Positions 1 through 50,134 of a DNA stretch of 50,134 nucleotides are shown here, one piece after another. The stretch's first letter is position 1. Each line of letters begins with the position of its first letter. The DNA is from an uncultured Muribaculaceae bacterium. GTDB taxonomy: Bacteria; Bacteroidota; Bacteroidia; Bacteroidales; Muribaculaceae. The position numbers and the translations under genes are program-made. The stretch covers positions 1-50,134 of the forward strand of contig CAMEPD010000009.1 of the NCBI GenBank assembly GCA_945931475.1, written 5' to 3'. The notes beneath the pieces were generated by a model. It saw nothing but the letters and a program-made list of their open reading frames with translations, searched no databases and had not been told where the DNA came from.

Positions 1-50
1 TCGGCCACCAATTGTTCGCCGTCGTGTCCGGTAGTGTTGTGCCGTGCCAT
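1..50 (-). CDS. yraN: YraN/UPF0102 family protein, N-terminus only (cut by window edge)
   Basis: Only the first 16 codons lie in the window, reading leftward from an ATG at 50-48: M-A-R-H-N-T-T-G-H-D-G-E-Q-L-V-A. The pattern of a short polar start followed by G-x-x-G-E-x-L-A/V is typical of YraN (UPF0102), a small predicted nuclease-fold protein of unknown role that often follows rnhB. It is the last visible gene of the minus-strand run headed by the GH3-like gene. Its first 14 coding bases, with the bases just upstream, are duplicated on the far side of the inserted element at 53-190. The identification rests on a very short stretch plus gene order. Confidence 0.7.
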   Translation of the reverse strand, partial: MARHNTTGHDGEQLVA

Positions 51-55
51 AATGC
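37..55. repeat. 19-bp direct repeat, left copy
   Basis: The sequence TTGTGCCGTGCCATAATGC at 37-55 recurs exactly at 191-209. The two copies flank the foldback element, and the last three bases (TGC) also belong to its terminal inverted repeat. This leaves a 16-19 bp target-site-duplication-like repeat. This copy contains the working ATG of yraN (complement of 48-50). The other copy carries an identical but orphaned ATG at 202-204. Confidence 0.85.
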
Positions 56-190
56 TTTTAACTTAAGGATGTTTCAGGTAATTGTAGGGACATCGCTTCG
101 CGATGTATACGTTGCAATGTTCCGATTCTCAACCGCTGACATCGCAAAGCGATGTCCCTACATTCTTTGTCGATTCTTAAGTTAAAAGCA
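53..190. mobile_element. MITE/REP-like foldback element inserted between rnhB and yraN
   Basis: The 138-bp segment has perfect 15-bp terminal inverted repeats, TGCTTTTAACTTAAG at 53-67 and its complement at 176-190. Nested inside is a second inverted repeat of 24 bp (83-106 against 139-162, one mismatch) that begins TGTAGGGACATCGC. Each inner arm is itself a hairpin with a 7-bp ACATCGC/GCGATGT stem. It encodes no transposase and is flanked by a 19-bp direct repeat, so it looks like a non-autonomous insertion. The inner arm recurs near 11.4 kb. Calling it mobile is an inference; a long duplication of this size is unusual for classical insertion sequences. Confidence 0.75.
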
Positions 191-209
191 TTGTGCCGTG
201 CCATAATGC
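191..209. repeat. 19-bp direct repeat, right copy with orphaned yraN start
   Basis: This is the exact second copy of TTGTGCCGTGCCATAATGC. On the minus strand it supplies an ATG at 204-202 located 7 nt after the rnhB stop, which is probably the original yraN start position. From this ATG a 48-codon frame stays open through the whole inserted element and ends in TAA at 60-58, again 7 nt before the real yraN ATG. Confidence 0.85.
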
Positions 210-211
210 AA

Positions 212-808
212 TTAAAAAAGTGTGAGTTGGTTGTCGAGCAGCCGGAATGTCATGCGGTGGTGTTCGGTCGGGCCGTATCGGGCGATGGCCGCGCGGTGGT
301 CGCGCGTGGGGTACCCTTTGTTGATTTCCCAGCGGTAATGAGGAAACAGGGCGCCTAAGCGGTTCATCTCGTCGTCGCGGTAGGTTTTCGCCAGGATTGA
401 TGCGGCGGCAATGTTGGCGAAGCGCCCGTCTCCCTTTACGAAGGTCTGCCAGGGCAAATCGCGGTATGGTTTGAATTTGTTGCCGTCGACTATGACGCTG
501 GTGGGGCGCACCGTCAGGGCATCAAGAGCCCTGTGCATGGCTTCAATCGAGGCGTTGAGTATATTGATGCTGTCAATTTCCTGAGGGGTGCAGATGCCTA
601 CGGCCCAGGCTGTCGCTTCGGCTTCGATGACTTCGCGTAACTGCCGACGTTGCCGGTCGGTGAGCTTCTTCGAGTCGTTGAGCAACTCGTTGTGGAAGTC
701 GTCGGGGAGAATCACGGCGGCGGCATAGACCGGGCCTGCCAGGCAGCCGCGTCCGGCCTCGTCGCATCCGGCCTCAAAGCCTCCGGGAGTGAAACATACA
801 GGGAGCAT
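212..808 (-). CDS. rnhB: Ribonuclease HII
   Basis: This enzyme cleaves the RNA strand of RNA-DNA hybrids and nicks at single ribonucleotides in DNA, in the cytoplasm. The 198-aa length is typical. The N-terminus has the signature G-C-D-E-A-G-R-G with the catalytic Asp16 and Glu17. A later V-D-G-N-K stretch and the A-A-A-S-I-L-A-K-T segment also fit the family. The start is the ATG at 806-808, 9 nt after the upstream acyltransferase gene, so the two are probably co-transcribed. The stop lies just before the direct repeat that borders the foldback element, and yraN follows it. Confidence 0.95.
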
Positions 809-817
809 TGTGAGGCG

Positions 818-1945
818 TTACAGTGGTTTGCGCCATGTGCAGCGGCGACGGTGCTGACGTGTCTCGAAGTACTGCCACTGCTCCTGCACCTTGGCGTTGT
901 CGGCCAGTTCGGGGTTCGATTCGGCGAATTTGAAGTGATTCTTGTTGAAGTAGGGAATCAAGTCGGTGAATAGCAGTGCGTTGACGCCGCGGTTCTGATA
1001 CTCGGGCTTGACGGCGATGAGCAGCAGGTCGACACCGTCTGACTTGCCGCGGAGGGCGCGCAGCAGGTGCCACCACCCGAATGGGAAGAGGCGTCCGCGG
1101 CTCTTTTGCAGCGCAGCCGAGAACGACTGGATGGAGATGCCCACTCCCACCAGTTGGTCTTTCTCGTCGACGATGAGGGTGAGCAGCTCAAGGTTGAGTA
1201 TGCCCAGATACATCTTTATATAGTACTGAATCTGGCGCGGAGTGAGCGGGCAGTAGCCGTATAGCTTGTCGTAAGCCTCGTTGATGAGGTTGAAGAGGGC
1301 CTCGCCGTACTCCTTTTTCACACGCTTGCGCGAGGTGTATTTGAGCACGCGCAGGTTGTTGCGTCGCTTCACTATCTCGGCGATGCGGGTGTATTTTTCG
1401 GGTACTTCGGGGGGTACGACCATCCGGAATTCGTGCCACTCGGCCTCCTTCTCGAAGCCCATGCGCTTCATGTGGTCGACGTAGTAGGGGTAGTTGTAGA
1501 TGGTGGCCATGGTGCCCACTTCGTCGTAACCGAAGGTGAGCATCCCTTCGTGATCCATGTCGGTGAATCCGAGCGGTCCGACAATGGAGTCCATCCCCTT
1601 GGAACGCCCCCAGTCGCCGGCGGCCTTGAACAGGGCGTCGGCTACCTCGGCGTCGTCGATGAAATCGAGGAAGCCGAAGCGCATGCTCCGTGAGTTGCAG
1701 CGCTCGTTCTCAACCGAGTTGATTATGCCGGTGATGCGTCCCACGGGCTTGCCGTCGCGGTAGGCCATGAACGACTGGGCCTCACAGAAATCGAAGGCCG
1801 GATTTTTCGAGGGGGTAAGTGTGTTGATGTCGTCGGTCCTCAACGGCGGCACATAGCAGGGGTTGTCGCGGTAGAGGTCGACGCCGAATTTTACAAATTT
1901 ACGCAGGTCGCTGCGTGAGGTGGAAATCGGTTTTACGGTAACCAT
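818..1945 (-). CDS. GNAT-like N-acyltransferase family protein
   Basis: The 375-aa soluble protein has no signal peptide. It begins V-K-P-I-S-T-S-R-S-D-L-R-K-F and has two GNAT-like halves. The N-terminal half carries R-D-G-K-P-V-G-R-I-T-G near residues 63-73, and the C-terminal half has A-V-K-P-E-Y-Q-N-R-G-V, which resembles the acetyl-CoA pyrophosphate-binding loop. It looks like the double-GNAT proteins common in Bacteroidetes, whose substrates are generally unknown. It lies 22 nt after the pseudokinase gene and 9 nt before rnhB in the same run. The substrate cannot be read from the sequence. Confidence 0.75.
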   Translation of the reverse strand: MVTVKPISTSRSDLRKFVKFGVDLYRDNPCYVPPLRTDDINTLTPSKNPAFDFCEAQSFMAYRDGKPVGRITGIINSVENERCNSRSMRFGFLDFIDDAEVADALFKAAGDWGRSKGMDSIVGPLGFTDMDHEGMLTFGYDEVGTMATIYNYPYYVDHMKRMGFEKEAEWHEFRMVVPPEVPEKYTRIAEIVKRRNNLRVLKYTSRKRVKKEYGEALFNLINEAYDKLYGYCPLTPRQIQYYIKMYLGILNLELLTLIVDEKDQLVGVGISIQSFSAALQKSRGRLFPFGWWHLLRALRGKSDGVDLLLIAVKPEYQNRGVNALLFTDLIPYFNKNHFKFAESNPELADNAKVQEQWQYFETRQHRRRCTWRKPL

Positions 1946-1967
1946 TGGAAGAAATTATAGAACCTGC

Positions 1968-2711
1968 CTATAATGCGGGGTGTCTCCAGACAAACCAGCC
2001 CAGAATAAGCACCATGGCAAAAAGGAATGTGATAATGAGAAGATACAGGCGGCGGTCGGAACGTCCGTCGACGGCGTTGCGCACCGAGTCGATGTCGCGG
2101 TAACGGGCCTGCTCGCGCGGGTAACGGCAACGGCGTGCCACGGTGCGCAGCCGCTGCGATTCGTTGCCGGTGGCGTCGAGCACCTCCCGGAGCACCTCTC
2201 CGTAGCTGTTGAGGTCCTCGGTTATGTCGGCCGGTGTGAGGTGTTCATGCTGGTCGAAGCCTACGTCGATGATTTTCAGGTTGCCTATGTCCTGTGTGAA
2301 GATTATCGATTCGGGGCGGATGGGCTTGTGGATGATATGGTTCTTCTGGATATAGGCAACAGCGTCGAGCAGCTGGTGCACAACCTTCTGCTCCATTTCG
2401 GGGGTGACTTTCCCCCGGTCGATGAGCTTGCGCAGCGAGTCGCCGTAGACATCATCGGTGATGATGCACATCCCCAGGCCGGGTACCTCCTCGAAATCGT
2501 TGATCATCACGATGTTGGGGTGGCACAGGTTATAGCGCACGTCGAACTCGCGTTCCATCATCGCGCGATACTTCGGGTCGTCGCGATACTCGGGGGCAAG
2601 TGTCTTGAGCATCACCCATTTGCCATGTTTTTTGGCGGTATATACATGATAGAACTCCTCGTCCCATTCGGGCAGGTGTTCAATCTCGGTCCATTTTTCG
2701 TGCGGTTCCAA
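1968..2711 (-). CDS. Membrane-anchored protein kinase-like protein, probable pseudokinase
   Basis: The 247-aa protein has the layout of a eukaryotic-type Ser/Thr kinase. It shows a beta-3 lysine (V-M-L-K, Lys36), an alpha-C glutamate (M-E-R-E-F, Glu54), a hinge-like I-I-T-D-D-V-Y and D-V-G at 149-151 in place of DFG. The catalytic loop HRDLKPEN is H-K-P-I-R-P-E-S at 128-135, so the catalytic Asp is Pro, the Lys is Arg and the metal-binding Asn is Ser. Nucleotide binding is possible but normal phosphotransfer is unlikely. A hydrophobic segment at about 222-242 would anchor the C-terminus, leaving the kinase domain in the cytoplasm. The glycine-rich loop is not recognisable. The only plausible start is TTG at 2711, because an in-frame stop lies five codons upstream. 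Confidence 0.8.
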   Translation of the reverse strand: MEPHEKWTEIEHLPEWDEEFYHVYTAKKHGKWVMLKTLAPEYRDDPKYRAMMEREFDVRYNLCHPNIVMINDFEEVPGLGMCIITDDVYGDSLRKLIDRGKVTPEMEQKVVHQLLDAVAYIQKNHIIHKPIRPESIIFTQDIGNLKIIDVGFDQHEHLTPADITEDLNSYGEVLREVLDATGNESQRLRTVARRCRYPREQARYRDIDSVRNAVDGRSDRRLYLLIITFLFAMVLILGWFVWRHPAL

Positions 2712-2738
2712 TTCTCGGGAGGGTTAGGTGGTAGGTGG

Positions 2739-3446
2739 TCAGTTTGCTTGGGGTAGTGCCGGAGCGGAATCGACCGGCGGCAGCAACACGGCGGGATTCT
2801 CCTCGATGAACTTCTTCTCGCGGGTGTTGTCGAAGTAGAGGATGTGCATACGGTCGCTGCCGGGGAGGTTGATTTTCACGGCGTCGACGTCGGCTACCAT
2901 GGCGCGTCCCAGGATGCGCTGCACGTAGAGCACATTGCTGAGGAACCCGAGCATATCGGCCTCGGATGTTACAAAGAAGGGTTCTGCGGCGTAGACTCCG
3001 CGGCCGCTTTCGATGATGGCGTTGGCAATCATGTCGCAGCGGGCGGCCACGTTGCGGGTGTGCTGCATCTCTTCGACGGTCTTGTCGGGGCGAAGTTCGT
3101 TGGCCTTGAGGTCGAGCAGCAGCAGCTCGAACGATACGGGGTTGAGCTTGAGGGCGCTGTCGGCAAGGGCTGCCGCGCGGCTGTAATCTTTATCGGCAAG
3201 GGCTGCCTTGATTTCAGGGAAAGTGTCGGTGGGGTTGTAGCCGGGTGTCAGGGCGAAACCGTAGTACACTTCGGCCACATCGGCCGGGGTGAGGCCGGTG
3301 TCGACACGTTCGAAGCGGTCGAGAAGGTCATTGTATCGAGCGCGGTTCATGGACATGTTCACGTCCATGGCATTATAGTCGATTTTCGCCTGCATCGCGC
3401 AGAAGCAGGCTGCTAAAACGAATAGAAGGATAGCTGATTTCTTCAA
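2739..3446 (-). CDS. DUF4919 family exported protein
   Basis: The 235-aa protein begins with a signal peptide (M-K-K-S-A-I-L-L-F-V-L-A-A-C-F-C-A-M-Q-A, cleavage near 20). The mature part has D-Y-N-A-M-D near its start and helical, TPR-like segments (D-Y-S-R-A-A-A-L-A-D-S-A-L-K-L-N-P). It ends with I-L-Y-F-D-N-T-R-E-K and a proline-rich tail. This matches DUF4919, a periplasmic or envelope family of Bacteroidetes without assigned function. The start is TTG at 3446; no ATG lies between it and the nearest in-frame stop upstream. It precedes the pseudokinase gene by 27 nt. Confidence 0.75.
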   Translation of the reverse strand: MKKSAILLFVLAACFCAMQAKIDYNAMDVNMSMNRARYNDLLDRFERVDTGLTPADVAEVYYGFALTPGYNPTDTFPEIKAALADKDYSRAAALADSALKLNPVSFELLLLDLKANELRPDKTVEEMQHTRNVAARCDMIANAIIESGRGVYAAEPFFVTSEADMLGFLSNVLYVQRILGRAMVADVDAVKINLPGSDRMHILYFDNTREKKFIEENPAVLLPPVDSAPALPQAN

Positions 3447-3497
3447 AACAGTAGGGTATTAATATTTGGTTATCCGGCACTGATGGCCGGGTTTTAT

Positions 3498-4898
3498 TCA
3501 GTTCATTGTCTTGCCCGCGATTTCCATGATGGTGCGGGGTATCCCGGTATTGTCTTTCATCGACGAGAAGCGCTCAGCGCCTACGCCGACGGCGAAAACC
3601 GGCACGGGGTTGCCGGTGTGCTTGGTCGAGGTCCAGCCGATGCCCGAACAGTCGTTGAGTACCTTGAAAACGAGCGTCGAGAAGGCGTTGAAGTTGGCGT
3701 AGAGGGTCTCCTGGTCGCTGATCTGGTTGCGTTTCTCGAATATTTCGTTGAAGAGGTTCTTCAGTTCGGCTGTCTGTTGCTCGGTAGGTTTAACAACGCT
3801 CCAGAACCCGAGATTATTGCGGAGGTACTCCTCCATGTCGTCCCAGCGGTATGCCATACGCGACACAAGAAGCCCCTTGCAGTAGTCGCTGAAGGCCTCT
3901 TTCGATACTTTCTGCGATTTGAGCATATCCAGATAGGCTGCATAGCCGGTGAAGTTGTTGCCGAGCGACACGCCGCCGGTCTCATGGTCGGCGGTAACCA
4001 CGATCAGTGTTTCGTCGGGATGTGCCTTGTAGAAATCGAATACCTGTGCGAGGGTCTTGTCGAACTCTATGGTCTCGATGATGGCGGTGCCTCCGTCGTT
4101 GCCGTGCTCGGCGTGGTCGATGCTGCCCCCTTCAATCATCATGAAGAAGCGGTCGGGATTGGTGCGCTGCAGGTGGTTGATGCCGGCGGCGGTCATCTGC
4201 GGCAGGGTCAGGGCGCCGGGTACGGAGTCGATGGCATAGCCGATGCTCCAGGGTGTTTCGATGTTGTGGCTCAGCAGGAGCAGACGGTCACATACTGTGT
4301 CGACGTTCTCGATGCCGTAGACTACCTTCACGTTGTTCTGTGCGAAGATGTCGAGCACACCGGTGTCTTTGCCCTCCTTGTCGCGGGCACCGCTGAGACC
4401 GGCGCCGGCGGCGAACTGATAACCCGATTCGGCAAGCTGACGGTCGACTGTGGTGTATTCGCGGCGGTTAGGCACGTGGGCGTAGAATGCGCCGGGGGTG
4501 GCGTCGTCGATTGCCACGCTCGTCACCAGGCCGATGCCCCAGCCGTCGTCGAAGAGCATCTTGGCCATAGAGATTACGGCGGTGGTGTCGGGGCCCATGC
4601 CCAACATGCTGTTGCGGGTCTTGTAGCCGGTGGAGAGCGCTGTGCCGGCGGCTGCCGAATCAGTCACGTCCGACGAGGCCGAGCGGGTGGTGGCCAGGCT
4701 CGCTACCGGGAACTGAGTCATCGTCAGCCCCTCGGAATTGCCGAGCACCTGGCGAGTATAGGCGTTGGCGCTCATTACCGCGCCGTGGCCCATGCCGTCT
4801 CCTATGCAATAGAAGATGTATTTCGGGGTGCTGTCGGCCCACGCCGTGGCGGCGGCGCCGAGCATCATTGAGGTAATTATCAGATTGCGTAATCTCAT
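3498..4898 (-). CDS. Alkaline phosphatase (PhoA family)
   Basis: The 466-aa exported phosphomonoesterase has a signal peptide ending near A-W-A-D-S (residue 21). Family residues are visible: metal ligand Asp34 in G-D-G-M-G, nucleophile Ser81 in D-S-A-A-A-G-T-A, and T-P-G-A-F-Y-A-H-V-P-N-R with a likely phosphate-binding Arg145. Further metal ligands are Glu256, Asp261 and His265 in E-G-G-S-I-D-H-A-E-H, Asp304-His305 in T-A-D-H-E-T-G-G, and the last His in T-K-H-T-G-N. It releases inorganic phosphate from organic esters in the periplasm. It follows the GH3-like gene by 13 nt, so it is likely co-transcribed. No Pho-type operator was recognised. Confidence 0.93.
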   Translation of the reverse strand: MRLRNLIITSMMLGAAATAWADSTPKYIFYCIGDGMGHGAVMSANAYTRQVLGNSEGLTMTQFPVASLATTRSASSDVTDSAAAGTALSTGYKTRNSMLGMGPDTTAVISMAKMLFDDGWGIGLVTSVAIDDATPGAFYAHVPNRREYTTVDRQLAESGYQFAAGAGLSGARDKEGKDTGVLDIFAQNNVKVVYGIENVDTVCDRLLLLSHNIETPWSIGYAIDSVPGALTLPQMTAAGINHLQRTNPDRFFMMIEGGSIDHAEHGNDGGTAIIETIEFDKTLAQVFDFYKAHPDETLIVVTADHETGGVSLGNNFTGYAAYLDMLKSQKVSKEAFSDYCKGLLVSRMAYRWDDMEEYLRNNLGFWSVVKPTEQQTAELKNLFNEIFEKRNQISDQETLYANFNAFSTLVFKVLNDCSGIGWTSTKHTGNPVPVFAVGVGAERFSSMKDNTGIPRTIMEIAGKTMN

Positions 4899-4911
4899 GG
4901 CTGTATGTCGT

Positions 4912-6438
4912 TTATTCGGTTAATGACTGGTTCATGGCGAGCATCGGGTCGATGAACGAGCGGTCGTTGCTCAGGCGCGGTACCTTGCGCTGTCCGCCGA
5001 GCTTGCCTGTGGAGGCCAGCCAGCGGTCGAACAGACCGGGCCGGGCTTCGATTACCTGCAGCCGGTCAAGGAACAGCCCCCCGGCGCGTTTGGCCTGATA
5101 GTCGGAGTTCTGTTTCTGCAGCTCGCTGTCGAGCAGGTTGGCAAATTTCTCCATGTCGCCGGGTTTGCGGGCGAACTCTATGAGCCACTGATGGCGGCCG
5201 CGGGTACGGTCGCCGGCATACACCGGAGCGGCCGTGTAGTTGAGCGCCTCGGCGTGCGTAAGCCGGCAGGCGGCTTCGAGGGCGGCGTCGGTGTTGTAGA
5301 CCATTACCTCCTCGCCGAAGGCGTTGATGAAGTGGCGGGTGCGCCCGGCTATGGTGAAGGTCAGCGGCGCGGTGCCGGTAACTCTGATTGTGTCGCCGAT
5401 GCGGTAGCGCCAAAGTCCGTTGGATGAAGTGATTACCAGCTCGTAGACCTGGCCGGGACGGGCCTCCCACACCGCAATGGTCTGCGGGGCGGCTTCATTC
5501 CATTCGCTCTCGGGAATCAGCTCATAATAAGTGTCGGTGTTCATCAGCAGCTCCATGTCGGGAGCGCCGATACGGTGCTGCACGCCAAAGAACCCCTCGG
5601 AGGCGTTGTAGTTCTCCCAGTAGCGCATTTTCGCGGGGTCGGTGATGTGGGCGTACTGCTCGCGGTATGGCCCGAAGGCTATGCCGCCGTGGAAGAATAC
5701 CTCGAGGTTGGGCCACACCTGATGGATGTTGTCGGCGCCGGTGGCGGCAAGCACCCCTTTGAGCACGGTCAGGAACCACGACGGCACACCCGAGATGGAA
5801 CGCACATCCTTGCTCGCCGAGGCCTCGATGAGCCGCGGCAGCTTCTCGGTCCAGTCGGACATCAGTGCGATGCTCTTCGACGGGATGCGTACCAGGTTGA
5901 CCAGCGGATTGATGCGGTCGATGAGTGTGGCCGACAGGTCGCCTACCTTGACCCCTGAGGGTAGTCCGGCGATTTCGTTGGCGAAGCTGCCCCCGAGTAT
6001 GAAATTCTTGCCGCCGAACAGATGGCTCTCGGGGTAGGCGTCGAGGTACGATGCCAGCGAGTACGCGGCTCCGGCGTAATGGTTGTCGTTGAGGGCGCGC
6101 CGCGTGATGGGTACATATTTGCTCTTGCCATCGGAGGTGCCCGACGACTGGGCGAAGCGGCGACAGACGCCGGGCCAGAGCATATCACTCCCGCCGCTCA
6201 CCATCCGCTCGATGTATGGGCGGATGTCGGCGTATTGTGTAAGCGGAAGACCTTGGAAATTAGCGGCTCCCTTGATATTGTCGAATCCGTGCTCGTGACC
6301 CCAGACGGTGCCACGGCCACGGCTCAGCAGCTCCACAAGCAGTTTCTGCTGCGAGAGGGCGCACTGCTCCTGAGCACGGCGTTCGGCCGCGCATATCTGG
6401 CGCATCATCGGGCGCGATATGTTGGTCAGATCAAGCAT
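4912..6438 (-). CDS. GH3 auxin-responsive promoter family protein (acyl-adenylating enzyme-like)
   Basis: From the ATG at 6438 the protein is 508 aa; an upstream in-frame TTG at 6480 would add 14 residues that do not look conserved. The sequence carries the GH3 adenylating signature A-Q-S-S-G-T-S-D-G-K-S-K-Y-V-P, a Y-N-A-S-E-G-F-F-G stretch and W-R-Y-R-I-G-D-T-I-R-V. These are the ATP-binding motifs of the acyl-adenylate superfamily. Plant GH3 enzymes conjugate amino acids to hormones, but the bacterial homologues have no settled substrate. It heads the seven-gene minus-strand run and faces the divergent yicC gene. Confidence 0.85.
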   Translation of the reverse strand: MLDLTNISRPMMRQICAAERRAQEQCALSQQKLLVELLSRGRGTVWGHEHGFDNIKGAANFQGLPLTQYADIRPYIERMVSGGSDMLWPGVCRRFAQSSGTSDGKSKYVPITRRALNDNHYAGAAYSLASYLDAYPESHLFGGKNFILGGSFANEIAGLPSGVKVGDLSATLIDRINPLVNLVRIPSKSIALMSDWTEKLPRLIEASASKDVRSISGVPSWFLTVLKGVLAATGADNIHQVWPNLEVFFHGGIAFGPYREQYAHITDPAKMRYWENYNASEGFFGVQHRIGAPDMELLMNTDTYYELIPESEWNEAAPQTIAVWEARPGQVYELVITSSNGLWRYRIGDTIRVTGTAPLTFTIAGRTRHFINAFGEEVMVYNTDAALEAACRLTHAEALNYTAAPVYAGDRTRGRHQWLIEFARKPGDMEKFANLLDSELQKQNSDYQAKRAGGLFLDRLQVIEARPGLFDRWLASTGKLGGQRKVPRLSNDRSFIDPMLAMNQSLTE

Positions 6439-6692
6439 TTTCAGTCGGCAGGGGTTACGTGAATCCCTTTTAAGCGGCAAATTTAAGGTTTTTATTCCAC
6501 CCGACTCGCCTTTCGACTCCTAAATTTATTTAAAATATGCGGGCTCGCCCTCTGCGTACGAATAATTTTTGCCGATGAGGCGAAAGTGTATGAAATTTTA
6601 GGGAAATTAAGGGAAATTTAATAACTTTGCGGTTGAATCATGAGCCGGTTGCCACCATGCGGCAACGGCTCTGTGTACAGACCCTAATCACC
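6439..6692. other. Divergent intergenic region between GH3-like gene and yicC
   Basis: About 250 bp of AT-rich sequence separates the two divergently transcribed genes. On the plus strand it contains the yicC promoter candidate at 6622-6629. I could not find a comparably clear TAnnTTTG box for the minus-strand cluster. No ORF of note is visible. Confidence 0.6.
6622..6629 (+). promoter_or_regulatory. Bacteroidetes -7 box for yicC-gmk-nadD
   Basis: TAACTTTG fits the Bacteroidetes -7 consensus TAnnTTTG and lies in a very AT-rich stretch about 65 nt upstream of the yicC ATG. No good TTG is seen at the expected -33 distance, so the call depends on the -7 box and position. Confidence 0.55.
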
Positions 6693-7568
6693 ATGGTATA
6701 CTCAATGACCGGATTCGGCAGTGCCGTTGTCGAATTCACAACCAAGAAATTCACATTCGAACTGAAATCGTTGAACTCCAAGCAACTTGACCTGTCGCTG
6801 CGCGTGCCGGTGGGTTACCGCCCGCTCGAGGCCGAGATGCGCTCCATCGTATCGCAGCGCCTCGAACGCGGCAAGGTGGAACTCGTGATGTACGTCGAGA
6901 ACACCGGCTGCGATTCGGCCGTGCAAATCAACACAGCGGCGCTCCAGGGCTATAAGAAGCAGATTGAGCAGGTTTCGGATGCGCTCGGCATCCCCGAGCC
7001 CGACGACTGGTACAGTGTGTTGCTGCGTTTCCCCGATTCAGTGAAGGGCGAGACGGCCGTTGAACTCTCCGATGGTGAGCGCGAAGCGGTGCTCGAAGGT
7101 GTGCGTCAGGCTGTCGACCGGCTCATGGAATACCGTGCCGCCGAGGGCCACAAACTCGACGAATTCTTCCGCGTGCGCATCGACCGTATCAAGGCCCTGC
7201 TCGAACAGGTACCTCACTACGAGACCGAACGCCTGGTGAAAATCCGCACCCGCATCGAGGATGCCCTCAAGTCGATACCACAGGTCGAGTACGACAAGGG
7301 CCGCTTCGAACAGGAGATGATTTTCTATATCGAAAAGCTCGACATCTCCGAAGAGAAACAGCGCCTGACACAGCACCTTAAGTACTTCATAGAGACCCTC
7401 GACGCCAAGCCAGGCCAGGGGAAGAAGCTCGGCTTTATCTCGCAGGAGATGGGCCGCGAAATCAACACCCTCGGCTCGAAGAGCAACCACGCCGAGCTGC
7501 AGATTCTCGTGGTGAAGATGAAGGACGAGCTCGAGCAGATCAAGGAACAGGTGCTCAACGCCATGTGA
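6693..7568 (+). CDS. yicC: YicC family endoribonuclease
   Basis: The start is the ATG at 6693, giving 291 aa and the family's characteristic N-terminus M-V-Y-S-M-T-G-F-G; a TTG at 6627 would add 22 unsupported residues. The typical closing region G-K-K-L-G-F-I-S-Q-E-M-G-R-E-I-N-T-L-G-S-K is also present. YicC proteins are cytoplasmic, and members in other bacteria act as RNases that promote sRNA or mRNA turnover. The gene is followed 50 nt later by gmk, a pairing that recurs in many bacteria, then by nadD. The stop codon is at 7566-7568. Confidence 0.93.
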   Translation: MVYSMTGFGSAVVEFTTKKFTFELKSLNSKQLDLSLRVPVGYRPLEAEMRSIVSQRLERGKVELVMYVENTGCDSAVQINTAALQGYKKQIEQVSDALGIPEPDDWYSVLLRFPDSVKGETAVELSDGEREAVLEGVRQAVDRLMEYRAAEGHKLDEFFRVRIDRIKALLEQVPHYETERLVKIRTRIEDALKSIPQVEYDKGRFEQEMIFYIEKLDISEEKQRLTQHLKYFIETLDAKPGQGKKLGFISQEMGREINTLGSKSNHAELQILVVKMKDELEQIKEQVLNAM

Positions 7569-7618
7569 TTGCCAACAGCCTCTTACAAATATAATACCCT
7601 AAAGACACTTCTACAGCA

Positions 7619-8191
7619 ATGAAAAAAGGAAAATTGATTATTATATCGGCCCCGTCGGGCTGCGGCAAATCCACCATAATCGGCGAGATTATGGACAAAG
7701 GAGAGCTCGACCTGGAGTTCTCGGTGTCGGCCACCAACCGCAAGCCGCGTCCCGGCGAAGTTGACGGTGTTAACTATCATTTCCTGTCCGACCAGCAGTT
7801 CAAGGACCTGATTGCCGAAAAGGCTTTCGTGGAGTACGAGCAGGTTTACCCGGGCCGTTATTACGGCACACTACGCTCCGAGATTCAGAACCGCGTCAAC
7901 GAAGGTCACAATGTGATACTCGATATTGATGTAAACGGCGGCATGAATGTGCGCCAGCAGTTCGGCGACGATGCCATGTCGATATTCATCGAACCGCCAA
8001 GCATCCCCGAGCTGCGCCGGCGTCTGAAACAGCGCGGCAGCGATTCCGACGAAGCTATTGAAGAGCGCGTAGGCCGCGCCGAGTACGAGCTGTCGTTCCG
8101 CGACAAGTTCGACCACGTGGTGACCAACGATGAGCTCGAACGTGCCATCAGCGATATCGAACAGAAAATCAAAGACTTTATCAGCAAATAA
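7619..8191 (+). CDS. gmk: Guanylate kinase
   Basis: The enzyme phosphorylates GMP to GDP with ATP in the cytoplasm. The 190-aa length is usual. The P-loop is S-A-P-S-G-C-G-K-S-T at about residues 10-19. The GMP-binding region has S-V-S-A-T-N-R-K-P-R-P-G-E-V-D-G-V-N-Y, and the D-I-D-V-N-G-G segment follows. The ATG at 7619 is well supported because the hydrophobic strand and P-loop follow directly. It sits between yicC and nadD and links to guaB elsewhere in the window through guanine nucleotide synthesis. Confidence 0.97.
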   Translation: MKKGKLIIISAPSGCGKSTIIGEIMDKGELDLEFSVSATNRKPRPGEVDGVNYHFLSDQQFKDLIAEKAFVEYEQVYPGRYYGTLRSEIQNRVNEGHNVILDIDVNGGMNVRQQFGDDAMSIFIEPPSIPELRRRLKQRGSDSDEAIEERVGRAEYELSFRDKFDHVVTNDELERAISDIEQKIKDFISK

Positions 8192-8220
8192 TTGCGCCAG
8201 TCGCCACCGGCACAGTGGAT

Positions 8221-8802
8221 ATGAAACGTATCGGCATATTCGGCGGCTCGTTCAACCCGCCTCACGTGGGGCATATCGCTCTGGCTGAGGCCATTGTGAA
8301 GGCCGACCTGGTCGACGAGGTGTGGATGGTGCTGTCGCCGCTCAACCCCTTCAAGCAGACCGACGGCTCGCTGGCCCCTGACTCCGACCGCATGGCCATG
8401 CTGCGCCTGGCGGTCGACGGGCATCCCTCTCTGAAAGCCTCCGACATCGAACTGACCATGCCGCGCCCAAACTACACGGTCAACACCATGGAACGCCTCA
8501 GGGCACTGAACCCCGACTGCCGGTTTCGCCTGATTATCGGTCAGGACAACTGGCAGGCGTTCGACCGCTGGCGCGACGCCGACACGCTGCGGCGCCTCTA
8601 CAGCCCCATAGTGTACCGCCGCGCCGGCGCCGACGGCCGCACCGGCGACATCGTCGGGGCAGAAACGCTCAGTGACGCCCCGCTGCTACCCGTATCGTCG
8701 ACACAGATAAGGGAGCGTATCGCCTGCGGCCTCCCGGTAAACAATATGGTGCCTCCGGCGGTATATAGATATATAAGGGAGCACCACCTGTATGGTGCGT
8801 AA
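8221..8802 (+). CDS. nadD: Nicotinate-nucleotide adenylyltransferase
   Basis: NadD transfers AMP from ATP to nicotinate mononucleotide, giving the immediate precursor of NAD+. The 193-aa protein from the ATG at 8221 opens with M-K-R-I-G-I-F-G-G-S-F-N-P-P-H-V-G-H, the nucleotidyltransferase motif, and ends with S-S-T-Q-I-R-E-R-I, the second ATP-binding motif. A GTG two codons upstream (8215) is possible but unnecessary. The gene is 29 nt after gmk and 3 nt before the DUF5063 gene. NAD+ made here is the cofactor of LigA encoded just downstream. Confidence 0.96.
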   Translation: MKRIGIFGGSFNPPHVGHIALAEAIVKADLVDEVWMVLSPLNPFKQTDGSLAPDSDRMAMLRLAVDGHPSLKASDIELTMPRPNYTVNTMERLRALNPDCRFRLIIGQDNWQAFDRWRDADTLRRLYSPIVYRRAGADGRTGDIVGAETLSDAPLLPVSSTQIRERIACGLPVNNMVPPAVYRYIREHHLYGA

Positions 8803-8805
8803 ATT

Positions 8806-11332
<2,527 letters not shown>

Positions 11333-11554
11333 GGTGACTGTGTCAAAATTGGCAATTGTAGGGACATGCCTTTGGCATGTTTGCTTAACAGACTGATTAT
11401 CAATTCTAACATCGCAAAGCGATGTCCCTACATTAAGTCAATCGAGAATATTGACACACCCTCCTAATCCGTCGGAAGGCCGCTCTGACACGTCTAAGCA
11501 AACATTTCACCTTAAAATTTGTTATTGATTTATAACAAACAATGATAGGTGATT
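11333..11554. other. Intergenic region between ligA and a lipoprotein gene
   Basis: About 220 bp without a gene. Its left half is the foldback element at 11339-11458. The right half is AT-rich and leads to the lipoprotein start. No convincing -7/-33 pair was seen for that gene. Confidence 0.5.
11339..11458. repeat. Second TGTAGGGACAT foldback (REP/MITE-like) element
   Basis: The 120-bp segment has imperfect 12-bp outer inverted repeats, TGTGTCAAAATT at 11339-11350 and AATATTGACACA at 11447-11458. Inside are two convergent inner arms, 11357-11380 and 11409-11432. The right arm equals the inner arm of the element at 53-190. The left arm has ACATGCC/GGCATGT in place of ACATCGC/GCGATGT, so both sides of the hairpin stem have changed together. 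The outer repeats may belong to a ligA terminator into which the hairpin pair was inserted. No coding capacity is seen. Confidence 0.75.
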
Positions 11555-12181
11555 ATGAAAGGAAATATATTTCGCTCAGGCAGTATGTCGTTGTGTATCG
11601 GCGCATTAGCTGCTGTGTTAACCTTGTCGTCCTGCACCGGTAAGGAGAAACTTGCCCGGGAGGTCAAGGGCACATGGAGCTCGGCTCCCGAACAGATTCA
11701 GAACACCGGCGCTTCGCAGACCACTATGGTGCGCGTCATCGACTTCGCTCCGGCGGCAGATTCGGCCGAAGGCACACTCACCATGACAGCCCTGATAACC
11801 GTCGACAATGTGTTGCCATCCAGCGACAAAATAGATACTCCGCTGACCATCACGGCTTCGGGCGCAGCCACTGTCAACGGTGTATATCAGGCCAAAGACG
11901 ACGATGACATTATCATCAACCTCGATTACTCCACGCTGCAGGTATCGGTCGACCCTCAGGCCGTACAGCTCAATTACAACATCCTTACCGATAACGACAC
12001 AAGCGCCTTGGAAACCCTTCGTCCCGGCGCCATGCAGTTGGCGACCAAGCAGATAGAGCAGTGCGCGCGCATTGTATTCGCCAATATCAACGAGATTGAG
12101 GACATCAGAATCCACAACGACCTTATGTCGTGCGAGATGGGCCATAAAGACCTTTCCTTCCGTCGCCAGATGACCCGCTGA
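11555..12181 (+). CDS. Predicted lipoprotein of unknown function
   Basis: From the ATG at 11555 the protein is 208 aa. It has a lipoprotein signal peptide with lipobox L-S-S-C and Cys27 as the predicted lipidated residue, so it should be anchored in the envelope. The mature part has K-G-T-W-S near its start and mostly beta-strand-like alternation, and it resembles small Bacteroidetes lipoproteins with a lipocalin-like or DUF-type barrel. I do not recognise a specific family. A GTG at 11549 is an alternative start. It stands alone between the foldback element and the convergent murA gene. Confidence 0.7.
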   Translation: MKGNIFRSGSMSLCIGALAAVLTLSSCTGKEKLAREVKGTWSSAPEQIQNTGASQTTMVRVIDFAPAADSAEGTLTMTALITVDNVLPSSDKIDTPLTITASGAATVNGVYQAKDDDDIIINLDYSTLQVSVDPQAVQLNYNILTDNDTSALETLRPGAMQLATKQIEQCARIVFANINEIEDIRIHNDLMSCEMGHKDLSFRRQMTR

Positions 12182-12201
12182 CCCCCATTTCCATAGAATA
12201 T

Positions 12202-12240
12202 AACAGAGAAGCCCGAGACCGCGTCCCGGGCTTCTCTGTT
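12202..12240. terminator. Bidirectional terminator between lipoprotein gene and murA
   Basis: A stem of 15 out of 16 paired bases is formed by AACAGAGAAGCCCG(AG) at 12202-12217 and 12225-12240, with a 7-nt loop. It lies 20 nt after the plus-strand lipoprotein stop and 16 nt before the minus-strand murA stop. It can therefore end both converging transcripts. U-tracts on either side are short. Confidence 0.85.
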
Positions 12241-12256
12241 ACACGATGTTTTGGGG

Positions 12257-13570
12257 TTAGCGGCGCTGTATGTTGGCGCCGAGCTGGTTTAGGCGCAGGT
12301 CGATGTCCTCGTAGCCGCGGTCAATCTGCTCGATGTTGCCGATTACGCTGGTGCCGGTGGCCGACATGGCGGCGAGCAGCAGGGCGATGCCTGCTCGGAT
12401 GTCGGGCGAGCTCATACGGTTGCTGCGCAGGCGGAACTTGTGGTCGTGGCCGATTACCACCGCTCGATGCGGATCGCAGAGTATAATCTGGGCGCCCATA
12501 TCTATTAGGCGGTCGACGAAGAACAGGCGGCTCTCGAACATCTTCTGATGAATCAGCACTGACCCCTGGCACTGAACGGCCACCACGAGCAATACGCTCA
12601 GCAGGTCGGGGGTCAGACCGGGCCACGGCGCGTCGGCTATGTTCATGATTGAGCCGTCGAGCGCCGTATCGACGGTGTAATGCTCCTTGGCGGGAATGTA
12701 CAGGTCGTCGCCGAGTTGCTCCACGGTGATGCCAAGGCGCCGGAAGCTCTCGGGGATAATGCCTAAGTTCTCGACGCTGACATTCTTTATAGTGATGGAG
12801 CTTTGGGTTATGGCCGCCATGCCGATGAAGCTGCCGACTTCAATCATGTCGGGGAGGATGCGGTGCGTGGCGCCGCAGGGGGCGCCGATACGGCCGTCGA
12901 TGGTGAGGAGGTTTGAGCCGATACCGTTGATGCGCCACCCCATTTGCTCCATCATGCGGCTGGTCTGCTGCACGTAGGGCTCGCAGGCGGCGTTGTAGAT
13001 GGTTGTGGGGCCTTTGGCGTACGATGCTGCCATCAGTATGTTGGCCGTACCGGTCACCGACGCCTCGTCGAGCAGCATATAGCACCCTTTGAGGCCACCT
13101 TCGGGTGAGGTGAGCAGGTATGCGCCCTTGGCCTGTTCGTAGGTGCAGTTGGCGCCCAGGTTGATGAAGCCCTGGATGTGAGTGTCGACCTTGCGGCGCC
13201 CGATCTGGTCGCCGCCCGGTTTGGGGAAGTATGCACGGCCGAAACGCCCCAGCAGCGGACCCACCACCAGCACCGAGCCGCGGAGAGCGGCGCAGCGTTT
13301 TATGAAGTCGTCGCTCTGAGTGTAATCGAGGTCGATTTCGTCGGCGCGGAAGATGTAGTGTCCCTTTTCGACGCGTGTGACCTTTACCCCCATCTTTTCG
13401 AGGAGAGAAATCAGGTTTTTTACATCGCGTATTTCTGGAACATTGGTTATTTCGACTGGTTCGGAGGTGAGGATTGTGGCGGAGATAACCTGGAGCGCCT
13501 CGTTTTTGGCGCCCTGTGGTGTGATTTCGCCGCTGAGTTTGCGGCCACCCTCTATTACGAATGAACTCAC
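12257..13570 (-). CDS. murA: UDP-N-acetylglucosamine 1-carboxyvinyltransferase, Asp-type active site
   Basis: MurA transfers enolpyruvate from PEP to UDP-GlcNAc, the first committed step of peptidoglycan synthesis. The 437-aa protein has the G-A-K-N-E-A-L substrate loop at about 20-26 and the conserved R-C-A-A-L-R-G-S-V-L-V-V-G-P-L stretch. The active-site loop is P-G-G-D-Q-I-G, with Asp121 (codon GAC at 13208-13210) where the fosfomycin-sensitive enzyme of E. coli has Cys115. Asp at this site is compatible with catalysis and prevents the covalent fosfomycin adduct. The start is GTG at 13570. It lies 49 nt after murB and ends the nqr-mur run. Confidence 0.97.
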   Translation of the reverse strand: MSSFVIEGGRKLSGEITPQGAKNEALQVISATILTSEPVEITNVPEIRDVKNLISLLEKMGVKVTRVEKGHYIFRADEIDLDYTQSDDFIKRCAALRGSVLVVGPLLGRFGRAYFPKPGGDQIGRRKVDTHIQGFINLGANCTYEQAKGAYLLTSPEGGLKGCYMLLDEASVTGTANILMAASYAKGPTTIYNAACEPYVQQTSRMMEQMGWRINGIGSNLLTIDGRIGAPCGATHRILPDMIEVGSFIGMAAITQSSITIKNVSVENLGIIPESFRRLGITVEQLGDDLYIPAKEHYTVDTALDGSIMNIADAPWPGLTPDLLSVLLVVAVQCQGSVLIHQKMFESRLFFVDRLIDMGAQIILCDPHRAVVIGHDHKFRLRSNRMSSPDIRAGIALLLAAMSATGTSVIGNIEQIDRGYEDIDLRLNQLGANIQRR

Positions 13571-13619
13571 GGTATATCAGGGATTAGGCATCAGAGCCCG
13601 GGCTCTGAGCGGGTTTTGG

Positions 13620-14660
13620 TTACTTAACAAAAATGACTTCAGGAGAGAGACGTACACCGAACCGTCTGTCGACCGTGTCGATGACGCGCTCGGCCAGGGT
13701 TGCTACGTCGCGGCCTGTGGCGCCTCCGCGGTTCACCAGCACGAGCGGCTGCGCGGGCCATAGGGCTGCTCCACCCACGGTGAACGATTTGCAACCGGCC
13801 TTGTCGATGAGCCATGCGGCCGACAGCTTTATGGTGCCGTCGTCAAGACGGTGGCTCGAGGGCTCCATGCCCGAGCGACGGCAGATGGCATCGTACTCGC
13901 CGGCCGTCACCACCGGGTTCTTGAAGAATGAGCCGGCGCTACCGGTTTCGGCAGGGTGGGGGAGTTTGCCGTCGCGTATGCTCAGCACGGCCTGCCGCAG
14001 CAGGGCCGGAGTGATGGCGTCGGCCGCAACATCCAGTGCTTCGATATGGCGGCCGAGCGCTGTATATGACAGCATGGGCTTGCCGTTGCGGCGGAGCCGG
14101 AATGCTACTTTGGTTATTATACGTCGACCTTTCAATTCCGGTGACTTGAATATCGAGCTACGGTAGCCATAGCGGCAGTCGGCGCAATCCATTGTATGGA
14201 GGCACCCTTCGCCTTCTTCGTTGAAGAAAACTTCAAGATAGTTGACGACGTCGCAAATCTCCACACCGTAGGCACCGGCGTTCTGCACGGCAGCTCCTCC
14301 AACGCTTCCGGGGATGCCCGAAAGGTTCTCCAGGCCCCAGAGGCCGCGTTCGGCGGCTATGCAGCAAGCGTCATCGAGGGTTACGCCCGCTCCGCAGACC
14401 ATAATCGGTTCGTCGGTTGAATCATGGAGCCAGTCGATTGAGGTGTCGGCGCAATGGAGCAGCATGCCGGGATAAGACCCGTTGACAAACAGCAGATTGC
14501 TGCCTCCGCCAATGAGCAGGAAATCGCCTGACAGCTTCCGCTGGTCGTAAAGCGTTTCGAGGTCGGAGGCCGAGGCGTATTCAACCAAACAGCCACATTC
14601 GGCAGGTATGCCGAATGTGGTCATTTGGGTTATATCAGCTTTTTCAGTGATTTTTATCAT
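13620..14660 (-). CDS. murB: UDP-N-acetylenolpyruvoylglucosamine reductase
   Basis: MurB reduces the MurA product to UDP-MurNAc using NADPH and FAD. From the ATG at 14660 the protein is 346 aa; a TTG three codons upstream is less likely. FAD-binding features are L-I-G-G-G-S-N-L-L and G-I-P-G-S-V-G-G-A-A-V-Q-N-A-G-A-Y-G. The Y-G-Y-R-S-S tyrosine loop and the length suggest a type I (E. coli-like) enzyme. The catalytic serine is expected in S-A-G-S-F-F-K-N-P. It begins 16 nt after nqrF and precedes murA, giving two consecutive steps of one pathway together. Confidence 0.96.
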   Translation of the reverse strand: MIKITEKADITQMTTFGIPAECGCLVEYASASDLETLYDQRKLSGDFLLIGGGSNLLFVNGSYPGMLLHCADTSIDWLHDSTDEPIMVCGAGVTLDDACCIAAERGLWGLENLSGIPGSVGGAAVQNAGAYGVEICDVVNYLEVFFNEEGEGCLHTMDCADCRYGYRSSIFKSPELKGRRIITKVAFRLRRNGKPMLSYTALGRHIEALDVAADAITPALLRQAVLSIRDGKLPHPAETGSAGSFFKNPVVTAGEYDAICRRSGMEPSSHRLDDGTIKLSAAWLIDKAGCKSFTVGGAALWPAQPLVLVNRGGATGRDVATLAERVIDTVDRRFGVRLSPEVIFVK

Positions 14661-14676
14661 CGTAAACAATTGCTTG

Positions 14677-15969
14677 TCAGCCGCCGAAGTTATCGTAGTG
14701 GATGCTTTCGGGGTCGACGCCGAGCGAATCGAGCATCTTGTTGACGGCGTTGCTCATCGGGCCGGGGCCGCACATATAGTATTCGATGTCCTCGGGTGCC
14801 TCATGATCCTTGAGGTAGGTGTCGTACATCACCTGATGAACGAATCCGGGGGTGTACTTCACGCCGGCCTTGTCGGCTGCGGGGTCGGGGCGGTCGAGCG
14901 CCAGATGGAAGTGGAAGTTGGGGTATTCCTTCTCAAGTTCGAGGAAGTCCTTGAGGTAGAACACCTCGTTGAGGGCGCGGGCGCCGTAGAAGTAGTGCAT
15001 CTCACGGTCGGTGGTGTGGAGCGTCTTGGTCATGTGCATAATCTGAGCGCGCAGAGGAGCCATACCGGCACCACCGCCGACCCAGATCATTTCGGCCTTG
15101 GAATCGAAGTTGGGGTGGAAGTCGCCGTAGGGGCCGCTCATTATCACCTTGTCGCCGGGCTTGAGGGTGAAGATGTAGCTTGATGCTATACCGGGGTTGA
15201 CATCCTGGAAGCCGACCTGAGGTTTCGGCTTGAACGGCGGTGTGGCGATGCGCACTGTAAGCATGAATCGGTCGCCCTCGGCGGGGTAGTTGGCCATGGA
15301 GTATGCTCGGACCGTGGCTTCGGTGTTGACGCATTTCAGGCCGAAGAGGCCGAACTTCTCCCATGCCGGCAGGTACTCGTCGCCGATTGATGCCTTGTCG
15401 ATATCCTTGTCGTAATCGATTTTGAAAGGGGGTATCTTGATCTGGGCGTACGAACCGGGGATGAAGTCCATGTGCTCTCCCTTGGGGAGGGCTACGATGA
15501 ATTCCTTGATGAATGTAGCCACATTCTTGTTTGACACCACGGTGCACTCGTACTCCTTGATGTCGAGTACCGAAGCGGGCACCTTGATGTCGAGGTCGTT
15601 CTTGACCTTGACCTGGCAGGCGAGTCGCCAGTTGTCTTTAATCTGCTTGCGGGTGAAGTGGACAGCCTCGGTGGGGAGGATTTCACCGCCTCCGGCAGTC
15701 ACCTGCACTTTGCACTGGCCGCAGCTCCCTTTGCCGCCGCAGGCCGAGGGGAGGAAGACGTTCTTGGTAGCGAGCGCCGACAGAAGCGGGGCGCCCGAGG
15801 CAACCTCTACCTTGCGGTCGTTGTTGATGGTGACGGTGACATCTCCCGAGCTTACCAGGAATTTTTTGGCCACGAGGAGCACGATGACCAGCAGCAGCGT
15901 CATCACCAGGAAGATACCCACGCCTAAAAGCACCGTGGATGTCATTGGGTTGGATTCCAGTATAATCAT
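14677..15969 (-). CDS. nqrF: Na+-translocating NADH:quinone reductase subunit F
   Basis: NqrF is the NADH-oxidising entry subunit of the Na+-pumping complex. The 430-aa protein has one N-terminal membrane helix (about 11-34). A [2Fe-2S] ferredoxin domain follows, with Cys77, Cys83, Cys86 and Cys118. A ferredoxin-NADP reductase-like module carries R-A-Y-S-M-A-N-Y-P for FAD, G-G-G-A-G-M-A-P-L for NADH and the C-terminal M-C-G-P-G-P-M and D-N-F-G-G. The ATG at 15969 is used here; the ATG eight codons later is equally possible. It is the last gene of nqrABCDEF and lies 27 nt after nqrE. Confidence 0.97.
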   Translation of the reverse strand: MIILESNPMTSTVLLGVGIFLVMTLLLVIVLLVAKKFLVSSGDVTVTINNDRKVEVASGAPLLSALATKNVFLPSACGGKGSCGQCKVQVTAGGGEILPTEAVHFTRKQIKDNWRLACQVKVKNDLDIKVPASVLDIKEYECTVVSNKNVATFIKEFIVALPKGEHMDFIPGSYAQIKIPPFKIDYDKDIDKASIGDEYLPAWEKFGLFGLKCVNTEATVRAYSMANYPAEGDRFMLTVRIATPPFKPKPQVGFQDVNPGIASSYIFTLKPGDKVIMSGPYGDFHPNFDSKAEMIWVGGGAGMAPLRAQIMHMTKTLHTTDREMHYFYGARALNEVFYLKDFLELEKEYPNFHFHLALDRPDPAADKAGVKYTPGFVHQVMYDTYLKDHEAPEDIEYYMCGPGPMSNAVNKMLDSLGVDPESIHYDNFGG

Positions 15970-15996
15970 GGAATTATGCTATTTATGATTGTTCGA

Positions 15997-16614
15997 TTAG
16001 AGTTTGATGCCGAGGAAGCTCATGAATGCGATACCCATCAGCGCGCAGATGATGAATGTGATGCCGATGCCGCGCAGTGGAGCGGGCACGTTGCTGTACT
16101 GAGCCACGCGCTCGCGGATGGCGGCGATGGCGGTGATGGCCAGCAGCCAGCCCAGACCCCATCCGGCGCCGGCGCAGGTGGCTGTCCACACGCTGCCGAA
16201 CTCGCGCTGCTGCATGAACAGCGAGCCGCCGAGGATGGCGCAGTTTACGGCAATCAGCGGCAGGAAGATACCCAGCGAGGCGTAGAGCGACGGCGAGTAC
16301 TTCTCGACGGCCATCTCCACAAGCTGGGTCATCGACGCGATTACGGCGATGAAGAGTATCAGCGACAGGAAGCTCAGGTCAACGTTGGCGAAGTCGGCGC
16401 TAAGCCATGTGAGCGCGCCGGGTTTCAGCACTAAGTTCTGAAGCAGGTAGTTGATGGGGAGCGTCACCACGAGCATGAAGGTGACGGCCACGCCCAGGCC
16501 GAACGCTGTCTTGACATTCTTCGACACGGCCAGGAAGGAGCACATGCCGAGGAAGTAGGCGAATACCATGTTGTCGACAAAAATCGACCGTATGAATAAA
16601 TTGAAATTTTCCAT
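15997..16614 (-). CDS. nqrE: Na+-translocating NADH:quinone reductase subunit E
   Basis: NqrE is an integral inner-membrane subunit of the Na+ pump. The 205-aa protein has about six hydrophobic helices. It begins F-N-L-F-I-R-S-I-F-V-D-N-M-V-F-A-Y-F-L-G-M-C and has the V-N-C-A-I-L-G-G-S-L-F-M stretch. NqrD and NqrE are paralogues with inverted topology whose cysteines bind a membrane-embedded Fe-S centre; the cysteines in G-M-C-S-F and N-C-A-I fit this. The gene is 27 nt after nqrD. Confidence 0.96.
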   Translation of the reverse strand: MENFNLFIRSIFVDNMVFAYFLGMCSFLAVSKNVKTAFGLGVAVTFMLVVTLPINYLLQNLVLKPGALTWLSADFANVDLSFLSLILFIAVIASMTQLVEMAVEKYSPSLYASLGIFLPLIAVNCAILGGSLFMQQREFGSVWTATCAGAGWGLGWLLAITAIAAIRERVAQYSNVPAPLRGIGITFIICALMGIAFMSFLGIKL

Positions 16615-16641
16615 TGTTATTCTGCTGATTTTTGTCGGTGG

Positions 16642-17271
16642 TTAGCTGTTTTCCTGAAGCTCTTTGTTGCGGGCGCGGTGTACCCATATTACGCAGGCCA
16701 CTACGATGAGGGCCATCGGGGGGAGAATCATCAGGCCGTTGTTGGCGTATCCGGCGTCGTAGAAGCACTGCGGGATTACCTGGAATCCGAGCAGTGTACC
16801 TGAGCCGAGCAGCTCGCGGAAGAAGGCCACGATAATCAGAATCAAGGCGTAGCCGACGCCGTTGCCGACACCGTCGAGGAAGGCGGGCCAGGGTTTGTTG
16901 CCCATGGCGAAGGCTTCAAGGCGCCCCATGAGGATACAGTTGGTGATAATAAGGCCGATGAACACCGACAGCTGCAGCGCCACATCGTAGGCGTAGGCCA
17001 GCAGCAGCTGATTGACGATGATTACCAGCGCGGCCACCACGACCAGCTGCACGATAATACGGATGTTGGTGGGGATTGTCTTGCGTATCAGCGAGATAAT
17101 CACGTTGGCGAATGCCAGTACGGCGATTACCGAGAGGCCCATCACGATGGCGGGTTCCAGTTTTGCCGTCACAGCCAGGCATGAGCAGATACCGAGAATC
17201 TGCACAATCACCGGGTTGTTCTTCGAGAAAGGATTGAAGAAGATATCCTTGTAACTTATTTTCTCTGCCAT
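16642..17271 (-). CDS. nqrD: Na+-translocating NADH:quinone reductase subunit D
   Basis: NqrD is the partner of NqrE in the membrane part of the Na+ pump. The 209-aa protein has about six hydrophobic segments. Diagnostic stretches are N-P-V-I-V-Q-I-L-G-I-C-S-C-L-A-V-T near the start and I-T-N-C-I-L-M-G-R-L-E-A-F-A in the middle. These carry the cysteines expected for the Fe-S centre shared with NqrE. It starts 12 nt after nqrC in the operon. Confidence 0.96.
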   Translation of the reverse strand: MAEKISYKDIFFNPFSKNNPVIVQILGICSCLAVTAKLEPAIVMGLSVIAVLAFANVIISLIRKTIPTNIRIIVQLVVVAALVIIVNQLLLAYAYDVALQLSVFIGLIITNCILMGRLEAFAMGNKPWPAFLDGVGNGVGYALILIIVAFFRELLGSGTLLGFQVIPQCFYDAGYANNGLMILPPMALIVVACVIWVHRARNKELQENS

Positions 17272-17283
17272 TTCAGTGATAGG

Positions 17284-18030
17284 TTAATGTGTTTGCTGAG
17301 GCTGTGTTTCGGCGGTGGCGCTGCCCGAGGCGAGCCCCTCAAGGAAACTCTTGTAGGGGGTGAGGCACTCGTTGAGCATGGCGCTGACGCCTTTCGAGGT
17401 GATGGTACCGCCCGAGATGCCGTCGACATAGTCGGCATTCCCTTCGGGCTTGAGCCCCTTCTTGACTACCTCCACGGGTATCAGGGTGTTATCCTTGATT
17501 ACTGTCTTGTTGTCGAACTGGTCGGAGAAGGCCGGTTTTGCGATTTCAGCGCCGAGTCCCGGGGTTTCGCCCTCGTGACGGAATACGGCTCCGTAGATGG
17601 TGCTTCCGTCGGCGTTGAACGAGATATAACCCCAGATAGGGCCCCACAGACCCATACCCGACATGGGGATTATGTATTTGGTGCCTTTGCCGGGGAGCTC
17701 GCACACGTAGACAGGCAGCAGGCGCTCCGACACCGGTTTCTTCACTTCAGCGGCCACATCTATGTCGAATGCGTCCTTGCCCTGAAGCTCTTCGCCCTTG
17801 TCGTTGAGCACTATCTGGCGGGTAATATATTTGTTGAATTCTTCCACTACGGTGGCCCTGTCGGTAGTGAGGTGTACCGATTGCAGGATCTGGCTCATCT
17901 TGTCGGCGTTCTTGTTCTCTTGCTGACGGTCCCTCAGCGCCATGGCGGTGAAGGCGAGCGCTGTGCCGACAATCAGCACCATCACTACGATGTAAACGAT
18001 GGTGTAGACGTTGCTCTGCTTGTTTATCAT
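17284..18030 (-). CDS. nqrC: Na+-translocating NADH:quinone reductase subunit C
   Basis: NqrC carries covalently bound FMN on the periplasmic side. The 248-aa protein has an N-terminal membrane helix (about 10-31) and a periplasmic FMN-binding domain. The FMN attachment motif appears as S-G-G-T-I-T-S, with Thr209 the likely flavinylated residue; Gly replaces the more usual Ala of SGAT. Attachment needs an ApbE flavin transferase, which is not encoded in this window. The C-terminus is a short polar tail. It lies 27 nt after nqrB. Confidence 0.95.
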   Translation of the reverse strand: MINKQSNVYTIVYIVVMVLIVGTALAFTAMALRDRQQENKNADKMSQILQSVHLTTDRATVVEEFNKYITRQIVLNDKGEELQGKDAFDIDVAAEVKKPVSERLLPVYVCELPGKGTKYIIPMSGMGLWGPIWGYISFNADGSTIYGAVFRHEGETPGLGAEIAKPAFSDQFDNKTVIKDNTLIPVEVVKKGLKPEGNADYVDGISGGTITSKGVSAMLNECLTPYKSFLEGLASGSATAETQPQQTH

Positions 18031-18057
18031 TGTTGATTGATGTTCAGGGTTAGCGGT

Positions 18058-19278
18058 TTACTGTTTAGCTGCAACACGGCGCATACGGCGGCGCACATTG
18101 GCCTCCACAACGCAGTAGTCGATAAGCGGAGCCAGGGCGTTCATCAGCAGCACGGCCAGCATGGCGCCCTCGGGATAACCGTTGTTGTAGGTGCGGATAA
18201 GTATGGCCACTACGCCCACCAGGAAGCCGTAGATGTATTTGCCTACGTTCGTGCGGCATGAGGTCACCGGGTCAGGGGCCATGAACACCGCTGCGAAGGC
18301 GAAACCGCCCAGGCAGAGCTGGTCGCCCACGCTCAGGAACGATGCAGGGTAGGTGGGCGTGGCGAAGCAGTGGGCTATCAGCGCCATGACGGCACCGCCG
18401 GCGAACACCGACAGCACGATGCGCCACGAGGCGATGCGTGTGAACAGCAGGATGGCCGCACCGATGAGTATGCACAGTGTGGAGGTCTCGGCGAACGAAC
18501 CGGGGATAAGGCCCAAGAACATGTGCCACAGGTCGATGGGGTTGCCGGCGACATCGGTCATGGCCTGGGCTACGCCCTGGGCCGAATCGGCGCCCGACAC
18601 GGCTACCTGACCCAGGGGGGTTGCACCCGAGAAGCCGTCGGGGGCCATGCCGCCGAGGCCGAGGATGGAGTCGTGGCTGATGAACACATTGTCGCCGCTC
18701 ATCTTCGACGGATACGAGAAGAAGAGGAACGCACGGGTTACCAGCGCTACATTAAATATATTATAGCCTGTGCCGCCGAATACCTCCTTTACGAAGATTA
18801 CCGAGAAGGCGGTGGCCACGGCAATCATCCACAGCGGGGTCTCGATAGGGCAAATCATCGGAATAAGCATACCTGTAACCAGGAAGCCCTCCTGAATCTC
18901 TTCGCCGCGCCACTGCGCCACGCAGAACTCGATGCCAAGACCCACCACATACGAAACGACGATGGCGGGTAAGATGGCCAGGAATCCGTAAAGCAGAAGC
19001 TCCCAGAAGGGGAACTCGGTGGCGCCGCAGGCCAGCCAGTGCTGATAACCGCAGTTGTACATGCCGAAGAACAGACATGGCATCAGGGCGAGCACCACAA
19101 TAATCATGGTGCGCTTGGAGTCCATGCTGTCATGGATGTGCACCCCCGACTTGGATGTCTCGCGCGGGGTGAAAAGGAAAGTGTCCATGCCGTCGTACAC
19201 CGAGCGGAAAGCGTGTAGCTTACCTCCCGGTTCAAATGCCGGACGGGCCTTGTCCATCAGTTTCTTAAGTGCTTTCAA
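18058..19278 (-). CDS. nqrB: Na+-translocating NADH:quinone reductase subunit B
   Basis: NqrB is the largest membrane subunit, with a covalent FMN, and it carries the quinone site and Na+ path. The 406-aa protein has about ten hydrophobic helices. The FMN site is S-G-A-T-P-L at Thr220, comparable to the Thr known in Vibrio NqrB. The only reasonable start is TTG at 19278, since an in-frame stop lies upstream without an ATG between. The N-terminus A-L-K-K-L-M-D-K-A-R-P matches the family. It follows nqrA by 53 nt. Confidence 0.96.
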   Translation of the reverse strand: MKALKKLMDKARPAFEPGGKLHAFRSVYDGMDTFLFTPRETSKSGVHIHDSMDSKRTMIIVVLALMPCLFFGMYNCGYQHWLACGATEFPFWELLLYGFLAILPAIVVSYVVGLGIEFCVAQWRGEEIQEGFLVTGMLIPMICPIETPLWMIAVATAFSVIFVKEVFGGTGYNIFNVALVTRAFLFFSYPSKMSGDNVFISHDSILGLGGMAPDGFSGATPLGQVAVSGADSAQGVAQAMTDVAGNPIDLWHMFLGLIPGSFAETSTLCILIGAAILLFTRIASWRIVLSVFAGGAVMALIAHCFATPTYPASFLSVGDQLCLGGFAFAAVFMAPDPVTSCRTNVGKYIYGFLVGVVAILIRTYNNGYPEGAMLAVLLMNALAPLIDYCVVEANVRRRMRRVAAKQ

Positions 19279-19331
19279 AGCTGTAAGAATTTATCGTGTT
19301 GTTACTGTGTTTTTTCTCTCTCAGGTGCTGT

Positions 19332-20678
19332 TTACGACAGCTCCTTGCGCAGGTAGTCGAGGCCCTGGCGTACAATCTTCTGCAGCTCGAGCTTAGATGT
19401 GTCGACATACTCGGCCAGGGCGAAATCCTCCGGCGCAACCTCGTAGATGCCGAGCTGCTCCATGCGGTCTATGTCCTTGGCAATGATGGCTTTGATGAGA
19501 TATTCGGGGAGGATGTCCATGGGGAATACCTTATCGTACTCGCCGCTCATAATCATGGCTCGGCGTCCACCCAGCAGGCGCGCGTCGGGCGAGAAGTTCC
19601 TGTGTCGGCCGAACAGGTGCGAGGGGAACGACATGCTCTGGCTCATCTTCTTGGGGGACAGCGAAGCCCAGCCCATGAATTCGTCGACGTCATCCCCTTC
19701 GGGTATCACCGTAATCTGCGTATAGGGGAATTGCAGATAGCCGTCGATGCCGACTTTCACGCCGGTGAGCACATTCCCCGAAATTATGCGGTGATGACGG
19801 TGGTCGTCGTCGATGCAGACCTGAAGAAGCGGCTTGATTTCCGAGCCGATGAGGCAGCTTGCCGTATGGGGTTCAGTGACTTCCGAACCGGTTACAGCCA
19901 CAGTGGTGGTCATGGGCACGACGCCGGTGAGCACCAGGCGCCCGATGCGCTCAAGGGTCTCGATCGACAGGGTCATCACCGTCTCACCCTTGTTGACGGG
20001 GCGGATGGCGGCAATCAGCGGGCCGGCTGTACCGGCGGGGTGGGGGCCCTTTACGTCGACCATTTCGGCACCCTTGATGTCGGGAAGGCTACTCCCTTGG
20101 CGGCGCGAGACGTACACCTTGCCGTCGGTGAGGAGCGCCAGCAGTTTTACACCGGCTTCGAGGGCGTCGGGGGTGAAACTATCGTCTGAAACGGCCAGCG
20201 GTGCCGTGTCGAATCCAACCACGAAGATGTCGCGGATTTCGGCTTCGGGCAGCGTGACGATGTCGTAGGGGCGTTGACGGGTGAATGCCCACAGACCCGA
20301 GGCCAGAAGCAGATCACGCGCCTGGTCGCGGCCTTTAAGGGCGTCCTTGGTGTTGTGGCGCAGCGCCTCACCCGTGGGGTCGACCTTCACGACGATGCGT
20401 TCGATTTTGCGGCGCTCGCCGCGGACCACTGCCGTAACCGTTCCGGCTGCCGGACTTACGATTTTCAGGCTCTCGCACATTTTGGAGCGGAGCAGCGGCT
20501 GACCGGCAAGAACCTTGTCGCCCTCGTGAACTTCGGTTTTCGGTACAATGCCGGTGAAATCATCGGGGGTCACAGCCACAGTGTCCGACTGGCATTTCAC
20601 CGGGGCGGCCTTCGGGTCGGCCACGGCTCCGGCAAGATGCAGGTCAAGTCCTTTTTTGAGTTTAATCTCTATACTCAT
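19332..20678 (-). CDS. nqrA: Na+-translocating NADH:quinone reductase subunit A
   Basis: NqrA is the cytoplasmic, membrane-associated subunit of the Na+ pump and contributes to quinone binding. From the ATG at 20678 the protein is 448 aa and opens I-E-I-K-L-K-K-G-L-D-L-H-L-A-G, the family's usual start. A TTG at 20756 would add 26 residues that do not look conserved. Family stretches include V-H-E-G-D-K-V-L-A-G-Q-P-L and G-H-P-A-G-T-A-G. It is the first gene of the nqrABCDEF run, with a -7 box about 150 nt upstream. Confidence 0.96.
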   Translation of the reverse strand: MSIEIKLKKGLDLHLAGAVADPKAAPVKCQSDTVAVTPDDFTGIVPKTEVHEGDKVLAGQPLLRSKMCESLKIVSPAAGTVTAVVRGERRKIERIVVKVDPTGEALRHNTKDALKGRDQARDLLLASGLWAFTRQRPYDIVTLPEAEIRDIFVVGFDTAPLAVSDDSFTPDALEAGVKLLALLTDGKVYVSRRQGSSLPDIKGAEMVDVKGPHPAGTAGPLIAAIRPVNKGETVMTLSIETLERIGRLVLTGVVPMTTTVAVTGSEVTEPHTASCLIGSEIKPLLQVCIDDDHRHHRIISGNVLTGVKVGIDGYLQFPYTQITVIPEGDDVDEFMGWASLSPKKMSQSMSFPSHLFGRHRNFSPDARLLGGRRAMIMSGEYDKVFPMDILPEYLIKAIIAKDIDRMEQLGIYEVAPEDFALAEYVDTSKLELQKIVRQGLDYLRKELS

Positions 20679-20824
20679 ATAATTATATAGGAAGAGGAGT
20701 TTTAGCAATGATTGGAACAGCCGTCGGGCGGCAGCCTGAGCTTTATGGCACGCCACGCGGTGAGGAAATAAAAAGATTGAATGGCCAATTACGGAAAAAT
20801 TTCGCCAATTGCACTTTCCGGGTG

Positions 20825-20832
20825 CAAAGGTA
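20825..20832 (-). promoter_or_regulatory. Bacteroidetes -7 box for the nqr operon
   Basis: Read on the minus strand the bases are TACCTTTG, a perfect match to TAnnTTTG, preceded by an AT-rich stretch. It would start transcription about 140 nt upstream of the nqrA ATG. I do not see a clear TTG at -33. Confidence 0.65.
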
Positions 20833-21191
20833 CATAATATTTTTCTGTTTTGCAGCGATTTCGCAGGCGAAATTCTATAAGAGGCTGTTTAAAAATAGAT
20901 AAAAATAGATAAAAATAAATGTTATCGTTCCGGTGGACGGTATTTGAGATAAAACACATTAAGCGCGGCAGACGATGTTTTTTATAAAAGCGGGAATTGC
21001 ATCTGCGTCAACGCGTAGGCGGCATCCCCCCTCCTGCCCGCGGTACAGGAGGCCCGGGTGCCACGGCTGAAGGATGGGCCGGTGTGTCGACGTGTCTCTT
21101 AAACTTAGTTAATTGCGGTGCCGACACCCCCTCCGGGTCGTTAAAAGCCGTTTTTACGCAAAGTTTCCTAAAAAAATAACTTAAAAAAATT

Positions 21192-21221
21192 TTGTCAGTT
21201 AAAAATATAGTCATAATTTTG
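21192..21221 (+). promoter_or_regulatory. Strong Bacteroidetes promoter upstream of exbB
   Basis: TTG at 21192-21194 and TAATTTTG at 21214-21221 are separated by 19 nt, a near-ideal -33/-7 pair in AT-rich surroundings. It points to the plus strand and predicts a start near 21228, leaving a leader of about 440 nt before the exbB ATG. Confidence 0.75.
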
Positions 21222-21330
21222 CAAATAGCTTTTGCTATGTAGGCATTGCAGGCGTCCAGCGGGGCGCTGTGCCCGCGGCAGGCAAAATATCTTGCGTTCA
21301 CCTTTTCGTGCAGAAGTCGCAGGCTTGATT

Positions 21331-21630
21331 CTAATGCAATCGCCATGAAAATCCAAGCCTGACATACACACCGGTTTGTATTTCCTCTCTAAGGATTTTT
21401 AATTCAGCATCATCTTTTGCCAGCCCCCACAGATTGTTAGGTTTAATGCCATGAAATTGTAATTCTCCTGCCGGTAGGCGCTTGCAATATGGCGTCCGGC
21501 TTCTGGCCAACCCTGAATATATCTGACTTACGTCCTCCACAGGAAGGCTCGAACTTATTACTCTTGTATATAACCAATCCTCTGCCCGGGCTGCAACGCC
21601 CCGGCAGAGGAAGAAGCATAAAACTATCAT
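21331..21630 (-). CDS. Hypothetical small protein, doubtful
   Basis: A 99-codon ORF from an ATG at 21630 lies antisense to the exbB leader. It starts with a signal-like stretch (M-I-V-L-C-F-F-L-C-R-G-V-A-A-R-A) and ends in alternating G-V-Y-V-R-L-G-F-S-W-R-L-H, which resembles the last strand of an outer-membrane barrel. The first codons coincide with the hairpin at 21579-21610 and the last with the hairpin at 21320-21361. I do not recognise a family. It could be a decayed gene fragment or chance. Confidence 0.25.
   Translation of the reverse strand: MIVLCFFLCRGVAARAEDWLYTRVISSSLPVEDVSQIYSGLARSRTPYCKRLPAGELQFHGIKPNNLWGLAKDDAELKILREEIQTGVYVRLGFSWRLH
21579..21610. promoter_or_regulatory. Hairpin in the exbB leader
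   Basis: CCTCTGCCCGGG at 21579-21590 can pair with CCCCGGCAGAGG at the right side, ending at 21610, with one bulged C and a short loop. It lies about 60 nt before the exbB ATG and is not followed by a U-tract. A stability or attenuation role is more plausible than termination. Confidence 0.45.
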
Positions 21631-21669
21631 TATTTATATCATTCAATTCTAAAAAGTACTATTCAAATT

Positions 21670-22554
21670 ATGGAAGCTCAAAAGCCCAATCCCGCCCCTA
21701 AAGCGGCACCCAAAAAAGCTGCCAACCTTAAACCCGGCACCAACGTTCGCGGTATCAAGAACGCATTCCTGGTGATTATCTGCTGCTTCGTTATCGCAGT
21801 GCTCCTCTTCCTCTTTGTGTTTGGTAGCCCCTCGCACTTCGACACTGAGTTCACCGGTGCCTCGATGTGGTTCGCCGGCGAAGAATTTGCCAAAGATCAC
21901 CCCGCTGACCTTATCGGTACCGTATTTAAAGGCGGCGTTATCGTGCCTATCCTTCAGACCCTCTTCCTCACCGTTATCGTTATCTCTGTTGAGCGTGCCA
22001 TCGCCCTGCGTTCCGCCAAGGGTAAAGGCTCCATCACCAAATTCGTTGCCGATGTGAAGAAGAAACTCGAAGTCAACGACATCGCCGGTGCCCAGCAGCT
22101 CTGCCGCATCCAGAAGGGTTCGGTTGCTGCCGTTGTTTCCGCAGCCCTCAACCGTTACGAAGAGATGGACAAGAACACCGTCCTGACCAAAGAGCAGAAA
22201 GTAGCTACCCTCCAGAAGGAAGTTGAAGAGGCTACCGCCATCGAGATGCCCTCGCTGCAGCAGAACCTCCCCATCGTGGCTACCCTCACCACCCTCGGTA
22301 CCCTCGTCGGTCTTCTCGGTACTGTGCTCGGTATGATCAAGTCATTCCAGGCCCTGTCGGCTTCAGGTGCTCCTGACTCGACCGAACTGTCAACCGGTAT
22401 TTCCGAGGCCCTTGTGAACACCGCCTTCGGTATCGCCACCGGTGCCTTCGCTGTTATCTCTTATAACTTCTACACCAACAAGATCGATAACCTTACCTAC
22501 GCTATCGACGAAATCGGTTTCTCGATTGTACAGTCGTTTGCAGCAACCCACTGA
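21670..22554 (+). CDS. exbB: ExbB/TolQ/MotA-family proton channel protein
   Basis: ExbB forms the inner-membrane pentamer that, with ExbD, uses the proton gradient to energise TonB. The 294-aa protein starts with a lysine- and proline-rich cytoplasmic segment. It has a helix at about 29-51, another near 93-112, and a cytoplasmic loop with E-E-A-T-A-I-E-M-P. The closing pair of helices carries T-L-G-T-L-V-G-L-L-G-T-V-L-G-M-I and A-L-V-N-T-A-F-G-I-A-T-G, both hallmarks of the family. It is the first gene of exbB-exbD-exbD-tonB and has a long leader with its own promoter. Confidence 0.95.
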   Translation: MEAQKPNPAPKAAPKKAANLKPGTNVRGIKNAFLVIICCFVIAVLLFLFVFGSPSHFDTEFTGASMWFAGEEFAKDHPADLIGTVFKGGVIVPILQTLFLTVIVISVERAIALRSAKGKGSITKFVADVKKKLEVNDIAGAQQLCRIQKGSVAAVVSAALNRYEEMDKNTVLTKEQKVATLQKEVEEATAIEMPSLQQNLPIVATLTTLGTLVGLLGTVLGMIKSFQALSASGAPDSTELSTGISEALVNTAFGIATGAFAVISYNFYTNKIDNLTYAIDEIGFSIVQSFAATH

Positions 22555-22613
22555 TCCCTGTTTACAGAGTTAGACCCTAACATTAACCAACCAAACGTTT
22601 AACCTACGTAAAT

Positions 22614-23375
22614 ATGGGAAAAGTAAAAATTAAAAGAAAGAGTACCCTCATCGACATGACCGCGATGAGCGACGTTACCGTTCTTTTGCTTACTTTCTTC
22701 ATGTTGACATCTACCTTCCTCCAGAAGGAACCCGTGACGGTAATCACACCTTCGTCGGTTTCGGAGATCAAGGTACCTACTTCAAACGTGGTGAATGTGC
22801 TTGTAAGCCCCCAGGGCCAGGTGTTCCTCAGCATCAACGGCGATTCCGACCCGGATAACGCCGAAAAATGGGGCACCGAAGCCATGCGCGGTGAAGCACT
22901 CCGCACCGTAGCCGCTGACTACAAAGCCAAGACCGGCCGCGACCCCGGTATCACCAACGTTGACATCCTGAAGTTTCAAAAGAACGCATCGTTCGGAGTA
23001 CCCATCGAAAAGATGCACGAATTCCTCTCACTGGACCAGACCAAGCAGGATGCTTTCCTGGGTCAGACTGCCAACAAGCCCGTCGTTTTCGGCTCACTCA
23101 AGCCCAGCGACATAGGCGTACCCTTCAAAGACATCGTCTACAAGGATGAAGCCGGCAATCAGATTGTCACCAACCAGTTCCAGATGTGGATGCGCGCTAT
23201 CTATAATTCAGATAATCCTAATATGGGTGAAGCCATTAAGAAGGGCGAAGGCATCGCAGTGAAGTCTGACCGCGGTACCAAGTACGAGACCATCCAGCAC
23301 GTGCTTGACAACCTCCAGACCATCAGGATGAACAAGTTCTCTGTAATGACCGCACTTAAAACCGAAGCTGACTAA
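22614..23375 (+). CDS. exbD: ExbD/TolR family protein, first copy (enlarged)
   Basis: ExbD is the single-pass partner of ExbB. The 253-aa protein is well above the roughly 140 aa of E. coli ExbD. The membrane helix (about 18-40) holds the protonatable Asp20 in M-S-D-V-T-V-L-L-L-T-F-F-M. The periplasmic part carries extra segments, including D-P-D-N-A-E-K-W-G and F-L-S-L-D-Q-T-K-Q-D. It begins 59 nt after exbB and ends 2 nt before the next gene. The large periplasmic insertion is typical of Bacteroidetes copies as far as I recall; its function is unknown. Confidence 0.9.
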   Translation: MGKVKIKRKSTLIDMTAMSDVTVLLLTFFMLTSTFLQKEPVTVITPSSVSEIKVPTSNVVNVLVSPQGQVFLSINGDSDPDNAEKWGTEAMRGEALRTVAADYKAKTGRDPGITNVDILKFQKNASFGVPIEKMHEFLSLDQTKQDAFLGQTANKPVVFGSLKPSDIGVPFKDIVYKDEAGNQIVTNQFQMWMRAIYNSDNPNMGEAIKKGEGIAVKSDRGTKYETIQHVLDNLQTIRMNKFSVMTALKTEAD

Positions 23376-23377
23376 TC

Positions 23378-24094
23378 ATGGCACAGATTGAACAATCAAG
23401 CGGCGGCAAAAAGAAAAAAGGCGCCCAGAAAAAGATGGCTATCCATGTCGACTTTACCCCTATGGTCGATATGAACATGCTTCTGATCACGTTCTTCATG
23501 CTGTGTACCACCATGATCAAGTCGCAGACCCTGAGCATCTCGCTGCCTACCAACGAAAAAGTAGAGCAGAAAGACCTTCAGAAAGCCAAGGAATCAGAAG
23601 CCGTAACCCTTATCCTCGACACAACATACGACGATAAGGGCGCCGTTAAGGACAACGTTATCTACTACTACTTCGGACAGCCCCTCTATGAAAAGAACGG
23701 CGACAAGATCACATCCTCGTCGATGCTGGTTTCGAAATTCGAAGGTAACACCGGCAAGGAACTTAACGGTATCCGCAAAATCCTCCACAACCGCAACAAG
23801 GACGTTCTCGATCAGGTTGAAGCCGAAAAAGAAAAATGGCGCAACAAACAGATCACCGAAGAACAGTTCCAGGAAGCGGCCAAGAAGATTCGTAACAACT
23901 CCGAGCTTACTCGTCCCGTTGTTATTATTAAACCCCTCGCAGACGCATCCTGGGAATCGGTAATCGCCGCTCTCGACGAAATGCAGATCAACCAGATCTC
24001 ACGTTACCAGATCGGTATCCCCTCACCCGAGGATATCGGTATGCTGGAGGCAATGCCCGAGTACCAGAAAGCCCACGCAGGCGATAAGAAGTAA
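23378..24094 (+). CDS. exbD: ExbD/TolR family protein, second copy
   Basis: The 238-aa paralogue of the preceding protein has a lysine-rich cytoplasmic start and a membrane helix carrying Asp31 in T-P-M-V-D-M-N-M-L-L-I-T-F-F-M. This matches the ExbD proton site more closely than the first copy. The periplasmic region is long, with a charged helical stretch (E-A-E-K-E-K-W-R-N-K-Q) and a C-terminal V-I-I-K-P-L-A-D-A-S-W-E-S-V strand region. The gene starts 2 nt after the first exbD, suggesting translational coupling and a mixed ExbD pair around one ExbB pentamer. Confidence 0.92.
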   Translation: MAQIEQSSGGKKKKGAQKKMAIHVDFTPMVDMNMLLITFFMLCTTMIKSQTLSISLPTNEKVEQKDLQKAKESEAVTLILDTTYDDKGAVKDNVIYYYFGQPLYEKNGDKITSSSMLVSKFEGNTGKELNGIRKILHNRNKDVLDQVEAEKEKWRNKQITEEQFQEAAKKIRNNSELTRPVVIIKPLADASWESVIAALDEMQINQISRYQIGIPSPEDIGMLEAMPEYQKAHAGDKK

Positions 24095-24140
24095 TCAGAG
24101 AGTTCAGCATATTTTACTAACAGTTTAAAGAAGAAAGAAC

Positions 24141-25007
24141 ATGGCAAAAGATGTAGATCTCTCATCGAAAGAATGGACCGACCTTGTCTTTGAAGGCAAG
24201 AACAAAGAATTCGGTGCATATCAGCTTCGCCGTCAGAGCGACCGTCGACACAACCGTGCCGTGCTTTATACAATCATCGGTCTTGTCGTTGTGCTGATTG
24301 GCGGTTACTTCTGGGGCATGTACTCCGACTATCGCAAAGCTCAGTACGAAGCTCAGCTTCAGGCTCAGCTCGAGCAGCAGCTCGCAGCCCTCGCCGAGGA
24401 AACTCCCGAGGAAGAACCTGAAGAGAACCAGGCCGTCGAGGAACCCGAACCCGAACAGGCTACCCCCGAAGAAATCCTCAACACCATCAAGGATACCCAG
24501 ATTGCAGTGGTAGCCGATAACGAGGTTAAAGAGGATATCACCTCGAAGGATGCAGTCAAGGAATCGAACGCTGCCGCAGGTGCAACCACCTTCGACAAAG
24601 GTACCGACGACCTTAACGTAGTCCGCGAGCACAAAGAGGAAATTATCGTTGAAGAAAAGAAACCCGAAGTCAAGGAGGTTAAGAAAGACGAAGTCTTCAC
24701 CGCAGTTGAGCAAATGCCTCAGTATCCCGGTGGTGATGCCGAACTTTACAAATACATCTCCTCGCACATCAAGTACCCCCAGATGGCCGCCGAGAATAAC
24801 ATCCAGGGCCGCGTTACCGTGCGTTTCGTCGTCAAAGAAGACGGTTCAATCGGTAAAGTTGAGGTGCTTCGTGGCAAAGACCCGGATCTCGACAAAGAAG
24901 CAGTACGCGTTGTGAAGACCCTTCACAAGTTCATCCCCGGTAAGATGAACGGTCGTGCGGTATCAGTATGGTACACACTCCCCATCAACTTCAAGCTTCA
25001 GCAGTAA
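24141..25007 (+). CDS. tonB: TonB energy-transducing protein
   Basis: TonB spans the periplasm and drives TonB-dependent outer-membrane transporters. The 288-aa protein opens with the Bacteroidetes-type cytoplasmic segment W-T-D-L-V-F-E-G-K-N-K-E-F-G-A-Y-Q-L-R-R. A membrane helix at about 41-60 and a Glu/Pro-rich linker (about 85-125) follow. The C-terminal TonB domain starts near 205 with Y-P-G-G-D-A-E-L-Y-K-Y-I and carries V-R-F-V-V-K-E-D-G-S-I-G-K-V-E-V. It follows the second exbD by 46 nt and is followed by a strong terminator, closing the operon. Confidence 0.95.
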   Translation: MAKDVDLSSKEWTDLVFEGKNKEFGAYQLRRQSDRRHNRAVLYTIIGLVVVLIGGYFWGMYSDYRKAQYEAQLQAQLEQQLAALAEETPEEEPEENQAVEEPEPEQATPEEILNTIKDTQIAVVADNEVKEDITSKDAVKESNAAAGATTFDKGTDDLNVVREHKEEIIVEEKKPEVKEVKKDEVFTAVEQMPQYPGGDAELYKYISSHIKYPQMAAENNIQGRVTVRFVVKEDGSIGKVEVLRGKDPDLDKEAVRVVKTLHKFIPGKMNGRAVSVWYTLPINFKLQQ

Positions 25008-25036
25008 TACCCGCAGACCCAATCTAACCCTTATAT

Positions 25037-25069
25037 AAGAAGTTGCGCCCCCAAAGGCGCAACTTCTTT
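25037..25069 (+). terminator. Rho-independent terminator of exbBDD-tonB
   Basis: A 13-bp perfect stem (AAGAAGTTGCGCC pairing with GGCGCAACTTCTT) with a 6-nt loop begins about 30 nt after the tonB stop. It ends in a short T-run and overlaps A-rich sequence on the other side. Confidence 0.9.
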
Positions 25070-25173
25070 GCATTCTCCCGGGTGATTTTGACTCAAATTC
25101 AAAATAATCTACCTCCATCAGATCAAAATTTCATCGACGGCAAAAGGTCGTCCCCGGGAGGTGGACGTATGGT

Positions 25174-25291
25174 TTTGGCGACAATCGCCAAAGACAGTCG
25201 CCAAAGACAATCGGGGAGAAAATATTTGATCCAGTTGAACCTGCAGCCAGTTGAACCTGCCAGTTGGACCTGTGGACCTGTGGACCTGTGG
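25174..25291. repeat. Short degenerate tandem repeats
   Basis: TCGCCAAA occurs at 25185-25192 and 25198-25205 and is inverted at 25174-25181, so the bases can fold as a small stem. Further right, CCAGTTGAACCTG occurs at 25231-25243 and 25247-25259, with a variant at 25260-25272. Units of TGGACCTG continue to about 25291. The array is non-coding. Confidence 0.75.
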
Positions 25292-25342
25292 AAAATTTTT
25301 GAGAAAAAAAGCGCAAAACATGGTTAATTGAAAAAGAATTCG

Positions 25343-25350
25343 TAAATTTG
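25343..25350 (+). promoter_or_regulatory. Bacteroidetes -7 box for rpmE2
   Basis: TAAATTTG matches TAnnTTTG and lies about 127 nt before the rpmE2 ATG. No TTG stands at the ideal -33 distance. Confidence 0.55.
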
Positions 25351-25356
25351 CAGGCC

Positions 25357-25476
25357 ATTACCATGCAGGCGCCCTTCGGAGCGCCTTATCCGCGAGGCTT
25401 TTCGGGCCGGACGGAGTCGCCTTACCAGCGATGCTTTCAACCGATTCATGAATTTAATTTGTAGACGTACAAAGTA
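25357..25476 (+). promoter_or_regulatory. Possible ribosomal-protein L31 leader
   Basis: Between the predicted start site and the rpmE2 ATG are about 120 nt with a compact hairpin (AGGCGC at 25367-25372 against GCGCCT at 25381-25386) and several GC-rich segments. L31 genes of other phyla have autoregulatory leaders. I cannot match this one to a described class, so the regulatory call is an inference. Confidence 0.35.
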
Positions 25477-25731
25477 ATGAAAAAAGACATCCATCCCTCC
25501 AACTACCGCGAGGTTGTTTTCAAAGATATGTCGAACGATGAAACGTTCATCACCCGCTCGACCGTCGCTGCCAAGGAGACTATCGAAATCGATGGCGTAA
25601 CCTATCCTCTGGTAAAGCTTGAAATCACCAGCTCGTCGCACCCCTTCTTCACCGGCAAGCAGAAGCTGGTCGATACCGCAGGTCGCGTCGACAAATTCCG
25701 TTCACGTTACGGCGACCGTCACAAGAAGTAA
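25477..25731 (+). CDS. rpmE2: 50S ribosomal protein L31, type B
   Basis: The 84-aa protein opens [17 protein letters not shown] and ends [21 protein letters not shown]. It matches L31 type B, the zinc-independent form: none of the four zinc-binding cysteines of the classical protein is present. It is a single-gene unit with its own promoter and leader. Confidence 0.97.
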
Positions 25732-25831
25732 TTCTTGCTGCGGACACCTGGCTGACACTCGGGCGCTGTTCTCTGTTTACAACGGGGAGCAACGCCCATG
25801 TCGTTTTGGGCGCCGGACATTGGCTGGGGGG

Positions 25832-25885
25832 ATGTAACTGATGTAACTGATGTGTCGTATGTATCTTATGTATCTTATGGATCGC
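25832..25885. repeat. Period-9 degenerate tandem array, first locus
   Basis: Six consecutive 9-nt units begin with ATG: ATGTAACTG twice, ATGTGTCGT, ATGTATCTT twice, ATGGATCGC. The array lies in the 289-bp gap between rpmE2 and the fumarase gene and is non-coding. A comparable array in the opposite orientation lies at 30041-30085. Confidence 0.8.
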
Positions 25886-25965
25886 GTATTGGGTGTGAGT
25901 TGAGGCTTCGAGAATGTGTTAACCAAAAATAACCGTCAGGGGGTGTGGATTCCACATTTTATTTG

Positions 25966-25973
25966 TAATTTTG
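25966..25973 (+). promoter_or_regulatory. Bacteroidetes -7 box for the fumarase gene
   Basis: TAATTTTG fits TAnnTTTG and lies 47 nt upstream of the fumarase ATG in AT-rich sequence. Only a weak GTG stands at the -33 position. Confidence 0.6.
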
Positions 25974-26020
25974 TAGGTACTAAACTCAAGCACGATTCAA
26001 CAACTAAAAATCAATATACT

Positions 26021-27670
26021 ATGGCAACAAAACCGTTCCATTATCAGCCGATGTTCCCCCTCGGCCCCGATACTACCGAGTATTATCACCTCACTTCCGA
26101 CTACGTGAAGGTCGAAAACTGGGGCGGCCACGAATTTCTGGTCGTAGACCCTGAGGCACTCACCGTGCTGGCCCGTCAGGCTACCCACGACAATGCGTTC
26201 ATGCTGCGCCGCGAGCACAATCAGATGGTCGCTAAAATCCTCAACGACCCCGAGGCTTCCGATAACGACAAATTCGTAGCCCTGACCATGCTCCGCAACG
26301 CCGAGGTGGCCGCCAAGGGGGTGCTCCCCTTCTGCCAGGATACCGGCACAGCCATCATCCACGGCGAAAAGGGCCAGCGGGTCTACACCGGTGTCGATGA
26401 TGCCGAATACCTGTCGCACGGCGTGTACAACACCTATACCACCGATAACCTGCGCTACTCGCAGAATGCGCCCCTTACCATGTACGACGAGGTAAATACC
26501 GGTTGCAACCTCCCGGCTCAAATCGACATCCATGCCGACGAGGGCGACGAATACAAGTTCGTTTTCGTTGCCAAGGGCGGCGGTTCGGCCAACAAGACCT
26601 ACCTCTATCAGGAGACCAAGGCCGTGCTTAACCCCAAGACTCTCGTCCCCTTCCTGGTCGAGAAGATGAAGACCCTCGGAACGGCTGCCTGCCCTCCCTA
26701 CCATATCGCATTCGTAATCGGCGGCACATCGGCCGAGAAGAACCTTGAGACAGTAAAGAAAGCATCCATCAAATATTACGACAATCTCCCCACGACCGGC
26801 AATGAGTACGGCCGCGCTTTCCGCGACATCGAGCTGGAGAAGGAGCTCAAGAAATGCTCCGAGGAGATTGGTCTGGGCGCACAGTTCGGCGGTAAATGCT
26901 ATGCTCACGACATCCGCGTGATCCGTCTGCCGCGCCACGGCGCTTCGTGCCCCATCGGATTGGGCGTCAGCTGCTCGGCCGACCGTAACGTCAAAGCCAA
27001 AATCAACCGCGAAGGACTCTGGATTGAGAAACTCGACGCCAACCCCGGCGAGCTCATCCCCGAAGAGATGCGCCGACCCGAGGAATCGAACGCTGTCGAC
27101 ATCGACCTCGACCGTCCGATGCCTGAAATCCTCGCCGAGCTCAACAAGTATCCCGTGGCGACCCGCCTGAACCTCAAGGGTACCATCATCGTGGGCCGCG
27201 ACATAGCTCACGCCAAAATCAAGGAGCGTCTCGACGCCGGCGAACCCATGCCGCAGTACCTCAAGGACCACCCCATCTACTATGCCGGACCGGCCAAAAA
27301 GCCTGCCGATATGCCTTCGGGTTCCTTCGGCCCCACAACCGCCGGACGTATGGATCCCTACGTCGACCAGTTCCAGAAAGCCGGTGGCTCGATGGTGATG
27401 ATAGCCAAGGGCAACCGCAATCAGCAGGTAACCGACGCCTGCAAGGCCAACGGCGGCTTCTACCTCGGTTCAATCGGTGGCCCCGCTGCCGTGCTGGCCA
27501 AGAACTCCATCAAGAAAGTCGAGTTGCTCGAATACCCCGAACTCGGCATGGAAGCCATCTGGAAAATCGAAGTCGAGAACTTCCCGGCCTTCATCCTTGT
27601 TGACAATAAGGGCAACGACTTCTTCAAGGAGATAGCCAACAAGTGCTCGGCCTGCGCACTCAATAAATAA
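26021..27670 (+). CDS. Fumarate hydratase, class I (Fe-S dependent)
   Basis: The enzyme interconverts fumarate and malate. In gut Bacteroidales it works mainly toward fumarate, which is then reduced to succinate. From the ATG at 26021 the protein is 549 aa, the length of single-chain FumA/B-type enzymes; the frame extends to 25916 but the added residues overlap the promoter. Family features are [26 protein letters not shown] and [13 protein letters not shown]. These include likely ligands of the oxygen-sensitive [4Fe-4S] cluster. The C-terminal beta domain has [10 protein letters not shown]. Confidence 0.95.
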
Positions 27671-27733
27671 TACCCCTGTTTCATATAACGAACATATCTC
27701 TCTCCGACTACTTCAACAAACATCCATAAATAT

Positions 27734-29251
27734 ATGGCACATAAAGCATTATTGATGATTCTCGACGGATGGGGAATCGGCGACCACAAGAAGGACGACG
27801 TAATCTCATCCACTCCGACACCCTACTGGGACTACCTCCTGAATACATATCCCCACTCGCAGCTACAGGCATCCGGCGAAAATGTCGGTCTGCCCGACGG
27901 CCAGATGGGCAACTCGGAGGTGGGCCACCTCAATATCGGCGCCGGCCGCGTTCTTTATCAGGATCTGGTGAAAATCAACCGCGCCATCGCCGACCGCTCT
28001 ATACTGAAAAATCCCGAAATCGTCAGCGCATTCTCCTACGCCCGCGACAACGACAAGGCCATCCACTTCATGGGCCTCACCTCGACCGGCGGTGTACACT
28101 CGTCGCTCGAACACATCTTCGCCCTCTGCGACATCGCCAAGGAGTACGGCCTCAAAAAGGTGTACCTCCACTGCTTCATGGACGGCCGTGACACCGACCC
28201 CCATTCGGGCAAAGGGTTCATCGAGCAGCTTCAGGATCACTGCAGCAAGTCGGCAGGCGTCATAGCCTCGATTATCGGCCGCTACTACGCCATGGACCGC
28301 GACAAGCGCTGGGATCGTGTGAAGGTCGCCTACGACCTGCTGATTGACGGCACCGGCAAACAGGCCACCGACATGGTGCAGGCCATGCAGGAGAGCTACG
28401 ACGACGGCGTTACAGACGAATTCGTAAAGCCTATCAACAACTCCACCGTCGACGGCACCATCAAACCCGACGACTGCGTTATCTTCTTCAACTACCGCAA
28501 CGACCGCGCCAAAGAGCTCACCATCGTACTGACTCAGCACGATATGCCTGAGCAGGGCATGAAAGTTATTCCCGGCCTGCAGTACTACTGCATGACACCG
28601 TACGACGCTTCGTTCAAAGGCGTGCATATCCTCTTCCCCAAAGAGAACGTCAACAACACCCTTGGCGAATATCTCTCTAACCTGGGCAAGAAACAGCTCC
28701 ACATCGCCGAGACCGAGAAGTATGCCCACGTGACCTTCTTCTTCAACGGCGGCCGCGAAGCTCCGTTCGAGGGAGAGGACCGCATCCTGGTGGCATCGCC
28801 GAAGGTTGCCACCTACGACCTGCAGCCCGAGATGTCGGCTCCCGAGGTAGCCGATAAACTTTCGGCCGAAATCCGCCGCGATGTCTACGATTTCATCGTA
28901 GTGAACTTCGCCAACGGTGATATGGTAGGTCACACCGGCGTTTACGAGGCCATACAGAAGGCCGTTGTCGCCGTTGACAAGTGCTGCAAGGAGGTGGTCG
29001 AGGCCGCCAAGGAGACCGGCTACGAGGTAATCATCATCGCCGACCACGGCAATGCCGACCACGCCATCAACGCCGACGGCACCCCCAACACCGCTCACTC
29101 GCTCAACCCCGTGCCCTGCGTCTATGTCACAACCGACAAGCAGGCCAAGGTCGAGAACGGCATCCTGGCCGACGTGGCTCCCACCATCCTCCATATCATG
29201 GGCATCCCGCAGCCCAAAGAGATGACCGGCCACAACCTCATCGAAGGGTAA
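27734..29251 (+). CDS. gpmI: 2,3-bisphosphoglycerate-independent phosphoglycerate mutase
   Basis: GpmI interconverts 3- and 2-phosphoglycerate with Mn2+ and no bisphosphoglycerate cofactor. The 505-aa length is typical. The metal-binding start L-M-I-L-D-G-W-G is followed by the phosphoserine nucleophile Ser61 in [14 protein letters not shown]. Later metal motifs are [12 protein letters not shown] and I-I-A-D-H-G-N-A-D. It begins 63 nt after the fumarase gene and ends before a strong terminator. Its 3-phosphoglycerate pool also feeds serine synthesis through serA and serC in this window. Confidence 0.97.
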
Positions 29252-29274
29252 TAAATCGCCGCATGATACATTAT

Positions 29275-29311
29275 AAAAAGCTGCGCCATTCGGTATGACG
29301 CAGCTTTTTTT
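29275..29311 (+). terminator. Rho-independent terminator of gpmI
   Basis: AAAAAGCTGCG pairs with CGCAGCTTTTT around a 13-nt loop, and the T-run continues to 29311. It begins 24 nt after the gpmI stop. The T-run is immediately followed by the -7 box of tsaB. Confidence 0.92.
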
Positions 29312-29312
29312 G

Positions 29313-29320
29313 TACCTTTG
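29313..29320 (+). promoter_or_regulatory. Bacteroidetes -7 box for tsaB, abutting a terminator
   Basis: TACCTTTG is a perfect TAnnTTTG box. It lies 2 nt after the gpmI terminator T-run and 18 nt before the tsaB ATG, which predicts a leader of only about a dozen bases. There is no clear TTG at -33, and that position falls inside the terminator hairpin. Confidence 0.6.
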
Positions 29321-29338
29321 CAGAAAAATTTGCGACCT

Positions 29339-30028
29339 ATGCCGGTTATACTACATATAGAGACTTCAACTGACGTCTGTTCGGTGGCCCTCACTGCCGA
29401 AGGTGCGATTCTCAAGCATTACGAAGAGTTCAAGCCCATGAGCCATGCCGTGGTGCTCAGCGACTTCATCAAAGGGTGTCTCGACCATCTGGCCGACCAC
29501 GAAATGAAGCTCGATGCCGTGGCCGTAAGCATCGGCCCGGGCAGCTACACGGGGCTGCGTATCGGCCTGTCGGAGGCCAAGGGGCTTGCTTACGCCCTCG
29601 GAGTGCCCCTTATCGGCGTCGATACCCTGCAGCTTATGGCCGTGTCGGTGATGTTCAACCACGATGTTGAACCCGAGGCCATGTTCGCTCCGATGATTGA
29701 TGCCCGCCGCATGGAAGTTTACACCGGTGTGTATTCATTAGCGCTCGAAACGTTGATGGAGCCCCGGCCGCTTATTCTCGATGAAAACTCTTACGCCGAA
29801 TGGCTGGAAAAGGGTCCGGTGCTCTTCTTCGGCAACGGTTCCGACAAAGCGCGCGACCTGCTCAGCCACCCCAACGCCCGGTTTATCGCCGACATCAAGC
29901 CATTGGCGGTGGATATGCTGGCGCTCGCCGACCGCGATTTCCGCGCAGGCCGCTTCCTTGACCTGGCCTATTCCGTGCCGCGCTATCTGAAGGACTTCCA
30001 GGCCACCCGCCCCAAAAAGCTCTTCTGA
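29339..30028 (+). CDS. tsaB: tRNA threonylcarbamoyladenosine biosynthesis protein TsaB
   Basis: TsaB is the scaffold partner of TsaD in making t6A37 of ANN-decoding tRNAs. From the ATG at 29339 the protein is 229 aa and opens V-I-L-H-I-E-T-S-T-D-V-C-S-V-A-L. The family's G-P-G-S-Y-T-G-L-R-I-G-L-S stretch is near residue 67, and M-I-D-A-R-R-M-E-V-Y lies in the middle. The frame extends back to a TTG at 29318, but the ATG fits the family better. It stands alone between two terminators. Confidence 0.95.
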   Translation: MPVILHIETSTDVCSVALTAEGAILKHYEEFKPMSHAVVLSDFIKGCLDHLADHEMKLDAVAVSIGPGSYTGLRIGLSEAKGLAYALGVPLIGVDTLQLMAVSVMFNHDVEPEAMFAPMIDARRMEVYTGVYSLALETLMEPRPLILDENSYAEWLEKGPVLFFGNGSDKARDLLSHPNARFIADIKPLAVDMLALADRDFRAGRFLDLAYSVPRYLKDFQATRPKKLF

Positions 30029-30040
30029 TAGCTCATCTCC

Positions 30041-30085
30041 ACATAAGCCACATCCGCTACATAAGTTACATCAGCTACATCCCTC
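30041..30085. repeat. Period-9 degenerate tandem array, second locus
   Basis: Five 9-nt units each begin with ACAT at exact 9-nt spacing: ACATAAGCC, ACATCCGCT, ACATAAGTT, ACATCAGCT, ACATCCCTC. The complement matches the ATGTA-type units at 25832-25885. It lies 12 nt after the tsaB stop and just before a terminator. Confidence 0.8.
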
Positions 30086-30090
30086 CTAAA

Positions 30091-30122
30091 CAAAAAAGTC
30101 ACCGTCACCGGTGACTTTTTTG
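30091..30122. terminator. Bidirectional terminator between tsaB and the parvulin gene
   Basis: AAAAAAGTCACCG and CGGTGACTTTTTT pair around a short loop, giving A-runs and T-runs on both sides. It separates the converging tsaB and 30142-32064 genes, so it can serve both transcripts. Confidence 0.92.
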
Positions 30123-30141
30123 TAAGTTGAGCGCCTGTCTG

Positions 30142-32064
30142 TCACTTTGCCTGCTTGAGGACCTTGTTGTTGACCTTGGCCGGGTATTTGCGGGCTAATT
30201 CGGCCTTCCATTCCTCTTCGAGCTCATTCTGATAATCGGTGGTGACTTTGCCACGTTCGTCGGCTGCCTCTTCGGGGGCGGCAATCACTTTGTCGCGCCA
30301 GGCGAAGTAGTATGCCCATTTGCCTTTGGCTTCGGGCTTGTCGCCGCCGAAACCGAGGTAGTCAGTGATGGCGTTTTCGCCCTTGGCAGCAATCACCTTC
30401 TCAACCTTGACATCCTTGCCGAACTGTTTGCGGAGCACGGTCACTACCGAGTCGGGAGCGACATTGTTCTTGTCGAGGTAATCCTTGGCGAGGCTGGCTA
30501 TGGAATCGCTGGTGGCGAAGACCACGTAGCTCTTGAACTTGGGGGAATCCCAGGTGTATTTGTCGCGGTTGTCGTTGAAGAACTTCTCGAGCCCCTCCTT
30601 GTCGTTCTTGGCCTTCGACCATACGTTGCGGTCGGAAATCTCGAACAGGAGCATTCCGTCGCGGTACTCGTTGAGCAGGTTGCGGTAGTCGGGGTTGTTC
30701 TGGGCGAGATCCTTGCGTTCCATCTCTACGGTAGCGTTGTTGATGCTGTTTTCAACCACGCGGGTGAACATATCGGCTGCTGCGATTGCGTCGGGCATCG
30801 GGGAGAGCTCGCTGGCTACTTCCGACAGGAGCACGATGTCCTTCTTGCCGGCGCGGGCCAGGACTGTGTTGTCGAGGATGAAGGAGCGTACGAGTGCTGA
30901 GTCGAGCGAGCCGTTGGAGAGGATGCGTTGGCGCGCTGCATCTACGTTGTTATCGATGGTTTTTACGCCGAATTTGGCGCGGAGCTGGTCGACTTTGCGC
31001 TGACGTGCCATGGCGGCGCGGCCGTCGCGGGCCATAACGGCCTGGATTTGCGGCTTGACAGCGGGGAGCGAATCGAGACCGCGGTGGTCGAGACGCTTCA
31101 CAATATGATAGCCGTATGATGTGGCGAAGGGTTTCGATACGGCGCCGTTCTCAAGGGAGAATGCAACCTGTTCGAACTCGGGAACCATACGGCCGGTGCC
31201 GAACCAGGGGAGTTTGCCGCCGTTCTTGGCTGAACCGGGGTCTTCCGACTCGGCCTGTGCGATGGCTTCGAAGTCGCCGCCGGCTATAATTACCTGATAG
31301 ATGGAGTCAATCTGAGCCTTTTTACGTGCCTGCTCCTCTTCGGGAAGGCCTTTGGTGAGTTTGAGGATATGCTCGGCCAATACCTGACCCTGAGCCGGAC
31401 GGCGGTTGTTCACCTTTACGATGTGGTAGCCGAAGGGTGTGGCTATCACGTCGGAAATCTGTCCCACGGGGGTGGCGAATGCGGCGTCCTCGAATGTATA
31501 GGGGAGGGTGGCTGCCTTGATGTAGCCCATATGGCCTCCGTTGCGCACTACGGCGCGGTCGATGGAGTACTTGCGGGCCATCTGTTCGAAGTCGGCGCCG
31601 TAGTTTATGATGGAGTCGCGGATGGAGTTGAGCAGTGCGCGCTGGTCATCCTGAGGTGTCTTGCCCTGGAGGGCCACCATGATATGGCTGACGTCGATTT
31701 CGGTGTCCATGCGGGCGTATTCGGCGTTGATGATCGAATCCTCCACGGCCTGAATGGTCATGTAAGGTTCGGCCAAATCGCGGCGGTAACCGTCGAATTC
31801 CTTCTGGAATGCCTGGGTCTGGTCGATACCTGCATCCTCGGCGGCGGCTACTTTCTGTTTGTAGGTGATGAACATTTGCAGATACTCGTCGATGGTCTGC
31901 GGGGCCATCTGCTGAGAGTTGTTCTTGTGGTAAAGGTATTCAAACTCACTGAGAGTCACGGGCTTGTTTGCCACGGTCATAAGCACCGGGTCCTTGGGCG
32001 CGGCGGCGAAAATCACGCCGGCGGCGGCTGCCGCAACTGTCAATGACAGAAGACTTTTTTTCAT
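30142..32064 (-). CDS. Periplasmic peptidyl-prolyl isomerase with two parvulin domains (SurA/PpiD-like)
   Basis: The 640-aa protein has a signal peptide (M-K-K-S-L-L-S-L-T-V-A-A-A-A-A-G-V-I-F-A-A-A). A SurA-like N-terminal helical region follows (about 25-120). Two parvulin domains start at H-I-M-V-A-L-Q-G (about 127) and H-I-L-K-L-T-K-G (about 233). Each contains the family's F-G-Y-H-I-V-K or Y-G-Y-H-I-V-K. A long C-terminal region has further helical, partly repeated segments. It probably folds outer-membrane and secreted proteins. It lies directly after two exported S8 proteases on the same strand. The exact orthology (SurA or PpiD) is not decided. Confidence 0.9.
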   Translation of the reverse strand: MKKSLLSLTVAAAAAGVIFAAAPKDPVLMTVANKPVTLSEFEYLYHKNNSQQMAPQTIDEYLQMFITYKQKVAAAEDAGIDQTQAFQKEFDGYRRDLAEPYMTIQAVEDSIINAEYARMDTEIDVSHIMVALQGKTPQDDQRALLNSIRDSIINYGADFEQMARKYSIDRAVVRNGGHMGYIKAATLPYTFEDAAFATPVGQISDVIATPFGYHIVKVNNRRPAQGQVLAEHILKLTKGLPEEEQARKKAQIDSIYQVIIAGGDFEAIAQAESEDPGSAKNGGKLPWFGTGRMVPEFEQVAFSLENGAVSKPFATSYGYHIVKRLDHRGLDSLPAVKPQIQAVMARDGRAAMARQRKVDQLRAKFGVKTIDNNVDAARQRILSNGSLDSALVRSFILDNTVLARAGKKDIVLLSEVASELSPMPDAIAAADMFTRVVENSINNATVEMERKDLAQNNPDYRNLLNEYRDGMLLFEISDRNVWSKAKNDKEGLEKFFNDNRDKYTWDSPKFKSYVVFATSDSIASLAKDYLDKNNVAPDSVVTVLRKQFGKDVKVEKVIAAKGENAITDYLGFGGDKPEAKGKWAYYFAWRDKVIAAPEEAADERGKVTTDYQNELEEEWKAELARKYPAKVNNKVLKQAK

Positions 32065-32189
32065 ATTTCAGTAATTACTAACTATATTTTTCTTGATACA
32101 GACAGTGCCGGTGTCCAAACTATCGGGCACTATTTTTATAACGTCGTGCGCAGGCTATTATTGCCTGCCGCGGAGATAAATTTTGAGTT

Positions 32190-34343
32190 TTAGCATGCCG
32201 CTTTCAATGTGCGTGTGGAGCGGGCTGTGGAGGCCGTGACGAGGTAAATTCCGGCAGGGAGTCCGTCGAGTGAAAGGGTGTAATTTTCCGCGCCGGGGGT
32301 GACGCTCATTACGGTGCGCCCGGCCATGTCGGTGACGGTGACAGACCGTAGCGTGACGGTATAGGCGGTGATGCCTATCTGAGTGGACGACAGTCGTTTG
32401 AAGTCGATGGGCGACGCTGCGTCGGTCGTGACGTCGCTGATTCCAGCCAACCGCATGGCCTCTTTCAGGCCCGCTTCGGCGTTGAGGATGCCGCCGCCCC
32501 AGCGCGGGTCGCTGTCGGGCGCCGGGGTGAGGGTGGCGGCGGCAGCTTGAAGAATTTCAACGGGGGTGAGGGTGGGGCACGCCTGCAGCCATAGGGCGAA
32601 AACTCCGGCGGCGTAGGGCGATGACATCGATGTTCCCGAGGCCGTGTCCCAGTAGTTCATGCGGCCGCCGGCATCTACGGCGCTCCATTGCGGGAGCGCC
32701 TCGTCGGGGTTGGCATTGTAGTAAGGTGTTGACTTCGAGGAGACCACGGCGGCTCCGGGCGCGCAGAAGTCGGGCAGCGTGCGCCCGTCGACGCGGCCAA
32801 AGCTCGAGAACTGCGCTACCTTACCGGCCACGTCGCTGCCGGTGGCGCGCGACACGAACGCACCTACTACTGCCACGTCACCTCCGCAGGCCAGGTCGTT
32901 GATTGTCATCGTGTTGGTGAAATCGGGTTTGACTGCCGGGTCGTCGGTGCGCTGGAAATTGATGTCCGACGAGGCGTATACCTCGGCACCCTTCCCCTCG
33001 GGAGCCTCAAGTTCGAAACCGAGCCGGTATTCGTGCTGACCGTCCTCTTTTCTGTCCCAGTCGAAAGCGTAGACGATGTTGTAACGGCCGTTTTCGGGGT
33101 TGATTTCCCACGAGAAACGAACCCATGCCGAACGGAATGCCTCGCCGAGGGGCTCGCATACGGTGCCGTCAGTGGCTTCCGCGAGGTCAGCGGTTACCAA
33201 TGTGAGATCATGATGTGTTCCATTGTAGAGCTCGCTGAGGTCAACCGTGGCGGTGACGGCAGAGGTCGTGAGGTCATAGACGAGCATCCGCAGGGTTACC
33301 GGGGTATCGTCGTAGCTCCAGAAATCCACGACGCCGCTGAAACTTTCGAGCCGAGCCGGCACATGTTCGCGGGCGATGGCCTGCACGCAGGGCCTGGCGG
33401 CACTGCTCCGGAAGGGGAACGCCGCACCCCAACGGTTCCCCTCGTTTCCGGCCGAGATGCAAATTACGGCATCTTCGGCCAGACGCCGCATGTACTGGTT
33501 GAAGAGGGTGGTGCCGTCGTGCGGCCCGGTCATCGACGATACCGACATATTGACTACCGGTGCCGGCGCGCCGATGCTTCGGGCGTACTCCACGCACCTT
33601 TCGGCTCCGGCAAGGAGGTAGGCGTCGTAGAGCGGGCTGGTGGTGGCCACGATTGCGGCGTCGGGAGCTACGCCGTAGAAGCTGTTATCGCGGTATGAGC
33701 CGGCGAGGATTCCGGCCACGTGTGTGGCGTGCCAGTTGTGCGGGTCGTCGGTGCTCCATGCGGCAATTTCGGCCGGAGTTAGCGCCGTGACGGGGAGTTG
33801 CCGGTCGCGACGGTAGCTGTAAATCTCCTTTACCCGCGAGCAGCCGGCGCCGTCGCTGAAATTGATATGGTTAGGGTCGAAACCTACGTCGGAGAACCCG
33901 ACCACCACTCCTTTGCCGGTAAGTTCGGGGGGGAATGCTGCGAGTGCCTCGGGCAGGTGGCAGCAGGTGCGTGCCATATCCATGGCCGGGACGGCGCATA
34001 CTCCCGACTCCATGCGGAGCACGCCGGGTGCCGACAGCACTTCGGTGAGCCGATCCTCGGGCACATTGATGAGCACCAGGTCGCCCCGGCGCCCTAATTC
34101 GGTGGCGAAGTCGGGGAGAGAGGTCGACGCGTCGGCCACGCGGATTATCGCAGGAATGTATGAGGTGACAGAGATAACACTCAGGGGGCCTCCAAGCGGC
34201 ATCTGTGCGGATGGCTCGGACTGCGGCCTGAGTTGCCTCATCTCATGGCTTATCAATGTGAGCGGACCGGCAGTGCCCTGTCCCGATGCGGGTAGGGTCG
34301 CTGCCAGTCCGGCCAAAAGGAGAGAAAGTATGATTCGGTTCAT
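32190..34343 (-). CDS. S8 (subtilisin-like) serine protease with T9SS-like C-terminal tail, copy 1
   Basis: The 717-aa exported protein has a signal peptide to about residue 22. The catalytic triad reads Asp152 in G-F-S-D-V-G-F-D-P-N-H, His205 in W-H-A-T-H-V-A-G-I and Ser572 in S-G-T-S-M-S-S-P-Y-A-A-G. The oxyanion Asn300 is in S-A-G-N-E-G-N. A beta-rich insertion (about 330-480) separates the halves. The last 80 or so residues end L-P-A-G-I-Y-L-V-T-A-S-T, like type IX secretion sorting domains. It lies 57 nt downstream of a related protease gene and is its probable duplicate. Confidence 0.9.
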   Translation of the reverse strand: MNRIILSLLLAGLAATLPASGQGTAGPLTLISHEMRQLRPQSEPSAQMPLGGPLSVISVTSYIPAIIRVADASTSLPDFATELGRRGDLVLINVPEDRLTEVLSAPGVLRMESGVCAVPAMDMARTCCHLPEALAAFPPELTGKGVVVGFSDVGFDPNHINFSDGAGCSRVKEIYSYRRDRQLPVTALTPAEIAAWSTDDPHNWHATHVAGILAGSYRDNSFYGVAPDAAIVATTSPLYDAYLLAGAERCVEYARSIGAPAPVVNMSVSSMTGPHDGTTLFNQYMRRLAEDAVICISAGNEGNRWGAAFPFRSSAARPCVQAIAREHVPARLESFSGVVDFWSYDDTPVTLRMLVYDLTTSAVTATVDLSELYNGTHHDLTLVTADLAEATDGTVCEPLGEAFRSAWVRFSWEINPENGRYNIVYAFDWDRKEDGQHEYRLGFELEAPEGKGAEVYASSDINFQRTDDPAVKPDFTNTMTINDLACGGDVAVVGAFVSRATGSDVAGKVAQFSSFGRVDGRTLPDFCAPGAAVVSSKSTPYYNANPDEALPQWSAVDAGGRMNYWDTASGTSMSSPYAAGVFALWLQACPTLTPVEILQAAAATLTPAPDSDPRWGGGILNAEAGLKEAMRLAGISDVTTDAASPIDFKRLSSTQIGITAYTVTLRSVTVTDMAGRTVMSVTPGAENYTLSLDGLPAGIYLVTASTARSTRTLKAAC

Positions 34344-34400
34344 ATCAGCTTAACTTGTCTAATATCGGTTAACAAGTAAACGCTGACAGAGTGCGCTTTA

Positions 34401-36638
34401 TTATCTGATTACGATTTTCTGCGAGCGGGCGGTGCCGGCGGTGGTGGCGCGGAGCACGTATACACCGGGTTCGCAGGCCGAGGCATCGATTGTTACGGCG
34501 TCGGAACCCTGGGCCGACGCTACTGCTACGCCGCTGAGGTTGACGAGCTGAGCCGTGATGGCGCAGCCGGGAGCGGTGGCTTCGAAGATGTTGCCTCCCT
34601 TCGACTCGAGCAGTATGGCGCTTTCATCGGCGCTGACACCCTTGAGTGCGTCGCTGTTGAGGATGTATTTCAGGCCCTCGAAGGCGTTGACCAGGCCGTT
34701 GGAGCCCCAGGCACCCGAGGCATCTTCGGGCTTGGTGCACGAGTGGGCCAGTACGTCGCGGATTTCGTCGGTGGTGAGGGTGGGTTTGGCCTGAAGCCAC
34801 AGGGCGGCAATGCCGGTCATGTGGGGTGTGGCCATCGAGGTGCCTCCCATCATGGTCCAGTACTGAGTGCGGTTGTTGGCGGCGTCGACATACTGTGCCT
34901 TGATGGGATTGCCGTCACTTTCGAGGCTCGAGCGGTTGGCGTTTACGTAGGGGGTCGACATGGCCGAGTATATTACCGAACCGGGGGCGAGAACATCGGG
35001 CTTCAGGGAGCCGTCGAGCTTATGGCCCCATGACGAGAAACTTACAGGCTCGCCCAGTGTCTCCTCCTCGTAAAGGCGACCGTAACCGGCGATTGAGAAG
35101 TCGTCGTTGCGGGTGGCGATGGCGCCTACGGTGATTGTCTCCTTGCCGCAGGCCATGTCGCTGAGAGTGCCTTCGCCCTTGGAGTCGGTGAAGCCCTCTT
35201 TACCCTTGTCGGAGAATGACATACCGGCAATTCCGTAGTATGAATCCATGGCCATATAACCGTGGATATGCTGCCCGGGCACGCCGACGGCGCGGACGCT
35301 TACGGCATACTTGGCGAATTTCGATGAGGTGGTGCTGAGACTTACGGCTATTTCGGCGCGGTAGCATCCGTTGAGCGACGATTTGGTGATGCGGCCGCCC
35401 ATGTAGCTCGAGGAGTAAACGTTGTTGAACTCGGTGCAGTTACGGTTGATATTTGCCGAACTTTCGACCGAGGGGGGGGTAGTGTTACCGCTGGCTACGA
35501 AGCGTTTTGTGGCGTCGAGTTTCATGGAGTACAGCGGCTCGTCGGGGTTCGACAGGTCAATGAGATCGAGGTAGGTTTCATATTCGTCGGAGGTGCTGCC
35601 CCAGAGTGAGAGGTTGCCTTCGAGCCTTGTGCTGCTGTGTGTAAGGGAGTAGGTGTAATTGTTGTTAGAGATAAATGTGCGCATCACATTGTCGTCTTCG
35701 GTCAACTCTTTGTACACTCCGTAGTTGCAGTCGCCCTCGTTGCCCGAGGCTATGAACACATGGATGCCGTCGTTGGCGGCGATATTGTCGATGGCGCGGC
35801 AGAAGGCGTCGGTGCCGTCGTGCGGGCCATCGTCGTTCGAACCCCACGAAAGGTTGACCACTGCCGGTTTGTCCTGGGCAATCGAGTAGTTGAGTATTTT
35901 GCGGAGTGCGCCGGTGAAGTCTGACTCGTATCCCTGGATGCCGGCCATGACGATGTCAGATCCGGTAGCCACGCCCGAATAATCGGCCCCCGGCATGCCG
36001 TGGAAGCAGCCGGCGGCAGTGCCGGCCACGTGGGTGCCGTGGGTCTCGTATTTGTCGTCGGTACGGAAGGCGGGAATGGTTGTTTCGGTATATTCTCTGC
36101 CTGCGTTCGTGTAGTCCCAGAAGCGTTTTACACGGACGTTCCCGTCATTGTCGATAAACGAAATGTGGTTGGGGTCGAGGCCTGAGTCGACAATGCCGAC
36201 AATCACGCCGGTGCCGTCGAAACCGTTGGGGAGCGAGGTTTCGCCGTCGGTGCCGGCATGAGCCTGGTCGACATGGGTGGCCACTACGGCCAGGTCGTTG
36301 CGCATGAAGCGTTTGCGTCCGAGCTGGGCGGTCGTGACGCCCTCAACGCCGCAGGCGTCGGAAATTACGCAAAGGGGAGCTTCGGCGATTACGACGTCAC
36401 CCTCCTGCTGGAGCACTTTCACACCCTTGGCACGGAGCGCATCTATGGCTGCGTCGTCGGTTACGCGGAAAAGGATGCTTGTTGACGGCAGGGCCGGAAC
36501 GTCGGAGGCCGACATGGTTTTGGCGCCGTCGTTTATCATACGGGCTAAACGCATTTCGTCAGCAAGACTGAGTTGCGTCTGAGCAGAAGCGTACAGTCCG
36601 AAACCGGCTGCAGCTGCCAAAAGTATTAATCTCTTCAT
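34401..36638 (-). CDS. S8 (subtilisin-like) serine protease with T9SS-like C-terminal tail, copy 2
   Basis: The 745-aa exported protein has a signal peptide ending near A-S-A-Q (residue 20). The triad is Asp151 in I-V-D-S-G-L-D-P-N-H, His200 in T-H-G-T-H-V-A-G-T and Ser601 in G-G-T-S-M-A-T-P-H-M-T-G; Asn300 is in A-S-G-N-E-G-D. An insertion of beta strands lies at about 320-480. The C-terminus ends P-G-V-Y-V-L-R-A-T-T-A-G-T-A-R-S-Q-K-I-V, close to T9SS type A sorting tails. It shares gene order, domain layout and length with the next gene. A -7 box lies about 100 nt upstream. Confidence 0.92.
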   Translation of the reverse strand: MKRLILLAAAAGFGLYASAQTQLSLADEMRLARMINDGAKTMSASDVPALPSTSILFRVTDDAAIDALRAKGVKVLQQEGDVVIAEAPLCVISDACGVEGVTTAQLGRKRFMRNDLAVVATHVDQAHAGTDGETSLPNGFDGTGVIVGIVDSGLDPNHISFIDNDGNVRVKRFWDYTNAGREYTETTIPAFRTDDKYETHGTHVAGTAAGCFHGMPGADYSGVATGSDIVMAGIQGYESDFTGALRKILNYSIAQDKPAVVNLSWGSNDDGPHDGTDAFCRAIDNIAANDGIHVFIASGNEGDCNYGVYKELTEDDNVMRTFISNNNYTYSLTHSSTRLEGNLSLWGSTSDEYETYLDLIDLSNPDEPLYSMKLDATKRFVASGNTTPPSVESSANINRNCTEFNNVYSSSYMGGRITKSSLNGCYRAEIAVSLSTTSSKFAKYAVSVRAVGVPGQHIHGYMAMDSYYGIAGMSFSDKGKEGFTDSKGEGTLSDMACGKETITVGAIATRNDDFSIAGYGRLYEEETLGEPVSFSSWGHKLDGSLKPDVLAPGSVIYSAMSTPYVNANRSSLESDGNPIKAQYVDAANNRTQYWTMMGGTSMATPHMTGIAALWLQAKPTLTTDEIRDVLAHSCTKPEDASGAWGSNGLVNAFEGLKYILNSDALKGVSADESAILLESKGGNIFEATAPGCAITAQLVNLSGVAVASAQGSDAVTIDASACEPGVYVLRATTAGTARSQKIVIR

Positions 36639-36736
36639 CTGTGAATGGTATGTGATTTTGTCGTTATAAGCAATGGTGAATTACCGTGGGGTATTGACGT
36701 TTGCCCCGAAGTGCACCACTTCGTTGTTATAATTGG

Positions 36737-36744
36737 CAAAGATA
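36737..36744 (-). promoter_or_regulatory. Bacteroidetes -7 box for the S8 protease pair
   Basis: On the minus strand the bases read TATCTTTG, matching TAnnTTTG, about 100 nt upstream of the protease ATG and downstream of the terminator of the previous gene. A TTG at -33 is not evident. Confidence 0.6.
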
Positions 36745-36834
36745 TGAATTAAATTCTGAAAAATCATATGTTCTGCAACTTTTTTCTATCAAATTATAGT
36801 AAAAAGTTGCCGTTTCATCCAACGGATACAAAAA

Positions 36835-36862
36835 GGCGGCGTGTCAAAATTGGCACGTCGCC
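36835..36862 (-). terminator. Terminator downstream of the DUF3332 gene
   Basis: GGCGGCGTGTC and GGCACGTCGCC can pair over 11 bp with two G-U pairs and a 6-nt AAAATT loop. Read leftward the hairpin is followed by CCTTTTTGT, a U-tract. The loop side contains GTGTCAAAATTGGCA, also present at 11340-11354. Confidence 0.75.
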
Positions 36863-36911
36863 TGAAAAGTTATGTACTCCGGATGGCCCGGCAGATAGTG
36901 CGGACGCGGGT

Positions 36912-37454
36912 TTAGCGCTGTGCGAACTGTGCTTCGGTGGCGATTTCGCGGTAAGCCATAAGGCCGGATTCCGACAGTTCGATGGTCTCGAAGCTGCCGT
37001 CTGGGGTAATCATGTTCACGTGGGTATCATCGACAAAAGTCATGAATTTCACGGGACCCTGCGGGGTCTGTACTGACCACGATTTGTCGGCGGGATCAAA
37101 GTCGAGGCGTGTCACGCTTTTGTCGTTCATCGAGGTGATGGTGTAACCTTTGCCGTCGCATTCCACCAGATATTTGCCGTCCTTGCCGTCAATCATGGTT
37201 TTGCCGCAGGCGATAGGGTTGCTGCCGCTCCAGAATTCGATTGAGTTAAGTACGAGCACATCGGCCAAGGCTGTGACTTCATAAACGGGTATAATCCAGA
37301 AGGCGAAGAATACCAGTTCGTTGACGAATTTGTTGCTGACCTGATGGTTCCACGACAGTAGCTTGTTTGTGAGCGAAAACGAACCGATGCATGATGTCAG
37401 CATCGAGCCGGCCAGCAGTGTGGCAACGGCTAGAGTAAGATACTTCTTTTTCAT
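36912..37454 (-). CDS. DUF3332 family lipoprotein
   Basis: The 180-aa protein begins M-K-K-K-Y-L-T-L-A-V-A-T-L-L-A-G-S-M-L-T-S-C, a lipoprotein signal with Cys22. The mature part has S-F-S-L-T-N-K-L-L-S-W-N, a hydrophobic V-F-F-A-F-W-I-I-P-V-Y-E-V-T stretch and then a beta-rich C-terminal half. These features match DUF3332, a family of unknown function. It starts 48 nt after the MltF-like gene and ends at a terminator. Confidence 0.8.
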   Translation of the reverse strand: MKKKYLTLAVATLLAGSMLTSCIGSFSLTNKLLSWNHQVSNKFVNELVFFAFWIIPVYEVTALADVLVLNSIEFWSGSNPIACGKTMIDGKDGKYLVECDGKGYTITSMNDKSVTRLDFDPADKSWSVQTPQGPVKFMTFVDDTHVNMITPDGSFETIELSESGLMAYREIATEAQFAQR

Positions 37455-37502
37455 TTGGTCAGAATGTTGAATTAAGTATATATTTTTTAGTCAAACCGGC
37501 TA

Positions 37503-38918
37503 TTAAGCTTTTGTATGCGGCAGGGCCCGGTGATAGAACTCCATGACCTGTTTTACGTAGTGAACTGTCTCGCGGCTCCGGCAATAGCCCGATTTCACTA
37601 CAGGGTCGGTGTAATACTCCGGGTTTGATTTCATCAACAGCGCCGATTCCACATTGCCGTCCCATACCTGAGGGTTCTTGCCGTACTTGTTGGCCAGGGC
37701 TATGGCGTCGAGGATATGTCCCAGCCCGGAGTTGTAGGCTGCGATGGCGAATTTGCGGCGTTCCTCGGGGTCGGGTACCTTCGCGGCAAGCTGTTTGTCG
37801 AGGTCGCGCATGATGCGTGCTCCGGCGTCAATGCTGCGTTCGGGGTCGTTGACTTCGTCGTCGCGCAGACCGTAGGCGCGCCAAGCCACCGGCATCAGCT
37901 GCATTATGCCGCGGGCACCGGCCCACGATGTAAGGTCGTTGCGGAAACGGCTTTCGGCGTAGCACTGCCCGGCGAGCATACGCCAGTCCACGCCGTTGGC
38001 ACGCCCGTATTTCATGAAGTAACTGTCGTAGGGCGAGAGCTTTCCGCCGGCGAAGTCGATGTTGAACGATAGCTCGGGTTCATCCTGCTTCTTCGACAGC
38101 TCGAAGTAGCGTTTTAGCAGCTCGGCGTTGCGCTGCTTGGGGGTCTCGCTGTCGATCCAGGCGTTCACCGAATCGGCCAGCCACTTGTTAGAAGGGGAAA
38201 CGCCCCACGACGATTTCTGGTCGAAACTCAGCGCGAGCGATACATCGAGGTCGGGGTAATACGTCTTGTTGAGGCGGGCGATATCACTGTCGACCACAGT
38301 CAGGGGGATTTCGCCCTTCGACACCATGGCGATGAGGTCCTCGGTGATGAGAGTGTCGCGGCTGATGGTGTGGAGCCTGACGCCTCCGCCGAGTTCCTGG
38401 TTGAGGTTCTCCATGCGGTACTGGTACTTTGATTCCTCCTCGACATAGACGTCGCGGCCCACGAGCTGGGTTTCGTCGGAGATGAAGTCCACACCTGCCT
38501 TCCTGGCCGGTTGTACCAAAACCTGGTGGGTGAGGTTCACCGGGCCGCAGGCCAGCACGCTCTGCTTGAATTCCGATGTCTGCGGAATCTCGTAGGCGAG
38601 GATGTCGACTTTGCCCGAATCGAGCATGGCTATCATGGCGGGGAGCGACGGCGCTATCTTCAGGTCGAGCACCATCCCCTTGTCGCGCGCGAAATCCGAG
38701 ATGAGCGTGTAGTCGTAGCCCATCTCCTGGTCGCGGTATATGAAGTACGATGTGGGCGAATAGAGGGTAGCCACACGCAGCGTGTCGGGGAGGGGCCGGG
38801 CCTCGGCCGTGGTGTCGGCACCCGACGCGACCCCTTTACCTGCACCGCCCGAGCATGCACCCAGACTTGTGCAGATGACTGTAATCGCTGCCGCCAGTGA
38901 CGACGCCCTGATGCTCAT
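37503..38918 (-). CDS. mltF: MltF-like membrane-bound lytic murein transglycosylase
   Basis: The 471-aa lipoprotein has a lipobox L-G-A-C at Cys22. A periplasmic solute-binding (SBP_bac_3) domain at about 45-270 is followed by a soluble lytic transglycosylase domain. The catalytic Glu322 stands in Y-A-E-S-R-F, followed by A-R-G-I-M-Q-L-M-P and the A-Y-N-S-G-L-G-H motif. It cuts glycan strands of peptidoglycan to give 1,6-anhydroMurNAc ends. The two-domain order is that of MltF. It begins 34 nt after purM, transcribed in the same direction. Confidence 0.93.
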   Translation of the reverse strand: MSIRASSLAAAITVICTSLGACSGGAGKGVASGADTTAEARPLPDTLRVATLYSPTSYFIYRDQEMGYDYTLISDFARDKGMVLDLKIAPSLPAMIAMLDSGKVDILAYEIPQTSEFKQSVLACGPVNLTHQVLVQPARKAGVDFISDETQLVGRDVYVEEESKYQYRMENLNQELGGGVRLHTISRDTLITEDLIAMVSKGEIPLTVVDSDIARLNKTYYPDLDVSLALSFDQKSSWGVSPSNKWLADSVNAWIDSETPKQRNAELLKRYFELSKKQDEPELSFNIDFAGGKLSPYDSYFMKYGRANGVDWRMLAGQCYAESRFRNDLTSWAGARGIMQLMPVAWRAYGLRDDEVNDPERSIDAGARIMRDLDKQLAAKVPDPEERRKFAIAAYNSGLGHILDAIALANKYGKNPQVWDGNVESALLMKSNPEYYTDPVVKSGYCRSRETVHYVKQVMEFYHRALPHTKA

Positions 38919-38952
38919 CCGTTGCTTATTTGGTATTGTAATTCTGTAGAAA

Positions 38953-40116
38953 TCAGTATTCGAAGGTGCCGTGCTCCGACTTGATGGTCAGTCGGTTGGC
39001 CTCGGCGCTCTCCACACGGCCCACGATACGACCCTCGATGCCGAAGCCGGCTGCGATGTCGATGACGCGTTGTGCGTCGGCTTCGCTGAGGTATATCTCC
39101 ATGCGGTGGCCCATGTTGAATACCTTGTACATCTCCTTCCAGTCGGTGCCCGATTCCTTCTGAATGAGGGCGAACAGCGGCGGGGTGGGGAACAGGTTGT
39201 CCTTGATGACGTGCAGGTTCTCGACGAAATGGAGCACTTTGGTCTGGGCGCCTCCCGTGCAGTGCACCATGCCGTGGATGGCCGGCCGCAATTCCGAGAG
39301 TATTTGTTTGATTACCGGAGCGTAGGTGCGTGTGGGCGACAGCACCAGTTCGCCGGCGTTGACGGGTACGCCCTCGACCGGCGAGGTGAGGTCTTGCGTG
39401 CCGCAGTAGGCCAGGTCGTCGGGGATGGCGTTGTCGTAGGTCTCGGGGAATTCGCGGGCGACGCTTTTGCCGAATACGTCGTGGCGTGCCGACGTCAGGC
39501 CGTTGGAGCCCATGCCTCCGTTGTAGCGTTGCTCGTAGGTGGCCTGTCCGAAGGATGCCAGACCAACGATAACGTCGCCCGGACGGATATTGGCGTTGTC
39601 GATAACATCGGCGCGGCGCATGCGGCAGGTTACGGTGGAGTCAACAATGATGGTGCGCACCAGATCGCCGACATCGGCGGTTTCTCCGCCGGTCGAGTAG
39701 ATACCAACACCCATCTCGCGGAGGTCGGCGAGCAACTCCTCGGTGCCGTTGATGATGGCGGCAATCACCTCGCCGGGCACAAGCCGCTTGTTGCGGCCGA
39801 TGGTCGATGATACCAGGATGTTGTCGGTGGCGCCTACACAGAGCAGGTCGTCGATATTCATTATCAGGGCGTCCTGGGCGATGCCTTTCCACACCGACAG
39901 GTCGCCGGTGCGCTTCCAGTAGGCGTAGGCCAGCGACGATTTCGTACCGGCGCCGTCGGCGTGCATTATATTGCAATATTCGGGGTCACCGGCCAGCAGG
40001 TCGGGGATTATTTTGCAGAAAGCCTTGGGGTAGAGGCCTTTGTCGATGTTGCGGATAGCGTTGTGCACATCCTCCTTGGCGGCCGAAACGCCGCGCATCA
40101 TATAACGTTCACTCAT
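38953..40116 (-). CDS. purM: Phosphoribosylformylglycinamidine cyclo-ligase (AIR synthetase)
   Basis: PurM closes the imidazole ring in de novo purine synthesis, turning FGAM into AIR with ATP. The 387-aa protein has H-A-D-G-A-G-T-K-S-S, the ATP-binding G-G-E-T-A-D-V-G stretch and G-L-A-S-F-G-Q-A-T in the first half. The C-terminal PurM domain carries M-V-H-C-T-G-G-A-Q-T-K and F-N-M-G-H-R-M-E. It is somewhat longer than the E. coli enzyme (about 345 aa), as I recall for other Bacteroidetes. The N-terminus M-S-E-R-Y is well placed at 40116. Confidence 0.93.
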   Translation of the reverse strand: MSERYMMRGVSAAKEDVHNAIRNIDKGLYPKAFCKIIPDLLAGDPEYCNIMHADGAGTKSSLAYAYWKRTGDLSVWKGIAQDALIMNIDDLLCVGATDNILVSSTIGRNKRLVPGEVIAAIINGTEELLADLREMGVGIYSTGGETADVGDLVRTIIVDSTVTCRMRRADVIDNANIRPGDVIVGLASFGQATYEQRYNGGMGSNGLTSARHDVFGKSVAREFPETYDNAIPDDLAYCGTQDLTSPVEGVPVNAGELVLSPTRTYAPVIKQILSELRPAIHGMVHCTGGAQTKVLHFVENLHVIKDNLFPTPPLFALIQKESGTDWKEMYKVFNMGHRMEIYLSEADAQRVIDIAAGFGIEGRIVGRVESAEANRLTIKSEHGTFEY

Positions 40117-40184
40117 CGTAAGTCGGTGATTGTATGATTATTCGGTGATGTCGGAGAGAGCGGTCGGCTTGTGCCGCGCCGGGA

Positions 40185-41045
40185 TTATTTGAAGAGGTCG
40201 ATGGCAAGAAGGTAGGCCATGGTGGCGGGAACAACCAAAAGCAGCGAGTCGATGCGGTCGAGGATTCCGCCGTGGCCCGGCAGCAGGTTGCCCGAATCCT
40301 TCACGCCGATGGTGCGCTTGAGCAGCGATTCAACCAGGTCGCCCCAGGTGCCGAACACGCACACTAATGCGCCGTAGCCGACGGCCAGCCACAGGTTCCA
40401 TCCGGCGAGAACCTCGGGAAAGAGTTTCCATCCGGCCACTGCGGAGCCGATGCAGAACAGCAGGCCGCCGAAGAAGCCCTCCCATGATTTCTTGGGTGAG
40501 ATGCGTTCAAACAGTTTATGGCGCCCGATGAGCGATCCCACGCAGAATGCGCCCGTGTCGCTCAGCCAGATGAGAATGAACATTCCCAACACAAAGTACT
40601 GCCCCTGAGGGCACGATGTGGTGTAGATGCCGCACATCAGCCCCATCGGAGCGGCGATGTAGAGCTGACCCATCAGTGAGTGGGCATAGTGACTCAAAGC
40701 GTTGCCGTCCTGAATGTACAGCTGACTGATGAAACGCGCCAGCAGGTACAGGATGTAAGCGTACATGAACGCCCCGCAGGTCCAGGCGCGGAACAACGGG
40801 CTGCTGACGCCCGAATTGAAGTAGGCGGCGATTCCCGAAATCAGGAAAATGGCGCCCAGAATGTCGAGCAGACGGGTGGTGTTCGATACATGGTGATTGT
40901 TGGAGATGCGGTTGAATTCGTTCACTCCAAGCACACCGAAAAGCACTGCCAGGCCCCAAAACCACCATTGGCCGCCTATGATGGCGCCCACGATTATGGC
41001 GATGTAAAGGATGCCTGTGCACAGGCGCGTAAATACGTTTTTCAT
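40185..41045 (-). CDS. cdsA: Phosphatidate cytidylyltransferase
   Basis: CdsA makes CDP-diacylglycerol from CTP and phosphatidate, the branch point of phospholipid synthesis, in the inner membrane. From the ATG at 41045 the protein is 286 aa; the frame reaches 41117, but the added stretch overlaps the promoter. There are about eight hydrophobic helices. The family signature near the C-terminus is K-D-S-G-N-L-L-P-G-H-G-G-I-L-D-R-I-D-S. The S-D-T-G-A-F motif precedes it. It has its own promoter, which overlaps the guaB terminator. Confidence 0.95.
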   Translation of the reverse strand: MKNVFTRLCTGILYIAIIVGAIIGGQWWFWGLAVLFGVLGVNEFNRISNNHHVSNTTRLLDILGAIFLISGIAAYFNSGVSSPLFRAWTCGAFMYAYILYLLARFISQLYIQDGNALSHYAHSLMGQLYIAAPMGLMCGIYTTSCPQGQYFVLGMFILIWLSDTGAFCVGSLIGRHKLFERISPKKSWEGFFGGLLFCIGSAVAGWKLFPEVLAGWNLWLAVGYGALVCVFGTWGDLVESLLKRTIGVKDSGNLLPGHGGILDRIDSLLLVVPATMAYLLAIDLFK

Positions 41046-41064
41046 CGCGTTACAGTTTGAGATG

Positions 41065-41095
41065 CAAATATAGGCAAAAAAACGGTGAACTGCAA
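41065..41095 (-). promoter_or_regulatory. Promoter for cdsA overlapping the guaB terminator
   Basis: Read leftward, TTG (complement of 41093-41095) and TATATTTG (complement of 41065-41072) are 20 nt apart, a good -33/-7 pair. The -33 T-run is the U-tract of the guaB terminator. The predicted leader before the cdsA ATG is only about 12 nt. Confidence 0.75.
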
Positions 41096-41142
41096 AAAGC
41101 ATATTCGCCGCGGGCACATTTGTGTGTGGACGCGGCGAATAT
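41093..41142 (-). terminator. Rho-independent terminator of guaB
   Basis: ATATTCGCCGCG at 41101-41112 and CGCGGCGAATAT at 41131-41142 form a perfect 12-bp stem with an 18-nt loop. Read leftward the stem is followed by GCTTTTTG. It starts 11 nt after the guaB stop. Confidence 0.9.
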
Positions 41143-41153
41143 TTATACTTATA

Positions 41154-43975
<2,822 letters not shown>

Positions 43976-44094
43976 GCGCCTATGTGAATTTGTGCATAAA
44001 TTGTTGCCCCAAAGGGAGGGATATTCAATATAAATTCATAATTTTGTGACGCACAACTACTAAGCTGGTTAAATAGACGTTTAATTTTCATGAT

Positions 44095-44133
44095 TAAGCC
44101 CCGGCTTGCTCAAGATGAGAAGGCCGGGGCTTA
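44095..44133. terminator. Terminator-like hairpin between the 42818 gene and serA
   Basis: TAAGCCCCGGC at 44095-44105 pairs with GCCGGGGCTTA at 44123-44133 with a 17-nt loop. It lies between two converging genes, about 120 nt after one stop and 50 nt after the other. U-tracts are poor on both strands, so it may be a transcript-stabilising end instead. Confidence 0.65.
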
Positions 44134-44183
44134 TAATATATAGTTAGAAAACAATCGGAAAATTCCAGACGTGTGACCGTGAA

Positions 44184-45107
44184 TTACTTTTTGTTGACGC
44201 GGAAGCGGTCGACGCCATCACGGAGGAAGGCTACCACCTGGTTGGCGGCGGCGATACCGGCGTTGATGTTGGCTTCGGCGGTCTGTGCGCCCATCTTCTT
44301 CGGGGTGAAGAATACGCGGTCGGGGAACTCGGCTTTGAGTTCGTCGGCGATGTCGGGTTTGATGTCGGCGACATACTTTAGGTCGGGGCGTTCGCGCAGG
44401 GCTTTCTGAAGCCCCTCTTCGTCGATTACCTCCTTACGGGCGGTGTTGATGAGCACGCCGTTCTTGGGGAGAAGCATCATCAGGTCGTACCCTACTGATT
44501 TGCGGGTCTCGGCGGTCGCGGGGATGTGCAGCGACACGAATTTGTTATCCTTGTAAAGTTCTTCAACGGAGTGTACGGGCTTCACGCCGGCCTCCACGAT
44601 TACTTCGTCGGGGCAGTAGGGGTCGAGCGCCGATACCTCCATGCCGAAGCCTTTGGCGATGCGGGCCACGTTGCGGCCTACCTGACCGAAGGCGTGGATG
44701 CCGAGTTTCTTACCCTTCAGCTCGGAGCCGGAGGTGCCGTTGTACATATTGCGCACGGCCATAACGGTCATGCCGAATACGAGTTCGGCCACGGCGTTGG
44801 AGTTCTGGCCGGGGGTGTTCTCCACGCATACGTTGTGGGCGGTGGCGGCGTCGAGGTCGACGTTGTCGTAACCGGCGCCGGCGCGCACTACGATTTTGAG
44901 GTTTTTGGCGGCGTCGAGCACCTGGCCGTCGACTTTGTCGGAACGGATAATCAGGGCGTCGGCGTCGGCAACGGCGTTGAGCAGGTCGGCCTTGTCGGTG
45001 TACTTCTCAAGGAGGCAGAGTTCGTAACCGGCATCTTCTACGACTTTACGGATGCCGTCAACTGCAACGGCGGCAAACGGTTTTTCGGTGGCTACAAGTA
45101 CTTTCAT
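44184..45107 (-). CDS. serA: D-3-phosphoglycerate dehydrogenase, short form with Lys at the usual catalytic His
   Basis: The enzyme oxidises 3-phosphoglycerate to 3-phosphohydroxypyruvate with NAD+, the first step of serine synthesis. The 307-aa protein lacks the C-terminal ACT domain of E. coli SerA. It has the substrate-binding R-A-G-A-G-Y-D-N-V-D at 75-84, the nucleotide loop H-A-F-G-Q-V-G at 138-144 with Asp162 after it, and the catalytic Arg224 in N-T-A-R. Where most relatives have T-P-H-I-G, this protein has T-P-K-K-M-G (Lys270-Lys271). It starts 12 nt after serC, forming a serC-serA unit. Confidence 0.92.
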   Translation of the reverse strand: MKVLVATEKPFAAVAVDGIRKVVEDAGYELCLLEKYTDKADLLNAVADADALIIRSDKVDGQVLDAAKNLKIVVRAGAGYDNVDLDAATAHNVCVENTPGQNSNAVAELVFGMTVMAVRNMYNGTSGSELKGKKLGIHAFGQVGRNVARIAKGFGMEVSALDPYCPDEVIVEAGVKPVHSVEELYKDNKFVSLHIPATAETRKSVGYDLMMLLPKNGVLINTARKEVIDEEGLQKALRERPDLKYVADIKPDIADELKAEFPDRVFFTPKKMGAQTAEANINAGIAAANQVVAFLRDGVDRFRVNKK

Positions 45108-45119
45108 TGCTTTACTTTT

Positions 45120-46190
45120 TTAGTGCTTGTCCTGGAATTCTTTCATAGCCTGGATGAGTACATCGACGCTCTCCATGGGCAGTGCATTGTAGAGCGAAGC
45201 GCGGAAGCCGCCGACCGAACGGTGTCCCTTGATGCCGACGATGCCCTTGGTCGATGCGAAGTCGATGAATTCCTTTTCGAGCTCTTTGTATTCGGGTTTC
45301 ATCACGAAGCAAACGTTCATGATCGAGCGGTCCTCGTGGTTGGGAACGGTGGCAACGAACATACGCGATGAGTCGATGGCCTCGTAGAGCTTGGCAGCCT
45401 TGGCCAGGTCGCGGCGTTCGAGCTCCTTGATGCCGCCCATCTCCTTATAATATTTAAGGGTCTGGAGTGCGGAGTAGATGGGGAGCACAGGAGGAGTGTT
45501 GAACATCGAGCCTTTATCGGTGTGGGTTTTATAGTTGAGCATGGTGGGCACGGGGCGGGGAGCCTTGCCGAGGCATTCGTCGCGCACGATAATCAGGGTT
45601 GCTCCGGCGGGTGCGAGGTTTTTCTGGGCACCGGCGTAGATGATGTCGTATTTCGAAACGTCGACCGGACGCGAGAAGATATCCGACGACATATCGGAAA
45701 CCAGACGAACGGGCACATCGGGATCCTTGCGGATTTCAGTACCGTATATGGTGTTGTTGGTGGTGTAGTGGAAGTAGTCGGCATCGGCCGGAACGGTGTA
45801 GTCGCGGGGGATGTAGTTGTAGTTCTTGTCTTCGGATGATGCGACTACATCGACCTGGCCGAACAGCTTGGCTTCCTTGATGGCTTTGTGGGCCCATACA
45901 CCGGTGTCGAGGTATGCGGCTTTGTTGATGAGCAGGTTGTAGGGTACCATGGCGAACTGGAGCGATGCGCCGCCGCCGAGGAAGAGTACGCTGTAACCTT
46001 CGGGCACTTCGAGAAGCTCTTTTACGAGCGCCTGTGCCTCGTCCATCACAGCCTGGAACTCTTTCGAGCGGTGTGATACTTCAAGAATCGAAAGGCCTGT
46101 GTTGGCGAAATCGAGAACAGCATCGGCGGTATTGCGGATGGTGTACTGGCTCATGATGGAAGGGCCTGCATAGAAGTTGTGCTTCTTCAT
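45120..46190 (-). CDS. serC: Phosphoserine aminotransferase
   Basis: SerC transfers an amino group from glutamate to 3-phosphohydroxypyruvate, the second step of serine synthesis, using PLP. The 356-aa protein starts K-H-N-F-Y-A-G-P-S, the family signature. It has the L-G-G-G-A-S-L-Q-F phosphate-binding loop at about 71-79, and the PLP-binding Lys190 in [12 protein letters not shown]. The C-terminal [11 protein letters not shown] stretch is also typical. It is followed after 12 nt by serA, whose product it uses. Confidence 0.97.
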
Positions 46191-46270
46191 CTTGTAATAT
46201 TTTAGAAATTTTCAGATATGATCGGTTGATTGGAGATTTAAAATGTTTCTCCGGGGGTACTAAGACACCA

Positions 46271-46278
46271 CAAAGATA
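46271..46278 (-). promoter_or_regulatory. Bacteroidetes -7 box for serC-serA
   Basis: The minus-strand bases TATCTTTG match TAnnTTTG. The box lies about 80 nt upstream of the serC ATG in the gap after fmt, which supports an independent serC-serA transcript. No TTG at -33 is clear. Confidence 0.6.
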
Positions 46279-46352
46279 ATCATTTTTTGATAAAAACGAA
46301 TACCGGGGCGTCAATTATAGTTGCCGGAGATGAAAAATTGTAATTTCAAGTG

Positions 46353-47348
46353 TCAGTTCACCGAGATTTGCGGCGGTAAATGCGCTCCGCGCAGGTAATC
46401 TGCAGCGGACATGGGGCGCTTGCCCGAGGGTTGCAGGCGCAGTATCTCCACGGCGTTGCCGTCGCCGCACATTACTCTGATGCGTCGCCCGTCGGCGAAT
46501 ACTGTGCCCGGTTCGGCATCGCGCAAGTGTTCAGGGTGGGTGTCGCACAGGGCGGTCTGCTGTATCTTCCATTCGCTCAACTCGGGTCGACCGGGGTTGG
46601 CGGTGTCGTAGAGGCGTGTCCAGGCGCAGGGATAGGGCGACAGGCCGCGCACCAGGTTGTGTACGGCGGGGGCGGGACGCGTCCAGTCGATGCGGCAGGT
46701 CTCCTTGAAGATTTTGGGCGCGGGGGTGGGCTCCTCGCCGTCGGTGAGCAGCGACGACTGGTCGACGGTGGTGAGGTCGCCGGCTACGATGTGGCCGATG
46801 GTGTCGACGGTGAGCTGTGCGCCCACCTCCATCAGGCGGTCGTGTACATCGCCTACGTTGTCGTCTGGGCGGATGGCTACACGAGTCTGCGAGATGATGT
46901 CTCCGGTGTCGATTTCGTGTTTGAGGAAGAAGGTAGTGACGCCGGTTTCGGTGTCGCCGTTGATTACGGCCCAGTTGATGGGCGCGGCGCCGCGGTAGCG
47001 TGGCAGCAGCGACGCGTGGAGGTTAAATGTGCCTAACGGCGGCATCTGCCACACGGCTTCGGGAAGCATACGGAAGGCAATCACCACGAACAGGTCGGCG
47101 TCGAGCGTGCGCAACTTTTCAAGAAATTCCGGATCCTTGAGCCTGACAGGCTGCAGCAGGGGGATGTCATGGGCTACGGCATACTCTTTGACGGGCGACT
47201 GATACATACGGTGGCCGCGTCCGGCCGGCTTGTCGGGCATAGTCACGGCGCCTACTACGCGGTATCCGGCACGGCAGATGGCGTCGAGGCTTGTGACGGC
47301 AAATTCGGGGGTGCCGAAGAATACTATTTTCAGGTCTTGCTTGGTCAT
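46353..47348 (-). CDS. fmt: Methionyl-tRNA formyltransferase
   Basis: Fmt formylates the initiator Met-tRNA with 10-formyl-tetrahydrofolate. The 331-aa protein starts K-I-V-F-F-G-T-P-E-F-A-V. The catalytic region is N-L-H-A-S-L-L-P-R-Y-R-G-A-A-P-I-N-W, with the family's Asn, His and downstream Asp (in H-E-I-D-T-G). The C-terminal tRNA-binding domain contains R-G-L-S-P-Y-P-C-A-W-T. It begins 5 nt after the RluA-like gene, so the two are coupled, and ends the pgm-rluA-fmt run. Confidence 0.97.
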   Translation of the reverse strand: MTKQDLKIVFFGTPEFAVTSLDAICRAGYRVVGAVTMPDKPAGRGHRMYQSPVKEYAVAHDIPLLQPVRLKDPEFLEKLRTLDADLFVVIAFRMLPEAVWQMPPLGTFNLHASLLPRYRGAAPINWAVINGDTETGVTTFFLKHEIDTGDIISQTRVAIRPDDNVGDVHDRLMEVGAQLTVDTIGHIVAGDLTTVDQSSLLTDGEEPTPAPKIFKETCRIDWTRPAPAVHNLVRGLSPYPCAWTRLYDTANPGRPELSEWKIQQTALCDTHPEHLRDAEPGTVFADGRRIRVMCGDGNAVEILRLQPSGKRPMSAADYLRGAHLPPQISVN

Positions 47349-47353
47349 TTTTC

Positions 47354-48121
47354 TCAGGGGTTAGGGGTGACCGGGGCGTCGGCCGCGGTATCTTTGGCGG
47401 CGTTCTCTGCGAGGGCGCGCCACACCGGGTCGCCGGCCGGAACGGGAGCCGTGAGTGATATTTTCTCGCCGCTGACGGGATGCACGAATTCTATGTGCCG
47501 GGCCAGCAGCGATATCGAGCCGTCGGGGTTCGACCGTTTGTCGCCGTACTTGAGGTCGCCGCGGATGGGGCATCCGATGGCCGACAGCTGCACGCGTATC
47601 TGGTGCTTGCGGCCGGTGAGCAGCTGCACCTCCAGGAGATGGTAACGGTCGGAGTCGGCGATGTGGCGGTAGCGCAGCCGCGCCTCCTTGGCGTTGGGCT
47701 TCGGGGCGGTGTGGGCGGTGGATTTGTTGGTGCGCTCTACGGTGGTAATCCAGTGATGGAGCTCGTCGGCCTGGCGCGGCGGCAGGTTGCGCGTCACGGC
47801 CCAATAGGTCTTGTGCACCCGGCCGTTGCGGAACATATCGTTCAGGCGCGTGAGCGCTTTCGAGGTCTTGGCGAAAACCACAAGTCCGCCCACCGGACGG
47901 TCGAGCCGGTGAACCACGCCGCAGAATACGTTGCCCGGCTTGGCGTACTTCTCTTTGAGCCAGCGTTTGAGCGTCTCGACAAGGGGCTCGTCGCCGGTCT
48001 TGTCGCCCTGTACTATCTCGCCCGGGGCTTTGTTGACCACTATTATGTGGTTGTCTTCGTAGATTACTTCCAAATTGCGGATGTGAAAAAATGAAAATGT
48101 AGGGACGGCGCCCCAGCGCAC
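47354..48121 (-). CDS. RluA-family RNA pseudouridine synthase, start uncertain
   Basis: The enzyme isomerises uridine to pseudouridine in rRNA or tRNA. The frame is open to a GTG at 48121 (255 aa), and the recognisable protein begins L-E-V-I-Y-E-D-N-H-I-I-V-V-N-K. The catalytic motif is H-R-L-D-R-P-V-G-G-L, with Asp74 by this numbering, and G-R-K-H-Q-I-R-V-Q-L follows. No ATG lies between the GTG and the conserved start. The likely alternatives are GTG at 48121, which lies within the hairpin repeat at 48098-48130, or TTG at 48073. The substrate position cannot be assigned. It follows pgm by 25 nt. Confidence 0.9.
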   Translation of the reverse strand: MRWGAVPTFSFFHIRNLEVIYEDNHIIVVNKAPGEIVQGDKTGDEPLVETLKRWLKEKYAKPGNVFCGVVHRLDRPVGGLVVFAKTSKALTRLNDMFRNGRVHKTYWAVTRNLPPRQADELHHWITTVERTNKSTAHTAPKPNAKEARLRYRHIADSDRYHLLEVQLLTGRKHQIRVQLSAIGCPIRGDLKYGDKRSNPDGSISLLARHIEFVHPVSGEKISLTAPVPAGDPVWRALAENAAKDTAADAPVTPNP

Positions 48122-48130
48122 ACCCCTACA
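48098..48130. repeat. Short TGTAGGGA-type hairpin repeat at the pgm/rluA junction
   Basis: The 33-nt segment begins TGTAGGGACGGCGC and ends ACCCCTACA, so its ends are inverted repeats like those of the elements at 53-190 and 11339-11458. A GCGC/GCGC stem around CCCA sits in the middle. It occupies most of the gap between the pgm stop and the conserved start of the RluA-like protein. Confidence 0.65.
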
Positions 48131-48146
48131 TTGTATGAGTCTGAAA

Positions 48147-49898
48147 TCAGATGCCGAGATGCTTCTTTACCATCTCGATTTTGGCATCGGCGGCTTCGGT
48201 GGCTGCGTGATAATCGGCCTTTGAAGCCATCTTGCCCTTGACTTCGATGTAGAATTTAATCTTGGGCTCGGTACCCGAGGGGCGGATTGAAACCTTGGTG
48301 CCGTCCTCAGTGAAGTACTGAAGCACGTTCGAGGTCACGGGGAAGTCCATTTTGGTTACCTTGCCGGTAGCCACGTCGGTGCAGTTGAGGTCGGCGTAGT
48401 CCTTGATGGTGACAACTTTCGAGCCGGCCAGCTCCTTGGGCGCGTTGGCGCGGAATGCTTTCATCATGGCCTGAATCTCTTCGGCCCCTGTCTTGCCCGG
48501 GCGGACTACCGAGATGCCGGCTTCGCGCGAGAAACCGTACTTGATGTAGATATCCTGGAGCATCTCCATGAAGCTCATGCCTTTGTCTTTGGCCCATGCC
48601 AGGCACTCGGCCATAAGCGAGATGGCTGAAACCGAGTCTTTGTCGCGGGCGAATGTTTCGGCTAAGAAGCCGTAGCTCTCTTCGCCGCCGCCGAGGTAAC
48701 GCATGGTGCCCTCGTTGTCGCGGATTACCGAAGCAATCCACTTGAAACCGGTGTAGCAGTCGAACATACGGATGTTGTTGGCATCGGCGATCGACTTGAT
48801 GGTCTCGGTGGTTACGATGGTCTTTACGACGTACTCCTTGCCGGTGAGAGTGCCCAGTTCGGCATTGCGGTTCATCAGATAGTTCAGCAGAATCATCACA
48901 ATCTGGTTGCCGTTGACGAGCACGTATTCGCCGTCGGTGTCGCGGATTACGCAGCCGATGCGGTCGGCGTCGGGGTCGGATGCCACTACCAGGTCGGCTT
49001 CAACCTCTTTGGCTTTGGCTACGGCCATGGCCATGGCCGATGCGTTCTCGGGGTTGGGCGAGTCGACTGTGGGGAAGTCACCCGAGGGGATATCCTGCTC
49101 GGGCACGTGGATGATGTTGGTGAAACCGTAGTTGTTGAGCGACTCGGGCACGAGTTTCACGCCTGTGCCGTGGATAGGAGTGTAGACAATCTTGAGTGTC
49201 TTGCCGTACTTGGCGTCGATTTCAGGCGAGAGCTGAAGGCCTTTGATGGCGTCGAGGTAGTCCTTGTCCATTTTGTCGCCGATAATCTCGATGAGGTCGG
49301 GATTGCCTTTGAACTTGATGTCGGATACGTTCTTGATACGCTCGACGTGGTTGATGATGTTCACATCGTGGGGGGCGATAATCTGTGCGCCGTCCGACCA
49401 GTAGGCTTTGTAGCCGTTGTACTCCTTGGGGTTGTGCGAGGCTGTGATGTTCACACCGCTCTGGCAGCCCAGATGACGGATGGCGAACGAGAGCTCGGGA
49501 GTGGGACGGAACGAGTCGAACAGGTATGCCTTGATGCCGTTGGCCGAGAAGATGTTGGCTACGATTTCGGCGAATTTGCGCGAGTTGTTGCGCACATCGT
49601 GGCCTACTGCTACCGAAATCTGGGGCAGGTCGGGGAAGGCCTCCTTCAGGTAGTTGGCCAGCCCCTGGGTGGCGGCGCCTACGGTGTAGATATTCATACG
49701 GTTTGTGCCGGCACCCATGATGCCGCGCAGACCGCCGGTACCAAATTCAAGGTCTTTATAGAAAGCTTCAATCAGCGGAGTCTTGTCCTCGGCCTCAAGC
49801 ATCTGTTTTACCTGAGCGCGGGTCTCGGGGTCGTATTGATCGGTCAGCCAAACCTCGGCTTTCTCTTTCACTGATTTCAACAGTTCTTCGTTTCCCAT
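48147..49898 (-). CDS. Phosphoglucomutase/phosphomannomutase family protein
   Basis: The enzyme moves phosphate between C1 and C6 of a hexose phosphate. The 583-aa protein belongs to the alpha-D-phosphohexomutase superfamily, in the long subgroup that includes PgcA/PGM2-like enzymes. The sugar-binding loop region starts L-E-F-G-T-G-G-L-R-G near residue 50. The active-site phosphoserine is Ser154 in T-A-S-H-N-P-K-E-Y-N-G. The magnesium motif is D-P-D-A-D-R-I-G, the sugar-binding G-G-E-E-S-Y-G is present, and the phosphate-binding R-P-S-G-T-E-P-K is near the C-terminus. The preferred sugar cannot be read from the sequence. Confidence 0.93.
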   Translation of the reverse strand: MGNEELLKSVKEKAEVWLTDQYDPETRAQVKQMLEAEDKTPLIEAFYKDLEFGTGGLRGIMGAGTNRMNIYTVGAATQGLANYLKEAFPDLPQISVAVGHDVRNNSRKFAEIVANIFSANGIKAYLFDSFRPTPELSFAIRHLGCQSGVNITASHNPKEYNGYKAYWSDGAQIIAPHDVNIINHVERIKNVSDIKFKGNPDLIEIIGDKMDKDYLDAIKGLQLSPEIDAKYGKTLKIVYTPIHGTGVKLVPESLNNYGFTNIIHVPEQDIPSGDFPTVDSPNPENASAMAMAVAKAKEVEADLVVASDPDADRIGCVIRDTDGEYVLVNGNQIVMILLNYLMNRNAELGTLTGKEYVVKTIVTTETIKSIADANNIRMFDCYTGFKWIASVIRDNEGTMRYLGGGEESYGFLAETFARDKDSVSAISLMAECLAWAKDKGMSFMEMLQDIYIKYGFSREAGISVVRPGKTGAEEIQAMMKAFRANAPKELAGSKVVTIKDYADLNCTDVATGKVTKMDFPVTSNVLQYFTEDGTKVSIRPSGTEPKIKFYIEVKGKMASKADYHAATEAADAKIEMVKKHLGI

Positions 49899-49976
49899 TT
49901 GTATCTCGTTTTTAGTTTAAGTTATGGCAAATTATGGTAAAATTGAAAAAAAGATTTGAGTAGAACCTTTTCTATG

Positions 49977-50007
49977 CAAAATTAACCTTTTGCTATCATT
50001 GGAACAA
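49977..50007 (-). promoter_or_regulatory. Promoter for pgm-rluA-fmt
   Basis: Read leftward, TTG (complement of 50005-50007) and TAATTTTG (complement of 49977-49984) are separated by 20 nt, an ideal Bacteroidetes promoter in AT-rich sequence. The predicted start lies about 70 nt before the pgm ATG. Confidence 0.8.
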
Positions 50008-50069
50008 ATTTTGAACTAAAAAATCCTCTAAAAATCTTTAAATAAATTGATAAGGGAGGTGCTGTAATG

Positions 50070-50103
50070 AAAGGGGCTATGTCAAAATAGGCGCAGCCTC
50101 TTT
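50070..50103. terminator. Terminator-like hairpin near the right edge
   Basis: AAAGGGGCT at 50070-50078 pairs with AGCCTCTTT at 50095-50103 with one G-U pair. Read rightward it is followed by TTTC. Its loop contains ATGTCAAAATAGG, similar to the GTGTCAAAATTGG motif elsewhere. It may belong to a gene beyond the window. Confidence 0.5.
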
Positions 50104-50134
50104 TTCATAACATGCTGTAAAACATAAAACAAAG

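Follow-up and report, generated by a model that had tools for sequence, protein, structure and literature searches.

Known Systems and the Locus

Bacterial MITEs are defined, in passages of PMC3733652, as elements of 70-300 bp with terminal repeats of 15-30 bp, no coding capacity and a strong RNA structure. Transcribed MITEs elsewhere are reported in the same passages to stabilise or to destabilise mRNA. For the IS4 family, the subgroup table of PMC2266710 lists ends of the form -AATR--------WTW---- and a target duplication of 10-13 bp for subgroup IS4, and ends of the form CA------T and a duplication of 8-10 bp for subgroup IS4Sa. One member of the latter subgroup (PMC2266710) is ISRm22 of Sinorhizobium meliloti. 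According to parts of PMC1525189, all copies of ISRm22 are inserted at the axis of REP palindromes; perfect repeats flank six of nine copies and imperfect ones the other three, and the authors invoke recombination between copies (PMC1525189).

The DNA discussed here, referred to as the window, is a stretch of 50,134 nucleotides from an uncultured Muribaculaceae bacterium (GenBank assembly GCA_945931475.1; 2.25 Mb in 125 contigs) and corresponds to contig C9 from its first base. It carries a 144-bp element at the junction of the genes rnhB and yraN (Table 1). This element resembles bacterial MITEs such as NEMIS, RUP, ERIC and Nezha, as described in passages of PMC3733652, in its size, its terminal repeats, its non-coding nature and its RNA structure: it contains no transposase gene, its sole frame has 48 codons, the inverted repeats of the window copy are perfect over 17 bp, and nine full-length copies are found at multiple unrelated sites. 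Unlike NEMIS, RUP, ERIC and Nezha, it is located mainly at REP palindromes, and its interior consists of a pair of GTAG-headed REP-like units. With ISRm22, it shares REP palindromes as targets and the occurrence of copies without perfect direct repeats (three of nine in ISRm22, according to parts of PMC1525189). However, ISRm22 is a complete insertion sequence that encodes a transposase and has 6-bp repeats (PMC1525189), whereas the element described here is 144 bp long, has no gene and is flanked by a 10-bp repeat. Its end motif and duplication length fit subgroups IS4 and IS4Sa as tabulated in PMC2266710, a comparison made with the subgroup table rather than with individual named elements; unlike in those subgroups, no transposase was found here. 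Like the Rickettsia palindromic elements, which are described in parts of PMC10969869 as measuring ~150 bp, containing an open frame and being inserted in or at genes, it has a comparable size and an open frame and is inserted at a gene. In contrast to these elements, its frame ends before the start of yraN without gene fusion, and the eight other full-length copies are located at REP half-sites. No description of the 144-bp element was found among the titles and abstracts listed from an open-access library. As detailed below, it is probably a MITE insertion of a largely ordinary kind at an unusual place.

Table 1. Features at and around the rnhB-yraN junction, in window coordinates.
Feature	Position	Strand	Evidence or remark
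yraN, 5' end (UPF0102); rest on contig C50	1..50	-	PF02021 match on C50; joined via the 55-base overlap
55 bases shared with the end of C50; assembly fork falls exactly where the left direct repeat ends	1..55	.	
19-bp direct repeat TTGTGCCGTGCCATAATGC, left copy	37..55	.	Consists of the 10-bp duplication and of TTG and TAATGC, which equal the element ends
10-bp target duplication, left copy TGCCGTGCCA, within the yraN start	40..49	.	10/10; register common to 5/9 full-length copies
144-bp MITE (nAATGC...GCATTn), without a gene of its own	50..193	.	9 full-length genome copies, 92-100% identity; ends from flank comparison
Left terminal inverted repeat AATGCTTTTAACTTAAG	51..67	+	
Open frame of 48 codons, running from the orphan ATG across the element	58..204	-	Same frame open in all nine full-length copies
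Inner unit TGTAGGGACATCGCTTCGCGATGT, GTAG-headed REP-like palindrome	83..106	+	Inner-part matches elsewhere in the genome and in 9 other family genomes
Second inner REP-like unit, opposite orientation	139..162	-	96% complementary to 83-106
Right terminal inverted repeat	176..192	-	
19-bp direct repeat TTGTGCCGTGCCATAATGC, right copy	191..209	.	
10-bp target duplication, right copy	194..203	.	
rnhB (ribonuclease HII), stop 214-212	212..808	-	PF01351, 139.8 bits

Copies, Ends and Target Duplication

The whole genome was searched for copies with window positions 37-209 or 51-192 as queries. Besides the window copy, full-length copies were found on C55, C21, C1, C36, C34, C35, C60, and C38. In addition, there are eight partial copies, which are either cut by contig ends (C59, C73, C56, C88, C69, and C109) or joined to another repeat (C96 and C16), and further matches that span only the inner part of the element.

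A first-pass annotation of this DNA had described, at positions 37-209, a 19-bp direct repeat, 15-bp inverted repeats, an orphan ATG, a 48-codon frame and two spacings of 7 nt, and all of these features are present and correctly placed. The inverted repeats are indeed perfect over the 15 bp at 53-67/176-190, but their actual length is 17 bp, as the perfect match extends to 51-67/176-192. When one mismatch was allowed, the inner 12 bases of the inverted repeat matched the window twice, i.e., in both arms, vs. 0.05 matches expected. Thus, the inverted repeat is not a product of chance.

When the copies were aligned by their flanks, AATGC...GCATT turned out to be common to them, the exceptions being AATGT at the left end of the C36 copy and GTTGC at the left end of the C60 copy. 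Since AATGC and GCATT are element sequence in the other copies, the element comprises positions 50-193, and a 19-bp target duplication was rejected. Direct repeats were then counted outside nAATGC...GCATTn at lengths of 8-13 for each full-length copy. A sharp peak was found at length 10, with 10/10 matches in the window and in C21, and 9/10 in C1, C36, and C35; at lengths 8, 9, 11, 12, and 13, these five copies showed at most four matches. A duplication of 12 bp, which would result if the ends were AATGC/GCATT without the outer base, was rejected on the basis of the same count. Thus, the annotated 19-bp direct repeat exists, but the target duplication proper is 10 bp, and the remaining nine target bases (TTG and TAATGC) equal the ends of the element. 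A 10-bp duplication lies within the range given for the IS4 family in the table of PMC2266710, and the unusual insertion mechanism that had been deduced from the long duplication does not follow.

An extension of a junction by at least nine matching bases is reached at 5 of 99068 positions (window, both strands) and is, therefore, unlikely to occur by chance. The nine extra bases possibly reflect a preference for target arms that resemble the ends, or template switching. In the latter case, replication would have jumped by microhomology at AATGC into a REP-borne copy, copied it together with part of its flank, and returned at TTGTGCCG, leaving the 19-bp duplication behind. This would explain the nine extra bases as well as the T that precedes AATGC in the window copy, where the other eight full-length copies have a C at their left end, and the right flank reads GCATTGTGCCG in several other copies. 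However, template switching predicts neither that the copied segment corresponds exactly to both ends of the element nor that the duplication has exactly the length of 10 bp found in other copies, and we consider it very improbable.

No direct repeat is present in the remaining four full-length copies (C55, C34, C38, and C60), in which inverted half-sites match at 7, 10, 9, and 10 of 10 positions, respectively. As the first-pass annotation had reasoned that copies without flanking repeats would oppose insertion, these four of nine copies argue in part against a simple insertion. Altogether, the genome-wide search for the element and its flanking duplications that had been proposed bears out the notion of a mobile foldback element inserted with target duplication, as nine full-length copies were found, with 10-bp repeats in one register in five of them.

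REP Palindromes as Targets

On both sides of the other eight full-length copies, half-sites of the GGTCGCGGCA/TGCCGCGACC type are found, usually after a GTAG tag (also GTAC, GCAG, or GTAA). On the right of the C36 copy, the half-site is not accompanied by the other half of the palindrome. With at most one mismatch, the tagged half-site GTAGGGTCGCGGCA occurs at 43 sites in the genome, and its reversed control at none. Comparison of coordinates revealed that 13 of the 43 sites abut a copy of the element. Uninterrupted whole palindromes were read as well, and these genomic sequences, i.e., many copies of a GTAG tag followed by a palindrome of 20-40 bp, resemble the GTAG-tagged REPs described in passages of PMC3733652. 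The half-palindromes were also considered as part of the element, which would then have longer ends. This was dismissed for copies flanked by one complete and one half palindrome; it is possible in the case of the four symmetric ones. By analogy, recombination between copies, as proposed for ISRm22, could also give the symmetric copies if it took place between copies in opposite palindrome halves.

The target in the window matches the REP half-site at only 7 of 10 positions, a level reached by 665 of the 49904 ten-mers of the window. The 20-mer ending at this target matches the full palindrome at 12 of 20 positions, which is reached by 146 of 49894. Judged from these matches, the window copy is best called an off-target insertion, with a target weakly resembling a REP half-site.

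We consider it quite probable that positions 50-193 constitute a non-autonomous, REP-targeting MITE that was moved in trans and landed off-target in the start of yraN. A transposase acting in trans, probably of the IS4 type, would recognise the ends AATGCTTTTAACTTAAG, cut the target with a 10-bp stagger and insert the element there, as a rule at half-sites of GTAG-type REPs. In the window, the insertion would have hit the initial codons of yraN, where the sequence bears some resemblance to a REP half-site. The yraN gene would remain whole, and its start codon would be present once more behind rnhB, since the 10-bp duplication and the GCATT end of the element re-create the start and the upstream bases. 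Against this explanation stand six elements without a direct repeat, i.e., four of nine in this genome and two of six in relatives (see below); five of them show inverted half-sites, and one, C45b of genome G015, shows neither. The search for a transposase with these ends, which yielded none, the weak match of the window target, the nine extra junction bases, the T before AATGC and the lack of a match in the 13 other genomes of the genus also speak against it. With this explanation, the unusual insertion mechanism that had been claimed gives way to one that is testable and mostly known, which illustrates how easily a single off-target copy is misread without its sister copies.

The REP targets themselves are often paired around a similar AT-rich centre (L110, L111, L112, and the flanks of L094-L100). 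At the same loci, they are found beside terminator-like hairpins (e.g., AAAAAGGCGATGTG...CACATCGCCTTTTT), with which they form a mosaic repeat. A REP pair, TTGTAGGGACATGCC...GCGATGTCCCTACA, is also located at 11351-11434 of the window, just after the gene for an NAD-dependent DNA ligase (9329-11332); it is flanked by GTGTCAAAATT and AATATTGACACACC and is 75% related to the interior of the element. Similar copies are present on C96, C116, and C84. On C16 (L117; G000:C16:37200-37455), a repeat of the same kind as that at 11351-11434 interrupts a copy of the element after 39 nt, directly behind a GTAGGG motif. Thus, these repeats nest in each other.

The Junction in the Assembly and in Relatives

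The last 55 bases of C50 are identical to the first 55 of the window, and the overlap terminates together with the left direct repeat, at the same base. When contig ends were compared (128 of 250), three pairs were found to overlap by exactly 55 bases (C50/C9, C20/C25, and C27/C42) and four by 22-47 bases. Since the exact value of 55 recurs in three pairs, it apparently corresponds to the word length used by the assembler. The fork between C50 and C9 is positioned where an allele without the element would diverge, which suggests that an empty-site allele may coexist in the sample. An upstream sequence variant could also cause the fork, but would end at this base only by chance. The C27/C42 overlap, which lies in coding-looking sequence, may come from a sequence variant. 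At the start of C25 (L158) and the end of C42 (L236), the contig ends share their first 55 bases inward and then diverge, as at another structural variant or a repeat edge.

The element is repetitive, the contig starts 49 bases ahead of it, and 55 bases overlap with another contig, as might be expected if the junction had been mis-joined from repeat copies during assembly. However, the flanks on both sides are coding (yraN and rnhB), and the fork lies on the yraN side at the element's edge, a position not expected from a mis-join via the element itself. We give such an artefact hardly any credence.

An rnhB match was present in 57 relatives. In 29 loci that were fetched and analysed with tblastn, yraN was found directly after rnhB only once (L067, genome G009), with a gap of 1 nt and no insertion.

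The 48-Codon Frame and the Transcript

The orphan ATG (204-202), which belongs to the duplicated yraN start, is located 7 nt after the rnhB stop; the stop codon of the frame (60-58) is part of the terminal repeat and precedes the yraN ATG (50-48) by 7 nt. Based on this geometry, which is real, the first-pass annotation had put forward that the element may preserve translational coupling. Ribosomes that have translated rnhB would restart at the orphan ATG, read the 48 codons, melt the foldback, terminate within its 3' arm and begin again 7 nt further on, at yraN, and the insertion would have been kept for this reason. For the transcript, a very stable foldback is predicted whose end lies immediately ahead of the yraN ATG (-75.8 kcal/mol, z -8.1), so translation through it could matter. 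However, each of the nine full-length copies keeps the frame open, even the C38 copy with its 3-bp deletion, and, judged from their flanks, the other eight lack an ATG where the window copy has the orphan start. Thus, the open frame is a property of the element and not a product of the event at yraN. Moreover, 423 of 5000 dinucleotide shuffles (8.5%) are equally open. Direct reading also showed that two of the three frames would terminate 7 or 12 nt ahead of the yraN ATG; since the stop lies in the terminal repeat, the equal spacing of 7 nt is a coincidence of the frame and the shared GCATT. In addition, direct succession of rnhB and yraN was found in one of the 29 loci of relatives, with a 1-nt gap (see above). 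Preserved coupling through the frame is possible, but we deem it improbable, and these observations lend it no support. Most likely, as far as can be read from the copies, the frame is a passenger.

The foldback may also act as an RNA. In that case, the hairpin would change the stability or the accessibility of the rnhB-yraN transcript and, thereby, alter yraN expression. Given the strong predicted foldback and the effects on mRNA reported for transcribed MITEs elsewhere (passages of PMC3733652; see above), an altered expression, in either direction, is plausible. A search of Rfam with window positions 1-900 at E 0.1 yielded no match, which argues against such a role, and we regard it as doubtful.

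Candidate Transposases

The end sequence of IS231 was the initial pointer to IS4 for the ends of the element. The fit was judged from the published table of ends and duplications (PMC2266710). The end CAATGCTTTTAACTTAAG fits both -AATR--------WTW---- and CA------T of this table, and the direct repeats, where present (five of nine copies), measure 10 bp, within the 8-13 bp of the two subgroups. Transposases of the IS4 family are DDE enzymes with a YREK signature. Considering the ends, the duplication and the target, the mobilising transposase is probably of the IS4 type.

No parent transposase bearing such ends was found in this genome or in the part of the relatives searched (PF01609, PF14294, and end patterns); possibly, the parent resides outside these assemblies. 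The only DDE_Tnp_1 match found in the genome is a 503-aa transposase with DUF772 (L255; G000:C11, 1474-2985, minus strand), and no end-like stretch was detected near its gene when short end motifs were sought. A DUF4372 transposase is present in 37 of 149 family genomes and was not found in this one, and none of the 30 DUF4372 loci fetched has an end at up to three mismatches. The DDE_Tnp_1 loci of genomes G015 and G290 have no end at up to four mismatches, and G375 and G036 have no DDE_Tnp_1 match. In a collection of genome contigs, the exact 18-base end matched three times, two of them within long open frames, and none of the matches has an inward second end at up to five mismatches. The end pattern yielded 18 single matches in a collection of viral contigs, five of which have a possible second end (4 mismatches) within 6 kb, and no match was found in the phage and plasmid collections. 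On C25, a 339-aa frame (L256; G000:C25, 1189-2208, plus strand) shows a weak match to Y1 transposases (20.2 bits vs. a cut-off of 23; 21.8-23.2 bits in another search) and is possibly a REP-associated transposase.

Related Elements in the Family

The element has no match at E 1e-5 in any of the 13 other genomes of the genus. At E 1e-6, with up to two candidates per genome scored, at least 10 of 397 family genomes match, its own included, and the other nine do so over the inner part only. The 17-base end, with at most one mismatch, is present in 11 of the 397 genomes. In G375 and G015, which represent two other genera, the ends occur as inverted pairs. Eight further genomes contain one end match each, which is near background, as a reversed control pattern matched once in each of five genomes.

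In G375 and G015, six complete elements of 103, 166, or 306 bp were examined. Their ends are alike, and their interiors are unrelated to that of the 144-bp element. Direct repeats of 10 bp, with 9/10 or 10/10 matches, flank four of the six. The element on C5 of G375 has such a repeat, yet it also fits an inverted half-site at 9 of 10 positions. In G015, inverted half-sites but no direct repeat flank element C45a, and neither of the two is present at C45b (166 bp). Thus, the target duplication is 10 bp in five of nine copies in the genome studied here and in four of six elements in the relatives, and it is absent in the remainder. The elements of G375 and the 306-bp elements of G015 are located at GTAG- or GTAC-headed half-sites with a different stem sequence. 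The 306-bp element of G015 (L301 and L294) has long inverted arms and similar ends, and one of its copies is found with and the other without a direct repeat.

Common ends and target habits together with unrelated interiors are as expected of one transposase acting in trans, and this sequence pattern indicates that the 144-bp element is a MITE mobilised in trans. Tentatively, and without favouring the idea, we consider it a real possibility that these elements form a MITE group, distributed over at least three genera of one family, with unrelated interiors (103, 144, and 306 bp), shared ends, GTAG-palindrome targets and two types of product, i.e., a 10-bp duplication or a clean split of the palindrome without duplication. 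One REP-seeking transposase would explain such a group, and its occasional off-target jumps, as at yraN, would copy start codons into intergenic spaces. A REP-seeking group with common ends in three genera and two product types is the more interesting lead. If real, it would provide naturally occurring ends and targets with which the transposase could be sought, and with which one could ask why certain palindrome insertions are not accompanied by a duplication.
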